Assembly: GCA_023213315.1 (NCBI GenBank)
Contig: JAKCPI010009397.1
Span: 1 to 64,000, forward strand
Direction: 5' to 3'
DNA length: 64,000 bases
DNA from: Euborellia annulipes
Lineage: Eukaryota; Arthropoda; Insecta; Dermaptera; Anisolabididae
A program made the position numbers and the translations under genes. Shown here one piece after another: positions 1 through 64,000 of the stretch (within the stretch, counting starts at the first letter, position 1; each line of letters starts with the position of its first letter). Under the pieces are notes generated by a model, which saw only the letters and a program-made list of their open reading frames with translations, did no database searches and was not told the DNA's origin.

Positions 1-120
1 AAACTCATTTTTTGGATTCAGGGGGACCTCAAAAACGTGAATATCCATCAAAATCTCGACATTGAATTTTTGATATGCATCCAATACTATATAGGTCAAC
101 ATATATAGGTAAGAGAAAGT
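1..120 (+). mobile_element. X-box repeat, 3' end fragment
   Basis: Contains GGATTCAGGGGGACCTC, the AATCTCGACATTGAATT block and the terminal GGTAAGAGAAAGT. It is cut by the window edge, so more may lie outside. Confidence 0.7.
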
Positions 121-994
121 AATAGACAGGTGTGATTGCCGTCCCCTGAGACTAGATTATAGGAGTCCCGTGCCATCTTTCTTTTTTATATGCATTCAAT
201 TTGCATTATGGAAGAAACTTTTTAATCCGTTTAATTTGTTGTTGTCATTATCCAAGATAGAATGTATACTAGTATAAAATAAATTCTTAGTTGCTAAGGC
301 GTAAAAACAGGATTAATGTAAGAGAAATAAAAAAGATCTTCAGAGTGATGTTTAAGCTTTAGATATATAAAAATATATGTAAAAAAAAGCGTAAACCGTT
401 ATCTAAATACGGGGCATAAAATTCATCCCAGTTCACAATATAATTAATTAAACAACAATAACAAAATAGATCTAGCTGTAATCATAATTTATTGATCATC
501 AGGTAATAAGTGCCAAAATGAATAAGTCCAGTATCGAAATTCTTGAATGGAAGCTTAATTGTTTAGATTTATATTGTAATTACTTTTGTGTAAACGTTGA
601 CACGAATCTCTAGATAAAGGAAAAAAAACTTATTTTTTCTAGCTTTGATTCCAATCAAAGGAATAATCTAAATGATTTAGTTCTCATCTATTTCTTAATA
701 TCTCCAAATAATTAATAATAACAATAATATTAATATATGGAAGGAGCAGAGAGCCAGGTAATTAGTCACCACAAAATAAAACCCTCTGTGTAAGAAACAG
801 TTTCGGCTTTAATTAAATAGCGCCATCATCAGTCCACTGATCGAAAGTATAAACTCAAATGACAAAGCATTGAGTTATATTGTGGAGTTGTCAGTAGGTG
901 TGTATTTGATACATAAATTATTTGTATAAAATAGAAAGCAATGCTATCACTTTGTATATGATGCGTCAAGTTTGAGACACGAAATTGTTTGGTA
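121..994. other. AT-rich sequence, no gene seen
   Basis: Apart from the hammerhead relic at 800-832 I see nothing. 1770-2500 is similar, with a GA microsatellite at 2048-2073 and a GGTGGTGGTCGCG spot at 2231. 2770-3280 holds nothing recognisable. Confidence 0.5.
800..832 (-). ncRNA. Solo hammerhead-like motif, 3' box lost
   Basis: On minus: CTGATGATGGCGC, AAAGCCGAAACTG. Box 1 and the GAAA box are intact but the GTC triplet is replaced by TGT. Closely related to the intact motif at 60468-60503. Confidence 0.45.
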
Positions 995-1212
995 CAGTGA
1001 GCGCCACAATTAAGCCCCCATCTGATAGCTAGAGTTTTAAATATATTGTATAGTATATGGTGTATAGTAAAATAACTTTATTGACTGAAAAGGTATTTAA
1101 AACGTAAAATCTGACAGATGATTTTATTTTTACCTTTTTAAAATTATTTCACCATATACCATATACTTAAGGTTCTAGCTATCAGGTGGAGACTTAATTG
1201 TGGCGCTCACTT
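995..1212. mobile_element. Tc1/mariner-type MITE
   Basis: TIRs of about 38 bp starting CAGTGAGCGCCACAATTAAG (right end reversed starts AAGTGAGCGCCACAATTAAG), flanked by TA on both sides. The interior is AT-rich with GTATATGGTG and its complement. Confidence 0.75.
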
Positions 1213-1259
1213 TATTTAGCCCCTTTATTTTTTCAAATCTCTCCAGAATATTTTATTAT

Positions 1260-1746
1260 ATCTTGTAATTTTGATTTCCCGCCTCTCAACTGAACACTGC
1301 TCCTGTCAGCAGACAACTACCAGCTGACTTCTGTCGAAATTTGAACCAGCTAGGTCTTTTAGTTTTTGTTTGACATCCATTAATAGCAGACTACCTCGTG
1401 ATTTGAGAAGAAAATAGAAAAAACTGAATTTTCAGTTTCCATGGCAAAAATCCATGAATTGGGATACGAATTACTCCCTCATCCGCCCTATTCTCCGGAT
1501 TTAACCCCCCGAGTGACTATTTCTTGTTTCCAAACCTGAAAAAATGGCTCGGCGGAAAGAGATTTGATTCCAACGATGATTTTGACGCCCTCGACAAATC
1601 TTATTTTTTGGAAGGGATAAAAAAATTGGAGAAACGTTGGACAAAGTGTATAGAGCTCAAAGTAGCCTACGTTGAAAAATAAAATAATTTTTTATCCAAA
1701 AACCTGTTTTTATTCAAAAATTCACGGACTTATTGACCTGCTCTCG
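1260..1746 (+). pseudogene. Mariner transposase remnant with large internal deletion
   Basis: Decayed mariner-family transposon. The 5' leader and first few residues (EKKIEKTEF-like) run directly into the C-terminal part. From 1441 the reading has HELGYELLPHPPYSPDL, then a +1 frameshift, then SDYFLFPNLKKWLGGKRF and KKLEKRWTKCIELK before a stop at 1680-1682. PHPPYSPDLxPSDYxLF is the hallmark block around the last catalytic Asp of mariner transposases. The DNA-binding region and the first two catalytic acids are missing. The right TIR (CGGACTTATTGACCTG, to 1746) is present, the left TIR is not recognisable. Confidence 0.85.
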
Positions 1747-2514
1747 TAATATAGCCTCAGAGAGGTCATATATAATTTCTATATATTATTGTAGTTCTAT
1801 TGAATAAAAGCAAATCGTTCATTTGATCTGGCCATCAAAAATTTTAAAAGCATCATCATCATTAAAAAAAAGTGAAGGAAATAAATCTTATATTATCTCT
1901 ATCAAATGAAGTATTTAAAATATTTCTTCTTCTCTTTTGATAATTATTTTAGTGAGTGAATAATTAGATAAAATAAATATTAATTTTGAGTTTGTTTTTC
2001 TATGATCAGAGAGAGATACGCATGCCTATATATACAATTGCTTTAGAAAAGAGAGAGAGAGAGAGAAGAGAGAGACCTGTTTTTCTTTTCATTCATTAGT
2101 GGAGGCTTTTAGCTACTGTCGGGTTTGAATTCATTTGTTTAATGATCATATTTCATAATCAACATATTTGCTCTGGACAGATTTCCTCTAAAGATAATTG
2201 AATCATTTATTAAAATATCCGCTACTAACTGGTGGTGGTCGCGAAGTAAGAAGGAAGGACAAGTAAAAAAAATATATATCAGGTTGGAAATTAATTGGCT
2301 GCGATCTCGATCATTTATAATTGATAAAAGAGAAAGCAGGTCTTTAGGGACTAAAAGAAAGAGAACCTCCTCCCTCCCTTTTAGTATGTTTAAATAAACG
2401 AAGATGGACAATTATGAATCCCCTCTCCGGGGGGTTTTTATGAACACCTATGGGAGTGTTGAATTAGTTCAATTGTAGGATGTTTACCTTTAATGAAGTT
2501 AAGTATAAAAAAAA

Positions 2515-2765
2515 AAGCCCTCAGGCCTTGGTGTAGTTGCTAGCGTGCTAGCCTTCTATACCAAGGGTTCGAACCCCAGGCAGTCCGATGATTTTATTTA
2601 AGACATCTGGATACCAAATTGCTTAAATAAATATGCGTGGACCTCAAATATATATATTATTAAAATACAAATATCATTAAAGTCTTATATGGCCTGATTT
2701 GCCGAAAAGACTGGTGTATGTGTGGGGAAAAAAGTGTGAGTGTTAAAAAAAAAAAAAAATAAATA
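2515..2765 (+). repeat. tRNA-derived SINE, family 1
   Basis: Pol III box A-like TGGTGTAGTTGCTAG and a near-consensus box B, GGGTTCGAACCCC, 30-35 nt apart. A body with GATGATTTTATTTAAG and GCCGAAAAGACTG, a GTGTGAGTG tail and poly-A. No folded tRNA cloverleaf survives. Confidence 0.8.
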
Positions 2766-3283
2766 AATAAAAATAAAAGAAAATAATTTTGATTGTTACA
2801 TATTCTAGTAGGTTATAAGTGAAGATAAATTTTTTCGCTTTGAGTTGCGTGATTTCCTAGATCTCAGAAGCAAATTCAAACCTCTAGGACATCCACTGTC
2901 CAGATCTGAGGACCAGCAGCTTCTAAACCAACCCATCTCCACGGTTACCTCCTAATCCCACTCTCTTAGAAATGGCTACAAAAGGAGAGGCGAAACGTAG
3001 AGTATATCAACAATCAACGAGGCTCAACACGAAAAAATTTATGTAACAGGGTGATGTATGGCTGTAGTGTAGATGTTGAAAGAGAGAAAAAACAAATAGA
3101 AAATGCAGACTATTTAGTTTCTTTATTAAGATTCAGCCCACGGCTAAGATTTCGGTACTCAAATTGGAGGTAAAAATATACAGTCAATGAAGATAAAAAC
3201 AATTTACAAACATTTGTGTATATTTACAATTCCATAATAATTGTTAAGTAATTTTTATATATATTTAAAAAAAAAAAAACATC

Positions 3284-3446
3284 GCCTGCTGAGAATGCTG
3301 AGTGGCGAAAGCCAGAAATTGAACAATTCGAGAAAAATATTTTTACCACTTGTGCACTCAAAAAAAGAAGACGTTTAAACAACGTTGTGTAGGCTGAACT
3401 CGAAAATTAAATTTTCGAACTTTCGCCACTATGATTCTCAGCAGGC
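3284..3446. mobile_element. MITE with GCCTGCTGAGAATG ends
   Basis: 163 bp; ends GCCTGCTGAGAATGCTGAG and (reversed) GCCTGCTGAGAATCATAG, followed by TGGCGAAAG on both arms. Target duplication not evident. Confidence 0.65.
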
Positions 3447-3519
3447 AACAATATATGCTTTTTTTGACACATCCCAGGTATTGATTTCTGTTTTATATAT
3501 AAATCACTTAATAACTATT

Positions 3520-3937
3520 CAGGTCTATTCTCTAAAAACAGACGTTAAAATTTAAAATAAACAAATGGGTGTTAAAAAGTAATGTAAAAACAATAAGTGT
3601 TAAAAAATGCTATTTTTTAAATAAAGCTTTAAACGACGTTAACATGTTGCTTTTATTTCAAAGCTATCAAAATCATAACCTGACTTTCTAGGTTAAGGAA
3701 GCCAGTTTTATTTTAAACACGACGTTAAAATATTAAAGGCACCTCCCAGACATGGCATTAATTTTTAACACTATTTACTAAATGTTAACGCTTTAAAGTT
3801 TTTGTTTGCAGAATAGCTATTTGAGGCAAGGAAGTGATTTTGAATAACATTTTTTAACGCTGATTGTTTTTACATTACTTTTTAACACCTCTTTGTTTAT
3901 TTTAAATTTTAACGTCTGTTTTTAGAGAATAGACCTG
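3520..3937. mobile_element. MITE with ~85-bp terminal inverted repeats
   Basis: Ends CAGGTCTATTCTCTAAAAAC at both sides; TIRs extend through GTGTTAAAAAGTAATG. Repeated GTTAAAA motifs inside. Possible ATT duplication. Not seen elsewhere in the window. Confidence 0.75.
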
Positions 3938-4006
3938 ATTGTGATTATAAATATACATAAAATCTTCTAAATTGTTTTGATCTTCAATGAATGTATATTT
4001 TTATCT

Positions 4007-4040
4007 CTGATGATGGTCCAAACTTAGGATCGAAACAGAC
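4007..4040 (+). ncRNA. Solo hammerhead-like motif
   Basis: CTGATGATGGTCC, TAGGATCGAAACAGAC. Box 1 and GAAA are present; cleavage side is GAC. Probably a decayed copy. Confidence 0.4.
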
Positions 4041-4283
4041 GTGGGCAGAATTTCAAAAAAGAAACTTAAATGGCTGAAAAAATTTATCTTCATATACACC
4101 CAGTAGCGGAAGTCTTTCAGAATATAAATTAGTTTGCTGATGGTGTAATCGTAAAATAACTTCAATGAACGAAAATAGTGTGTCTTGACAAGTGGTGTCA
4201 ATTCTATCTTTGAAAATATGAGAGGGTCTAAGAGAATTAATTAGTAATGATGATTTTCCATAGAAAAAGAGGAAGGGTGCTCT

Positions 4284-4620
4284 CTCACGTCTCATGTAGT
4301 TCCAGGCGAGTGACCATCAACCATCTTTGGCTCTGGGCGCACCTCTCTTGTCTTCATGGACTACGTGCCGCCATCTGTGTGCCGTCGATTGGAACTAATC
4401 GTACCTGAGGCATGGACTCTCTCTCTCTCCCTCTCTCTCTCCTCTTTCTTGCTGCTGGTGCACATCTCATCTCATCTCATCTCATCTCTCTTGATCTGAT
4501 GGTTTGGCCGGGGGCGATCGAGTGTGACTCATTCTCAACGGTCTTCTTGGGTATCTTCTTCTACTTGTTCAGCAGGAGCAGCGGTGGCGGTTGTCAAAAG
4601 AACTTAAACCCAAGTTAATA
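4284..4620. other. GC-richer island with CT and ATCTC microsatellites
   Basis: CT repeat at 4421-4443 and five CATCT units at 4462-4487. Upstream 4290-4400 is unique GC-rich sequence. No recognised protein. Confidence 0.3.
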
Positions 4621-4988
4621 TTGGCTTTGGCCGGACACTCTATCAATGGACTATTGTCGATAATCAATGACCATTTAAAACAGGAATTAAAATAATTTTT
4701 TTTTTTTTCTTTTAATAAATTAATTGCTTATTTGGAAAAGCGGCGTCCTACTTGATTGATTGATTGCATATTAGTGTTTAATTAAAAAAAAAAAGAAATG
4801 GTTATTTAAGGAAATATATGTCAATTGAGAATTTTTTTTTTTGTACATATTAGCTAAAACCGTTCGAAAAATGAATGAAATAGTTAATCCATAAACTATC
4901 CTAAATAATGACCTCGGACAAAAAAGGCAGCATGAATATGGAAATCTCTGGATGACAAAATTAGTATTGTTATCTATTTCAATTTTGA

Positions 4989-5411
4989 AAAACTGTAAAC
5001 TTGACAAGCATGCATGTGCAATCTTTTTGTACAAGCAAACTGTAGCGTCTGTAGGAGAATTTTGCGCAAGTATTTTATTTGTTCAAGCCGCTTGATGCTC
5101 GATTGAATTTTAATCATGCACAAGCATACTTGCGCAAGCAAAATTCTTCGTCATTTTATAGAGGTCTTGACATTTGATATTTATTTAATTCATTTAAAAT
5201 TTCGATTTAAATATTAATTTTTATTGTGTATCTGTTTAAAGCAAGTGGGATTTCTTGTTATCTTCCGAGTTTGACATTTTTAGTTTAATTTTCGGCATAG
5301 TAACTGTTTCTTGCATATATGCATGCTTGTGCCTTGTGCTATGGTGCTGAAGGAAATTTGTGCATGCTGGTACAAAAAGATTGCACATGCATGCTTGTCA
5401 AGTTTGCAGTT
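4989..5411. repeat. Inverted repeat built on GCATGCATG
   Basis: 4991-5035 and 5368-5411 are inverse copies of one 40-mer (CTTGACAAGCATGCATGTGC). The arm continues as TTGCGCAAG-containing sequence. A third copy is at 45996-46038. Confidence 0.6.
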
Positions 5412-5419
5412 ACGTAGGC

Positions 5420-7830
5420 TTATGTAGCTGCCTTAAGTTGAGTTATATTAAGGAAGGTTTTCAGATCCTGGCAATTAAAATTATTCCTGTTTTTAGAGAT
5501 GGTGATGGAGTCAGAAAAATAACAAGACGTTTGCAGTCAAATTTTCTTTTATTATTGCAATAACTTAGTTAAAAAACTGAATACGACGCTTGATGATGGC
5601 TATAGAAATGTAGTTTGTATTGTGTACGTAATAAACCACAATTAATGCCAAAATATCTTTTATTTCAAATATTAACTACCGTGAAATCCTTAATCAATTC
5701 GACAAGAAAAACATTCATTTTTTGTGTTATCACGCCATGGGTCCTTTTTTATGTAAATATTAAGATAATTTATTTAATTAGCCTAATCATAGAGACAAAG
5801 AGCAAAACGTAACCCTTGTATTTATGAATCTAGAGCCTTGACTCTACTCCAAGGAGCACGGGCAACTAAACTGCTATTTATAATTTTACTTTCAAATAGT
5901 TACATAAATAATTCACATATATTAATAGAAGATTGTGCACATTTCAACAGGACAAAATTTTTCAGATGTAGCAAATAAATTTATTTCAAAAAGAAAAAAT
6001 CTGGTGTGACTGGTAGCACAGCGCACAATTTTTATATCCATCGAATTTTTGACATGAATCTAATACTTTCTCCTTTATTATTCCATATATAAGAGAAAGT
6101 AAAAAGTAATTGTCGGGAATAATAAGGAGTAGTAATTATTTAAAATTCTCAGTCTAACAATCATTTGGATCATCTACCTTAAAAATTTAACAACTCTTTA
6201 ATATAATATTTTGGAGACATAAAAAAAAATGTACAAAAAGTGTGAAAATTCCAGTTAAATCTGATCACAGTTCGGAACTAATTGCAAGGCATTGCTTTGG
6301 TGTATGTAATAGAGAGAGAGAGACTAGCGGTCAGGTGAAGTTTTAGATCAGATGAACGGGGAGAAAAGAGAACAACACAACAAGAACAAAAAATGAACTG
6401 AAAATTGACATTTAATGATAAATGAAAAAGATGAGCGGATCAAAGAAGACAATTAAACGGCATTTGTTAAAAAAAAAAATTTAGTATTTGCTAAAAAAAA
6501 AAAAAAAGTTTAAATGTTTTGGCCTCAAACTGTTATTTCAACATTGAAAGTTCAAAGTACACAGACACACACACACACAGTGGTATGCAAATAGTCTGCT
6601 TAAAAACTCCAAGGTCATCAACTTAATATATAAAAAAAAAAGGAGAAAAGCAAATAAAAATTTTCTATGACAGAATTTGAGGGAAAAAAATTGTATATTT
6701 CTCTTTTAGAGGAAAGAATATTTAATTGCTAAAAGAGAGGATTAATTAATAGCACGTTAGGTTAATGTGCCTTTTTTTTGGATGGGTTTTGTTTCGGGTG
6801 TTTTTTTTTTTTTAAGATAAGATAGCAAAGCGCGACGAGATGAAGTCGCGATACAATTGTGACTCTTTTTTTTTACAATTTTACAACAAAGCTGCCCGCT
6901 CCAGTCGTGATGAAAAATGAATTTTGAAACAATAACGTAATTACAATGACAAATTGAGACCAAAAAACTGCGAGATATTTGCCTGATAGAGACACGCCAC
7001 AATGCAGTAGTAATTATCTTCAATATTGTGGAAATTAACTTAAAAGGGAAAAAAAACGAAGATTATTTCTTCCTTATTTTCTAATTTCTCCCAAACGCTT
7101 CTCCCGAAAGACAAGTGAATCGGAACCGAAACGCTGTGTTTATTTAGCATATGAAAAAAAGCTCAGTTCAGTTGCATCACGCACCAAAGGCGTCGTGATG
7201 GCTAAGAGCTTTTTTTTTTTTAATGCACTGAGATTGATAAATTGAATTTCATTCAAAAACAAAAGACACAAGTAACCTATTTCTGACAAATAGATTTAAA
7301 AGAATAAAAGGCATTTGTGTTTGTTTTTTTGTGTCTTTTAATTAATAAAGAATTTCTTTTGATTAACAAACAAAAAAGACTAATTCCCTTCCTATATTTT
7401 ATCTAAATAGATTGCATTTATGAAAATGCTATTGTTTTACAAATAATAACAAATAGTCAAAGAAAAAAAAAAAGTTTAACAAAAAATCGTTTAAAGCTTT
7501 CGCCAAAAAGAGAACGAATAAAATTAATAAAGTATTCCTACTGGCTCATAAATAGATAATCAAACTAAGATTGTAACTAACTGTTTAGGATATGGATTGA
7601 TTCTCAACCTGTGGGGGCTCGTACCCTAGACGGGAAATAATAATAGTAAAAAAATGGGTTGTGAAAATATGAACAAAATAGCAAAATATTCGAAAAAAAA
7701 AAAAAAAAAAAAAAAAAAATTATAATCATTATTGAAAGTAAAAAATAAGACTTGTGGCAGCAGGTCGTATTATTAAGGCGGAGTCAAAAAAAATTAAAAT
7801 ATGCAGTCAAAATTATTTCTTTTAATATGC
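5420..7830. other. AT-rich sequence, no gene seen
   Basis: Includes the small X-box derivative at 6000-6100, a CA run at 6563-6580 and A-runs such as 7691-7720. The same holds for 8450-9670, 10140-10780 and 11110-11480. Confidence 0.5.
6000..6100 (+). mobile_element. X-box repeat with its middle deleted
   Basis: TCTGGTGTGACTGG at the left joins directly to the CGAATTTTTGACATGAAT end block and GAGAAAGT at the right. A 100-bp derivative keeping both termini. Confidence 0.6.
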
Positions 7831-7839
7831 CTTTTGGCT

Positions 7840-7872
7840 GACGTTTCGGCCTCTGATCTAGGCCATCTTCAG
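7840..7872 (-). ncRNA. Solo hammerhead ribozyme motif, intact core
   Basis: On minus: CTGAAGATGGCC, then GGCCGAAACGTC. Stem II GGCC/GGCC closes a loop of about 10 nt, stem III is the palindromic ACGT and cleavage follows GTC. A flanking repeat AAGAAATAATTTTGG is inverted on either side (7812 and 7915), so it may be one arm of a short palindrome. Confidence 0.7.
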
Positions 7873-8244
7873 TGTCGGTGGAGAGAATAAATGAAATTTT
7901 AATTTTCATAAAAGAAATAATTTTGGATGCATGTCTTGGATTTTTTTTTGTTTTTTTTTTAATCCACCTTAAAAAAATTTTAGAGAATTATTTTTAATAA
8001 CCGCGCCTGCGACGGACCGTCGCCTTTTCTTATTATAACCATTTGGTATCCAAATGGCTTAAATAAAATCATCGGACTGCCTGGGATCCGAACCCAATAA
8101 AATTATTATTACTACTATTCCAATCCAGTGCCAGCTTTTATAAAAATATTGAAAACAATATTTTATTTATTTATTATTTATAAATCTTATATTATAAATA
8201 AATAAATATAATTAATATTTACTGAGTAATCTCCTAGGCACGGG

Positions 8245-8379
8245 TTATAGAGTTTTTAAAAGTCGACTTGAAAGTCGAAAAGTCGACTTTTAAAAAGATT
8301 AATCGATTCCGAGAATCGAAAAATATCAAGTCGATTCCAAAATCGAAAATCGAATTTTCGAGCGCCTTTTCCATCCCTA
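8245..8379 (+). repeat. AGTCGACT-rich element resembling the mini-hAT
   Basis: Contains repeated AAGTCGACTTTTAAAA and CGATTCCGAGAATCG palindromes and ends CCATCCCTA, the reverse of TAGGGATGG. The left end is weak and no clear duplication is visible, so hAT origin is a guess. Confidence 0.4.
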
Positions 8380-8407
8380 CCCTATAAACTGCAAATTCCT
8401 TAAACGA

Positions 8408-8442
8408 CTGAAGATGGCAGAATAAAATTTCACCGAAACATC
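8408..8442 (+). ncRNA. Solo hammerhead-like motif with ATC cleavage site
   Basis: CTGAAGATGGC, long loop, CACCGAAACATC. All core residues except the G of the cleavage triplet are retained; ATC still fits the NUH rule. Family-like flank GGCTGAATCCTCG follows. Confidence 0.5.
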
Positions 8443-9678
8443 TCGATTGGGAATTGATCTTTCATTGGTTTAAACCTCCTTGGCTGAATCCTCGCAACTC
8501 CAACATAAATACCTAACAACAATTAGTTTTTAATATAATAAATATGACTGAAAGTTGTCATAAGTATTTAGAGCTTACGCAATTCTTTAGTTTATGGAAA
8601 AAAGAAGTCGTAACAATTTTGTGGAAAAATTCACCAGGCATGAGATGACAAGTCTGATGAAAAAAAAAATCATTATATTGATATTACTTCACTCTAATTC
8701 ATGAAGGAAATTTAGATTTACAAAACTAGAGATTTCATTTAGAATAAAAATTCCAATCCGTAAACCAAGCGTATCTTTGATTGGCACAATGAAGCAAAAA
8801 AAAAAAAAAAAAATATTAAATATCCTTAAAAAAAAAAAAAAAGTTAGATTTAAATAAATAAATTAAAAATCACAATCCGTTCAACTAAAATAATTCTCTA
8901 GCTAGTACTTAAATAAGCAAGGGCAAAAGACAAAGCTCTAAATTAAGGGTAGAGGAGGAGGGGGGAGGGGGTGTTTCTTGAAAAGGGCAAGCGAAGGGTG
9001 TCGACGACTTGCTGAGGAATAATAACAGCGACACAATTAGTCAATTTCGATAACACCCTGCCTGCTTGGGATGTCAAGAAAATGTACTTGAATTAATCAA
9101 AACACAATTAATATCCATAAAGGGAGCTCCAAGTTGAATGCATGCATTTCATTTCTATAGGGTAGATAAGCTAAGCGAGTTGGGTTATGCAGTTTAGAAA
9201 TTATAACTAAGATTATAATGAAGGGGTGGGGGGAGATATTTAAAAGAAGTTATTTAAAGAGATAAACTGAGATGAATATTCAGTATTCGAATTAAAAGAA
9301 CGTTCAAAATTAGTCAGTGTATGTGCCAATAATAATACATGCTTTGATTTTCTAGCATCTCTCTAAAAATCTCGGTTTATCTCAAAGAAAAATTGTAATA
9401 AAAAAATCATTGTGTGGTTTTATGAAACCACGATGCAAGTGAAACTTTTTTTCGAATCGTAGGCGTTTAACTGGAAATTTTCAGAAAATTATTCAATTAA
9501 GGGTATTAAATTCACGTTTTTACAAAAGTATTAAAATAAAAATATATATATAGGTGATTAAAATAAAAAATTGAATAATTAAATTTCACAATTATTATCT
9601 TATAATTCATCATATATATTAAATTTCAAATTTCCTATATTTGTTATTTATATGGAGAGAGATAAAATATAAATTACA

Positions 9679-9899
9679 ATGGAAAATTGGAGGTATCAAC
9701 CAAATTGGGATTGTCCAGGTTAATAAAACTCCCAGGATAAGACGTTTCAGCCTGAATTTATTTGGCCATCTTCAGTTATACACATAGTTAATTCCCGATA
9801 ACTGAAGATGGCCAAATAAATTCAGGCCGAAACGTCTTATCCTGGGAGTTTTATTAACCTGGACAATCCCAATTTGGCTGATACCTCCAATTCTCCATT
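9679..9899 (+). mobile_element. Palindromic hammerhead pair
   Basis: Arms of about 100 bp around 9788 with hammerhead motifs at 9741-9775 (minus, core GACGTTTCAG, one base changed) and 9802-9836 (plus, CTGAAGATGGCC, GGCCGAAACGTC; stem II GGCC/GGCC). The outer arms contain GGAGGTATC and its complement. Short centre, so a transcript would fold end to end. Confidence 0.75.
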
Positions 9900-10008
9900 T
9901 ATCACATCACAGCCACAATCTCAAAATCAACTATAAAATATAAATATCGTAGAGTAGTAGGCCTAAAGAAACCTGGCGTGAATGGCCAGTAAAGTCACGG
10001 CTTGTAAC

Positions 10009-10125
10009 TAGGGATGTGGTATCGAAAAAAAGTATCGATACTTGTACTTGGTATCGTATCGAAAGGAAAGTATCGAGTAAAAATAGTATCGAAACAAAAG
10101 TATCGATACTTTTTTAGAGTCCCTA
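10009..10125 (+). mobile_element. 117-bp hAT mini-element made of TATCGATA-type palindromes
   Basis: Exact 8-bp duplication CTTGTAAC (10001-10008, 10126-10133). Ends TAGGGATG and (reversed) TAGGGACT. The interior is almost entirely GTATCGATACTT and GTATCGAA variants, with two perfect TATCGATA sites. Confidence 0.85.
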
Positions 10126-10779
10126 CTTGTAACGCGACATGGTGATAGAAGGGCGAAAAAATTTGAGGCCATCAAATAAAAGTTTCAATTTAAAAATAAT
10201 AATGTAATCTACTATATCATATGGCTAATATTGATTGTCTCATTTGTTCCGAGTCTAGATCCGTTTTGAATTAGCAATTACTTGATAAAAATATGAACGG
10301 GTAAGTTCTACCGTTTAAAATTATAAAATTGGCTTCCGGTAAAAATGAATTTTATTTCTCTAGATCACTGTACTAATAGCAAAATCAAATTATAAGGCCT
10401 CTTGAACATAATTATAATTTGATCTGAAGAAAATAATTTTGGAAAGCATATCATATCATGTCAATAGTCTAATTATGAAGTATTAAAAGAAATGTCAACT
10501 TTCCCTCTCTTTTATAAGTATCCATTAATTTATTTTTGATTGCCCCCTCCCTACACTCTCAGTACCTTTTTGGAAAGTGATTCATAATCCATTCAATCAC
10601 TTGACGATAATTGTTTATTTAAACATGCAAGACGAGAGAAAGCTGCCTTCTGTTTATCAAGAGAGAAGGAAGGATTCGAAACATCTATTTTCTTAAAGCG
10701 CTAATCTTTGAAAATTGAAAGCACATTCCTTAAACTAATCTTGTAAATATTCGTCAAATATTTTGAGAGAGAAACACGC

Positions 10780-11110
10780 AGCAGCACATAGAGTGTCAAT
10801 ATGTTCTTCTCCTTCTTCGTCTTTGCACGTTCAAGCGCGGTCACAGGAGTTAATCAAGATGTTGTCCATGTAACTTTGTCTTGGGGCTGATTGTTTTCTT
10901 ACTAAGCCCGGTATAAGTATGCAAGATGATGAGGAAGACGAGCGGGGAGGGGGAGGGGAGGGGGAGTTTCCCCAAGGCAATATCTTGGCGGTCACGTACG
11001 CCTTGGGGCCGTATTAATTCCCCCGGGCTGCTGCTGCTGCTGGCCAACAACACATGGCTCAAAAGCACGTCTCGTCATGAATGTTAGAGGCACACGTTCT
11101 GTATTCTTCA
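10780..11110. other. GC-richer single-copy island
   Basis: Contains GCTGCTGCTGCTG (11029-11041), GGGGAGGGGGAGG and CGGTCACGTACGCC. The minus-strand open frame is low complexity and not recognised. Confidence 0.3.
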
Positions 11111-11488
11111 CAAGAAGTCCAGTTTGAGGAGCAAAAACGCCAAGAAGAAACGCTGGCTTTTTTTTATCTCATTCGGGCGCATATATGATGCATGGGTGAC
11201 GGGGGAAGTGGAGTGTATATAGGCTAGGGGTTGGGGTGAAGATGACAAGAATAAAAGTATTCGTATTGAAAGCAATTAAAAATAGAGGCAGGTTGACAAA
11301 TCTCAACTGACAGTTGACAATATACATTTTTTAGATTGTGAAATAAAATATTTAAATCTAAATTGAACTTTTAATCAATCAAATCGGATTATTTTAAATT
11401 TATACTAGCCTATGAAAAATTAAAAAAGTAAGCAAGAGTTGAAAATCTCTTAAAAATTACATTAATAAAAGATAATTTTTCTTTTTTT

Positions 11489-12170
11489 ACTTTCTCTTAC
11501 CTCTAGATATATGTTAATATATATAGAGAGAGAAAGTATTGGATTCATGTCAAAAATTCGATGTCGAGATTTTGATGGATCTTCACGTTTTGAGGTCCCC
11601 TGAATCCAAAAAAAGTGGTTATCGCGACATGGTCTGTCTGTGGGTGAGTGGGTGGGGGTGTGTGTGTGGGTGGGTGGGTGTGTGTCAAATTTTAAGCATG
11701 AAGGAATTGAGCTATGAGGCTGAAATTTTATATTTAAGTTAAACACCCCCGGGACCGACAAAATAAGCTTTTAATCAAAATCGGCCAAAGAGTACTAGTA
11801 CTTTACTGATGTACTTTTTCAGTTTTTTTTCGATTTTCTCAAAATTCGCTCTAACGATTTTGATTAAAATTCAAAAATCAATTATTTTTTAGATGCTCTT
11901 TCAAATGTATATTCTCGTTTTGCCCTCAAAATTGTTTGAAGCACACTTTACTCTTGTGCTTCATAGGAAAGATAGGAGAAATGGTTGCCATGGTAACAAA
12001 ATATAAATATTTTCCCATACTTATAAATTTTACATCTGAATTCAAATATTCCCTACTGCCGGGAACTAAACACATGTCGACACAAAAAATCTGGTGTGAC
12101 AAGCACAGTACACAACTTTCGATTACCGAAGGTAAGAGAAAGTTGTGTGCTGTGCGCCAGTCACACCAGA
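11489..12170 (-). mobile_element. Hairpin-ended X-box repeat, minus copy
   Basis: Complete inverted copy starting ACTTTCTCTTACC and ending GTCACACCAGA; X-box GTTGCCATGGTAAC at 11984-11997. Hairpin partly decayed. Confidence 0.75.
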
Positions 12171-12512
12171 TTTTTTTTCCTAAAAAAAGGCAATATTTTT
12201 TCTATTTTTGAAAAACTTGCAAGTAAAAAATAAAAGTTCACATCCAGAAAAAACTTTCATTAAAAAAATCCCAACTATAAGAAAACAAATGCTTTCGACT
12301 CCCTAGACATAGGCAACACGCATATTAGGAAAGTATCTTTGGAAGTTTTCTCTCAGCCAGGGGTATGACAATAATTTAATTTATTTAGAGAAAAGTAGAT
12401 TTATAGCTGGATGAAAGTTGGTGATAAGTAGCAGGATGAAGAAAAGAAAAGTAGCGAGCATTTATTTCAATTATTTAAGGACCATTAAGCCAACATTTCG
12501 GTCTCTGTCGAG

Positions 12513-12909
12513 TAGGGTCCGACCGAAACAAGATTTTCAGCCGAAACCGAAACCGAAACCGAATATTCGGCCTCAACCTTAGTTTCGGCCGAAACCGTAA
12601 CCGAAACCGAAACTTGTATTTCCTATAAAAATTTTTTTTTCATTTTACTTTTTTTTTTTTTTTGAATTTTTTTTCCCTCCCGTGAAAATCATTTTACCTT
12701 TTTTTTAGGGAGACTAAAATTTTTTTCTCCCTCAAGAGCAAATTATTTGACCTTTTTCATTTTTTTTTTGAATGCGAGTCTCATCCCATTTTTTTTCAGA
12801 CTCTGGTTTCGGCCGGCCGAAAGGTTCGGCCACTTTTTGGCCGAAACCATGATTTTTGGCCGAAACTGGCCGAAACCGTAACCGAAACCGAATATTCGGT
12901 CGGTTCCTA
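12513..12909 (+). mobile_element. hAT MITE, CCGAAAC family, left member of the composite
   Basis: TIRs TAGGGTCCGACCGAA and, reversed, TAGGAACCGACCGAA. Both subterminal regions are packed with CCGAAACCG repeats, and the middle is T-rich with CCCTCCCGTGAAAATC. 397 bp, non-coding. Confidence 0.85.
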
Positions 12910-13057
12910 CTTTTTACATATTTAAAAATTTTTTTCTAATTCTTATGAAATTTTGTATTTATTTAGGATTCTTTATTGTTTATAAAATATCTAAATTTGA
13001 GATTAAAATTTTGAAAAATAACCATAGTTTATTTTAAAATACACAGAGCCTATGGAA

Positions 13058-13589
13058 CAGAGGCGTACCGAGGCAGTTGGGGGCCTGGGGCGGCACTAGA
13101 AGAGGGGGCCTTATATTGAATTTTTTTTTTTTGGGGGGTGCTTATCTTTAAATATCCCTCTCCTCCATACACAAAAATATTTTTAAAATACCGTATATCC
13201 CTGAACCCCAAGGGCCCCGGGGGCCTCTCAAAGAGAAATTTTCATTAAATTTTCTTTTTTTTTATCTAAATTTTTCCGTTTTTACTTGAGCCCTGAGGGC
13301 CCCGGGGCCTCTCAAAGAGAAATTTTCATTAAATTTTCTTTTTTTTATCTAAATTTTTCCGTTTTTACTTGAGCCCTGAGGGCCCCGGGGCCTCTCAAAG
13401 AGAAATTTTCATTAAATTTTCTTTTTTTTATCTAAATTTTTCCGTTTTTACTTGAGCCCTGAGGGCCCCGGGGCCTCTCAAAGAGAAATTTTCATTAAAT
13501 TTTTTTTTTTTATAAATATATGGGGGCCTATGCCGGCTCGGGGCCTGGGGCGGACCGCCCCCCTCGCCCCCCCCCTCGGTACGCCACTG
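13058..13589 (+). mobile_element. hAT MITE with an internal 83-bp tandem repeat
   Basis: Exact 8-bp duplication CTATGGAA (13050-13057, 13590-13597). Ends CAGAGGCGTACCGAGG and CCTCGGTACGCCACTG. Both ends contain GGGGCCTGGGGCGG. Inside, about 3.8 copies of an 83-bp unit run from 13205 to 13510 (GCCTCTCAAAGAG at 13223, 13307, 13390, 13473). Confidence 0.88.
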
Positions 13590-14437
13590 CTATGGAAATT
13601 TTGAATCATTTGACTTTTTAGTTTTTTTTTTTACTTATGAATCTATCTCGACACAAAAAATCTACTGTGCGTCAAGTCACAGCTGATTTTTTTGAGTTGT
13701 GCCTTTATGACATTCAGCAAAAGACGTATTTATAATAATAAGGGAAAGTAAAAGTATATTGATTTTTATTTTTTATAATAATAATTTTCCATTAAAAAAA
13801 TCCAGACAAAGAATAATGAATACAATTAGGAGATTATTTAAACCCGATTATAATTTTTTTATGATTTCTTTTTTTCATGGTGAATATGAATTATGTCGTA
13901 AATGAATAATTCGCAATTCAAATAGAAACGAAGGCTCTTTTATAAAGTTTTATAACTTGGTTGGTTGTCTAGCATTCCAAAAAAAAAAAAAAAAAAATTC
14001 TAAACACATAGACTGCAAATTAATATCAAATATCAAAGGTAAATATAATGTAATTAATTTCATTACAAAATTTATAAACAGGTTAAGAGGGAGGGGAGGA
14101 GAGGGGGAGGGAAAATCCATCAAAGACTAATAATAAAATTAATTATGTTTATTGGATTGATTAGGTTTATCTATTAATCAAATTGATTTATATTTCCAAT
14201 TATAGCATAGAGCAAACTTTTTTGGTGACGGAAAGCGAAATTCTTGACGGAACCCTACAATAAAACAATTGTTTTTAAAAATGTATTCTTTATTAGGGAC
14301 TGCGGGCTCACAACGCCTTTGATAAATAGAAAGCGGAAATAAAAAAATCTGGTGTGACTGGCGCACAGCACACAACTTTGGATTACCGAAGGTAAGGTGC
14401 TTGTCTCACCAGATTTTTTGTGTCGACATGTATTTAG

Positions 14438-16355
14438 TAGGGTCCGACCGAAACAAGATTTTCAGCCGAAACCGAAACCGAATATTCGGCCTCAACCTTA
14501 GTTTCGGCCGAAACCGAAACCGAAACTTGTATTTCCTATAAAAATTTTTTTTAATTTTACCTTTTTTTTTTTTTGAATTTTTTTTTCCTCCCGTGAAAAT
14601 CATTTTACCTTTTTTTAGGGAGACTAAAATTTTTTTTCCCTCAATAGGCCAGTCAATATCGACATTTAAATCGCAAAACGTAAAGTATTCCTGCATTTTT
14701 GGTATGTTATTTGGACCCCTTGGGGGAGTGCGAAACCACATTTTGCAATTAAAAAAAAGTTGTGCTTCCCGCGTAGTACGAGAAAAACTGCGTAATTTTC
14801 GCACTTTTTTCAGTTTTTGCAGTTTAATTCAAAAACTATGGGCTTTTTGACATTTGTTGCTTATAGCATTTTCAAAGTATATTAAATTTGAAACAATTCA
14901 AGTCAATTTGCAGCTCCGTATCTCTAATAGTTTTTGAGATATGATAATTGAAAAATGTACAAGAATTTCACAAATGTTACAATTTTCAGTTTTGCTTATG
15001 TTTAAAGCCGAATATCGGCTTAACCGCCCAAGTTTAGAGAAAAGTTGTGATAAATTGAGTTTTAGCACATTTAATTACCTTTCATTTAAGTGCAGTACGG
15101 GGTCAGTAACCCTTGTAGTTTTCTTGTAATCGTAAAAAAACAAAAATTGCAGTAATAGTCGAGTCAAATTTCACATTAAATTCGCAAACCCCCAAGTAAC
15201 GCTGCATTTTTGGTATGTTATTTTGACCCCTTAGGAGAGTGTGAAACCACATTTTGCAATCAAAAAAAAGTTGTGCTACCTGCATAATACGAGAAAAATT
15301 TCAAAATTTTCGGACATTTTTCAGTTTTTGCTGTTTAAATAAAAAAATATGGGCTTTTGACATTAGTTGTTATCATCATTTTTAAAGTGCATTAAATTTC
15401 AAACAATTGAAGCCAAACCACACCTTCGTAAGTTTAATAGTTTTTGAGATATGATACAATTTCATGTAAGGCTATTTAAAACTTGTATTATTGGAATTTT
15501 TGTTTTTTAAGTTTATAGGAGAACTATAAGAGCTAATGACCCCGTTTTGCGCTTAAATGAAAGGTAATTAAATGTGCTAAAACTCAATTTATCACAACTT
15601 TTCTCTTAGCATGAGCCGTTATGTCGATATTGGGCTTAAAACACAACAGAAATTTTAGAATTTTTAATTTTATTTATGTTTAAAGCCCAATATCGACATA
15701 ACGGCTCATGCTAAGAGAAAAGTTGTGATAAATTGAGTTTTAGCACATTTAATTACCTTTCATTTAAGCGCAAAACGGGGTCATTAGCTCTTATAGTTCT
15801 CCTATAAACTTAAAAAACAAAAATTCCAATAATACAAGTTTTAAATAGCCCTACATGAAATTGTATCATATCTCAAAAACTATTAAACTTACGAAGGTGT
15901 GGTTTGGCTTCAAGTGTTTGAAATTTAATGCACTTTAAAAATGATAATAACAACTAATGTCAAAAGCCCATATTTTTTTAATTAAACTGCAAAAACTGAA
16001 AAATGTCCGAAAATTTTGAAATTTTTCTCGTATTATGCAGGTAGCACAACTTTTTTTTGATTGCAAAATGTGGTTTCACACTCTCCTAAGGGGTCAAAAT
16101 AACATACCAAAAAATGCAGCGTTATTTCGCATTTGCGAATTTAATGTGAAATTTGACTGGACTACAAGTGCAAATTATTTGACCTTTTTTTTTTTTTTTG
16201 CATGCGAGTCTCATCCCATTTTTTCAGACTCTGGTTTCGGCCGGCCGAAAGGTTCGGCCACTTTTTGGCCGAAACCGAAACTACGGCCGAAACCATGATT
16301 TTTGGCCGAAACTGGCCGAAACCGTAACCGAAACCGAATATTCGGTCGGTTCCTA
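14438..16355 (+). mobile_element. hAT MITE, CCGAAAC family, right member of the composite, split by a 1.5 kb insertion
   Basis: Same ends as 12513-12909. Its body is interrupted after CCCTCAA at 14644 by a palindromic element (14645-16164) and resumes at GTGCAAATT. Its left flank is an X-box hairpin repeat cut in GTATTTAG. Confidence 0.85.
14645..16164. mobile_element. 1.5 kb element of three related ~490-bp units, two forming a palindrome; 3-bp duplication
   Basis: Ends TAGGCCAGTCAA and (reversed) TAGTCCAGTCAAA, flanked by CAA on both sides (14642-14644, 16165-16167). Units are 14645-15135 (direct, diverged), about 15150-15660 (direct) and 15665-16160 (inverted and nearly identical to the second). 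Each has TTTTGGTATGTTATTT, CACATTTTGCAATTAA and GTTGTGATAAATTGAGTTTT. Short open frames here (for example starting MQVAQLFFDCKMW on both strands) are mirror images of each other and are not convincing genes. The 3-bp duplication would suit a PIF/Harbinger-type MITE (inference). Confidence 0.65.
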
Positions 16356-16436
16356 CTGTCGAGACAATCTTCAGAGTTATAACATAGCAAGGATAAGGGC
16401 AAATTTTAAAATTACAATGTCATTTTAACATGTTAG

Positions 16437-16825
16437 TAGGGTCCGACCGAAACAAGATTTTCAGCCGAAACCGAAACCGAATATTCGGCCTCAACCTTAG
16501 TTTCGGCCGAAACCGTAACCGAAACCGAAACTTGTATTTCCTATAAAATTTTTTTTTTCATTTTACCTTTTTTTTTTTTTTGAATTTTTTTTTCCCTCCC
16601 GTGAAAATCATTTTACCTTTTTTTTAGGGAGACTAGAATTTTTTTCTCCCTCAAGTGCAAATTATTTGACCTTTTTTTTTTTTTTTTTGCATGCGAGTCT
16701 CATCCCATTTTTTCAGACTCTGGTTTCGGCCGGCCGAAAGGTTCGGCCACTTTTTGGCCGAAACCGAAACTACGGCCGAAACTGGCCGAAACCGTAACCG
16801 AAACCGAATATTCGGTCGGTTCCTA
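16437..16825 (+). mobile_element. hAT MITE, CCGAAAC family
   Basis: 389 bp bounded by TAGGGTCCGACC and GGTTCCTA with an exact 8-bp duplication CATGTTAG (16429-16436, 16826-16833). The empty site is visible in the tandem copy near 17812. This copy gives the insert-free sequence for 14438-16355. Confidence 0.9.
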
Positions 16826-16850
16826 CATGTTAGTATTCATGAGTAATAAT

Positions 16851-17176
16851 TAGGGTCCGACCGAAACAAGATTTTCAGCCGAAACCGAAACCGAATATTC
16901 GGCCTCAACCTTAGTTTCGGCCGAAACCGAAACTTGTATTTCCTATAAAAAAAAATTTATATTTTTTTTTTTTTGAAATTTTTTCCCCTCCGTGAAAATC
17001 ATTTTACCTTTTTTTTAGGGAGACAAAAATTTTTTCTCCTTCAAGTGCAAATCATTTGACCTTTTTTTTTTAAGACTCAAGTTTCGGCTACTTTTTTGGC
17101 CGAAACCGAAACTGCGGCCGAAACCATGATTTTTGGCCGAAACCGTAACCGAAACCGAATATTCGGTCGGTTCCTA
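16851..17176 (+). mobile_element. hAT MITE, CCGAAAC family, shorter variant
   Basis: 326 bp with exact 8-bp duplication GTAATAAT (16843-16850, 17177-17184). A further eroded fragment of the family is at 36235-36300. Confidence 0.9.
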
Positions 17177-17460
17177 GTAATAATATAAAATTTTATATGA
17201 AAAAAAAAATTATATTTTTTTATACTTATGAATATATACTAACATGTTAAAATGACATTGTAATTTAAAAAAAATTTGCCACTATCCTTGCTATGTTTTA
17301 TAGCTCTGAAGATGGTCTCGATCGAGACAGAAACTTTAGCTTAATGGGCCTTAAATAAATGAAATAAATGCTAAGCTGATTTCTTTTCTTCATTCTGATA
17401 TTTTTCAAGAATAATTTATTTAATTGTCGAGGAAAAAACGTAGAATAATTCATTATGATA

Positions 17461-18122
17461 GCTTTTTCATTTAGAAAAAATTTTCATTAAAAAAATCCCA
17501 ACTATAAGGAGACAAAAACACTTTCGACTCCGTAGACATAGGCAGCACGCATATTAGGAAAGTATCTGTGGAAGTTTTCTCTCAGCCAGGGGTATGACAA
17601 TAATTTAATTTATTTAGAGAAAAGTAGATTTATAGCTGGATGAAAGTTGTTGATAAGTAGCAGGATGAAGAAAAAGAAAAGTACCGAGCATTTATTTCAA
17701 TTATTTAGGAACATTAAGCCAACATTTCGGTCTCTGTCGAGACAATCTTCAGGATTATAACATAGCAAGGATAAGGGCAAATTTTAAAATTACAATGTCA
17801 TTTTAACATGTTAGTATTCATGAGTAATAATATAAAATTTTATATGAAAAAAAAAAAATTATATTTTTTTATAAACTTATGAAAATATACTAACATGTTA
17901 AAATGACATTGTAATTTAAAAAAAAATTTGCCACTATCCTTGCTATGTTTTATGGCTCTGAAGATGGTCTCGATCGAGACAGAAACTTTAGCTTAATGGG
18001 CCTTAAATAAATGAAATAAATGCTAGCTGATTTTCTTTTCTTCATTCTGATATTTTTCAAGAATAATTTATTTAATTGTCGGGGAAAAAACGTAGAATAA
18101 TTCATTATGATAGCTTTTTCTA
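17461..18122 (+). mobile_element. Hammerhead-type palindrome, second copy of a tandem duplication (no insertions)
   Basis: About 660 bp with TCCCAACTATAAGGAG near the left end and inverted inner arms (CATTTTAACATGTTAGTATT and its complement). Degenerate hammerhead motifs are at 17723-17752 (minus) and 17956-17988 (plus, CTGAAGATGGTCTCG, GAGACAGAAAC). It is a near-identical tandem copy of the unit that starts at 12243. It supplies the empty sites for three hAT insertions found in that copy (CTGTCGAG at 17734-17741, and CATGTTAG and GTAATAAT near 17810-17830). Confidence 0.75.
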
Positions 18123-18124
18123 TT

Positions 18125-18450
18125 TACTTTACCCTAAAATTTGTTGATATCTTTACCTAAAACTAGTCCTTCCTTATTTTATTTTTCTCCATTTTTTTTT
18201 AACTTCTAGCATGAATTTTTCCCAGATCTCCAATTAAAATTAGGTACTTTTTTTTTAAATTCGTTTTAGGTATTTTTTCGGCGCCGGAGGCCATTTAGAC
18301 GCAGACCTATTTTATTTCAATTGATTGGATTTTAAGTATTTTTGGCATTTAGACTTTTAACTTATACAAATTTGGGAATTTGACAAATACGAAAACATAA
18401 ATAACCAGAAAATATCTATAATCTGTTATTTTAGAGTTATAAATAGTCAA
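18125..18450. other. AT-rich sequence, no gene seen
   Basis: No feature except GGCGCCGGAGGCC at 18280. 19295-19685 and 19800-20430 are likewise featureless apart from a G9 run at 19459. Confidence 0.45.
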
Positions 18451-18454
18451 AGGC

Positions 18455-18640
18455 CAGTTACCAATGGCTCATAGAGAAGACATTAGCTTTTCGTGGCTGA
18501 GGTCCCAGGTTCGCTTCCCGTCCCAAGCGAGAAAAATGTATTTCATTGAATTGGCTACCAATCATTTGAAATAAATAGGGATGGGGTCTAAATGGCCCTA
18601 GATGCCGAAAAAGACCTTAAATAAATAAAAATAAAAAAAA
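18455..18640 (+). repeat. tRNA-derived SINE, family 2
   Basis: Box B CAGGTTCGCTTCCCG, AATTGGCTACCAATCA, GGGGTCTAAATGGCC and GCCGAAAAAGACC then A-rich tail. A tail-only copy is at 58660-58745. Confidence 0.7.
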
Positions 18641-18859
18641 TAGTCAAAAAGTTCTTGATATTTCTTCCATCCCTTATTCGGCCTGCCTAATTATTAAGAT
18701 CTTAATAGAATCCTAATTATAAAACATAAAATGAAATGATAATGATGTTTTTGTATAAACTTGAAGAAAATCAATATAAATATTCTATATATAGAAGAGA
18801 AAAGGAGAGGACATGTCTGGGAATTATTCTTATTAGTGTTTGTTGTTGTCTATGTCAGT

Positions 18860-19290
18860 TTTAATTAGTGTTAAATGCCGAGGAGACAAGCAAGGTATGC
18901 TCTGCAAAGGGCTCCGAAGGGCTCAGGGCGGCCATAAGACCGATGAGTAATGAACTGAAACTTGGCTTTTTCCAACAGAACAAGAAGAAGAAGAAGAAGA
19001 ACAAGGAAGATGAGAGGGAGAGCAAGCAAGTGGCCTGCAAAGCACGAGGGGGGCAAATTAATAAGCTCAGGGGGTGGGGGGCGGGAGTTTTCAGAGAAGA
19101 CCTCGCGACGTATTCTGACCGCAGCCCCGTCGAAATAAATCCATCAGGCGACACCCAACCCTTCCTCCCAAGGAGCAGAGCAGTTGCTTAATTAAAATGA
19201 CAAAGATTTTCCTACTCAAGCTACAGCACAGGGGCAGGTTATTTTGATTTAAACATTCTACTGGGGAGAGCTTCGGAATGTTCATTCCTT
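18860..19290. other. GC-richer single-copy island with an AAG microsatellite
   Basis: (GAA)n at 18982-19000; overlapping open frames on both strands (for example from 18868, Lys-rich) have no family resemblance. Possibly an unrecognised exon or regulatory DNA. Confidence 0.3.
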
Positions 19291-19687
19291 AACACAGGCT
19301 CGGCTCCTATAATTAAATGGGCATAAGGATGATATAAATTACATTCACGGACAGGTAAGTATATGATGTCATTTAATAGACCTTAGAAGTATAATTAATC
19401 TAAAACTAAATTAACTGTTTTTGATTAATAATAAGAATTGCTATGATTTTTTTTTTGTGGGGGGGGGACCGGAACAAAGTTGAAAATTGAAAATAAGAAC
19501 AAAAATCCTTGCCTAATGATTTAATGCATTTTGATTTTATCTAATGACTAATCATACAATAATGTAGAAAAAGTCACTAAGATTATTTCATCATAAATAT
19601 GAGTCAGCTGGAGAGTTAAGTTAGAAATTCATTTCAGCCATAAGATAAACAAATTTTTTAAATTTAATCATTTATAATCGAATTTTT

Positions 19688-19798
19688 ACTTTCTCTTACC
19701 TCTATATATATGTTAATATATATAGAGAGAGAAAGTATTGGATTCATGTCAAAAATTCGATGTCGAGATTTTGATGGATATTCACGTTTTGAGGTCCC
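19688..19798 (-). mobile_element. X-box repeat, 3' end fragment
   Basis: ACTTTCTCTTACC to TTTTGAGGTCCCTG on minus. A still smaller end-only palindrome is at 47667-47703 and a strongly diverged fragment at 43725-43830. Confidence 0.65.
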
Positions 19799-20429
19799 TG
19801 ATTTCGATTCTAATTCCAGGTCCTCCATGCTTTCGAGGTGGGCGGACTACCTTTATCCTAGGTCGCCAGTCCAATAAACACACAATTATATTAATAAAAT
19901 TAAAATTTCCTTAATAATTGTAATCATAAAACTTCTCTAAACTTATGGAAATTTCAAAGCAGAATTATAACAAAGTTTGCTAAATCGGAATTTCATAATT
20001 CAGGTTCCATAAACCATGGTTCGTGGGCCAAGCAAGAAGTTCTGCAGGTGGAACGCGAATTTTTCGCTATATAATTTAATTAACAATAATAAAATTAAAT
20101 AAGAGAATTATATAAAAATAAAAAAATATTTTTATGCTACTATGTAGAGGAGACTTATTTATATTCAAGGTGTGACAAATGTAATGACGAATATTAAAGC
20201 ATTGAAAAAAATATCATACTTATATATAATTGCCTTAAAACCGTGTCCGATGTGTGAAAGAACCAATCAGGCCTCAGGGATAGCGCTGATTGGCGAAATA
20301 CAGAGAGGGCGGAGCCGGAGAGGCAAATTCAAATTTTTTTTTAACCAGGAGAGATATCAATTTGGTTTCTTCCCTAAAGCCTTCCCTTGATAAGAATCTA
20401 AATTCGTTGTTTCAGAGTTTTTTTTAAAT

Positions 20430-21865
20430 TCGGCAGCCCCCCCCCCCCCCCCCGAAATTTTTAATTCTTCTATTTCTTCAAATATTAACATGCTTTTTTG
20501 GATTTAAAATTCTTGAATGAATATCTATCAAGGGATTTAAAAGTTTAAAGATTTTTTGTATAATTGCCCCCCCCCCCCCCCGAAATTTTTAATTCTTCTA
20601 TTTCTTCAAATATTAACATGCTTTTTTGAATTTAAAATTCTTGAATGAATATCTATCAAGGGATTTAAAAGTTTAAATTTTTTTTGTGTAATTGCCCCCC
20701 CCCCCCGAAATTTTTAATTCTTCTATTTCTTCAAATATTAACATGCTTTTTTGGATTTAAAATTCTTGAATGAATATCTATCAAGGGATTTAAAAGTTTA
20801 AATTTTTTTTGTGTAATTGCCCCCCCCCCCCCCGAAATTTTTAATTCTTCTATTTCTTCAAATATTAACATGCTTTTTTGGATTTAAAATTCTTGAATGA
20901 ATATCTATCAAGGGATTTAAAAGTTTAAATTTTTTTTGTGTAATTGCCCCCCCCCCCCCCCGAAATTTTTAATTCTTCTATTTCTTCAAATAAAAACATG
21001 CTTTTTTGGATTTAAAATTCTTGAATGAATATCTATCAAGGGATTTAAAAGTTTAAATTTTTTTTGTGTAATTGCCCCCCCCCCCCCCCCGAAATTTTTA
21101 ATTCTTCTATTTCTTCAACTTCAAATATTAACATGCTTTTTTGGATTTAAAATTCTTGAATGAATATCTATCAAGGGATTTAAAAGTTTACATTTTTTTT
21201 GTGTAATTGCCCCCCCCCCCCCGAAATTTTTAATTCTTCTATTTCTTCAAATATTAACATGCTTTTTTGGATTTAAAATTCTTGAATGAATATCTATCAA
21301 GGGATTTAAAAGTTTAAATATTTTTTGTGTAATTGCCCCCCCCCCCCCCCGAAATTTTTAATTCTTCTATTTCTTCAAATATTAACATGCTTTTTTGGAT
21401 TTAAAATTCTTGAATGAATATCTATCAAGGGATTTAAAAGTTTAAATATTTTTTGTGTAGTTGCCCCCCCCCCCCCCGAAATTTTTTATTCTTCTATTCA
21501 AATAAAAACATGCTTTTTTGGATTTAAAATTCTTGAATGAATATCTATCAAGGGATTTAAAAGTTGAAAGATTTTTTGTGTAATTGCCCCCCCCCCCCCC
21601 GAAATTTTTAATTCTTCTATTTCTTCAAATATTAACATGCTTTTTTGGATTTAAAATTCTTCAATGAATATCTATCAAGGGGTTTAAAAGTTGAAAGATT
21701 TTTTGTGTAATTGCCCCCCACCTCCCGAAATTTTTTAATTGTTCTGTTTCTTCAAATCTTAACATGTTTCTTGGATTTAAAATTCTTGAATGAATATCTA
21801 TCAAGGGGTTTGAAAGTTTAAAGATTTATTGTGCAATTGCCCCACCCCCCGAAATTTTTATTTTA
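20430..21865. repeat. Poly-C satellite, 12 units of about 127 bp
   Basis: Each unit is a C-run of 8-17, then GAAATTTTTAATTCTTC, AACATGCTTTTTTGG, TATCTATCAAGGG and TTTTGTGTAATTG. C-runs begin near 20437, 20566, 20694, 20820, 20947, 21076, 21210, 21336, 21463, 21588, 21713 and 21841. The last two runs are broken by A or T, and divergence rises to the right. The minus strand presents regularly spaced poly-G. Confidence 0.95.
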
Positions 21866-22765
21866 AAATTCTTGATTTTTTTTAATAGGTCCCTGTCCGC
21901 CTGATTTCATTTGCATGCCCGTTGGCTCGAATCAGTTTATTAAAGGGAAATTTAGGCTTGCTTCTTGCCCGTAATTTTCTCATGGCCTTCAAAACCCAGA
22001 GGCCGGGCAGGGCGAATACTCAAATTTTAAACTTGATTCATTGTATTTTCATTTAGGCAAAAATAATATGGGCTTTAAAATTAAGAGAAAAAGTACTGAT
22101 CACGTATCGAGACGCCGCCCGCCAGGGCCAAGTTGAGATGGGCGCGGCGAAGCCGCGCCTTTCTCAACTTGTGAATAAATAAAATAGCATATGGAGGAGC
22201 TGCCTTACAGGAGCAATATGATTAATTAATAAAAATTACAATAAATGTTCAAATGCAGGTATGAAAACTTTGATGTATAATTTTCAAGAAAATTGGATAA
22301 ATAAATTTTTCGGAAATTGGAATCTGCGTTTTTTTATAGTTAAAATAAATTAAATATGAAAATTTATTTAAAATTGAAAGTCCAATCTTAACTCGGGGAA
22401 TTCGTGGTTACTAACTAACACCTTAGTTATTTTATAAATAAGTAAAAAGAGTCATTTGTGATATTAATATTCAGTTATTCGTGTTGAATGTTTTATGAGT
22501 TCAATGCTATTTTAACAATAATTATCTCCTCTAAAATTAGCAAATTGCAGAGTGCAAAAAATCGCAGTCACCCACCCATAGCTAAGAGTGCATCTACTTC
22601 ACGATTTTCAGGCACGATTGCAAAAAAAGAACTAGCAATTAGAATATTAGGGAACTATTTATTTATTTCTCCTTCTTAAATAATAATAATAATAATAATA
22701 AGATGGGTAATAATGGGCAGGAGCAGCCAATAAAAAGACTCTGCATGCAGATTCCAATTACCGTA

Positions 22766-22802
22766 GACGTTTCGGTTCTTTTTAGTTAAGAACCATCTTC
22801 AA
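22766..22802 (-). ncRNA. Solo hammerhead-like motif
   Basis: On minus: TTGAAGATGGTTC, GAACCGAAACGTC. Stem II GGTTC/GAACC and GAAACGTC are intact; the first base of box 1 is T. The family end GGAGCAGCCAATAAAAAG lies at 22721-22738. Confidence 0.5.
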
Positions 22803-22823
22803 TCAATTATAAAAAACAAAAAA

Positions 22824-22910
22824 TCTGGTGTGACTGGTGGCACAGCACACAACTTTCTCTTTACCTTCGGTATTCCAAAGTTGTGTTCTGTGCCTGTCAC
22901 ACCAGATTTT
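22824..22910 (+). repeat. Stand-alone terminal hairpin of the X-box repeat
   Basis: About 35-bp imperfect stem: TCTGGTGTGACTGG with CTGTCACACCAGA, and CAACTTTC-type arms around a CCTTCGGTA loop. Compact precursor-like hairpin. Confidence 0.65.
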
Positions 22911-23782
22911 TCCTGTCGACATATATTTATAGTCAGGGAGTCAAAGCCCATTTTTACAAGTTATTACTATCAAGCTAATTTTCCGTGAGTAGCTTCATTT
23001 TGATGAGACGAACAATTTTTCCTCTTACAACAATTCTTGATGGTGGTAGCTAACAGGAGTAGCAGGGATATAATATTTCAATTTGACGATTCTCAAAAAT
23101 TTATTATTATTTATGGGTTTTTTCATTAAATCTTAAGAAAATTATTAACATTAAATAAAAAAAAAATATTTGTCCTACAAAATATATGGTTTGATCAAAG
23201 AGTCTTCCACTTCGAAAATGTACATTTTCGAGCAGATCTACACAAACAATAATAATAAGTTTGGTCCGGTGTAGTGGACCTGGGGGACAATCAAAGGTGT
23301 CCTACCTTACAAAAACAAAATAATAAATGTAGTGCGACTAGTACTCGAAACGTAGCAACAAAATATAAAGTTTTTATTTCGCCTGGCTGCTATTCCCGGG
23401 AAGGCTCCCGTCCTTTTCTTTCATTTAAAATTATAAGTCATTCTACTCAAAAAATCTATTAAATAAACTCAAAATACAATATAATGGGAAGACAAAATCA
23501 AATTTGATTTTTTCAACAAAATAACAAGAACCAATTATGTCTTTATCTAAAAATTTTGAATGTTTTTAAGAAGAAGCATTTCCTTTGGTGACAGACGAAT
23601 CATTATTTTAAAAAGAAGAAAATATAAAAGTTTACAGGTGGAGAAAACAGGTGTTAGAACGAAAAATGAATAATGAATAAAAGGTTTCCGTAGGTGGGAA
23701 AAAATAGATGAAAAAATTTATAAAATAAATAAAAAAAAAAAAAACTAATGTATTAATTTGCGGAAAGTCACTACTTAAAAAA

Positions 23783-23868
23783 TCTGGTGTGACTGGTCGC
23801 ACAGCACACAACTTTCTATTACCTTCGGTAATTGAAAGTTGTGTTATGTGTTTGTCACACCAGATTTT
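23783..23868 (+). repeat. Stand-alone terminal hairpin of the X-box repeat
   Basis: TCTGGTGTGACTGG, loop ACCTTCGGTAATTG, GTCACACCAGA, followed by GTCGACATATATTTAG. Confidence 0.65.
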
Positions 23869-24549
23869 TCAAGTCGACATATATTTAGTTTCCGCCGAAA
23901 TATTAAAATTCAAGATGTAAGATTTATAAGAATGGGAACATACTTATTTAATGAGTTCTACATTAAAGATGATATCAAGCACTGATGATAGCCATGGCAT
24001 TTATTGTTTATGGATTGACAGACGATCAAAGTCAATACAAGACATTCTCACTTCTTGAGGATAGTAAGAAAATGAGCAAAGAATGAGGAAAAAAAATAAA
24101 TTTTTTGTATTCTAAACTTTTTTTCAAGTTTTTTTCTCATAATGAAAAAAAAAAAAAAAAAAAAAAAAAAACATTAATTATATTTCCTATTTGATGCAAC
24201 TAACAAAAACAATTTATAAAAACTAAGGTATAATAATTGAATGTATTGTTTCCTAATTCTTTTATTACTTTTTACTAGCTAACAAAAAATGAACATCTGT
24301 AAGGGGGCCTTTCAAAATATTATAAAAACCAAATGATGGGGCTGGTTCAAAAAGAAAAAAACGGTACAAAAAAACAAACAAACATTATGTACGGCTAAAT
24401 GCGGTGAAGAGAATGTTTAATAAACTGGTGTGATTTACACACCACACAACTTCCTATTTTTTAATAGTTTATATTAAAAAAAAAAATTATAGATCGAGTA
24501 AGAATTCTGCTATAACAGATAAATAAACATTCTTGAAAATAATTAAATA

Positions 24550-24768
24550 TTTAAATTAGAAATGTAAAGTATAAAGCGATACATAATTGTTTTTTATTTG
24601 GTTACTGGAAGATAGGCAACCCAATTAACAAACCCACTAATAGTCTATTGTTTTTAAAAAAAAAGAAGATAATTTCGATTTAGACTACCCTTCTGGCTGA
24701 TTTCCTATCTCTCACATAATTTTGGACTATAAAGAGTCACTTAATGCAACAGAACCGTAGCTCGGTGA
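24550..24768 (+). repeat. 220-bp interspersed repeat, also at 55505-55710
   Basis: Shares GATAGGCA, AACCCACTAATAGTCTATTG, TTTCGATTTAGACTACCC and GTCACTTAATGCAACAGAAC with 55505-55710. In both places a hammerhead arm follows. It contains CTGGCTGATTTCC, the family tail, so it may itself be the end of an older hammerhead element. Confidence 0.65.
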
Positions 24769-25075
24769 GAGACGCAGCTAGAGTTTTTTCATAATTTATT
24801 TAATTCACACAGCTGACGTTTCGGTTTCGTGTTTGAACCATCTTCAGAGGGGGCGAAAATTCATTATGGAAGGCTCCCAGTGGATACATTGTTGAACTAA
24901 ACCTCTATATAATAGATAAATATATACACCAGGTATATAAAAAATTAAAAATCAACTGTGTCACTTTCATAATGACTTTTCGCCATCTCTGAAGATGGTT
25001 CAAACACGGAACCGAAATGTCAGCTGTGTGCATTAAATAAATAAGGAAAAAACTCTAGCTGCGTCTCTCATTTTT
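24769..25075 (+). mobile_element. Palindromic hammerhead pair
   Basis: Inverted arms share GAGAGACGCAGCTAGAG at the outer ends. Motifs lie at 24815-24847 (minus, GACGTTTCGG to CATCTTCAG) and 24989-25021 (plus, CTGAAGATGGTTC, GAACCGAAATGTC). The 220 bp to the left (24550-24768) recurs at 55505-55710, where the matching hammerhead arm is found at 56697-56930, so both belong to a larger repeat. Confidence 0.7.
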
Positions 25076-25154
25076 CTACCCTCTTATGAATATAACAGTA
25101 CAGCGTTTTAATGACAAAGATTGTTAGAAGTAAAAATGTATCTTTGTTGGAAAC

Positions 25155-25330
25155 GGTCCTAGGGGCCTTGATGTGGGGGTTAGCGTGCTGGCCTTCTGAG
25201 ACAAGAGTCGCGGGTTCGCATCCCTTCTCATGCGACAAAAATTTATTTCATTTTAATTGGCTAAATTGAAGTAGAGACGGGGTCTAAATGGCCTCCGTTG
25301 TTAAAAAAAAAAACCTAAATAAATAATAAT
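25155..25330 (+). repeat. tRNA-derived SINE, family 2
   Basis: Box A GTGGGGGTTAGCGTGC, box B CGGGTTCGCATCCC, the ATTTCATTTTAATTGGC body and GGGGTCTAAATGGCC tail. Confidence 0.75.
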
Positions 25331-25559
25331 CTTTATAGGAAATGGCCGTCCTTCATTTGAGCACACCATAAATTTAACGATCTGTCAAATAGGTTAGTTT
25401 AGACAGCTGATTAAAAAGACATGTTTGGGCTGTTTAAAAAAATTGCCAATAGCGATATATTTTTGCTTCTAGCAATCCCATACAAGTGAAATTAAAGCAT
25501 TAAAATTAAGTTAATTCTTAATTTGAAATTAAAAAAAAAAAAAAAAAAAATCAAAATTA

Positions 25560-25770
25560 AATTTGCTCAGGGGCCCACATCTTGTGGGTACGTGGATGGC
25601 GACCACGAGCTGCCCTAGCTGGGACTGGCAGTACTTCTGTTCTTTGCATGTCAGTCTCTTTCCTTCTATATTTTCAACAGGCGTCAGACCGTGCGACGGG
25701 CCGGCCTGTTCTATTCCTTCCCGGTCGCAAAACCCCCATCCCCTCCGCCGACGGAAATAATCAGGCGAGG
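25560..25770. other. GC-rich island bordered by poly-A
   Basis: GGGCCCACATCTTGTGGGT palindrome at the left; ATATTTTCAACAG followed by GCGTCAGACC looks acceptor-like, but neither frame is recognised. Confidence 0.25.
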
Positions 25771-25789
25771 AAAGAAGAAGAAAATTAAA

Positions 25790-27060
25790 TTAAATTGCTC
25801 TTACTTAATTTGAACAATTTTTTTTCCCTATGAATATCAATTCATTTTTTTATTATTAATAAAATTTTTATGTTTTATTATCGAATAGCTGATAAAATTT
25901 CGTGAACACTATAGAAGACAAAAAACACAACCTAGCTATTTCTTAATTGAAGTTTTTTTTTTATTAAAGTTGATTTCTTGCACAGAGGGAGTTAATTATA
26001 ACTCTGAAATCAAGATATTTTCAGATGCAGATCAAAGGAAGTGATACAATTATTTGGTATAACAAACTAGGTAAAAAAATAGCTATTTGTTCCGTTGCTT
26101 ATAAACTTAATGGGTTATTATCATTAGAGTGAATTCATTAATGTTTACCTGTACCTCTCTGGAAACATAAAACCTCCCCCACTCCCTGAATCAGTAATAC
26201 AAAGGAGCTTTAGCTATGTTTTTTAGTCCTATTGTCCGATAGTGTAAATTCATTAGTGGTTATCGGGAACAGGGGACCAACAAAAAGATATTTTATAGTT
26301 TTTGTTTAAACAAACATCAAGCTCCCCCCCCCCCCCCCGCCCCGAAACGAACAGCAGGTATAACGCAATCACAGGTGAAATTTACTCGTTGTTTGTACCA
26401 AAAAGATAACAATCATGAATTATAAACCCATCAAGGCGACTTTGGGTCGACGGCTCAAGGTGTCATTTCAAATTATATATAAATGAATAATGCCCCGCAC
26501 ACACATTTCTAGAGACACGGTGTTTTTGTCAACCTCCCCCCATCCCACCCATATACACGTTGGTTGGATACACCACTTTTTGCTTGCATTAGTCCAACAC
26601 TAAGATTAAAACGTATTATTTATTTCTCATTAATCTGTGTAGTGGGAGGGAGAGAGAGAGATTATTTTGCTGCTATCCATACCTTGCTCTTAAATTTAAA
26701 AGAGATGGGTAAACATAAAAGACAAAAGAAGGAGAAGCCATTACCGGCTTATTTTTTTTTTTTTTTTGTAATGAAATAATGTCTTCTTTTTTTTTTATTA
26801 ATAAAAATTGTGCAAAAATATGCGAGTGAATGACATTAGAATGAACATTCTATAAAAGAAAATTTTAAATTTAGTAAGAACCGACAACGTAGGATCTTTT
26901 ATTAAATTAAAATAATTATTTAATGTAAACAAATCCTCTAGCATGAAATGACGAAACCTTCACGCTTTGAATTAGTTGGATTTGAGGTGTGTGCACGAAA
27001 CATGAATTAATAACAGGGGATCCCCGTAGGAAATTCTAATAATAATTTTTAATTTATTTA
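25790..27060. other. AT-rich sequence, no gene seen
   Basis: A C-run near 26324-26338 and a GA run at 26650. 30480-31220, 31570-32480, 33090-33310 and 34090-34625 are also without recognisable genes; 34060-34092 is poly-A. Confidence 0.45.
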
Positions 27061-27064
27061 ATCC

Positions 27065-27096
27065 AACGTTTCGGTCTCTGGTTGGGCCATCTTCAA
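27065..27096 (-). ncRNA. Solo hammerhead-like motif
   Basis: On minus: TTGAAGATGGCCC, GACCGAAACGTT. Both the first base of box 1 and the cleavage triplet deviate. Confidence 0.4.
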
Positions 27097-27399
27097 AGCT
27101 AGAAGAAGAAGATTATTGAGGTGTGACCCTCTTACGGCTCTGGAGAAGGCCCATGCCAGAAGGTATGGAATAATAAAATAAATGAAAAATTAACATCCGC
27201 ATTGTTTCAAAAGTACATCACATCATTTTTCAACTCTTGCAGAAAATCATAAAATCTCAATATCCTACTGACCCTTGGAGCATCGCTAGAAGGGATCAAA
27301 AGGTTCGCTGAGAATTTCAATAAATATGGAGAAAGATGCAGAAAAAAAACTTTCTGTCAGAATAAATAAATAAGATTACAAAAAACAAATGAGACTTTT

Positions 27400-27640
27400 T
27401 TCGGCCCGTATTATTTTAATATTCCATTGTAGACGTTTCGGGGACTAAAGGAAATCCATCTTTATCAGGACAAAGGCGTTAAAAAAATTATTAACTCTGC
27501 TTTCTTCACTGTATTTTAAAATATAGTAATACTTTTAGTTTTTTACTTTGGCAGAGATAAAAAATTTTTAACAACTTTGTACTGAAGATGGATGACATTT
27601 AGTCTCCGAAAAGTCAACAATGCAATTTTTATTTCAACTT
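27400..27640 (+). mobile_element. Palindromic hammerhead pair, degenerate
   Basis: Motif at 27432-27468 on minus has CCGAAACGTC intact but box 1 expanded (CTGATAAAGA). Its partner at 27582-27615 on plus has CTGAAGATGG intact but GAAAAGTC at the cleavage side. Each has lost one box, so neither looks active. Confidence 0.55.
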
Positions 27641-27784
27641 CTAACTGTATTAGGCCTTCCTCTATAACTAGGTATAAGAAAGTAAAAAGACACAATATTT
27701 TCGCCTAAATAAGCAACTAAATGATTGAATAACAAAAGTTATCAAAAAACAATTATGGAATGTAGCTGATTTGTTGAATAGGGA

Positions 27785-28880
27785 AGAGGATGCAGCCAAT
27801 AATTGAGCCGCTATTTAATAATTAAACACTCTAAATAGGAACGTTTCGGCTGAGATCAACACTGCCATCTTCAGCCTTCAAAGAGCATATTCAAATTTTT
27901 ATACAAAAATCTGGTGTGACTGGCGCACAGCACACAACTTTCTCTTACCTTCGGTAATCGAAAGTTGTGTACTGTGCTTGTCACACCAGATTTTTTGTGT
28001 CGACATGTATTTAGTTTCCGACAGTAGAGTACAATTGAATTCAAGATGTAAAATTTATAAGTATGGGAAAATATTTATATTTTGATACCATGGCAACCAT
28101 TTCTCCTATCTTTTCTATGGAGTACAAGAGTAAAGTGGTCTTCAGAAGATTTCAATCACAAAATGAGAATATACATTTTATAGAGAATCTAAAAAATAAT
28201 TGATTTTTGAATTTAAAAAAAAATCGTTTGAGCAAATTTTGAGAAAATCGAAAAAAACTGAAAAAATGAATCAGTAAAGTGCTAGTACTTTTTGGTCGAT
28301 TTTGTTCAAAAGCTTCGTGTCACGTCCCATGGGGGTGCCTAACTTAAATATAAAATTTCAACTTCCTAGCTCTTTTCGTTCTTGAGATATTTTGTTCACA
28401 GACACACACACACACACAGACAGACCATGTCGCGAAAACCACTTTTTTGGATTCAGGGGACCTCAAAACGTGAAGATCCATCAAAATCTCGACATCGAAT
28501 TTTTGACATGAATCCAATACTTTCTCTCTATATATATATTACATATATACATAGGTAAGAGAAAGTAAAATAGAGTTTTTATTAATACAAATTATTTGCA
28601 TTCTTTGTCAGATGAATGGAATTTTCGTGATACAACGAAGTTGAGGCTTATAATGATTGAAAGCACTTGTGGGTATTTTAAAAGAAATTACATTCACTTG
28701 ACAAAGAATGCAAATAATTTTTATTAATAAAAACAACTCTTTTTTTTTTTTTTTGTATAAAAATTTGAATATGCTCTTTGAAGGCTGAAGATAGCAGTGT
28801 TGATCTCAGCCGAAATGTTTCTAATTAAAAGAGTGCTTAATTATTAAATAGCGGCTCAATTATTGGCTGCATCCTCTTCC
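27785..28880 (+). mobile_element. Palindromic hammerhead element carrying an X-box repeat in its loop
   Basis: Outer arms contain GAGGATGCAGCCAATAATTG and the complement near 28870. Motifs are at 27840-27873 (minus) and 28785-28819 (plus, CTGAAGATAGC, GCCGAAATGTTT). The arms continue inward to CAAATTTTTATACA and its complement. The loop then holds a hairpin-ended X-box element (27910-28566) and a small inner palindrome (28568-28740) with ATTTGCATTCTTTGTCA arms. Confidence 0.7.
27910..28566 (+). mobile_element. Hairpin-ended X-box repeat
   Basis: Complete copy with both end structures; the X-box variant is GATACCATGGCAAC at 28084-28097 (one base changed). Confidence 0.75.
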
Positions 28881-28970
28881 CTATTCAAATCAGTCATAAC
28901 CACCTGAGGTCCGAAATGTAAATACATTTCCTCGAAGATCGTCCCTCCTTATTTTAGGAGTGGTATAATA

Positions 28971-29213
28971 CAGTGGTTTCAAAACTTAAATATTTAATCT
29001 TATGACGCCTCCCCCCCTCCCCATTTTATAAAATAATACAAAAACAAAAATTTTTAATGCTAAAAAATATATATTTATATAAAAATATATTTTTTATTCT
29101 TATTTATATTAAAACTAGTAATCAATTGGTCCTGGTGGCCAATATTCGACCCTCCCCTTAGACTAGTCCGCGCCTCCCTAGGGAGGCGGGCATCACAGTT
29201 TGGAAAACGCTGG
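28971..29213 (+). mobile_element. hAT MITE, CAGTGGTTT family, left member of the composite
   Basis: Ends CAGTGGTTTCAAAAC and CAGTTTGGAAAACGCTG. Contains GACGCCTCC, TGGTGGCCAATATTCG and the hairpin CGCCTCCCTAGGGAGGCG. Confidence 0.8.
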
Positions 29214-30083
29214 CATAACGAAAAGACTGTGTGAATGTGTTTGTGAGTGTGAATGAGAAAAAAGAGTGAGTGTTAAAAAAAGGAAAAGAAAAAAGATAAA
29301 AAATAAAAAAACTAATTTTTTTTCAATGACACCTCCCCTCCCCCTTACCATTTCAACAGCTTATATTCACCCTCTACCCTTAGTGAAATACAAAATATTT
29401 AATTTCATATTCAAAAGAATCGTTTTTCGCAGTCAAATTATTTGTTTTTATCATTTTTTTTTCAACGATAAAATGCATATTAATTACCTTTAATAAGACG
29501 CTCAAGAGGGTTTGCTGGCTGTCGTAGTGGTCAGGGTGGGTTACACTATATTAATTATTCACTTTGATTCACTTTAAACACAATTAAAAAAAGAGTGCAC
29601 CTAGACGCCTGCATGCCGGCAACGCACTCGACTCGACTGAATGAGAGATTCGTCTCTCTCTTATTATAGGAATAAATAGATGAAAATAACAATTCCCTTT
29701 TTATTAAAAGTAAAAAAATACCTTTTTCTCTAATCTAACTATATTTAGAGCTGGAAAAAAATGTCAACAAGTGATTTGGAATATTCCAATGCCTTTCTTA
29801 AATAATCAACCCTTCATCCCCTAATCAGAATAATAATCAACGCTATATTTTGAATGTTTTCTATTTATTTGGCTTCGATTTAGCTAAAATATATTTAAAA
29901 AACCTTTTTTTTTTTTTTCAATTTTTCAACCCTCCTAATCCAATCTTAATAAATAAAAATGCTATTGCCTTCGTCGAACTTCGCGTCTGGTCAGAAAAAA
30001 ATGAAAACCCGGAGAAACTTCACTGGATCCGCCTTTGGGTTTTACACCTAGTATAATTTTCTAGAATGAGTCTTACTTTAGGC

Positions 30084-30471
30084 CAGTGGTTTCCAAATTT
30101 TATGTTACAACGTCTCCCTTAAAAATATTTAATCGTATGACGTCCCCCACCCATTTAATAAAATAATACAAAAATAAAAATTTTTTTTATACTAAAAAAT
30201 ATAAATTTCTATAAAAATATTTTTTTTTATTTATTCATATTTATTATTTTAATTAAAAACTCGATGAGCCGCAGTGACACCGTCTCTACTGATGGTGCCA
30301 CTGCGGCTCATCAAGGAAAACCTCCGTCCCAGAATCTTCTAAATTTTATTATTTCATTTATAAAACTATCAATCATTTGGAAAATTGATCTTGGTGGCCA
30401 ATATTCGCGCCTCCCCTTAGACTAGTCCGCGCCTCCCTAGGGAGGCGCGCCTCACAGTTCGGAAAACCCTG
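30084..30471 (+). mobile_element. hAT MITE, CAGTGGTTT family, right member, with a private hairpin
   Basis: Same ends as 28971-29213 plus about 130 bp not present there. The extra part holds a perfect 14-bp stem, GATGAGCCGCAGTG (30263-30276) and CACTGCGGCTCATC (30299-30312). Confidence 0.8.
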
Positions 30472-31224
30472 GTATAATATTTAAAAAAAAAAGAAGTTTT
30501 GAATTGAATTTTTCAATTTCGGGCTTCAATATTTATCAAAGTAAATGTCAAACACCTTTGAAGTAGGTGTTTAAACAAGTTGAAGCCCGCTTGCTATTTC
30601 AAACAAATGTATGTGCCCAGAGAGAGAGAAAAAAAAGGAGAAATACGGCTAAATTAAATTATCAAATGGGCAGCCGACAACGAGAAGAGTTCAAAACGTT
30701 ACGGAATAAATAATACAATGAACTGGCAAGAAATATATATCATCTTATTAGAATTAAAGATTAACAAACGAGAAAAAAGTAAATAAGTTAATAATAACGA
30801 TTAAAATTAATTTTTTTTTGTGAAAGAACCTCTCCATTAGAATTGCATTATCTCTCACCCCCCCCCCTCCCCTATTTCCCCCCTCTCTCTATATTTAGTT
30901 ACGGCTCTAATTTAAAATAATATAATTAATAAATTTTTTATAACAAAATGTCTACGGATGATAAATATATTTCTAAATAAACAAAAAATTGATTATTTTT
31001 GATTTAATAAATAAATAAATAAATAATTTATAATTTATCAGAGATGAGATAAAAAGTGTGTGATATCTTAATATCAGAGTCTTGGTGAAGAAATATTTTT
31101 TTTTATTAAAGGAGGTAGAAACTTCTTCCATATTAATCAAAGCAAAGGGTTGGTCATGTTTTTATATAGTCCTTTTTTTTTATTAATTTTTAATTTATAA
31201 AATAGCTATTAAGAAGGGTATGAA

Positions 31225-31560
31225 AATGCAGGCAGCCAAAAATAAAAAACCCTCTCGATACTCTGCGAACGTTTAGACGTTTCGGGTAAAATTTATTCAC
31301 CCATCTTCAGCTAATTGTTCTAATGAAAGAGTATAATTATACATAAATGACATTGGTTATTCTATAGAATTTTCAAACCTGTATTTATCATCTTATTATC
31401 AAAAGAGAATACATAGAATAAACAATGTTATCTATGTATAATTATACTCTCTCATTAGAACACTTAACTGAGGATGGGTGAATAAATTTTCCCCGAAACG
31501 TCTGAACGTTTACAGAGTATCGAGAGTGTTTTTCATTTTTGTCTGCCTGTATTTTACATA
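31225..31560 (+). mobile_element. Palindromic hammerhead pair
   Basis: Outer inverted ends GCAGGCAGCCAAAAA and TTTTTGTCTGCCTG. Motifs at 31276-31310 (minus, CTGAAGATGGGTG to CCCGAAACGTC) and 31468-31502 (plus, CTGAGGATGGGTG to CCCCGAAACGTC). Both satisfy the CTGANGA rule and both end in GAAACGTC. Stem II pairs GGG with CCC. Confidence 0.75.
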
Positions 31561-32495
31561 TATTTCCAGCCAATATTTATAATAAATAAATCATAGCTTA
31601 TGGAGCAACCAGATTTTTTTTTAAATAAAAAAAAAGTAATTAATATAGACTAAAAAGCAACCATTAAAGGACTAGGTAACGTTACAAATGTTACGAGAAA
31701 ATTAATGAATATCCAGATGTTTAGTTTTTACTGTATTTGGAAGAATCAGTCATATAAATATTAAATGGTTTAACTAGCTAGGAAGTGATGACCCCATAAA
31801 TATGAGAGAACAAAAAAAAATTAAATTAGAATTTTTTATTATTATTTTTTTGAGTAAATAATGAAATGGAAAGTGAGAAGAGTCGGCTAGAAAGTGATAA
31901 AAGATGAGCAAGAAAGAAGAAAGAGATGGGAGAGATCCAAGATCCAAGGTCAGGAGATGAATCTCTTGACTCTCCGCCAGAGGATGCCACAAATCAATCC
32001 CAAAATTTGTAGGAAAACGAGAGTGGGTTTTTTTTTTATTTCTATCTTCTTGCCAAACTATTAAAATTGTGATATTTTTTTTTTCAATATTCATCTTTAT
32101 TTAAATTCTAAAATGTTGAGTTGGGCGGGCCCTCCAAAAATCAAACAACAAAAAAAAAACTAAATAAAATTTAACATGAGAATAATAGTGCAAAATAGAG
32201 AAATAAACTGGTGATAGCAAATAACCGATCGTTTCATCAAAATAAATATAATTAATAAATGTGTCTATTTCAGTTACGATTCTGCTTAAAATTAGAAATT
32301 TGTTATTTTATTAGTCGCGTCGCCCATCTCCAGTGGGTTTCGCGCCTAGCTGAGGGGGGGGGGGGGGGAGGTCAGACTCAGACACTAAACCCAAGATGTT
32401 TTGAGGTGAATAGCTGAGTAGATCTTGTATATAGTAAGGAATAAAGCAAGAGCAAATGCAGCTATATATATTTCGTTTAATAGGCACTTCAAGCC

Positions 32496-32527
32496 GACGT
32501 TTCGGTCAGATTTGCATCCATTCTCAG
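32496..32527 (-). ncRNA. Solo hammerhead-like motif
   Basis: On minus: CTGAGAATGG, GACCGAAACGTC. GAAACGTC intact; box 1 has an extra base. Flanks match the pair at 37475-37850. Confidence 0.45.
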
Positions 32528-32806
32528 GGTCACAATAAATAACAGAAAGTTGTGTGATGTGTTGTCATACCAGATTTTTTGTATCGAGATTTATTTAGAT
32601 TCCGATAGTGGTTCGAGATAGTTGGATTGGTTTTTAGGGCTAAGCTCATCTAATTTTTCTTTCTTATCTTTGAACTCATCAAAATATTTTTCAAAATAAT
32701 CACTCAGACTACTGTAGACATTTCAACATCGTTTGACAGTATATATATACAAGAATAAATATCAAAACCTTTCGGCTAAATAAAATGAGAGGAATTCCAA
32801 AAAAAA

Positions 32807-33085
32807 TCTGGTGTGACTGGCGCACAGCACACAACTTTCTCTTACCCTTCGGTAAGAGAAAGTTGTGCACCGTGCTGGTCACACCAGATTTTTTGTGTCG
32901 AGATATATTTAGTTTCCCATAGCACCTTAGTTTCAAACTTGCATTTTAAATGTTGACTGCTTCAAATAAACTATGGTTATTTTTCAAAATTTTAATCTCA
33001 TATTTGGACATTTTATACACAATATAGAATCGTAAATAAATACAAAATTTCATAAGAATTGGAAAAAAAATTTTAAATGCCTAAA
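32807..33085 (+). repeat. Terminal hairpin with a different body
   Basis: Hairpin 32807-32888, then about 150 bp (AAACTATGGTTATTTTTC and onward) that is the inverse of 12918-13040. The same hairpin thus heads at least two repeat bodies. Confidence 0.6.
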
Positions 33086-33277
33086 AAGTTCTAAAGGGGA
33101 CCCCTTTGAATCGAAATTAACATACAAATCCCTATAGGAAATTAACATTGGTCATATGCGAAGATAAGGTGGAAAGGGAATTTAAAAAGAGTAGAGAGAG
33201 ACGATAATGTTTGCAAACAATTAAAGACACAAATAAATTTAAAAAAATGGGAATTTAAATAATAATTGATTTTTTAA

Positions 33278-33314
<37 letters not shown>

Positions 33315-33317
33315 ATT

Positions 33318-33530
33318 CACACTTTTTTCTCATTCACACTCACACTCACACACACATTCATACAGTCTTTTCGGCAACTTAGGCCATTTAAGACTTTGAC
33401 GATAACCGTTGTATTGAATAGATCTAGTGGGGGTTGAGGCATTTCTATTTAAGCCATCTGGTATCCAAATGGCTTAAATAAAATCATCGGACAGCCTGGG
33501 TCCGAACCCGCGACGTTTGGCTTAGGAGGT
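33318..33530 (-). repeat. tRNA-derived SINE, family 1, minus
   Basis: Tail (CACTTTTTTCTCATTCACAC) and body up to the box B relic GGGTCCGAACCCG; box A end lost. Preceded by a poly-T of about 30. Confidence 0.75.
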
Positions 33531-33570
33531 AGGATTTTTAATCTAATAAAAAGAAAAAGATTTAAATTCC

Positions 33571-34059
33571 GTTACCATGGCAACCAGTTCTATCTTTCCT
33601 ATGAAGAACAAGAGTAAAGTGGTCTTCAGAAGATTTCAACGGCAAAATGAGAATATACATTTTAAAGAGCATCTAAAAAATAGTTCATTTATGAATTTAA
33701 AAAAAATCCTTGGAGGGAATTTTGAGAAAATCGAAAAAAACTGAAAAAGTACATCAGTAAAGTACTAGTACTTTTTGGCCGATTTTGTTCAAAAGCTTAT
33801 TTTGAGATTCTTCAAAGGTACCTAAGTTAAATATAAAATTTCAATCCGGTAGCTCAATTCTTTCATGCTAAAAATCTGTCCACACATACAGACGCACACG
33901 ACACACACACACACACACACAGACCAATTTGCGGGACCCACTTTTTTGGACTCAGGGGACCTCAAAACATGTATATCCATCAAAATCTCGACATCGAATT
34001 TTTGACATGATCGCAATACTTTCTCTCTCTATATATTTCATATATAGGCTAAGAGAAAG

Positions 34060-34070
<11 letters not shown>
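33571..34070 (+). mobile_element. X-box repeat, 5' hairpin missing
   Basis: Starts at the X-box GTTACCATGGCAAC (33571-33584) and runs to the terminal palindrome near 34060, then a long poly-A. Confidence 0.7.
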
Positions 34071-34093
<23 letters not shown>

Positions 34094-34626
34094 AATAAAT
34101 AATAAAAACTATCAACTAGTTATAAGCTAGTTTAGGGATGCAATGGATTATTTTTTCCGCTATAAACTTCCTTATTTCATTTAGTGTTATTTTGTTTCGG
34201 AGGGAGGAGGGGGGGGGGGGCGGTGAAGGGGATTTTTAAAAAAGGAGTTTTTAATAGTGTTTTTCTTTTGGCTAAATGGCAAATATTTCGTCACGGTTGA
34301 TGGGGAAGGGGAATAAGAAGAGAGAAGGGAATCATCGAACGAACGAACGAACGAGAGAGGGCCTAAATGGCTTCTTTTCAGGAAGGATGAATGAATGAAA
34401 TGGAATGTAAAAGAGAGGAGAACTGAACAGATGAGAGAAGACTGTAACAACAAACAAGATGATAGCCTAGTATGCATAAAGACGTTTGAAAAAAAAAAAA
34501 TAAATAAATAAAAAAAATAAAAAATAAAAAATTGTTGACTTTTTTTTGGAATTTTGAAGAGATGGTCTTGAACTGACCTGGGTTGTGATAGCAATATTAA
34601 AGAGAAGTCAAACTAAGTTAATCAAT

Positions 34627-35512
34627 GCCAAAAAATTGAAAAGTTGAGTTAAGCACGGGATATTGTTTCAAATGCTATAATTAATAGTATTTTTTATGAA
34701 ATATGTCCTTAAAAAATTTATATTTAATGTTACTTGCACAATTGACAAAAAAATCTGGTGTGACTGGCGCACAGCATACAACTTTCTCTTACCTTCGGTA
34801 ATCGAAAGTTGTGTTCAGTGCTTGTCACACCAGATTTTTTGTGTCGACATGTATTTAGTTTCCGACAGTACGGTATATTCGATTTTCAAAATGTAAAATT
34901 TATAAGTATGGGAAAATATTTATATTTTGTTACCATGGCAACCATTTCTCCTATCTTTTCTATGGAGAACAAGAGTAAAGTGGTCTTCAGAAGATTTCAA
35001 TCCCAAAATGAGAATATACATTTTAAAGAGAATCTAAAAAATAATTGATTTTTGAATTTAAAAAAAAATCGTTGGAGCAAATTTAGAGAAAATCGAAAAA
35101 AACTGAAAAAGTACATCAGTAAAGTACTAGTACTCTTTGGCCGATTTTGTTCAAAAGCTTCGTGTCACGTCCCATGGGGGTGGCTAACTTAAATATAAAA
35201 TTTCAACCTCTTAGCTCTTTTCGTTCTTGAGATATTTTGTTCACAGACACACTGTCACACAGACAGACAGACCATGTCGCGAAAACCACTTTTTTAGATT
35301 CAGGGGACCTCAAAACGTGTATAACCATCAAAATCTCGACATCGAATTTTTGACATGAATCCAATACTTTCTCTCTCTATATATATTAACATATATATAG
35401 AGGTAAGAGAAAGTAAAAATTATATATAATCCAATGAAAACAAAAAACTTTAATGTTAATTTTCTCAAAACTCGGTAGCTGGCGCTTGACACACTAATGC
35501 GTAACAGGGTCC
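34627..35512 (-). mobile_element. GGACCC-family MITE (minus), interrupted by an X-box element
   Basis: The right end CTAATGCGTAACAGGGTCC is intact; the left end is truncated. An X-box element (34754-35414) sits in its A-tract, and the uninterrupted sequence is known from 42811-43060. Confidence 0.8.
34754..35414 (+). mobile_element. Hairpin-ended X-box repeat, full-length reference copy
   Basis: Boundaries come from its insertion in a known MITE. It starts TCTGGTGTGAC and ends GGTAAGAGAAAGT. The first 88 nt fold into a long imperfect hairpin (arms TCTGGTGTGAC, CGCACAG, ACAACTTTC). The last 60 nt form a second AT-rich palindrome (ACTTTCTCTCTATATAT). The body has GTTACCATGGCAAC at 34929-34942, TACTAGTAC and an ACACAGACAGACAGACC microsatellite. 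No duplication flanks it beyond the A-tract. The lack of TSD, terminal hairpins and a central microsatellite recall Helentron-derived HINE/DINE elements; this class is a guess. Confidence 0.75.
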
Positions 35513-35514
35513 AT

Positions 35515-36710
35515 ATAATCGTATGGAGGAGGGCCGTCTAATTAACAGGAAGGTGAAGAAAATAGACTTTATTAGACCCAAAATTATTTATTTCCTATGC
35601 CATTCCTTTAAATAAAAAAATTGAGTAGAAAATAAATTTTAGGAGGGGGGATAGAACTTTCTGAGGTCTGGAATACCATTTTTCAATTATTTAAACCCTA
35701 GAGAAGCATCATTTAAAATTTTATTAAAATCGGGTGAAAAATAAATTTTAGGTGAGAGGTCCCTACTATACTAGTATATTGGAGATCAATGGGCGCAAAG
35801 TCAGAATCATAAATTTTGAAAATCGTGAAACATTAATGTTTAATGAAATCCGTGCGATTAATAAAATAAAAATTGAATATATATATGTGTGTAGGGAACA
35901 TGAAAAAAAAAAACATGTACATCGTCTTGAATGGAGGATCATGAAGAGGTCACTCATTCAGTTTGAGTTAATTATTTTAAAATTATAGTTTTCACGAATA
36001 TTTTAAATGATTTAAATAGATATAATCAGCAGGTCCTATAATCATTGAATTCGTGATGGAAATAATCATGATATATATATATATATATATATATGCCCTA
36101 CTACACACCTTCACCTAGGAAGCAAAATTTTTTTTTTACCAAATTGAGAATCTAATTTTAGCTGAGATACCAGAGGTTATTATTTGAAAATGTGTTATCA
36201 AAACAAAGGTAAAATGATATGAATTGTGTATAGGAAATACAAGTTTCGGTTTCGGCCGAAACTAGCATTTAGGCCAAAATTCGGTATCAGTTGGACTCTA
36301 ATTAAGACATGTTTATAAATTTTTATTGAATTCGTTAGACACATTCTGTAAAATTTTAGAGTGGTGTGATGTCAGAGAATCAACAAAACGTAAAATTAAA
36401 ACTTTATTGATGCTGAGATATAAATTAATTTTGCTTTCTTACAATAACGAAAAATTCTGACGAAGGCTAAATGGCGAAAAGTGAAATAAATTTGTATCTT
36501 AGAATTAAACTTACAGAGAGAAATGAGAAATCTCCGACCCCACACCCCAACAAGACTAAAAGGCATAGGTTAATAAACTTTTTTTTTGCGTACCACTTAT
36601 ATGAATAACTGCTCAGTACCAATGACTAGACGGAGACTAACTCACATTTTGGCAATGTTGTTTTACGTGAGTGACAAAATTAAAACACTATTCCATTGTT
36701 TATATTAAAA
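35515..36710. other. AT-rich sequence, no gene seen
   Basis: Includes an AT microsatellite at 36071-36094 and an eroded CCGAAAC hAT piece at 36235-36300. The open frames around 35752-35988 show no family resemblance. Confidence 0.45.
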
Positions 36711-36714
36711 ATTT

Positions 36715-36990
36715 TTCATATTAAAAAAAAAAAACAATGAATTAATCATATGAGAAAACGTCTGAGTGTGCTTCAACTTTACAGTGCGGGCCAATATCGA
36801 AGCACTCCCATATATTTTCTTATATGATTAATTCATTGTTTTTATAAAAGAAGATCCAAATCATTAATCTATTCTACATTTGAACCCCTAAGGTTTTCAT
36901 TAAAAATTTTTCATATTTTCTTTTTTTTGTAAAAACAATGAAATAATCACATGAGTAAACGCATGGGGGTGCTTTAAAATTGACCCTACA
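36715..36990. repeat. MITE-like inverted repeat, AACAATGAAATAATCA family
   Basis: Arms with AACAATGAATTAATCATATG and complement, in three orientations; GGGGGTGCTT near the end. A shared GAAGCACTCCCAT segment points to the copy at 39425-39660. Confidence 0.5.
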
Positions 36991-37167
36991 AATTAATTCA
37001 TATTTATCCAAACTAGAGTTTACTACGCCTCCCTTTAAAAACATTTAATCATGACGACATCCTCCCTTAAAGTAATACAGAGATATTTTTAAATGGTAGG
37101 CCTAATATTGATATTACCTCAAAAAATAAGATTTTTAAATGATGAAGATAGGGGCAGCCTGCTGGAT

Positions 37168-37424
37168 ATTATTGAGAAGGATAAATAAATAAAATCCGGA
37201 GCTGATGATCAGGCAATTTATTTGGATTAATTCCGTCCGCTATAAGTCGACGTTTCGGAGCCAAAACGACTCCTTCTTCAGGACCATGCGGTTGTTTTTT
37301 TTTTGACACCCCATGGTCCTGAAGAAGGAGTCGTTTTGGCTCCAAAGACGTCGACGGAATTAATCCAAATAAATTGCCTGATCATCACCTCCGGATTTTA
37401 TTTATTCATCCTTCTCAATAAAGA
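37168..37424 (+). mobile_element. Palindromic hammerhead pair
   Basis: Long arms with GATCAGGCAATTTATTTGG and its complement. The minus motif at 37249-37281 is textbook: CTGAAGA, stem II GGAG/CTCC, GAAACGTC. The plus partner at 37319-37352 keeps stem II but has AAAGACGTC. Confidence 0.75.
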
Positions 37425-37474
37425 TTTTTAAATTTTTTTAAATATAAATACTAAATAAAATATTAGAGTGAGGT

Positions 37475-37850
37475 AGATGGCTGAGTAGATCTTATTGTAG
37501 TATGGAATAAAGAAAAGGGCAATTACAGCTACGTTTATTTCGTTTATTTGTCACTTCAAGCCGATGTTTCGGAGTGATATATGACCATACTCAGGGCTGA
37601 AGCGTTTCAACAAAATTCCTTAAAAATTGTGTAAATTGTTTCTTGCCATTTAATAAGCGAGTCTGGGTTAGATTCTAACCTAAGCCTTTGGTCCTTATTA
37701 AAAGGCAAGAAAAAATTTTTGAGGAATTTTGTTGACACGCTTCAGCCCTGAGGATGGTCGTATACCAGACAGAAACGACAGCTTGAAGTGACTAATAAAC
37801 GAAATAAACTTAGCTGCAATCGCTCTTTTCTTTATTCCTTACTATAAATA
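37475..37850 (+). mobile_element. Palindromic hammerhead pair
   Basis: Motifs 37563-37594 (minus, CTGAGTATGG to CCGAAACATC) and 37748-37779 (plus, CTGAGGATGG to AGAAACGAC). Outer arms share TATGGAATAAAG and ATTACAGCTA-like segments. The related single motif at 32496-32527 has the same flanks (TTTCGTTTAATAGGCACTTC). Confidence 0.65.
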
Positions 37851-38049
37851 AAATAACTTGTTTAAATCATTGATAATCGTTTTCGCTTGGAAACCATTAA
37901 TTTGTCTACCACAGTTTAAAAACATCTAATGTTAATTTACTAATAAATAAATAAAGTTAAGATTTATTAAAAGAAGAAAAAAATTTCTCAAAAAAGATGA
38001 CAAGAAATGCGCATAGCAATTAATTATTATATATATACATAAAGTTTGT

Positions 38050-38320
38050 TTGTCTTGTGGATAAAGCACACACAATTAGTCTGAATGGTGATCTCCCGAT
38101 GAGTTGTTGGTGGGAGGAGGTCGCCATTTGTGTGTAAGTCGAGGGCAGCTCTCAAGCACTAAATATCCTAGATAAGGGACACAAAGGAAGGACTTTAGGT
38201 GGGTCCTTAAGCAGGTCGTCTTAAAGCCCCGTGCAGCAACCCTTTTGCTTTGCCTATTATTAGAGCAAGATTCATCGGCCTAGGGTCATCCAAGTCAACT
38301 AACTAAAAGGAGGGAGAGAG
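38050..38320. other. GC-richer single-copy island
   Basis: Unique sequence with CTAAATATCCTAGATAAG, CCTATTATTAG and GGTGGGTCCTTAAG. No coding frame supported. A smaller island of similar kind is 54560-54790, just downstream of the 54802 exon. Confidence 0.25.
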
Positions 38321-38889
38321 ATAGAGGTTTCTGTGAAGGCAATAAACATTTTTCACCTATCTGAATTATGATCTTTTAATAATTATTATGCATAGCTTTA
38401 TCCAGTTTGCGGTTCTATAACCGGCTTCGATAAAGCTTGATTATTGGAAGGAACAAATTTATATCTTGTTCTAAACTAAGAATTATTAAATCTTCGAATA
38501 AAAGATTATTTTATAATATTAAAATACAAAACAATTTAAAAAAAAAATTGGCTACTGTCATTTTTAAAAATATATGAAAATAATATTTGAAGAAGTGGCT
38601 GTAGATAACAGGGCCGTGCCAGAAAATAATATTTCGGGGGGGGGGGGGGGGTTTGATTTGGTGGAACAGTAGAAAATCATAAAATCGTTTTAATAAAATA
38701 AATAAAATGGTGTTACTTATCATATATATTTATTAGAAAACCATTCCAGAATTTTGTTTGTAGTGATTGATGACTATTATGTTGTGTATAACAACAAAGT
38801 AAGACAGGCCACTAAAATAAATATCTTTTTTTATTTCGGGGGGGATCAATCCCCCTGATCCCCCCTGGCTACGGCCTTGGTAGATAAGG

Positions 38890-39300
38890 ATATTCCACTG
38901 GAAGGCAGGTGCAGCCAAAAACAAAATAAAAAGCCTCTAGATGCCCCAGAATACCGAGGCGTTTCGGGTCAAATTTATTGTCCTATCATAAGGTAAAATT
39001 TACTCAAAGGAAATATAATTAGATAATTTTTCAGAAAGGGCATTTGACGAAAAATTAAATGTAACGCCCCCTTTTAACTATAACTAACTAACTCTGGGCT
39101 ATTTGAGAATGTGAGTGAATAATTTTTTCTATATGTAGGCTTTATATATATATAAAATAGTATAATTATATTTCTTTTGTGTAAATTTTATCTTATGTAG
39201 CAAGGACTGTGATGCGACAATAAATTTGACCCGAAACGTCTCGGTATTCTGTGGGCATCCAAAGGCTTTTAATTTTTTGGCTGCACATGCCTTCCAGTGG
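38890..39300 (+). mobile_element. Palindromic hammerhead-related pair, degenerate box 1
   Basis: Outer ends GTGCAGCCAAAAAC and TTTTTGGCTGCAC. GAAACGTC is kept at 39233-39240 (plus) but box 1 reads CTGTGATG. The minus side at about 38958 has GGCGTTTCGG. The unit belongs to the family by its arms and flanks, but both ribozymes look decayed. Confidence 0.55.
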
Positions 39301-39424
39301 AATATATTTGAAAATTGTCAAGACATAAATATGTGAATCACAGATTAATAATCAAAACCTCGATTAAAGTTGTAGATTTTCAATTTATAATGAGAGAATT
39401 TTTTTTCCACAAGGGCGGAGGTTA

Positions 39425-39660
39425 ATCCCATGATTGTCAATTTCCTACTGAATGTTAGCATCTCCATGCTTTTTCTTATGTGATCATTTCATTGTTTTGT
39501 TTGATTTTTATTTCAAAAATGTTTAATGGAACTTTTTTTACTTTTTTAGTTCAAATGTAGAAGAGAATCTATGAGAATCACAAAAGATTTCCATCTTCTT
39601 TTATAAAAACAATGAAATAATCACATGCATGGGGATGCTTCAATATTAACCCGAACTGTA
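39425..39660. repeat. MITE-like inverted repeat, AACAATGAAATAATCA family
   Basis: Left arm GCATCTCCATGC...ATTTCATTGTTTT and right arm AACAATGAAATAATCACATG with CATGGGGATGCTT. Interior AT-rich. Confidence 0.55.
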
Positions 39661-40015
39661 ATTACCGATTCCATACATATTTTAAATAATGTAATCAAAA
39701 GCAGTCACAGGCACAGGATTTCGTTAAGGGGGGGGGAGGGGGGAGAGAAATTTGTGATCTAGCATCAAAGGATGGGAGTGTAAAGAATAAAAATATGATT
39801 TTGTTGAGAATTCTTAAATCAGGATTAATTAAAAACTTCTAAATGATTGAAATAATAATTATAGTAATGTTTTTTCATCCGAGGGGAGGGGGGAGTGCGG
39901 GGGGCACCGCATCCCTTCCAGGCATCGCTAGAGATCATTAGATGTATATATAAATATTGGACTGCATCCACACTCTTTCATTTTACCGGTATAGCTTTAT
40001 TCGTTATTTATATAT

Positions 40016-40111
40016 CTCTTTCTATCTATTAATTCTACTTTTTTCAATTTTTTTTATTTGTATATACAAATAAAAAAAATTGAAAAAAGTAGAATTAATA
40101 GATAGAAAGAG
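40016..40111. repeat. Spacerless perfect 96-nt palindrome beside the USP48-like donor
   Basis: Two 48-nt arms (40016-40063 and 40064-40111) are exact reverse complements with no spacer. The right arm ends 22 nt from the exon edge at 40134, so a transcript would carry a 48-bp hairpin immediately after the 5' splice site. It is AT-rich and has no relative elsewhere in the window. It could be a recent fold-back duplication or an assembly artefact. Confidence 0.9.
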
Positions 40112-40133
40112 AAAATATGTCGAATGAACTCAC

Positions 40134-40259
40134 CCTGAGCACGATGACCGAATTGGGGAAGACATGCAGCTGTGCCAGGGTAGCGTTGTTATCAGTGAGC
40201 TCGCAGTCGCCGAGGATTAGGTGCTGGTCGAAGGGCGCTACGCCGTATCGGTGCATGAG
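40134..40259 (-). CDS. USP48: USP48-like exon: core of the C-terminal ubiquitin-like domain
   Basis: Exon of 126 nt (42 codons, phase 0 at both ends), acceptor ttgttggccag, donor GTGAGT (ACTCAC at 40128-40133). The peptide begins LMHRYGVAPFDQHL, continues LTDNNATLAQL and ends VFPNSVIVLR. This aligns without gaps to the human USP48 ubiquitin-like domain (IMHAFSVAPFDQNL, LSDDCATLGTL, VIPESVILLK), the best match in the window. In USP48 this domain follows the DUSP repeats and precedes a short acidic C-terminal tail. The tail exon should lie at lower coordinates on this strand; I did not find it. The exon is separated from its upstream partner (51695) by an 11.4 kb intron full of repeats. A perfect 96-nt palindrome lies 22 nt inside the downstream intron. 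Confidence 0.92.
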
Positions 40260-40379
40260 CTGGCCAACAAATTCACTCAATCAGATAACAAAATTCTCGT
40301 GTGCTTTTTCGTCAATAAGATCCGGAGAGTTCTTTAGAAGAATAAAGTGAGGGCATGTTTTCAAATATACACAAACACT

Positions 40380-41250
40380 TGCTTTTTTTTTTTAATAATA
40401 TATAAATGTTTAAAAAATGAAATTTCTTGATATCTGGGATTTTTTTAATCACATTCACATACACTCACTCACACATACAAACACAAAGAGATTTTCTGTA
40501 AATGATTTTGATTAAAAGAAAACAATTTAATAGTTAAAAATAGACGGAAAGAGAAAGATTGGGGCTCACTCGACTAAAAAATAAAAATACTTGATTGGAA
40601 GGCAATTAGAACGTATTGAAAATGAATTTGACATTTATTTGACACACCAAAATAAAAAATAATAATCATTTTGGGGAGAAAGAATGATGATTTCTGTTAA
40701 TGAAATATGATTGGAAAAAAAAACAAATAAAAATATTATATTGAAAATGTTAATTTTTACCTTGTGACGTTTTTAACCAAAGTCAGAACAATTGTTTATC
40801 AAATATTTCACAAACACACACACACACGAATATTTAAAACACTAAATAAAACATTAAAACAAATTCGAATGAAATATATTTATACGAAATTAGAACGCTT
40901 GACATTTGCATGCAAAGAATACACAAACAGCATGGAATTGTCAAAGTCGTCGTCGTTGTCGTCTACTTCGACTGCTCGACTCAATTACATATCAAAAATA
41001 TTTAAAAAAAACTCAATTGAAAAAAATATTTTGATATATCAATAAATAATTAATTTTTTTTTAAATCGATTTATCAAATATTTTTTATATTATATCGATA
41101 TTTCTGAGAAGCTCAACAACTAGACCGCCCAATTCAAAAAGGAACTATCAAAAAAAGAATTTTCATATTCATTTATTATTTTAACAAATGAAATGAAACA
41201 GTATGCATTTGTAAACACAAAAATAATTTAAAAAATTTTCAAAAATAATT
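40380..41250. other. USP48-like intron, AT-rich, nothing recognised
   Basis: A short Lys/Ile-rich open frame at 40764-41045 includes TCGTCGTCGTTGTCGTC but lacks family resemblance. Intron stretches 42430-42800, 43215-43440, 44960-45260, 46040-46430, 46900-47480 and 48320-49560 are likewise empty. Confidence 0.45.
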
Positions 41251-41258
41251 TTAAAAAT

Positions 41259-41320
41259 CTGGCGTGTCGCACAGCACACAAGTAATCGAAAGTTGTGTTT
41301 TGTGCTTGTCACACCAGATT
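41259..41320 (+). repeat. Terminal hairpin of the X-box repeat, shortened
   Basis: TCTGGCGTGTCGCACAGCAC arm, AGTTGTGTTTTGTGCTTGTC arm, loop reduced. Smaller relics of the hairpin are at 13645-13690, 24425-24455, 32545-32580, 45878-45905, 50092-50150 and 59928-59975. Confidence 0.55.
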
Positions 41321-41419
41321 TTTCGTGTCCACATATATTTAGTTTTTTAAGATGTAAAATTTATAAGTATGGGAAATATATTTAAAATTCAAAAATCAAT
41401 TATGTTTTAGATTCTCTTT

Positions 41420-41740
41420 GGGAAAGGGAGACGTTTCGGACAAAATTTTATTTCTCCATCCTCAGCTCCTCGTTGGCTTATAAACTAATTAGGTACAAAG
41501 TTGTCATTAGTCGTGGCACGAATTTGTGCACATGTATTTTTTATAAAATATACATGTGCAAAAATTCGTGCCTCAACAACAATGAAAACTTTGTACCTAA
41601 ATTAGTTTATAAGCCAACGAGGACTGAGGAGAGACGAATAATTTTGTCCGAAACGTCTCCTTTTAGGCATTTGGCATCCAAAGGTTCTCTTTATTTGCTG
41701 CATCTGTACTTATTCTTTTCCATTCCATAACATCAACAGC
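41420..41740 (+). mobile_element. Palindromic hammerhead pair
   Basis: Motifs 41430-41465 (minus: CTGAGGATGGAG, TCCGAAACGTC) and 41624-41656 (plus: CTGAGGAGAGACG, GTCCGAAACGTC). The inner arms contain TGTGCACATGTATTTT and complement. A single arm of a sister copy with the same internal sequence is at 51340-51540. Confidence 0.7.
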
Positions 41741-41984
41741 AACTTCTTTTCAAATTATATATATAATAATAATTATTAATACGAGATAAGAGAAATAGAA
41801 AATTTAGGTAGTGTCATTTTTTTTTTCCTTGTAATTCAGTTTAATTTCCATTAAACGAAAAGGTCCCGTTGGAGCAAGGAAATAACTTATCTTAATGGGG
41901 GTTTGAATTTTAATTTAATTTCAATTAGTAAATCAGATTCTAATCTGTTGTCCGAATCACATTGAAGATAAATGTGTGTGAAAG

Positions 41985-42420
41985 GATGGTTTTAAGGGTC
42001 GGCCGCCCCCATTGGGGGTGGGTCAGTCCGAGATCAAGATAAATTGTTGAATCATATTTCCATCTCGAGAGTGCACCGAAGGTTTTTCCTTTTCCTTGGG
42101 CACAAAGACATTAGCCCTGTAGAGTGAGAGGGAGATAAGCAAATTTTGCTTAACCGGTTATCAGTATTAGACGAGAGGGAGGGAGGGTGGGTGGTCACTT
42201 TGGACCCTTTGCCTTTGCCTATGATTAAACGGGTGCATTTGTCCCTGCTGGGAGCCACTTGCAGGGAGATCCAAGTAGAAAAACTCGAAAGGGCATAAAT
42301 CGCCTTGGGATGTGTGGCGCCAAATGCCAGACACATCAGCCCTACACTGATGGTCGAGAAAGCCTCTGCACCAGACCTGAGGGGGTTAAATCACCAACAG
42401 TGACCAGCGATGACCCAAAA
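41985..42420. other. GC-richer single-copy island in the large USP48-like intron
   Basis: Unique sequence with GGCCGCCCCCATTGGGGG, GAGATAAGCAAATT and TTAACCGGTTATC. Two apparent frames have no family resemblance. Candidate regulatory element. Confidence 0.3.
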
Positions 42421-42810
42421 TAACAAGAAGGATGAACAGCCAGAAAAAATTTCTTTCTTTTTTTTATTGTATATATATAAGAGAATTTAATTTATAGAAT
42501 TTCTTTTATTTATATATTCCAGTATATGAAAAAAAATAACGCGATTCGATTAACAATAAAAATAAAATAAAAAAATATTAATGAGAAATTAGTATAATCT
42601 ATACTATAGGGGTGGCCAACTCAAATGATCTTATATTTTTCAAAATCTTTGACGTCTTCCTTTTTAGGAAATAATAAAAAATTTTAACATTTTACATCTC
42701 ATTTGAAGGCTGTACGCAAACTTTATAATTAGTTGCCTGAAATTGCAATTTTCTGATAATTCGTCTTCCACGTTGCCTATAAATTAAAATTGGCTTTTGG
42801 ATGTATATAT

Positions 42811-43060
42811 GGACCCTGTTACGCATTAGTGTGTCAAGCGCCAGCTACCGAGTTTTGAGAAAATTAACATTAAAGTTTTTTGTTTTCATTGGATTATATA
42901 TAATTTTTTTTGTCAATTGTGCAAGTAACATTAAATATAAATTTTTTTAGGACATATTTCATAAAAAATACTATTAATTAGAGCATTTGAAACAATATTC
43001 CGTGCTTAACTCAATTTTGAATTTTTTTGGTCTTTGACACACCATTGCATAACAAGGTCC
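42811..43060. mobile_element. GGACCC-family MITE with 4-bp duplication
   Basis: Ends GGACCCTGTTACGCATTAG and (reversed) GGACCTTGTTATGCAATGG, flanked by ATAT on both sides. The interior has AAAGTTTTTTGTTTTCATTGG. It borders a LINE fragment at 43065. Intronic in the USP48-like gene. Confidence 0.8.
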
Positions 43061-43064
43061 ATAT

Positions 43065-43212
43065 ATACTTTGAATTTCATTCTTCCTTTGTTCCCATGAC
43101 CTCCCGTGATTGGAACAAGCTCCCTGCGTCTATCTTCCCCAAAACCTACAATCTTCAGACTTTCAAGTCTAACCTCAACAGGCAAAAAAAAAAATCCCAA
43201 AAAGGAACATGA
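43065..43212 (+). pseudogene. LINE reverse transcriptase, C-terminal fragment
   Basis: Reads FEFHSSFVPMTSRDWNKLPA, then SIFPKTYNLQTFKSNLNR before a lysine run and stop. The pattern F-V/P-R-T-x-R-D/L-W-N-x-L-P followed by L-x-x-F-K is the usual end of ORF2 proteins of many non-LTR retrotransposons. The start is cut by the MITE ending at 43060. Clade cannot be told. Confidence 0.7.
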
Positions 43213-43468
43213 GGATATTGGTAAATATTAAATGAAAAATAATATACTGCAAATAGAAAGTTTTTATCTAATCTCTCCAATATAACTTATAATTGTGATA
43301 AACATTGTCTTAATTTTTGTCAATCTTAGATTAGATATAATAATGTATATTCTTTAGAATAAAGCTTATGATTCAAAATATGTATACAATTATTCAGCTC
43401 ATTGAGAGCAGTTACTGTTTTTTTTGTTTTTATGACTCTTGCATTGAATCACTTGTATTTTCACAGGC

Positions 43469-43500
43469 CTGATGATGGTCAACCTTGACCGAAACTGATC
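43469..43500 (+). ncRNA. Solo hammerhead-like motif
   Basis: CTGATGATGGTC, AACCTTGACCGAAACTGATC. Stem II GGTC/GACC is perfect; stem III is altered (ACTGATC). Confidence 0.45.
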
Positions 43501-44010
43501 ATTTGCAAATTCAGTCGTCTGGTACAAATATATATCCTCGACATAATTCTTGGAATTATAATTTTTCTTGCTCTTCCATCTGCATACAAGCGAGTAATCC
43601 TTCCAAATTCTCCACTCAACTTATACTCTCGTACTGTTTCTTCTTTTTATTGATTTCAAAGTTACTTAATTCAAATATAAAATTCCAACCTCCGTAGCTC
43701 TTTTCCTTCTTCCTTTTTTTAACACAGACAAACTATTTTGCTGGGCTCACTCAGGAGGCCTCAAAACATATATTTCCATCAAAATCTCGTCATCGAATTT
43801 GTGACACGATCGCAACACTTTTTCTCAACTTAAAAAAAATGGTGGGTAAAACCAATTTTGGAGAGTTTTAACCACTTTCGATCAATGTCCTGGTCAAAAT
43901 CTAAAAAAGTATTTTTTTAACAACTCGGCCTCTAAAAGCTAACTAAGTAGGAGGGGGTGGAAAAGATCTTAAAATAACATAAATAAAAAGCCTATAAGAG
44001 ATTTTGACTT

Positions 44011-44352
44011 GGAAATTCATTCTTCTCATCCTTCATCCTTCAGATTTTGGACCTGCAGATGCCGATCCACAGGACGACAACGTTTGACAGATCCTTTTCT
44101 GTGGAATCTGTGAGGGTGTGGAATGGCATCCCGGAGAGAGTCAGGCGATCGCGGTCTTTGGCCGCATTTAAGGCCCAATATTATAATTATCTAATGGGAG
44201 AGCAGAGGGGGTCGGTCGGTTGAGTGGAACGGGAATTGTGAGGAGAGAGCGAGAATAAAAATGGATAAATCTGTAAATAAAAATGTAAAATTTTCGTGCT
44301 CCAAGAGGCATTAGCCTCAGAGCAAAATAAAATCTATCTATCTATCTATCTA
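44011..44352 (+). pseudogene. LINE 3' end: reverse transcriptase C-terminus, short UTR and TCTA tail
   Basis: From 44050 the frame reads DLQMPIHRTTTFDRSFSV, then ESVRVWNGIPERVRRSRSL and AAFKAQYYNYL to a stop at 44221-44223. VRVWNxIP and SLxxFK are the C-terminal signature of non-LTR retrotransposon ORF2. An approximately 110-bp 3' UTR and a TCTA microsatellite (44333-44352) follow, the usual tail of such elements. It belongs to a different family from the fragment at 43065. The element is 5'-truncated. Confidence 0.78.
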
Positions 44353-44639
44353 AGAAGAGGTGAGGCAATCTATGATTCAAATCTGATTGTGTGGTTGCCT
44401 AATTACAGGGGGGAGGCAGACTTTAGAGTTCGAGAGACATTTTTATTTTTATTTCTCCTTACCATTTATTAACCCTCTCTTTATAATAAAGACTTTTTAA
44501 AAACAATCTCCTCAACAACTTTTAGATTCAAAATTTCTCTAACGTTCCAAAATAAATATTTATAAAGGACTGATTTAAATGAATAAGAAAAAAGCAATAA
44601 AAGTTATTTTGAATCCCAATATACATAAAACAAATTTCA

Positions 44640-44960
44640 GTTCGGTTTTTATCAGACACTCCATTCACAAGAGCGGGGAACTGGCCCTTAGGGCTGGTGG
44701 GGAAGGGAATCCTCTTAGTACACATCGAAACACCCACTTAAACACAAACAGACGAGGTGCAGAGGATTGAGTAACGGCGGCGGCGGCTGCTTTTCGGCCC
44801 GGCACTAAATCATGCAACACTTGGCCACTGGCAGTCCGATTTCTTGTTCGGTGTTTCTCTCTCTTTCTCGCCCTCTTCGGCCAAGTGACCAGAACCCCGA
44901 AAACAAACACCAGCCTCCACGGATTTTCATATCCTAAGGGGGGAGAGGGAGACACATGAC
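44640..44960. other. GC-richer single-copy island after the LINE end
   Basis: CGGCGGCGGCGGCTGC, GGCACTAAATCATGC and AACCCCGAAAACAAACA. Open on both strands but without recognisable protein or splice context. Confidence 0.3.
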
Positions 44961-45269
44961 GTGAGTTATAGGCCTTGCTCTCAAATTATAGAGCAGTTAT
45001 ACACCGGGGGAATAAATTCCTAAACAAAATTCGACATCTTTTAATTAAAATGAAGTGTTTCATAACTCTAATCAAATTTTATTATTAGTGGAAGAAAGAG
45101 AAATGAAATATGTTTATTAACACGAAATATCCAACAGAGAGTTATGAGATTGAAGAATCTTTTCGCTAAAAAATGAAGAATATTTAGTACTAGCCACAAG
45201 ACCGGCCTACTGGCTCTTCTGAATTTTATTTTAGTGTTTTTCTAATCTCTGTCTTTCCTTTAGCCCATA

Positions 45270-45942
45270 CAAGGGCGGATACAAGGGGAGGGTGGGGGTA
45301 AAGGGAATAATTACCCCCCCCTGAGATTTAAAAAAATACTTTTTTCAAAAAAAAAAATGTATTTTTAATGTAAAATTTTAAAAATTAATATTTCAATTTA
45401 TTAACAAACCAGGGCCGACGTTTCGGTCACGTATGGGACCATCTTCAGGGCCAGGTTAATGTCTGAAAATACATATAACCCTTGCCAAGTTATATTGGGC
45501 ATTCACAATTATACGTAAATTAATCATGATCATGCCTCAATGAATGAATCATTCACTCTCTGTACATGGTATGACAATAATAAAATTTGAGGCATGATCA
45601 TGATTAATTTACGTATCATTGTGAATGCCCAATATAACTTGGCATTAACATTAACCTGGTCCTGAAGATGGTCCCATACGTGACCGAAACGTCGGCCCTG
45701 GTTTGTTAATAAATTGAAATATAACTAGCTGCTTGTTATTTATTCTTTATTTGATTATCAACACTCAGCTATATACCTCCTTCAAAAAAATTAATACTTA
45801 AAAATTTGATTTATATTTATATTCTGGCAAACAAGTACAGAATGCGCCTTTAAATTACCGAAATTAAGAAAAAAATGTGTGCTGTGTGACCAGTCACTCC
45901 AGATTACCCCCCCCCCGAGAAACACCTCTGGATCCGCCACTG
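45270..45942 (+). mobile_element. hAT MITE, GGCGGAT family, interrupted by a hammerhead element
   Basis: Ends CAAGGGCGGATACAAGGGG and CTCTGGATCCGCCACTG; flanks AGCCCATA and AGTCCATA agree at 7 of 8 positions. Poly-C blocks near both ends. Insert at 45391-45785. Confidence 0.78.
45391..45785 (+). mobile_element. Palindromic hammerhead element inserted in a hAT MITE, 11-bp target duplication
   Basis: AAAAATTAATA occurs at 45380-45390 and 45786-45796, and the hAT copy at 48045-48310 shows the uninterrupted site. Hammerheads are at 45417-45448 (minus) and 45663-45694 (plus). The core is CTGAAGA, stem II GGTC/GACC closing an 8-nt loop, then GAAACGTC. Stem I pairs AACC with GGTT and GG with CC around a mismatch. 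After the right arm comes a single-sided tail with TAGCTGCTTG, as in sister copies. Confidence 0.85.
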
Positions 45943-46434
45943 AGTCCATATTATTCTTCTTATCTTTGAAGATTTTTAAAATTATTCATAGTGCTTGTAC
46001 AAAAAGATTGCACATGCATGCTTGTCAAGTTTGCAGTTTCGTGTGTAGCCACCGGTTAGACAGCTTAAAAGTAACGAACTAATTTAAAACTAAATAAATT
46101 TGTATTAAAAAGAAAAAAAAAAAATAGTTGATTCATAATTGAATAAAGTGAGAAATGATTTCAAAGGCATTAACATATTAATAGAAATAAAAGAAGAAGA
46201 ACAGGATAACAAGCAACATTTACATCTCTATAACAAGATTTTATAAATTATTACCTATAAGCTTTTAGTGTGCTACTTGAATTATTAACATCCTTTAGGG
46301 TAGGTAACGTGATAATAAATGGATGACTTGTTTTTTTTTTTCTTCGTTGATAGAGAGAAGAATAAGTTTTAATACTAGGAATTTGTTTAATGAATTTCCT
46401 TGAGACAAATAAGACGTTAGATATTCCAAAGCGA

Positions 46435-46900
46435 TATTAAGACTTGAGAGGCGCCTGGCTCTTAAATCATTGGCTTCTCGGCTTAATCAGCCAGGGCGCG
46501 GTCCATTTAGAGATGTTCTATTATTTATAGCCAGAGCCATTAGCATCTTGGTCCAGGGCTAGTCTTTATCAATTCTCAAGCTCCGACTGACCCTTTGACA
46601 CCCTCCCTCTTTCTCCCTTATTCCTAAGGGTCGCTTCAAATCTCTCACCCTGTCTGTGTGTGTGCATAGACAAATGTACCCGAGTGATAAGGCTTGTACT
46701 TAGCTAGACAAATGCCCGAGGCCCATGTTAAACATTTGCAAAACATATCTTTGTCTTTTTTAGAGCCCTCTCTCTCTCTAGAAAGCAGCGTGATTATTAA
46801 TATTCGTCCTTTGTAAGGCCTGTCACCTTCGCCCAGTAGCAAAACAAGAATTTTTTCTATAGTTCCGTTCGCGTGGGCGACGGTCATTCACAATCTCAGT
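46435..46900. other. GC-richer single-copy island in the large USP48-like intron
   Basis: Unique, non-repeated, around 45-50 percent GC by eye in AT-rich DNA. It has GAGGCGCCTGGC, ACAAATG repeats (46670, 46709) and AACATTTGCAAAAC. No supported coding frame. Confidence 0.35.
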
Positions 46901-47489
46901 TGTTGTGTGTACGCTTCGTTTCGTTTTGCTTTTAGATAAAAGCCTAAAAATAAATCACTCTAATTATTTTACTTGCAAGATAGGAATCTTTGAAAAATTT
47001 TTCGAGATTTGTTGTCTATCAAAAAATATAATGTCATAATATTAATTATGTGAATGCATCAGCCATTTATAATTTTTCTTCTTTTATATGAATTATTTCT
47101 TGATTTGAATCTTTTTATAGTCAAAGAAAAAAAGGAGAGATAAAAATTTTTCTATTATATTTGGGGTGATGTAAGGAAGAGTCATTCTAATTAATAATAG
47201 TTAAGTCAGGACAATTAGGGATTATTGTCATCGATTAAAACGATATTGGATAACAAAAAGTTTTGATATTTGGGTCGAAAAAAGAAATATCCCTGTTTTT
47301 TTTTAATGGAACCTACCAAAGGGGGTAATTGGTTCCCATGTAATTACTTCCTCTCTTAAGACTAAATAATAAGAAAGCAAAATATTATAAATAAATTATT
47401 GGAATTTGGAGAAGGTAGTCATGAAAAATTTCCCACCAAATAATCAACTAAATAATTAATGAAGAAAATGGCTGTGTGGAAACTCAATT

Positions 47490-47640
47490 GCCGAAATGAA
47501 GAGGCAGCAGCCTTTATTGTTAAATCAAACTCCATTAATACAAAACGTTTCGGCCAATTTTAATGTGCCTTCGTCAGTTGTAGAAGAGTATTAAAAGAAT
47601 ATGATGATATGAGTTAATATCAATATCTAAATATTGTTAA
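47490..47640 (-). mobile_element. Single hammerhead motif with family flank
   Basis: 47544-47577 on minus reads CTGACGAAGGC, GCCGAAACGTT: box 1 fits CTGANGA and stem II pairs GGC/GCC, but the cleavage triplet becomes GTT. The flank GAGGCAGCAGCC is the family end. Confidence 0.6.
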
Positions 47641-47848
47641 TGGGAACAAAGTAAAAAAAAAAATACTTTCTCTATATATATTTAATATATAGGTAAGAGA
47701 AAGTAAAAATAGTTCAAGCAAAAGACGTTGTATAAGACACAGCCATCACCAAATTTTATTTGTTCAAGATAATAAGGAATAATTTCCAAAGAAGAATGCA
47801 GCTAAATTTATTTCATTTGATTTTAATAAAAATTCTTAATCACTTGCT

Positions 47849-47880
47849 GATGTTTCGGTTCGGGTTTGAACCATCATCGG
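47849..47880 (-). ncRNA. Solo hammerhead-like motif
   Basis: On minus: CCGATGATGGTTC, GAACCGAAACATC. Stem II GGTTC/GAACC is strong; box 1 has C for T at its second position, which should impair cleavage. No partner arm nearby. Confidence 0.5.
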
Positions 47881-48044
47881 AGCTACAACCATGGAAAATA
47901 ATACAAACATAAGATGTTTTGTTCTACAAATCATTTGAAAAGACCTATTAAATTAATTAATCATACAATTACTACAAATTTTATTTTTCCCTTGGCTGAC
48001 TCCACTCTATTATTTAACTTATATTTAATACTCACAGCTAGTAC

Positions 48045-48310
48045 CAAGGGCGGATACAGGGGGGGTAAAGGGGATAATTACCCCCCCCCCCCCCGAGATT
48101 TGAAAAAAAATACCTTTTTTTCGCAAAAAAATTTATTTTTAATGTAAAATTTTAAAAATTAATACTTCAAAATTTGATTTGTATTTATATTCTGGGAAAC
48201 AAGTACAGAATGCGCCTTTAAATTACCGAAATTAAGAAAAAATAGTGTGTTGTGCGACGAGTCACACCAGTTTACCCCCCCCCCTAGAAACACCTCTGGA
48301 TCCGCCCTTG
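48045..48310 (+). mobile_element. hAT MITE, GGCGGAT family, uninterrupted copy
   Basis: Ends CAAGGGCGGATACAGGGGG and CTCTGGATCCGCCCTTG, internal ATTACCCCCC tracts. Target duplication not clear (GCTAGTAC versus CTTCCTAC). A part of the hairpin repeat (GTGTGTTGTGCG, GTCACACCAG) is embedded. Confidence 0.75.
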
Positions 48311-49568
48311 CTTCCTACCTGGCTGCTTTACTCGTCATTTCAGCGATTGATTCATTGATAGAATTATTTAAAAGTTTAAAAGACCCAACAAGAGAAGAAA
48401 TGACCACAATTGAAAATAATATTATAAAATTAAAATTGAGAGTGCTTTGAACTGAAAAATTAAAGGAAAGAATACCAGGTATAAGAAAATCTAGTCCAAA
48501 AGATCTCAAATGTCGATAGAACGTAGAAAAAGAGGCAAAAAATTTAACAACTGTTATATATCGAGAATAATTACCTTACAAAGGACGTGTTTGTTGTGTA
48601 AATAGATTAAAAATTATTAAAATGCGCGTTTAAATGAGATCAAAAAACACGGCTTTGAATTTAATTGGCTTTTGCTACTGATGTTAAGCATTTTTTAAAT
48701 GGAATATTTCACTAAAGCTTTATTTATATATGTTTTTATTTAAATTACAGTCAATTAAGCTTACTAGAGAAGTGTCGTCTCCCCCCCCCTCTTGAGAGTT
48801 AAAATCTCAAGTTAGTTGATTGCAAGGATGCTTTTGGCATACCCTATACTCCAAGAGAAATGTAAATTAAGCCATTCGTATGTTAATTGTGTCTTGAACT
48901 GATCTCAAGCTAATAAACTCTCCATCGGATTGCTCTCTTGCCTTCCCCCCTCTTTTCTTATCGTTGTTCAATCCCGTTTCTCGAAACATATTTGAATGGC
49001 TCTTGTGATAGAGATCTACTCTTCATGAGGTGTAATAAGCTAGACTAAGACAAGTAACAAATATCTAATTAAGAATTTGTATAAAATATTTCTACCGGCT
49101 GGTTCTACTCCAATAAGACATGCACTTATACTAAGTGGTTTTCTAATATATATATATGGATTGCAAAAATTCAAGAGCCGTTATATGTAAAACACTAATT
49201 GCTTTTCAAAGTGATGGAGATATGTAAATAAAACTTGTACTGAAGCAGAGTAAATCGTTAAATTACGACTTAAAACTACTAATAATAAAATAAAATAAAT
49301 AAAAAGAGAATTAAATAAAAGACTATTATACATATCTGAGTTTTATTGTAAAAGATGTTAAATAAAAGACAGAAGCTATTTAGTTAATGACTTTGAAAAA
49401 TTCATTAAAAATTTCAACTAATAAAAAAAGGAATCTTTTTTTATTGGATAAAAAATTAAATTTTTAATTCTACTATCTTATGTTGTTTAATTAGTGACAA
49501 ATGTAAATTTTGTATCCTGCTCGATGAATGAATGGTCTCCTATCCAAAAATTCCATAAAAAGAATATA

Positions 49569-50047
49569 CGAGGGCAGGTCAATAAGTCCGCCACTTTTTG
49601 AATTTCCCGCCCCCTTAACTGAAATGGCAACAGTGCTCCTGTCAGCAGGCAACTATCAGCTGACTCCTGTCGAAATTTGAACCAGCTGGGTCTTTTAGTT
49701 TCGTTTTGACATCCATTAATAGCAGACTACCTCGTGATTGAGAAGAAAATAGAAAAAAGTGAATTTCGTATCCGTATACGTGAATTCGGACGAATTGCTC
49801 CCTTATCCGCCCTATTCTCTGGATTTAGTCCCGAGTGACTATTTCTTGTTTCTAAACCTGAAAAAATAAGAGATTTGACTCAAACGATGATTTTGATGCC
49901 CTCGACAAATTTTATTTTTTGAAAGGGATAAAAAAATTGGATAAAGTGTATAGAGCTCAAAGGAGACTACGTTGAAAAATAAGATAATTTTTTATCCAAA
50001 AACCTGTGTTTCAATCAAAAGGGCACGGACTTATTGACCTGTCCTAG
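49569..50047 (+). pseudogene. Mariner deletion derivative with both terminal repeats
   Basis: TIRs CGAGGGCAGGTCAATAAG and (reversed) CTAGGACAGGTCAATAAG, with TA at each side. The 479-bp body has the same 5' leader and 3' coding block as the copy at 1260-1746 (LSALFSGF in one frame, then SDYFLFLNLKK, KCIELKGDYVEK in others) with several frameshifts. Both copies lack the same central region, so they are likely descended from one internally deleted element moved in trans. Confidence 0.85.
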
Positions 50048-50455
50048 TAACTTGAATCAAGAGCGGATCTAGAGGAGGGGTGATGGGTAATCAGGTGTGA
50101 CTGGTCGCACACCACACAATTTTTTCTCACTTTCGGTAATTTAAAGGTGCATTTTGAAAATAAAATTTTATTTTCAAAAAAATATTTTTCTCAAATCTTG
50201 GAGGGGAGGGGCTGCTACGTCTCCTGAATCCAATTTATAGACTATAACCAGTTTCATCTCTAAAGAATATAACAATTTAATTCCATAGCAAAGATGTTTT
50301 AAAAAATTAACCCTCCCACCTTCTTAAAAATAATAGAGAAAGAGGTATGATCAGTCAGAGGGGTTTTCAGAGGTGTTTGTTAAATATAAAATTATTACAA
50401 CATGTACAAAAAAAAAATGAAATTTTATAAAATTGTCAATGCTAATTTATAAAAA

Positions 50456-51114
50456 TCTGGTGTGACTGGCGCACAGCACACAACTTTCTCTTACCTTCGG
50501 TAATCGAAAGTTGTGTACTGTGCTTGTCACACCAGATTTTTTGTGTCGACATGTATTTAGTTTCCGACAGTATGGTACATTCGATTTTCAAGATGTAAAA
50601 TTTATAAGTATGGGAAAATATTTATATTTTGTTACCATGGCAACCATTTCTCCTATCTTCCCTATGAAATACAAGAGTAAAGTGGTCTTCAGAAGATTTC
50701 AATCACAAAATAAGAATATACATTTTAAAGAGCATCTAAAAAATAATTGATTTTTGAATTTTAAAAAAAATCGTTGGAGCAAATTTTGAGAAAATCGAAA
50801 AAAACTGAAAAAGTACATCAGTAAAGTACTAGTACTCTTTGGCCGATTTTGATTAAAAGCTTATTTTTCCGGTCCCGGGGGTGTTTAACTTAAATATAAA
50901 ATTTCAACCTCCTAGCTCAATTCCTTCATGCTTAAAATTGAACACAGACACACCCACACACCCACAGACAGACCATGTCGCAAAAACCACTTTTTTGGAT
51001 TCAGGGGACCTCAAAACGTGAAGATCCATCAAAATCTCGACATCGAATTTTTGACATGAATCCAATACTTTCTCTCTATATATATATTACATATATACAT
51101 AGGTAAGAGAAAGT
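50456..51114 (+). mobile_element. Hairpin-ended X-box repeat in the USP48-like intron
   Basis: Complete copy. GTTACCATGGCAAC at 50631-50644 is about 1 kb outside the 51695 exon. Confidence 0.78.
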
Positions 51115-51339
51115 AAAAATGTAGCGGTATGTTTGTCAATAGAAATAATAGGCATTTAATAGAGAAAGAAAGGTTTCTGGAGCAGAAAATTGAATAAAAA
51201 ATGATAGATGAATAAAAAGAGAAGAAAATTGAATAAAACTTCCATTGGGTTTTCTAGCAACGGAGTTGAGAAGCAGCGCGATTATTTGGTAGTTGTTTTT
51301 TTTCTGTAATCCGGAGAGAAGATGCTGTTGATGTTGCGA

Positions 51340-51540
51340 GTTGGAAAAGAGCAAGTACGGGATCAGCAAATAAAAGAAAGCCTTTGGATGCCAATTGCCG
51401 AAAGGAGACGTTTCGAACAAAATTGATTCGTCCATCCCCAGTCCTTGTATGCTTATACTTATTTTAGGCTTAAAGTTGTAATTGTAAAATTCCGTGCACA
51501 TGTGTATTTTCTGTATCTCTAACAAGTGGTTCGTTAATAG
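51340..51540 (-). mobile_element. Single arm of a hammerhead palindrome
   Basis: Motif 51407-51441 on minus reads CTGGGGATGG then TTCGAAACGTC. Flanks match the 41420-41740 element (GCCTTTGGATGCC, CACATGTGTATTTT). The second arm is missing or cut. It lies about 150 bp from the USP48-like exon at 51695. Confidence 0.6.
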
Positions 51541-51694
51541 ATTATTTTAACAATATGTGGAATCGTGGGTGGCCCTGAGGAAATAGCAAGGAAAATAAAC
51601 CCCGATAGCCATCGATATAATATAATTTAAATAAACATATAATTAGACAATTGTCTTAGTAGCCGCGAGAGAAAATTAACAAAGTAAAACTTAC

Positions 51695-51883
51695 CTTGAG
51701 TTTTAGTTCTCGAAGAGTGCAGCTGCTTGATAAAAAGAACTCCTTTTCGTGGCGAGTCCGTCGAACACGATTCGATTTACGAACTCCATTTCCACTAATA
51801 TTGTTGTTCGTCGTGGGTTTGTCAACGACAACTGTAGAATCGGTTTCTTGGTTATTGGGCCTATGCCTTTTCACCAACGGAGG
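51695..51883 (-). CDS. USP48: USP48-like exon: basic linker and first strand of the ubiquitin-like domain
   Basis: Exon of 189 nt (63 codons, phase 0 at both ends) with an acceptor ctccttttgcag and a donor GTAAGT (ACTTAC at 51689-51694). The peptide opens PPLVKRHRPNNQ, has a Ser/Thr/Asn-rich low-complexity middle, then a basic stretch VRKSNRVRRTRHEKEF and the start of a ubiquitin-like fold, SSSCTLRELKLK. Human USP48 has the matching order of basic RRSMRHRK-like linker, GEK, a beta strand and TLKELKIQ. The basic run could act as a nuclear localisation signal (inference). A small non-coding copy of the GGACCC MITE (51983-52545) and a hammerhead palindrome sit in the intron just upstream. An apparent start a few bases before the exon is only intronic read-through; the true exon begins after the AG. 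Confidence 0.87.
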
Positions 51884-51982
51884 CTGCAAAAGGAGAATTG
51901 TAATTGGATAACTATTCAGCGTTAAGTACTTTTTAGAATTTATATTCCTTTACACATTAACATAGAACAGAGAATATTATTT

Positions 51983-52545
51983 GGACCCTGTTACGCATTA
52001 GTGTGTCAAGCGCCAGCTACCGAGTTTTGAGAAAATTAACATTAAAGTTTTTTGTTTTCATTGGATTATATATAATTTTTTTTGTCAATTGTGCAAGTAA
52101 CATTAAATATAATCAGACAAAAAATTCAATCAATTTTTATCTAATTTTATTACGATCGCCGACGTTTCGGACGCAAATCGTGCCCTTCCTCAGGACAATC
52201 GATGGTTAATGAAATACAGATGGACGGAATGGATGGAAAAAATACGTCCATCTGTATTTCATTAACCATCGATTGTCCTGATGAAGGGCGCGATTTGCGT
52301 CGAAACGTCGGCGATCGTAATAAAATTAGATAAAAATTGATTGAATTTTTTGTCTGATTTCTTTCCTGGCTGCCATCCTACTCATATCTTCTAATAGTTC
52401 AGCCATCTCAATATTATTAAATATAATTTTTTTTAGGACATATTTCATAAAAAATACTATTAATTATAGCATTTGAAACAATATCCGTGCTTAACTCAAT
52501 TTTTAATTTTTTTGGCGCTTGACACACTGATGCATAACAGGGTCC
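51983..52545. mobile_element. GGACCC-family MITE, interrupted by a hammerhead element
   Basis: Same ends as 42811-43060 with ATTT on both sides (51979-51982, 52546-52549). The hammerhead palindrome 52112-52416 interrupts it. Located 100 bp upstream of the acceptor of the 51883 exon. Confidence 0.85.
52112..52416 (+). mobile_element. Palindromic hammerhead element inserted in a MITE, 10-bp target duplication
   Basis: ATTAAATATA is duplicated at 52102-52111 and 52417-52426, and the insert-free sequence is seen in the MITE copy at 42811-43060. The inverted arms carry hammerheads at 52161-52193 (minus, CTGAGGA) and 52278-52309 (plus, CTGATGA), each ending GAAACGTC. Stem II and an 8-bp stem I (CGATTGTC with GGCGATCG, two G-U wobbles) can form. 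A tail of about 60 nt containing CTGGCTGCCATCC follows only the right arm, so the element is directional. It lies in the 2.9 kb USP48-like intron. Confidence 0.85.
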
Positions 52546-53491
52546 ATTTAATAGAAGTTCGTCTTAGGTAGTGGAGAGTAGTTGTTGGCTTGAAGGGGCA
52601 ATTGTCCATTCGTTCCACTATGGGAGAGCTAAAAATATCTGCCAATATTAAATTTAATGGTGCGGTTTTAATGCAAATGTTCATTTTATAATCTACTTTT
52701 GAAAATAGACTGATTAAATAGTTGAATGAGTTGATAGAATGTCAAAAAAGAATTATATCAAATTTTAATCAGCTTTCAAATTAATTTTGAATAAAATTCT
52801 GCTCCTGTGTTATATAAATTTTTGGAACAATGTAAAATGAATTTTATGTTAAAAATGTATAAATATATCCTGTTAATTAATAGTAACGATGTATTATTCG
52901 GGGCTGTTGCTAATCATCAATGAATATAGTAATTTTTTATAATTTTCGAACTGGAAGTCAACGATAATGAAATTTTTCAACATGTTACTAATTTTTAAAA
53001 ATACTTTTGTGAACTACATAGGTTCAGTTTGTGAAAACTAACTGTGCTCATCGCATACTGGCGAGAGTCTGGATTTAGTGCGCTTTTGTTAATCAAAACA
53101 AAATTGGATGCAAATTTGAGAATCTCTTTGAAACTCTTATCTATTCAATAATTAGAAGCAAAAGATAATTTTATTTATTTTTTTTTTTTTAAAGATTTAT
53201 GGAAATATATTTTCTTATTTCCATGTTTAATTTTTCTTAATTATTATAATTTGATGATACAACTTTAATTTCGTTTTTTTTTTACTACTGCCAGAACATA
53301 AAAAAATATTTTAGGGGTGCAGAACATTAAAAAGGTTGGGAACCCGGACTCTAATAAAATTTTCTCAGTAAATGAATCTTGGAATCGAAAACTCATAAAA
53401 ATGAACCTCTCGAGGATCGGGTGAATACAATAAATGCACTCTACGTGCAAATAAACTCGCTCCAAGCCCAAAACAAAGTTAGTGCTTAGCG

Positions 53492-54409
53492 CAGTGGTTC
53501 CTAACCTTTTTTGGCCCATCGCCCCTTTCTGGAGGTTGTCTAACAACTATCGCCCCCCCCCCCCCCCCTTTTCATTTGAAGTAAAGTGTTAATAATAAAG
53601 CAGTTTTATTTTAAACAATTTTATTAACGTATATACAAAACCAACCAAAGTAATATTATATGGTCACTCTTAGCTCTAGTATCAATTTATGCATCTTACA
53701 GAAGATATACTGTATAGGCCTACCTGCTGTACACAAATTTATATGGCTCAAAATGAATAAAATTCATGGATTCTGAGATCTGCATCTGCATTTACGTATA
53801 AAATATTATTTAAATTTTTTTATTAAAAGTACTTTATTTCAAAGCTAAAAATGAATCAAGTTCACCAAATAACGTTCTTTTCAAGCATCTTTTTCAAGAA
53901 TTTCAACATAAGCTGAAGAAGTAGTGAGGGAAACGTTGAAATTTTTTTTTAGTATTATTAATTACTAACAAAAATAAACCACAATTAATGGCAAAAATTT
54001 ATTTAAACAAATTTTCCCGACTCTTGGAGTAGTAGGCAAGATTTTTATTATTTATCTCCCAAATCTTTTAAAAACCTAAGTTTTTAGTAATTTTATTTTT
54101 ATGAAGACGATAACAAAAAAAAAAAAAAAAAAATGGATCTTTTTTCGGTCAATCTTTATTTAATGAAAACAAAGATGGCGTTTCAATTCTAGATTGGAAT
54201 TATCTTAAGACTATTTTATTTTTAGGACAATATTTTGATCTCTTCTATCCTGTAAATAGGAAATTTTTGATTGATTTTTGATTTTTTTTTTCTTTTAAAT
54301 TTTAGTAAACTCTAAAAAATTTTTCCCCTTTGAATACTCATCGCCCCCCCCCCCCACTTATTTATTGCCCCCCTGATAATCCAAATCACCCCCAGGTTGG
54401 GAACCACTG
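53492..54409 (-). mobile_element. hAT MITE, CAGTGGTTCC family, in the USP48-like intron
   Basis: 918 bp with exact 8-bp duplication GCTTAGCG (53484-53491, 54410-54417). Ends CAGTGGTTCCTAACC and (reversed) CAGTGGTTCCCAACC. Both subterminal regions have poly-C (TCGCCCCCC) tracts. Non-coding. Confidence 0.88.
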
Positions 54410-54801
54410 GCTTAGCGTAATCGAAATATAATTTGTCAATGGTAAATTTTATAGATTTACTAAATAAATATAATAATTCTTATATAAAAGGGGGAGTGTG
54501 GTAAAGAGAAAAGGGCCATTTATTGAACCGATTGCTCTCTCTCTCTCTCTTTGTCTCTCTACTGTCATAATAGAATGAAATGAATTCGAAGTGACATGTG
54601 GGCAGCCAAAATGGCAATACATGTTCGTCGTCGTCTGTCTAGTCGTGTGTATCCGCTAAAAGTGAGGGGTGACATCGTTTCGAAACACAAAACATTCGCC
54701 CAGGCGTTTTCTTAGCCCGGGAAAGGGAGGACCCAGAAAAGGGACACTTGAATAGAGAAGATGGCAACTAATGCACCCCACAACGTCAATGAAAGACTCA
54801 C

Positions 54802-54920
54802 CGAGATGTCATCGTCCTCTTCCATCGATATCTTCCTGATAAATATTCTTGCTCGGTCGTATTTTAAAAGCTCCATTTGTTCACATTTCATTCGTGCTAC
54901 AACGCACTCTTCACATGGTT
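54802..54920 (-). CDS. USP48: USP48-like ubiquitin carboxyl-terminal hydrolase, internal exon (end of last DUSP-like region)
   Basis: Internal exon of 119 nt on the minus strand. It is preceded by an acceptor (ctctctgttacag) and followed by a GTGAGT donor (ACTCAC at 54796-54801 on the plus strand). It starts with the last two bases of a split codon and then reads 39 codons, beginning PCEECVVARMKC, continuing YDRARIFIRKI and ending in the acidic EEDDDIS. Vertebrate USP48, a nuclear deubiquitinase with DUSP repeats, has the same arrangement (CPEC, a Leu/Arg-rich helix, then an I-Y/F-V/I-x-K-V strand) at the end of its third DUSP-like region, just before the C-terminal ubiquitin-like domain. The exon ends in phase 0, which matches the phase-0 start of the exon at 51883. 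Identity with the family is moderate, so the assignment rests mainly on the chain with the two downstream exons. No catalytic residues lie here. Confidence 0.75.
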
Positions 54921-55257
54921 CTGTAACAGAGAGACATCATTATTAGGATGAGTGAAATGTTTTTCACTAGATACAGTTCTATTTTATTTATATAATATAA
55001 AATTAAATTCATATTTTTTTACACGAAATTAGCAACAATAATAACACAGAGGAACAAAAATTTTTTTTTTCTGCGTCATGAGCCTATGAAGTCAATTTAG
55101 ACAGATAAATTGACTCTGGTTCTTATGATAAACCGCAGGAAATCAATCCCGTACAAAACGTTCTTCTTAACTCTTATTGATGTTTTTTTTTTTATTATTC
55201 TTTGTATCATTTATAGCACTTTGTTTGTTTGAAATAATTTGATAATTTTAAAATAAA

Positions 55258-55500
55258 AAATGCCCTCGGGGTTTGGGGTAGAGGTTAGCGTGCTAACCTT
55301 GTATACCAAAAGTCGCAGGTTCGGACCCCAGGCAGTTCGATGATTTTATTTAAGCCATTGGATACTAAATGGCTTAAATAAGAATGTCTGGACCCATAAT
55401 ATGTATATTAATCTCTATAACGAATATTGTAAAAGTCTTAAATGGCCTAAGTTGCCGAAAAGACTGTGTGAATGAGAAAAAAGTGTTTTTTTTTTTTTTT
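55258..55500 (+). repeat. tRNA-derived SINE, family 1
   Basis: Box A GGGTAGAGGTTAGCG, box B CAGGTTCGGACCCC, body and GTGTGAATGAG tail, ending in poly-T. Confidence 0.8.
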
Positions 55501-55730
55501 TTAATTAGAAATGTAAAGTATAATGCGATACATAAATGTTTTATATTTGGTTATTGGAAGATAGGCACCCCAAATAACCAACCCACTAATAGTCTATTGT
55601 TTAAAAAAAAGATAATTTCGATTTAGACTACCCTTCTGGCTGATTTCCTATTTCTCACATAATTTTGGACTTTAAAGAGTCACTTAATGCAACAGAACCG
55701 TAGCTAGGTCATTCAGAAGGTTCATAAGAG

Positions 55731-56696
55731 GGAAGAATATGTATATATGTAATATATATGAGAGAGAAAGTATTGGATTCATGTCAAAAATTCGATGTCG
55801 AGATTTTGATGGATCTTCACGTTTTGAGGTCCCCTGAATCCAAAAAAGTGGTTTTCGCGACATGGTCTGTCTGTGTGTGTGTGGGTGTGTGGGTGTGTGG
55901 GTGGGTGTGTGTGTTCAATTTTAAGCATGAAGGAATTGAGCTATGAGGTTGAAATTTTATATTTAAGTTAAACACCCCCGGGACCGGGAAAATAAGCTTT
56001 TAATCAAAATCGGCCAAAGAGTACTAGTACTTTACTGATGTACTTTTTCAGTTTTTTTCGATTTTCTCAAAATTTGCTCCAACGATTTTTTTTAAAATTC
56101 AAAAATCAATTATTTTTTAGATGCTCTTTCAAATGTATATTCTCATTTTGCAATTGAAATCTTCTGAAGACCACTTTACTCTTGTATTTCATAGGGAAGA
56201 TAGGAGAAATGGTTGCCATGGTAACAAAATATAAATATTTTCCCATACTTATAAATTTTACATCTGAATTTAAATGTTCCGTACTGTCATGTCGGGAACT
56301 AAATATATGTCGACACAAAAAATCTGGTGTGACTGGCGCACAGCACACAACTTTCTCTTACCTTCGGTAATCGAAAGTTGTGTTCTGTGCTTGTACTAGC
56401 GTACTCTTTGGCCGATTTTGATTAAAAGCTTATTTTTCCGGTCCCGGGGGGTGTTTAACTTAAATATAAAATTTCAACCTCGTAGCTCAATTCCTTCATG
56501 CTTAAAATTGAACACAGACACACCCACCCACACACCCACACACACACAGACAGACCATGTCGCGAAAACCACTTTTTTGGATTCAGGGGACCTCAAAACG
56601 TGAAGATCCATCAAAATCTCGACATCGAATTTTTGACATGAATCCAATACTTTCTCTCTCTATATATATTACATATATACATAGGTAAGAGAAAGT
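55731..56696. mobile_element. Head-to-head pair of X-box repeats: truncated minus copy fused to a partial plus copy
   Basis: 55731-56395 is a minus copy (X-box GTTGCCATGGTAAC at 56212-56225) that stops inside its terminal hairpin. 56399-56696 is the 3' half of a plus copy. The pair interrupts the 24550-25075-type repeat. Confidence 0.72.
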
Positions 56697-56930
56697 AAAA
56701 AGGAGAGACGCAGCTAGAGTTTTTTCTTACTTTATTCAATTCACAAAGCTAAAGTTTCGGTTCCGTGTTTGAACCATCTTCAGAGCTGGCGAAAATTCAT
56801 TATGGAAGAGTCCCAGTCGATAGATTGTTGAACTAAACCTCTATATAATAAATATATACACCAGGTACATAAAAAATTAAAAATCAATTGTGTCACCTTC
56901 TTAATGACTTTTCGCCATCTAGTGTCCAGA
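56697..56930 (-). mobile_element. Hammerhead arm separated from its repeat by an X-box insertion
   Basis: Same sequence as 24769-24985 (GAGAGACGCAGCTAGAG, then the motif at 56751-56783 on minus). The GACG of the cleavage side has decayed to AAAG. The left part of this repeat is at 55505-55710; a double X-box element lies between. Confidence 0.6.
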
Positions 56931-56934
56931 TACA

Positions 56935-58010
56935 TTATTAGAGGATAGTAGAATATATTCATAGAATGTGAATTGGAAATATAACAAAATACGCTACTTC
57001 CCATCTTATATGTTTATTAAAGATGGAAATATCTTTATAAGAGAGAGAGATGACGCACCTTTCTCGTTTCATTCAGGAAAACCGAATTAAAAGTCATTAG
57101 AGTGCGTCTGTCCCGTTGAGTTTTGTTTGCGATTTTGAATCCGACTTAGAATGCGGTTTAGAAAATATTCAAACGTCTATTCTAATGAACCAAAAGACAG
57201 TCGTACCTTCAAAGTTCTTAAAGCTCTCGAGCAATTTTAAGAGGATTACAAATTGTTTTAACAAAACAAGAAAATGAAATCAGGTCTCTGTGCAATCTTT
57301 AAATGCAATTCTCAAGATTTTACAAGAGTGAATCCTATTTATTCATTAATTATGTTTATGAATAAAATTATTTGCAAAAAAGATTTTTAAGGCTCTCGTA
57401 TAAGTATTAAAAACATTATTTTCGTTTAGCTCTAATTTTTCCAGTCACAAATACAGGCTTACTCTAACAAAATTTTTAAATTGTTGAGGTACAGTCGACT
57501 CCACAAGTGTCTGATATGCTCGAGAGTGGAACCTTGAGCTTAGTCAACCAAACCAATATTTTTAAAATTAATAAATTATCTTTTTTGAATATAACTGAAG
57601 GGGAAAAGCTAATCATAAGACAAAACTTCTGACGGCTAGGCATTTTGGTTGCCTAAGCTCTCGAGCACATCGGGGAGTGCCTGATGTACACTTGTATAAA
57701 TAGGGTTGTCGATACGTTTATCATAATATAATTCTTATCTTGTATATAATTTAGTTATTATGTTATAATTTAGTAAGATAATGTTTAGTAGTACACCAAA
57801 ATAATGTTTTTCAAAAATACATTTTGACTTGAAAAAATTATCATGCTACTATATTAAGATAAAAATTCTTATATATATAATAATAAAAGGTTAAAAACAG
57901 CTTTAAAAAATTCCGAAAATTAATTTAAATAATAGAGTTTTTCTATTGGCTGCTTACGATCTTTCAATTTCATATCTACAACAATCAAACGTAATAATTT
58001 TCCCTTTCAA
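56935..58010. other. Upstream of the known USP48-like exons; no exon recognised
   Basis: Unique AT-rich sequence. 52550-53480 (intron), 54925-55255, 58750-59155, 59200-59925, 61815-61990 and 62405-62735 are the same. Confidence 0.4.
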
Positions 58011-58015
58011 TTTTG

Positions 58016-58665
58016 ATTAAGGGCTTGGTGTAGGGGTTAGCGTGATAACCTGTTATACCAAAAGTCGAGGGTTCGGACCCCAGGCAGTCCGATGATTTTA
58101 TTTAAGCCATTTGGATACCAAATGACTTAAGGTGCGCGTCTCGGGGTGCTAACTTTGGGACTTTCCAGGGGCCACAATTTTGAAGCTATCGACCTCAAAT
58201 TTTTTTTTAAATTAAAGCTATTTAAAATATCTACAACTTATAGAAGCCCTTTTTTTGATTTTCGAAAAAAAAATTTTTTTTTTGATTAATCGCATTAAAT
58301 AAAAGATATTTTAAAAAAAGGAGCTCTATAAGTTGTAGATAATTAAATTAGTAATCATTGTGTTAAAAAATAATTAATTTTTTGCCTTTAATTAATTAGC
58401 TGGAAAGTCTAGAATGAAATGCAATTTGTCCCTTGTTTTCCTATGGGGAACACTAACGCCATCTCTTGCCGCCTAGAGGAACTCGGTAGTCAAAAGCTTT
58501 CTAACGACTTTTCGAGACGCGCACCTTAAATAAGAATGCCTGGACCCCAAATATGTATATTAATTAATAACGGATATCGTAAAAGTCTTATATGGACTGA
58601 GATGCAGAAAAGACTCCGTGAATGTGAGTCTGAATGAGAAAAAAGTGTGAGTGCTCTCAAATATT
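58016..58665 (+). repeat. tRNA-derived SINE, family 1, interrupted by the TTAA MITE
   Basis: 58016-58130 holds the promoter boxes (TGGTGTAGGGGTTAG, GGGTTCGGACCCC); 58530-58665 holds the tail. The join is restored by removing 58131-58525 and one TTAA. Confidence 0.85.
58131..58525. mobile_element. TTAA-flanked MITE splitting a SINE
   Basis: 395 bp with TIR GGTGCGCGTCTCGG/CGAGACGCGCACC, flanked by TTAA at 58127-58130 and 58526-58529. The SINE sequence on the two sides joins cleanly (AAATGACTTAAATAAGAATG), so the empty site is known. Inside, TATCTACAACTTATAGA and its complement form a second inverted pair. A TTAA target is typical of piggyBac-type transposases, though the TIR does not start CCC. 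Confidence 0.88.
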
Positions 58666-59159
58666 CTAATTGAAATGGTAATCAATAGGGACAGGGTTCC
58701 AAATGGCCTTAAGATGCCAAAAAATATATTGAATAAAAGAAAAAGCTTTCAATTATTATTTTATTTATTTTTGGCCCAATTTAAAGCAGAGATTAATTTT
58801 TAAATTTTTATCTTAGATCTAACATCGAAATTCATTCAAATCGAAATCTTCGGTTAATCAGGGTATTCAGTGTTTTTGAATTTTTTTTTATATGAAAAAA
58901 ATTAATATAGTACGTATGTATCAAATGAGATTGCAATACAATTATTTACGTATATAGAAAAATTGAATAATTATTGTAAAAAATTAAAAACAATAGTTTA
59001 GCAAAAAAACTTTTATTAAAAATTAACATAATGACAAGGGATTTCACTTTTGATGACGACACGAGCATTAAGTTTTATAAATATTATTTTTTAATAAATC
59101 TTTGAAACTTATGAGTTAGTCTTTTTAATTTTATGAAGACCAAACATCTTTTTCAAATC

Positions 59160-59192
59160 CTGAAAAAAGTTTCGACTCAAACCCGAAACGTC
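59160..59192 (+). ncRNA. Solo hammerhead-like motif, box 1 decayed
   Basis: CTGAAAAAAG, then CAAACCCGAAACGTC. The 3' half is intact; box 1 has lost its GA. Confidence 0.4.
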
Positions 59193-60360
59193 GTATAGAA
59201 GTATTAATTTTTTTTTTTCACACAAGCTGTCTGACTGTTCAAATTTAATATTTTTAATAAATATAAAAAAACAAAAGAAACAGGTGTCTTTGGAATAGTT
59301 CTTTTTTTTCATCAAATTAACGATAAGATTTTTTTTTTTAAACATAATGTGAGAAATTGGTGAAATTATGAATTTATCTTGTAATCTGGTGCGTACATTT
59401 TCTCCCCCTCTCTGCGCTTATCTCTCCCTATCTTTCTATATATTAAGAAGAGGAGAAAAAAAAACAACACATCTTTATACAAATGGTCAGGAGGGATGGA
59501 TATTTTGACTACTACAAATGTCTTGCCATTTTTCCTTATTAAATTAACAAGAACACTGGAACTAATTTGACATGTGTAAGTTTTTTTATATATCTATTCA
59601 AAATTATATATAAAAAAAAGTAAAAAAATGCTTTAATATAGGCAAGGCCAACCAATCAGAAAATCCTTTAAAGATAAATTTAAATATGAAAATTTGCGAG
59701 TAAGGGGGTGGCATGGAGCAAAGGGGAAGGAAACGCATCTAAAACAGTCACCTGAAATAATACCGGCCACGTCCCTCACCAATTCTATTAATTTCAATTT
59801 TTTTTTTGAAAATAGGCCTGACTCTCAACACCCACACAAGCACATTGCCACACACATTCTATAAAAACTCATCGTATTAAATTTATTTTAATTAATTAAA
59901 AGTGAGTAAAGCCACCCGGATATAATATAACTTTCTCGTACCTCCGGTATTCGAAAGTTGTGTACTGTGCTATTACACGTGCCGCGAAATTTAGGGCTGG
60001 TTTCTTCAAATAAAAAAAAAAAGATTGTGTCGCACAGTGGACATAGTCGTATACGTATGTATCCACACAAAAAATAAAACTAAGTCCAAAGGGACACATT
60101 TTCTGTGACAGTTTCACATGTATGGATTGGAACTCCTTTTCCGACAAAAAAAGACAGGATTTTTATTCGCATCGCCTTCGACAACTCTGGCATCACAAGT
60201 AGGCTTCTTTCCAGAAAGGAGTCCTATAAAGGCAACACTTCTAAAATAAAGACAAATTTCTGGAGATCATAGAATTGTGATCTTTGTTAATGAGATAACA
60301 AAAGTTTTAATCAGGATCCGAAGGAACTTTGCAGCCAGGATTAAATAAAAAAATATTTTA

Positions 60361-61028
60361 AGATGTCCATGGGAGAAGTGGCTGTTTAACGATTAGAATA
60401 ATAGCAGGGAAAAGAGGATGTCAGCCAAAAAGAGAGCCTCTAATCAAATAAACATCTCAATTCAGAAGACGTTTCGGTTTTAATTAAATAAAGCCATCAT
60501 CAGTTCTTATGAGCTGAAACGAGCATAAATAATAATTATAATACAACATAAAAAAAGAAAAAATATTATGTATATATGTTCCATGAGACAACGTTCCAGA
60601 ACATTCTTGTCTGTGTTAAATAAATAAATAAATAAAAATATCTCAATGGTGTAGGTGTATACCTTGAGATTGCCAATATTATAAGATCTGATGTTTTTTA
60701 TAATTTAAAAAAAATAATAAATAAGTCCTACAGCAAGTGGACGAAACATTGTCTGGGGTCAAATAAAGTTTTGTTTTAAAAAACTTTTTGACTTTAATTG
60801 AACCTACTGGTCCGAATCCTTTTGGAAATTGAAAAGAAGGTTCCTGAGCTTCATCAAATTTAAAAAAAAATATTTTTATGTTGTATTATAATTATTTATG
60901 TTCGTTTCATCTCATAAGAACTGATCATGGCTTTATTTAATTAAAACCGAAACGTCTTCTGAATTGAGATTTTTATTTGATAGAGGCTCTCCTTTTGGCT
61001 GACATCCTCTTTTCCTGACTATTATTCT
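60361..61028 (+). mobile_element. Palindromic hammerhead element with an exact 14-bp target duplication
   Basis: AAAAAAATATTTTA is present at both 60347-60360 and 61029-61042, bracketing a 668-bp insert. The ends are inverted (AGAATAATAGCAGGGAAAAG versus its complement near 61010). Hammerhead motifs lie at 60468-60503 (minus; CTGATGA, stem II GGCTTT with AAAACC wobble pairing, GAAACGTC) and 60921-60956 (plus; box 1 degenerate CTGATCA). For the minus motif, stem I has AGAA/TTCT, an internal loop, and CTCA/TGAG, the layout that allows loop-loop contact in active type I hammerheads. Confidence 0.8.
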
Positions 61029-61047
61029 AAAAAAATATTTTATTTTA

Positions 61048-61522
61048 GTTTGAATGCTAGGCTGGGATGAGTAGAGTAAAGGGGTTGGAGAGAATAACCA
61101 GCAAATTTGTAGCTCCACCTGACGTCCTTTATTTGGCAGATATTTCGATGCGTAGAACACACATCATCTTCAGTGCCGCGAGGAATAGTAGGTGGGCTTA
61201 GTCTATTAATATCAAATGCCTTAGGGGCGTTAAACATAGTGGTGAGGTGCCTTCTCTAAGCTGATGACCGCTCTGTGTCCATAGCAGAATTGATTCTGCT
61301 ATGGATTCTGCTATGGACACAGAGCGGTCATTAGCTTAGAGAAGGCACCTCACCACTATGTTTAACGCCCCTAAGGCATTTGATATTAATAGACTAAGCC
61401 CACCTACTATATCCTCGCGGCACTGAAGATGATGTGTGTTCTACGCATCGAAATATCTGCCAAATAAAAGGACGTCAGGTGGAGCTACAAATTTGCTGGT
61501 TATTTCTCTCCAACCCCTTTAT
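61048..61522 (+). mobile_element. Palindromic hammerhead element with an exact 11-bp target duplication
   Basis: ATTTTATTTTA occurs at 61037-61047 and 61523-61533. The insert is an almost perfect palindrome of about 220-bp arms around a short centre near 61290 (a CTGCTATGGA repeat). Hammerhead-like motifs at 61139-61173 (minus) and 61423-61457 (plus) read CTGAAGATGATG, then CATCGAAATATC. Stem II pairs GATG with CATC. The stem III/cleavage segment is ATATC instead of ACGTC, still a palindromic A-T-A-T stem III ending in a permissible UC. Confidence 0.8.
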
Positions 61523-61994
61523 ATTTTATTTTATTTTTTATTCGCCGACGTTTCGGTCGCCAATCATGAACTTCATCAGGGCAAATATTATTAACTATAC
61601 TCGATCTTAGGTATTTAATGATCAGTGAATCAGATAGCCCAATAAAAAAGAAATTGTATATGATTGCAATAGACATTAAAATACAAAAAATCTTGTATAT
61701 AGTTAACAAAATTTGCCCTGACGAAAGTCGTGATTGGCGACCGAAACGTCGGCGAATAAAAATATTTTGATTTAATCTCCTGGATTCAAAGTCTTCGGAT
61801 CCTAATCAAATTGATAAATTTTAATTTCTATCTTGTTGTTGTTTGTTAGTAGGCTTGAATATATATATTTTTTTAAAGAAGAATAATGTCTGTTTTTAAG
61901 CAAGGGGTGTGTTTACTTATTCGATGTCAAAAGGGAAGTTGATAATAGAAATTCGATTAGGTTTCAGCGAGAAGGAGGCGGAGGAGGTTGTGCT

Positions 61995-62019
61995 AATTTG
62001 TTTGTCCGATTGAGTGACC

Positions 62020-62060
<41 letters not shown>

Positions 62061-62400
62061 CTCTTTTAAGCCGTCGCTTCCACTCGCTTGACCGCCACCC
62101 TTGTTGATCCAAGCAAGAAATACCCTCCGAATCGGCAAAAGGGCTGTACTCGGTGGCTAACCTAATTAGTCGGCCACATTAGAGGACATTCAGGACAAAC
62201 CACCCCCGAGGAGGATCGCTTTAAATGAATAGTTGCATTTCGAGTTAATAGCCTCCTCCCCCTCCCCCTCACCCTCCTCGTTCTCGTCATCATCTTAGGG
62301 GGGACTTCCAAATACATCTTGTATAAATCCCTGATAAGAAGCATGTCTTATCTCGGCATTTGCATAAGAACAAGACTAAGAGGTAGAAATTAGTCCTTCA
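61995..62400. other. GC-richer single-copy island with a TC microsatellite and factor-site-like motifs
   Basis: (TC)n at 62022-62056, then unique sequence with CTAATTAG (62163), CTTATC sites near 62346 and ATTTGCAT (62358). Pyrimidine-rich CCTCCCCC stretches. No exon-like frame with splice signals was recognised. Possible regulatory DNA. Confidence 0.35.
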
Positions 62401-63074
62401 CTTATAGAAATAATCAGATTGTTCACATTTTGTTCGTTTTTGGAAAAACTTCTTAAAACAAAAGATGAAGGCCATTTATTAATGCATACAATTATTAGAA
62501 GAAAATTAAAAACAAAATTAATTTTAAATTAACTTTTTTTTTAGTTTTCTAAATAACCAAGAAGTTTGTAAAACCAAAAATTTGGACTTTATCGCATTGT
62601 CAATCAGGAATAATAAAAAATCGGACTAGCCACAACACATTTAAATCAAAAATTCACTAGATGGTCAACATAGGCTATTGAAAATTATTTGAATCTGAAT
62701 GAACATGATTTTCAAATTTCCATTTTATTTCATTTACTAGCCGCGCCGCCCGCCTTCGGCGGGCTCCGCGTCTAGCCAGGGGGGCTTCGCCCCCCTGGAT
62801 CCCCCACCAGCTGGCTCGGGCCCGCCTGCGGCGGACCCTCGCCTTTTCTTATGAGAAACGGGCTGGCTACGCCCCCCTGGACCCCCCGCCAGCTGGCTCG
62901 GGCCCGCCTGCGGCGGACCCTCGCCTTTCTTAATTATGAGAAACGGGCTGGCGTCTAGACAGGAGGGCTACGCCCCCCTGGACCCCCCATCAGCTGGCTC
63001 GGGCCCGCCTGCGGCGGACCCTCGCCTTTTCTTAATTATGAAAAGAAAATTATTATTACTAACAACTAAGTATT

Positions 63075-63270
63075 CCCATCTGGATACCAGATGGCTTAAA
63101 TAAAAAAAAAATGCCTGGACCCTAATATATAAAATTCATAAATAACGGTTATCGTAAATGTCTTATATGGCCTGAGCTGCCGAAAAGACAGTGTGAATGT
63201 GTGTGTGAGTGTGAGTGTGAGTGTGAATGAGAAAAAAGTGTGAATGTTTTAAAAAAAAAAAAAAAAAAAA
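63075..63270 (+). repeat. SINE family 1 body and tail
   Basis: Starts in CTGGATACCAGATGGC, keeps GCCGAAAAGACAG and a long GTGTGAGTG tail. Further pieces are 8030-8092 (minus, truncated) and the tail at 29218-29285. Confidence 0.7.
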
Positions 63271-63397
63271 AACTAAGTATTCCAGTCCAGTGCCTGCTTG
63301 AGGATTTGTTTACATTCAAAGAATACACAACTGCAAAGAATACTTAAATATTTCTCTATACATTTCCTATGGGAGAAATCGTAACTTTAGCAATTAA

Positions 63398-63781
63398 GGT
63401 GCGCGTCTCGGGGTGCTAATTTTGGGACTTTCCAGCGGCCACAATTTTGAAGCTATCGACCTCAAATTTTTTTTAAATTAAAGCTATTTAAAATATCTAC
63501 AACTTGAAGAAGCCCTTTTTTTGATTTTCGAAAAAAAAAAATTTTTTTTAGATTAATCGCATTAAATAAAAGATATTTAAAAAAAGGAGCTCTATAAGTT
63601 GTAGATAATTAAATTAGTAATCATTTTGTTAAAAAATAATTAATTTTTTGCCTTTAATTAATTAGCTGGAAAGTCTAGAATGAAATGGATCAAGTTGCGT
63701 GTTATCCAATGGGGGAACACTAACGCCTTCTGGTGCCGCCTCGAGTCAATCGTGTTTTAACGGTTTTCCGAGACGCGCACC
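63398..63781. mobile_element. Second copy of the TTAA-flanked MITE
   Basis: 384 bp, same TIR GGTGCGCGTCTCGG, TTAA at 63394-63397 and 63782-63785. About 85-90 percent alike by eye to 58131-58525. It sits inside the GC-rich hairpin repeat of 62740-63980. Confidence 0.88.
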
Positions 63782-64000
63782 TTAATAACTCAAAAAGTTA
63801 TAGGAATTTCGGGACCCGAGTATTTTTCCGGGACTCTCCATAACGTCCTTTATAAGACTGCAAAATTTCGTTTCAAAATTCCAACGGGAAGTTGGTCAAA
63901 CAGAGCGTGACAGACGGACGGATAGACGGACGGACAGACGGACAGACGGACACACCGCAATTATTATATATAGATTTTATTTTTTTATTTCAGGGATTCT

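Follow-up and report, generated by a model that had tools for sequence, protein, structure and literature searches.

Most of the hammerhead motifs in the window (the whole 64-kb stretch of DNA analysed here) very probably lie in the inverted pseudo-LTR (pLTR) arms of short, ORF-less insertions of Penelope-like elements (PLEs) that carry minimal type I hammerhead ribozymes. The motifs were mainly arranged in twos: 28 of 40 window sites formed 14 head-to-head pairs, a layout that had gone unnoticed in the original prediction of a dense motif population. It is the anatomy of these inverted pairs that identifies the element as a PLE.

Number and fold of the hammerhead sites

All 11 sites that had been named as the best examples were present. 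The copy given as 45663 starts at 45662, and seven of the 11, whose strand had not been stated, lie on the minus strand. The strict motif CTGANGA-N6-30-CGAAACGTC occurred 15 times in the window and not once in any of 50 dinucleotide shuffles. The combination of CTGANGA and GAAACGTC, with one mismatch permitted, was found at 29 window sites as against 0-1 in 10 shuffles. In the whole 903-Mb assembly the strict motif gave 46,860 matches (one per ~19 kb), compared with 10 (3+7) for the pattern read backwards. A loose search for CTGANGA...GAAA also matched shuffled sequence (mean: 5.64, versus 41 observed in the window), as would be expected if the sites were chance matches in AT-rich DNA. The strict counts in the window and in the genome refute that reading, which we regard as practically impossible.

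The Rfam hammerhead models, suggested as a check in the original prediction, missed every window site. At the gathering cut-off the window gave no Rfam match, and so no hammerhead, and none of the 46 matches at E<=5 was a hammerhead. Some of these 46 bore microRNA names; they overlap palindromes and were therefore not accepted as genes. In our view the Rfam hammerhead models miss the sites because they expect stem III. As no cut-off tried gave a hammerhead, we built our own covariance model from sites on other contigs. It comprised stems I and II with four pairs each and was trained on 25 of 42 rows, all from outside the window, the other 17 being near-duplicates, repeats between overlapping loci and three rows with weak stems or cores.

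This purpose-built model found 40 window sites at E<0.01, including all 11 named ones, and 50 at E<=1. The first figure agrees with the predicted total of about 40 and with the predicted density of roughly one site per 1.6 kb. The density is real, but it is less striking than had been supposed, since thousands of minimal hammerheads per animal genome are already in print (PMC7761336). On two other contigs (C2 and C3), of which 100 kb each were sampled, the model gave 34 matches at E<0.01 in 200 kb, some of which were training sites; the window, with 40 in 64 kb, is thus denser in hammerheads than these contigs. By the strict motif it is also richer than the genome at large.

It had further been claimed that pairing is kept while the stem letters differ, and this was borne out. 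Compensatory changes were found in both stems I and II, and the covariation scores of window and outside sites alike were far above those of controls in which the 3' partners were slid by 1-3 columns. For the 25 outside sites, 79.5% of the cells pair and the covariation score was 0.573 (<=0.173 with slid partners), a score favoured by the removal of three training rows with weak stems or cores (C2_24271, C3_54719 and C3_74180). The corresponding window values, from 49 distinct rows of 50 matches, were 81.4% and 0.611 (<=0.162 with slid partners) and lean toward the covariance model, to which these rows were aligned. We also examined the first four positions of stem I by a fitting-free procedure, in which 56 of 60 sites were retained (loop of 15-24 nt; 49 once repeats were removed). 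Pairing in the 49 non-redundant sites was 0.76, compared with a mean of 0.40 and a maximum of 0.52 after shuffling of partners.

The sites have the type I core CUGANGA...GAAA...UH with pairing stems I and II. Their architecture nevertheless departs from the motif as first described, quite apart from the head-to-head pairing. In the model alignment GTC follows GAAAC directly, which leaves no intramolecular stem III. Between CTGANGA and stem II the sites have one base more than the usual core, and this base was A or T in 46 of 49 sites. The extra nucleotide of a viroid hammerhead is said to sit at this same position. The occurrence of an extra nucleotide in a viroid hammerhead core has been published (reference cited in PMC6155905), and PLE hammerhead variants without stem III have been reported that may act as dimers (PMC7761336). 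Taken together, the covariation supports the assignment of the window sites as putative minimal type I hammerhead ribozymes.

Layout and insertion marks of the pairs

The spacer between the two hammerheads was below 500 bp in 13 of the 14 window pairs and 894 bp in pair M, and most pairs are contained in palindromes. Among the 40 matches, neighbours less than 300 bp apart were oriented -+ in 12 cases, +- in four, -- in one and ++ in none. Head-to-head pairing is weaker outside the window and is not universal: on C2 and C3, 10 of the 34 model matches were in head-to-head pairs with less than 300 bp between them (12 with one overlapping pair). Genome-wide, at a spacing of 110-140 nt, we found 2,287 head-to-head matches (1,137+1,150; control: 0) and 497 direct matches (245+252; control: 0). 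The chance expectation at this spacing is up to ~356 matches of either kind, an upper figure because the estimate includes real sites. Because a pair is counted on each strand when both its hammerheads are intact, the distinct head-to-head pairs number 1,150-2,287, chance included.

These orientations bear on metazoan retrozymes, which are small, tandemly repeated elements that contain type I hammerheads and propagate via circular RNA, and which the original prediction had named beside PLEs. The type I hammerheads, the non-coding sequence and the high copy number would suit retrozymes, and so would the 497 direct matches and the three successive direct pair matches in steps of 153-162 nt at C739:67093-67567, where the arrangement is unlike the usual head-to-head layout. 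However, direct pairs reached only ~1.4 times the chance level at the single spacing tested, where head-to-head pairs prevail, and among close neighbours in the window just one was a direct (--) pair. Stem III is absent, and the ends and target-site duplications (TSDs) described below are PLE-like. We consider a retrozyme origin very unlikely.

Eight window pairs (A, B, D, G, J, K, N and O) were insertions of 258-667 bp between repeats of 11-15 bp with an A+T content of at least 92% (Table 1). TSDs at AT-rich sites, as expected of PLEs, were thus present in eight of the 14 pairs. The distances from hammerhead to repeat were unequal in these eight, with differences of 28-66 nt, so that the pairs have the PLE form of inverted head-to-head pLTRs with a tail on one. 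When the first 11 window pairs were examined mechanically, six had a repeat of at least 11 bp, compared with 7.7% of 2,648 random placements. The mechanical search gave a 14-mer as the longest repeat of B, and this is not the assigned TSD.

Table 1. Paired and single hammerhead-bearing elements of the window, with their hammerheads and TSDs
Feature	Position	Strand	Remarks
J, head-to-head PLE pLTR pair	60361..61027	.	TSD TAAAAAAATATTTTA (15 bp) at 60346-60360 + 61028-61042
J hammerhead, left (long) arm	60468..60503	-	42.6 bits
J hammerhead, right (short) arm	60921..60956	+	34.4 bits; CTGATCA core, one mismatch
N, decayed head-to-head pair, adjoins J	61048..61520	.	TSD ATATTTTATTTTA at 61035-61047 + 61521-61533
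N hammerheads	61131-61181(-), 61415-61465(+)		25.8 bits
C hammerhead, left arm, apparently interrupted by J + N	61547..61579	-	42.8 bits
C hammerhead, right arm	61718..61750	+	46.0 bits
B, head-to-head pair	52114..52415	.	TSD ATTAAATATAAT at 52102-52113 + 52416-52427
B hammerhead, left (short) arm	52161..52193	-	44.1 bits
B hammerhead, right (long) arm	52278..52309	+	31.1 bits
B stem-loop TGGCTG/CAGCCA ahead of long end	52367..52405	+	
A, head-to-head pair	45391..45785	.	TSD AAAAATTAATA at 45380-45390 + 45786-45796; hammerheads 45417-45448(-), 45662-45693(+)
D, head-to-head pair	9675..9932	.	TSD ATAAAATATAAAT at 9662-9674 + 9933-9945; hammerheads 9741-9775(-), 9802-9836(+)
G, head-to-head pair	37141..37420	.	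TSD AAGATTTTTAAAT at 37128-37140 + 37421-37433
G hammerheads	37249-37281(-); within 37311-37360(+)		plus-strand copy decayed
K, head-to-head pair	37463..37844	.	TSD TAAATAAAATA at 37452-37462 + 37845-37855
K hammerheads	within 37555-37602(-) + 37740-37787(+)		decayed
O, head-to-head pair	17617..18063	.	TSD TAATTTATTTA at 17606-17616 + 18064-18074
O hammerheads	within 17713-17760(-) + 17950-17997(+)		decayed
F, head-to-head pair	31219..31560	.	ends not readable; hammerheads 31276-31310(-), 31468-31502(+)
E, head-to-head pair	24766..25070	.	TSD not found; hammerheads 24815-24847(-), 24989-25021(+)
H, head-to-head pair	41423..41664	.	no convincing TSD; hammerheads 41430-41465(-), 41624-41657(+)
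I, decayed head-to-head pair	27418..27629	.	ends not readable; hammerheads 27432-27468(-), 27582-27615(+)
M, pair 894 nt apart	27774..28888	.	TSD not found; hammerheads within 27832-27882(-), 28777-28827(+)
Decayed copy of L066/L067 family	7752..7949	-	hammerhead 7840-7872(-), 46.2 bits; 74% to L066 264-396

The interval 60468-61750, to which the original prediction was attached, contains the pairs J, N and C. In the last of these the left arm ends at N and seemingly resumes to the left of J, where a stretch (~60302-60360) matches family-C copies on contig C3 with 84-87% identity over 45-62 bases. J and N have therefore most likely landed in C, giving a putative nest in which N sits at the edge of the duplication made by J.

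Family B allowed the ends to be compared across the genome. Its 35 loci (L029-L063) represent 24 elements after omission of second views (L035, L036, L038, L039, L041, L042 and L043), of L058, whose flanks are the same as those of L048 and which we took as a second copy of that locus, and of L061, L062 and L063, which each had a single, long arm in the stretch examined. A repeat of at least 10 bp was present at the ends of 16 of the 24 elements, compared with 12 of 552 mismatched end pairs. Each of the 24 distinct two-armed copies had one arm whose end lay no further than query position 166 and one that reached position 179 or beyond. Because similarity to a query with a single long arm decided the ranking, short-short copies could be missed and long-long copies would not. 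The long end of the window copy, placed by its TSD, is at query position 179. On the strand opposite the hammerhead, a short coding-looking frame runs inward from this long end (52310-52415; MMAELLEDMSRMAARKEIRQ in related copies, by eye).

Beyond the family-B set, 12 of 20 pairs were readable and all 12 were long-short, the window copy of B being counted in both sets. On other sampled contigs, four of six further pairs were readable by eye and likewise long-short (4/4); one of the four was without a TSD and one had just a T-run. Ends were not readable in C, E, F, H, I and M in the window and in two outside pairs. Pair M may have a tail on both arms and would then be a possible exception to the long-short rule.

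Nine of 12 long arms end 10-20 nt past a short perfect stem, mostly TGGCTG...CAGCCA, which varies in step between families (TAGCTG/CAGCTA in A, GCCTG/CAGGC in G). A criterion that was fixed once this result was known gave the stem in eight of 12 long arms, compared with a shuffle mean of 0.87 (maximum: 4). For this analysis, ends were placed by eye in the C3 pairs 32627, 56918 and 60078 (arm ends) and in F and L007 (long ends). D, G, J and C3:64092, like the usual family-B copies, have their short end inside the stem loop; A and the window copy of B have it ahead of the stem. Every arm resembles the 3' portion of a PLE pLTR and, read outward, consists of upstream sequence, the hammerhead, some 30-60 nt, usually a stem-loop, and the end.

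Short, palindromic, non-coding insertions with flanking duplications could also be MITE-like DNA transposons that carry the motif in their terminal inverted repeats by accident. We find this hardly credible: the two ends are unequal, the window TSDs are 11-15 bp long and variable, the ribozyme stems covary across families, and the arms match a PLE.

The window contains other repeats as well. A perfect 98-bp palindrome (40015-40112) is without a hammerhead, and there is no hammerhead match within a ~1 kb palindrome (15144-16176, 95.6%) or a 297-bp inverted repeat (55738-56030 with 56393-56683, 95.3%). A tandem array at 20440-21850 has 11 copies of a 128-bp unit beginning with a C run. Tandem repeats of 83 bp (13211-13513; 3.6 copies, 98%) and 82 bp (62783-62952; two copies) are G+C-rich in parts.

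A probable coding Penelope-like source

No frame longer than 141 aa was found in the window; the window copies are ORF-less, and none is a complete (autonomous) PLE with an RT + GIY-YIG ORF inside the element. A search of the genome for GIY-YIG gave at least 118 matches (150 scored of 710 candidates). Among the matches listed, nine contigs had minus-then-plus matches within 6 kb (C4577, C4726, C5102, C5672, C8739, C10122, C13254, C15649 and C18298), and coding copies are therefore often head-to-head too. Same-strand twos occurred on C14340 and, with a further match, on C13254.

C13254 has an 822-aa frame with RVT_1 (364-551) and GIY-YIG (722-761), and a hammerhead (L066 264-296; 51.3 bits) lies ~180 nt upstream of it. 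The arms of the pair at C3:64014-64370 (C3:64092/64262), which has a 12-bp TSD, were 90.8% identical to L066 261-412 and 88.4% identical to L066 261-381, and they end ~30 nt apart in L066. This comparison, made for a single pLTR family, ties its arms closely to sequence that lies upstream of an ORF encoding RT and a C-terminal GIY-YIG. A hammerhead upstream of an RT + GIY-YIG ORF, matching the arms of a pair, fits the PLE carrier named in the original prediction. The PLE assignment of the RT is based on the domain matches RVT_1 and GIY-YIG; a PDB search with the PLE protein gave nothing at E<=0.01.

Two of the three PLE upstream regions examined contained a plus-strand hammerhead (L066, and L065 with 28.6 bits). 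In the third, L064 (801 bp), there was no sense-strand hammerhead better than E=0.2. A weak 12-bit hammerhead-like match at L064:126-182(-), near an 825-aa GIY-YIG frame, has six extra bases between GAAAC and GTC and is perhaps a version with a stem III loop.

Proposed insertion mechanism and probable role of the ribozyme

Minimal hammerheads of Penelope-like elements were reportedly described by Cervera and De la Pena in 2014 and by Lunse et al. in 2017. These ribozymes and their large copy numbers in animals are known already (PMC7761336, PMC6155905), and the published ones resemble ours in the type I core without stem III, the thousands of dispersed animal copies and the location in PLE pLTRs. 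In our case, however, 28 of 40 window copies are head-to-head, many with TSDs. Earlier work has likewise described pLTRs in inverted orientation, short TSDs and a tail that may or may not be present (PMC3846280, PMC8969392). Penelope of Adineta vaga (PMC3846280) shares the inverted head-to-head pLTRs and the GIY-YIG + RT ORF, with TSDs of 8-10 bp and an optional 31-bp tail on one inverted pLTR. Its pLTRs are described as mostly around ORFs and of low copy number, with a mention of a few unrelated sequences bounded by pLTRs, whereas the pairs in the window have no ORF and the motif is highly abundant here. In open-licence PubMed Central texts we found none on ORF-less head-to-head hammerhead pairs or on a strict long-short rule.

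Poseidon of Anolis carolinensis (PAc; PMC11167929) is also alike in its hammerhead near the ORF start and its AT-rich target. Reverse transcription of PAc begins in an AC-rich stem-loop, with the optional tail between two start sites, and the end stems in the window resemble this. The PAc ORF starts at stem II, whereas the L066 frame opens well after the hammerhead. Both target strands of PAc insertions are cut and extended, as in the mechanism that we propose here. At an AT-rich site the PLE RT/endonuclease would make cuts in both strands, ~12 nt from each other, and each target strand would prime reverse transcription of PLE RNA. The two start points would be some 20-60 nt apart, one strand being primed from the distal and the other from the proximal start. 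With their 5' ends brought together at the centre, the short cDNAs would then form a palindrome flanked by the TSD. The unequal arm ends favour double priming, a step that we think moderately likely, and the presence of one long and one short arm in all readable pairs suggests that it is coordinated.

Alternatively, the inverted arms could result from snap-back, that is, from self-priming of one PLE cDNA or antisense RNA, as proposed for Penelope in PMC3846280; the ribozyme and the PLE identity would be unchanged. The existence of nearly spacer-free pairs (D) agrees with snap-back. Sister arms had minority alleles in common in 56 of 142 cases, compared with 11.9 expected (22 of the 24 family-B elements; L059 and L060 were omitted, as their short arms are truncated). 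These shared rare variants probably point to one RNA source for both arms and fit double priming and snap-back alike. If the first arm were copied to its end, however, snap-back would predict long-long pairs, and each resolved pair is unequal. Moreover, some arms differ in their inner ends (L059, L060). We judge snap-back to be a rather unlikely origin of the arms.

Double priming could follow a strict rule, by which one strand always uses the distal and the other the proximal start, so that new head-to-head insertions are invariably long-short. We put this forward tentatively, as a rule somewhat more apt to fail than to hold. PAc reverse transcription in vitro starts alike on both strands (PMC11167929), and from this equality a long-short pair would not be predicted.

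The ribozyme most likely serves in the processing of long PLE transcripts, which it would cut between the pLTR and the RT-start stem-loop or ORF. It would work as a dimer in which the conserved ACGT pairs between two copies and replaces stem III, as dimer behaviour has been reported for PLE hammerheads (PMC7761336), and cleavage may be helped by the PLE protein. Cleavage by the PAc ribozyme required protein and was unneeded for insertion in vitro (PMC11167929). In the small paired copies the ribozyme is probably a passenger, because the arms cross its cut site (24 of 24 long arms in family B) and hence would have been copied from uncut RNA, which agrees with PAc insertion without cleavage. Variation in family B was 1.5% in the ribozyme core (15 columns) and 2.4% in the rest of the arm, a difference too small to prove selection within the family and one that fits passenger status.

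As presented in PMC3846280 and PMC11167929, the insertion mode of PLEs and the reason for their hammerhead are unsettled. Many short insertions of this genome are still readable at their two ends, in the duplicated target and in the ribozyme, so competing insertion models become testable by counting. We suggest inverted pLTR pairs as the origin of part of the 'dispersed' hammerheads of animals. For annotation, it matters that every window site of this hammerhead class escapes the Rfam models. If the strict rule were true, the ribozyme-marked pairs, of which a single spacing already gives about a thousand or more, would serve as a fossil record for telling coordinated priming apart from snap-back and from independent priming.
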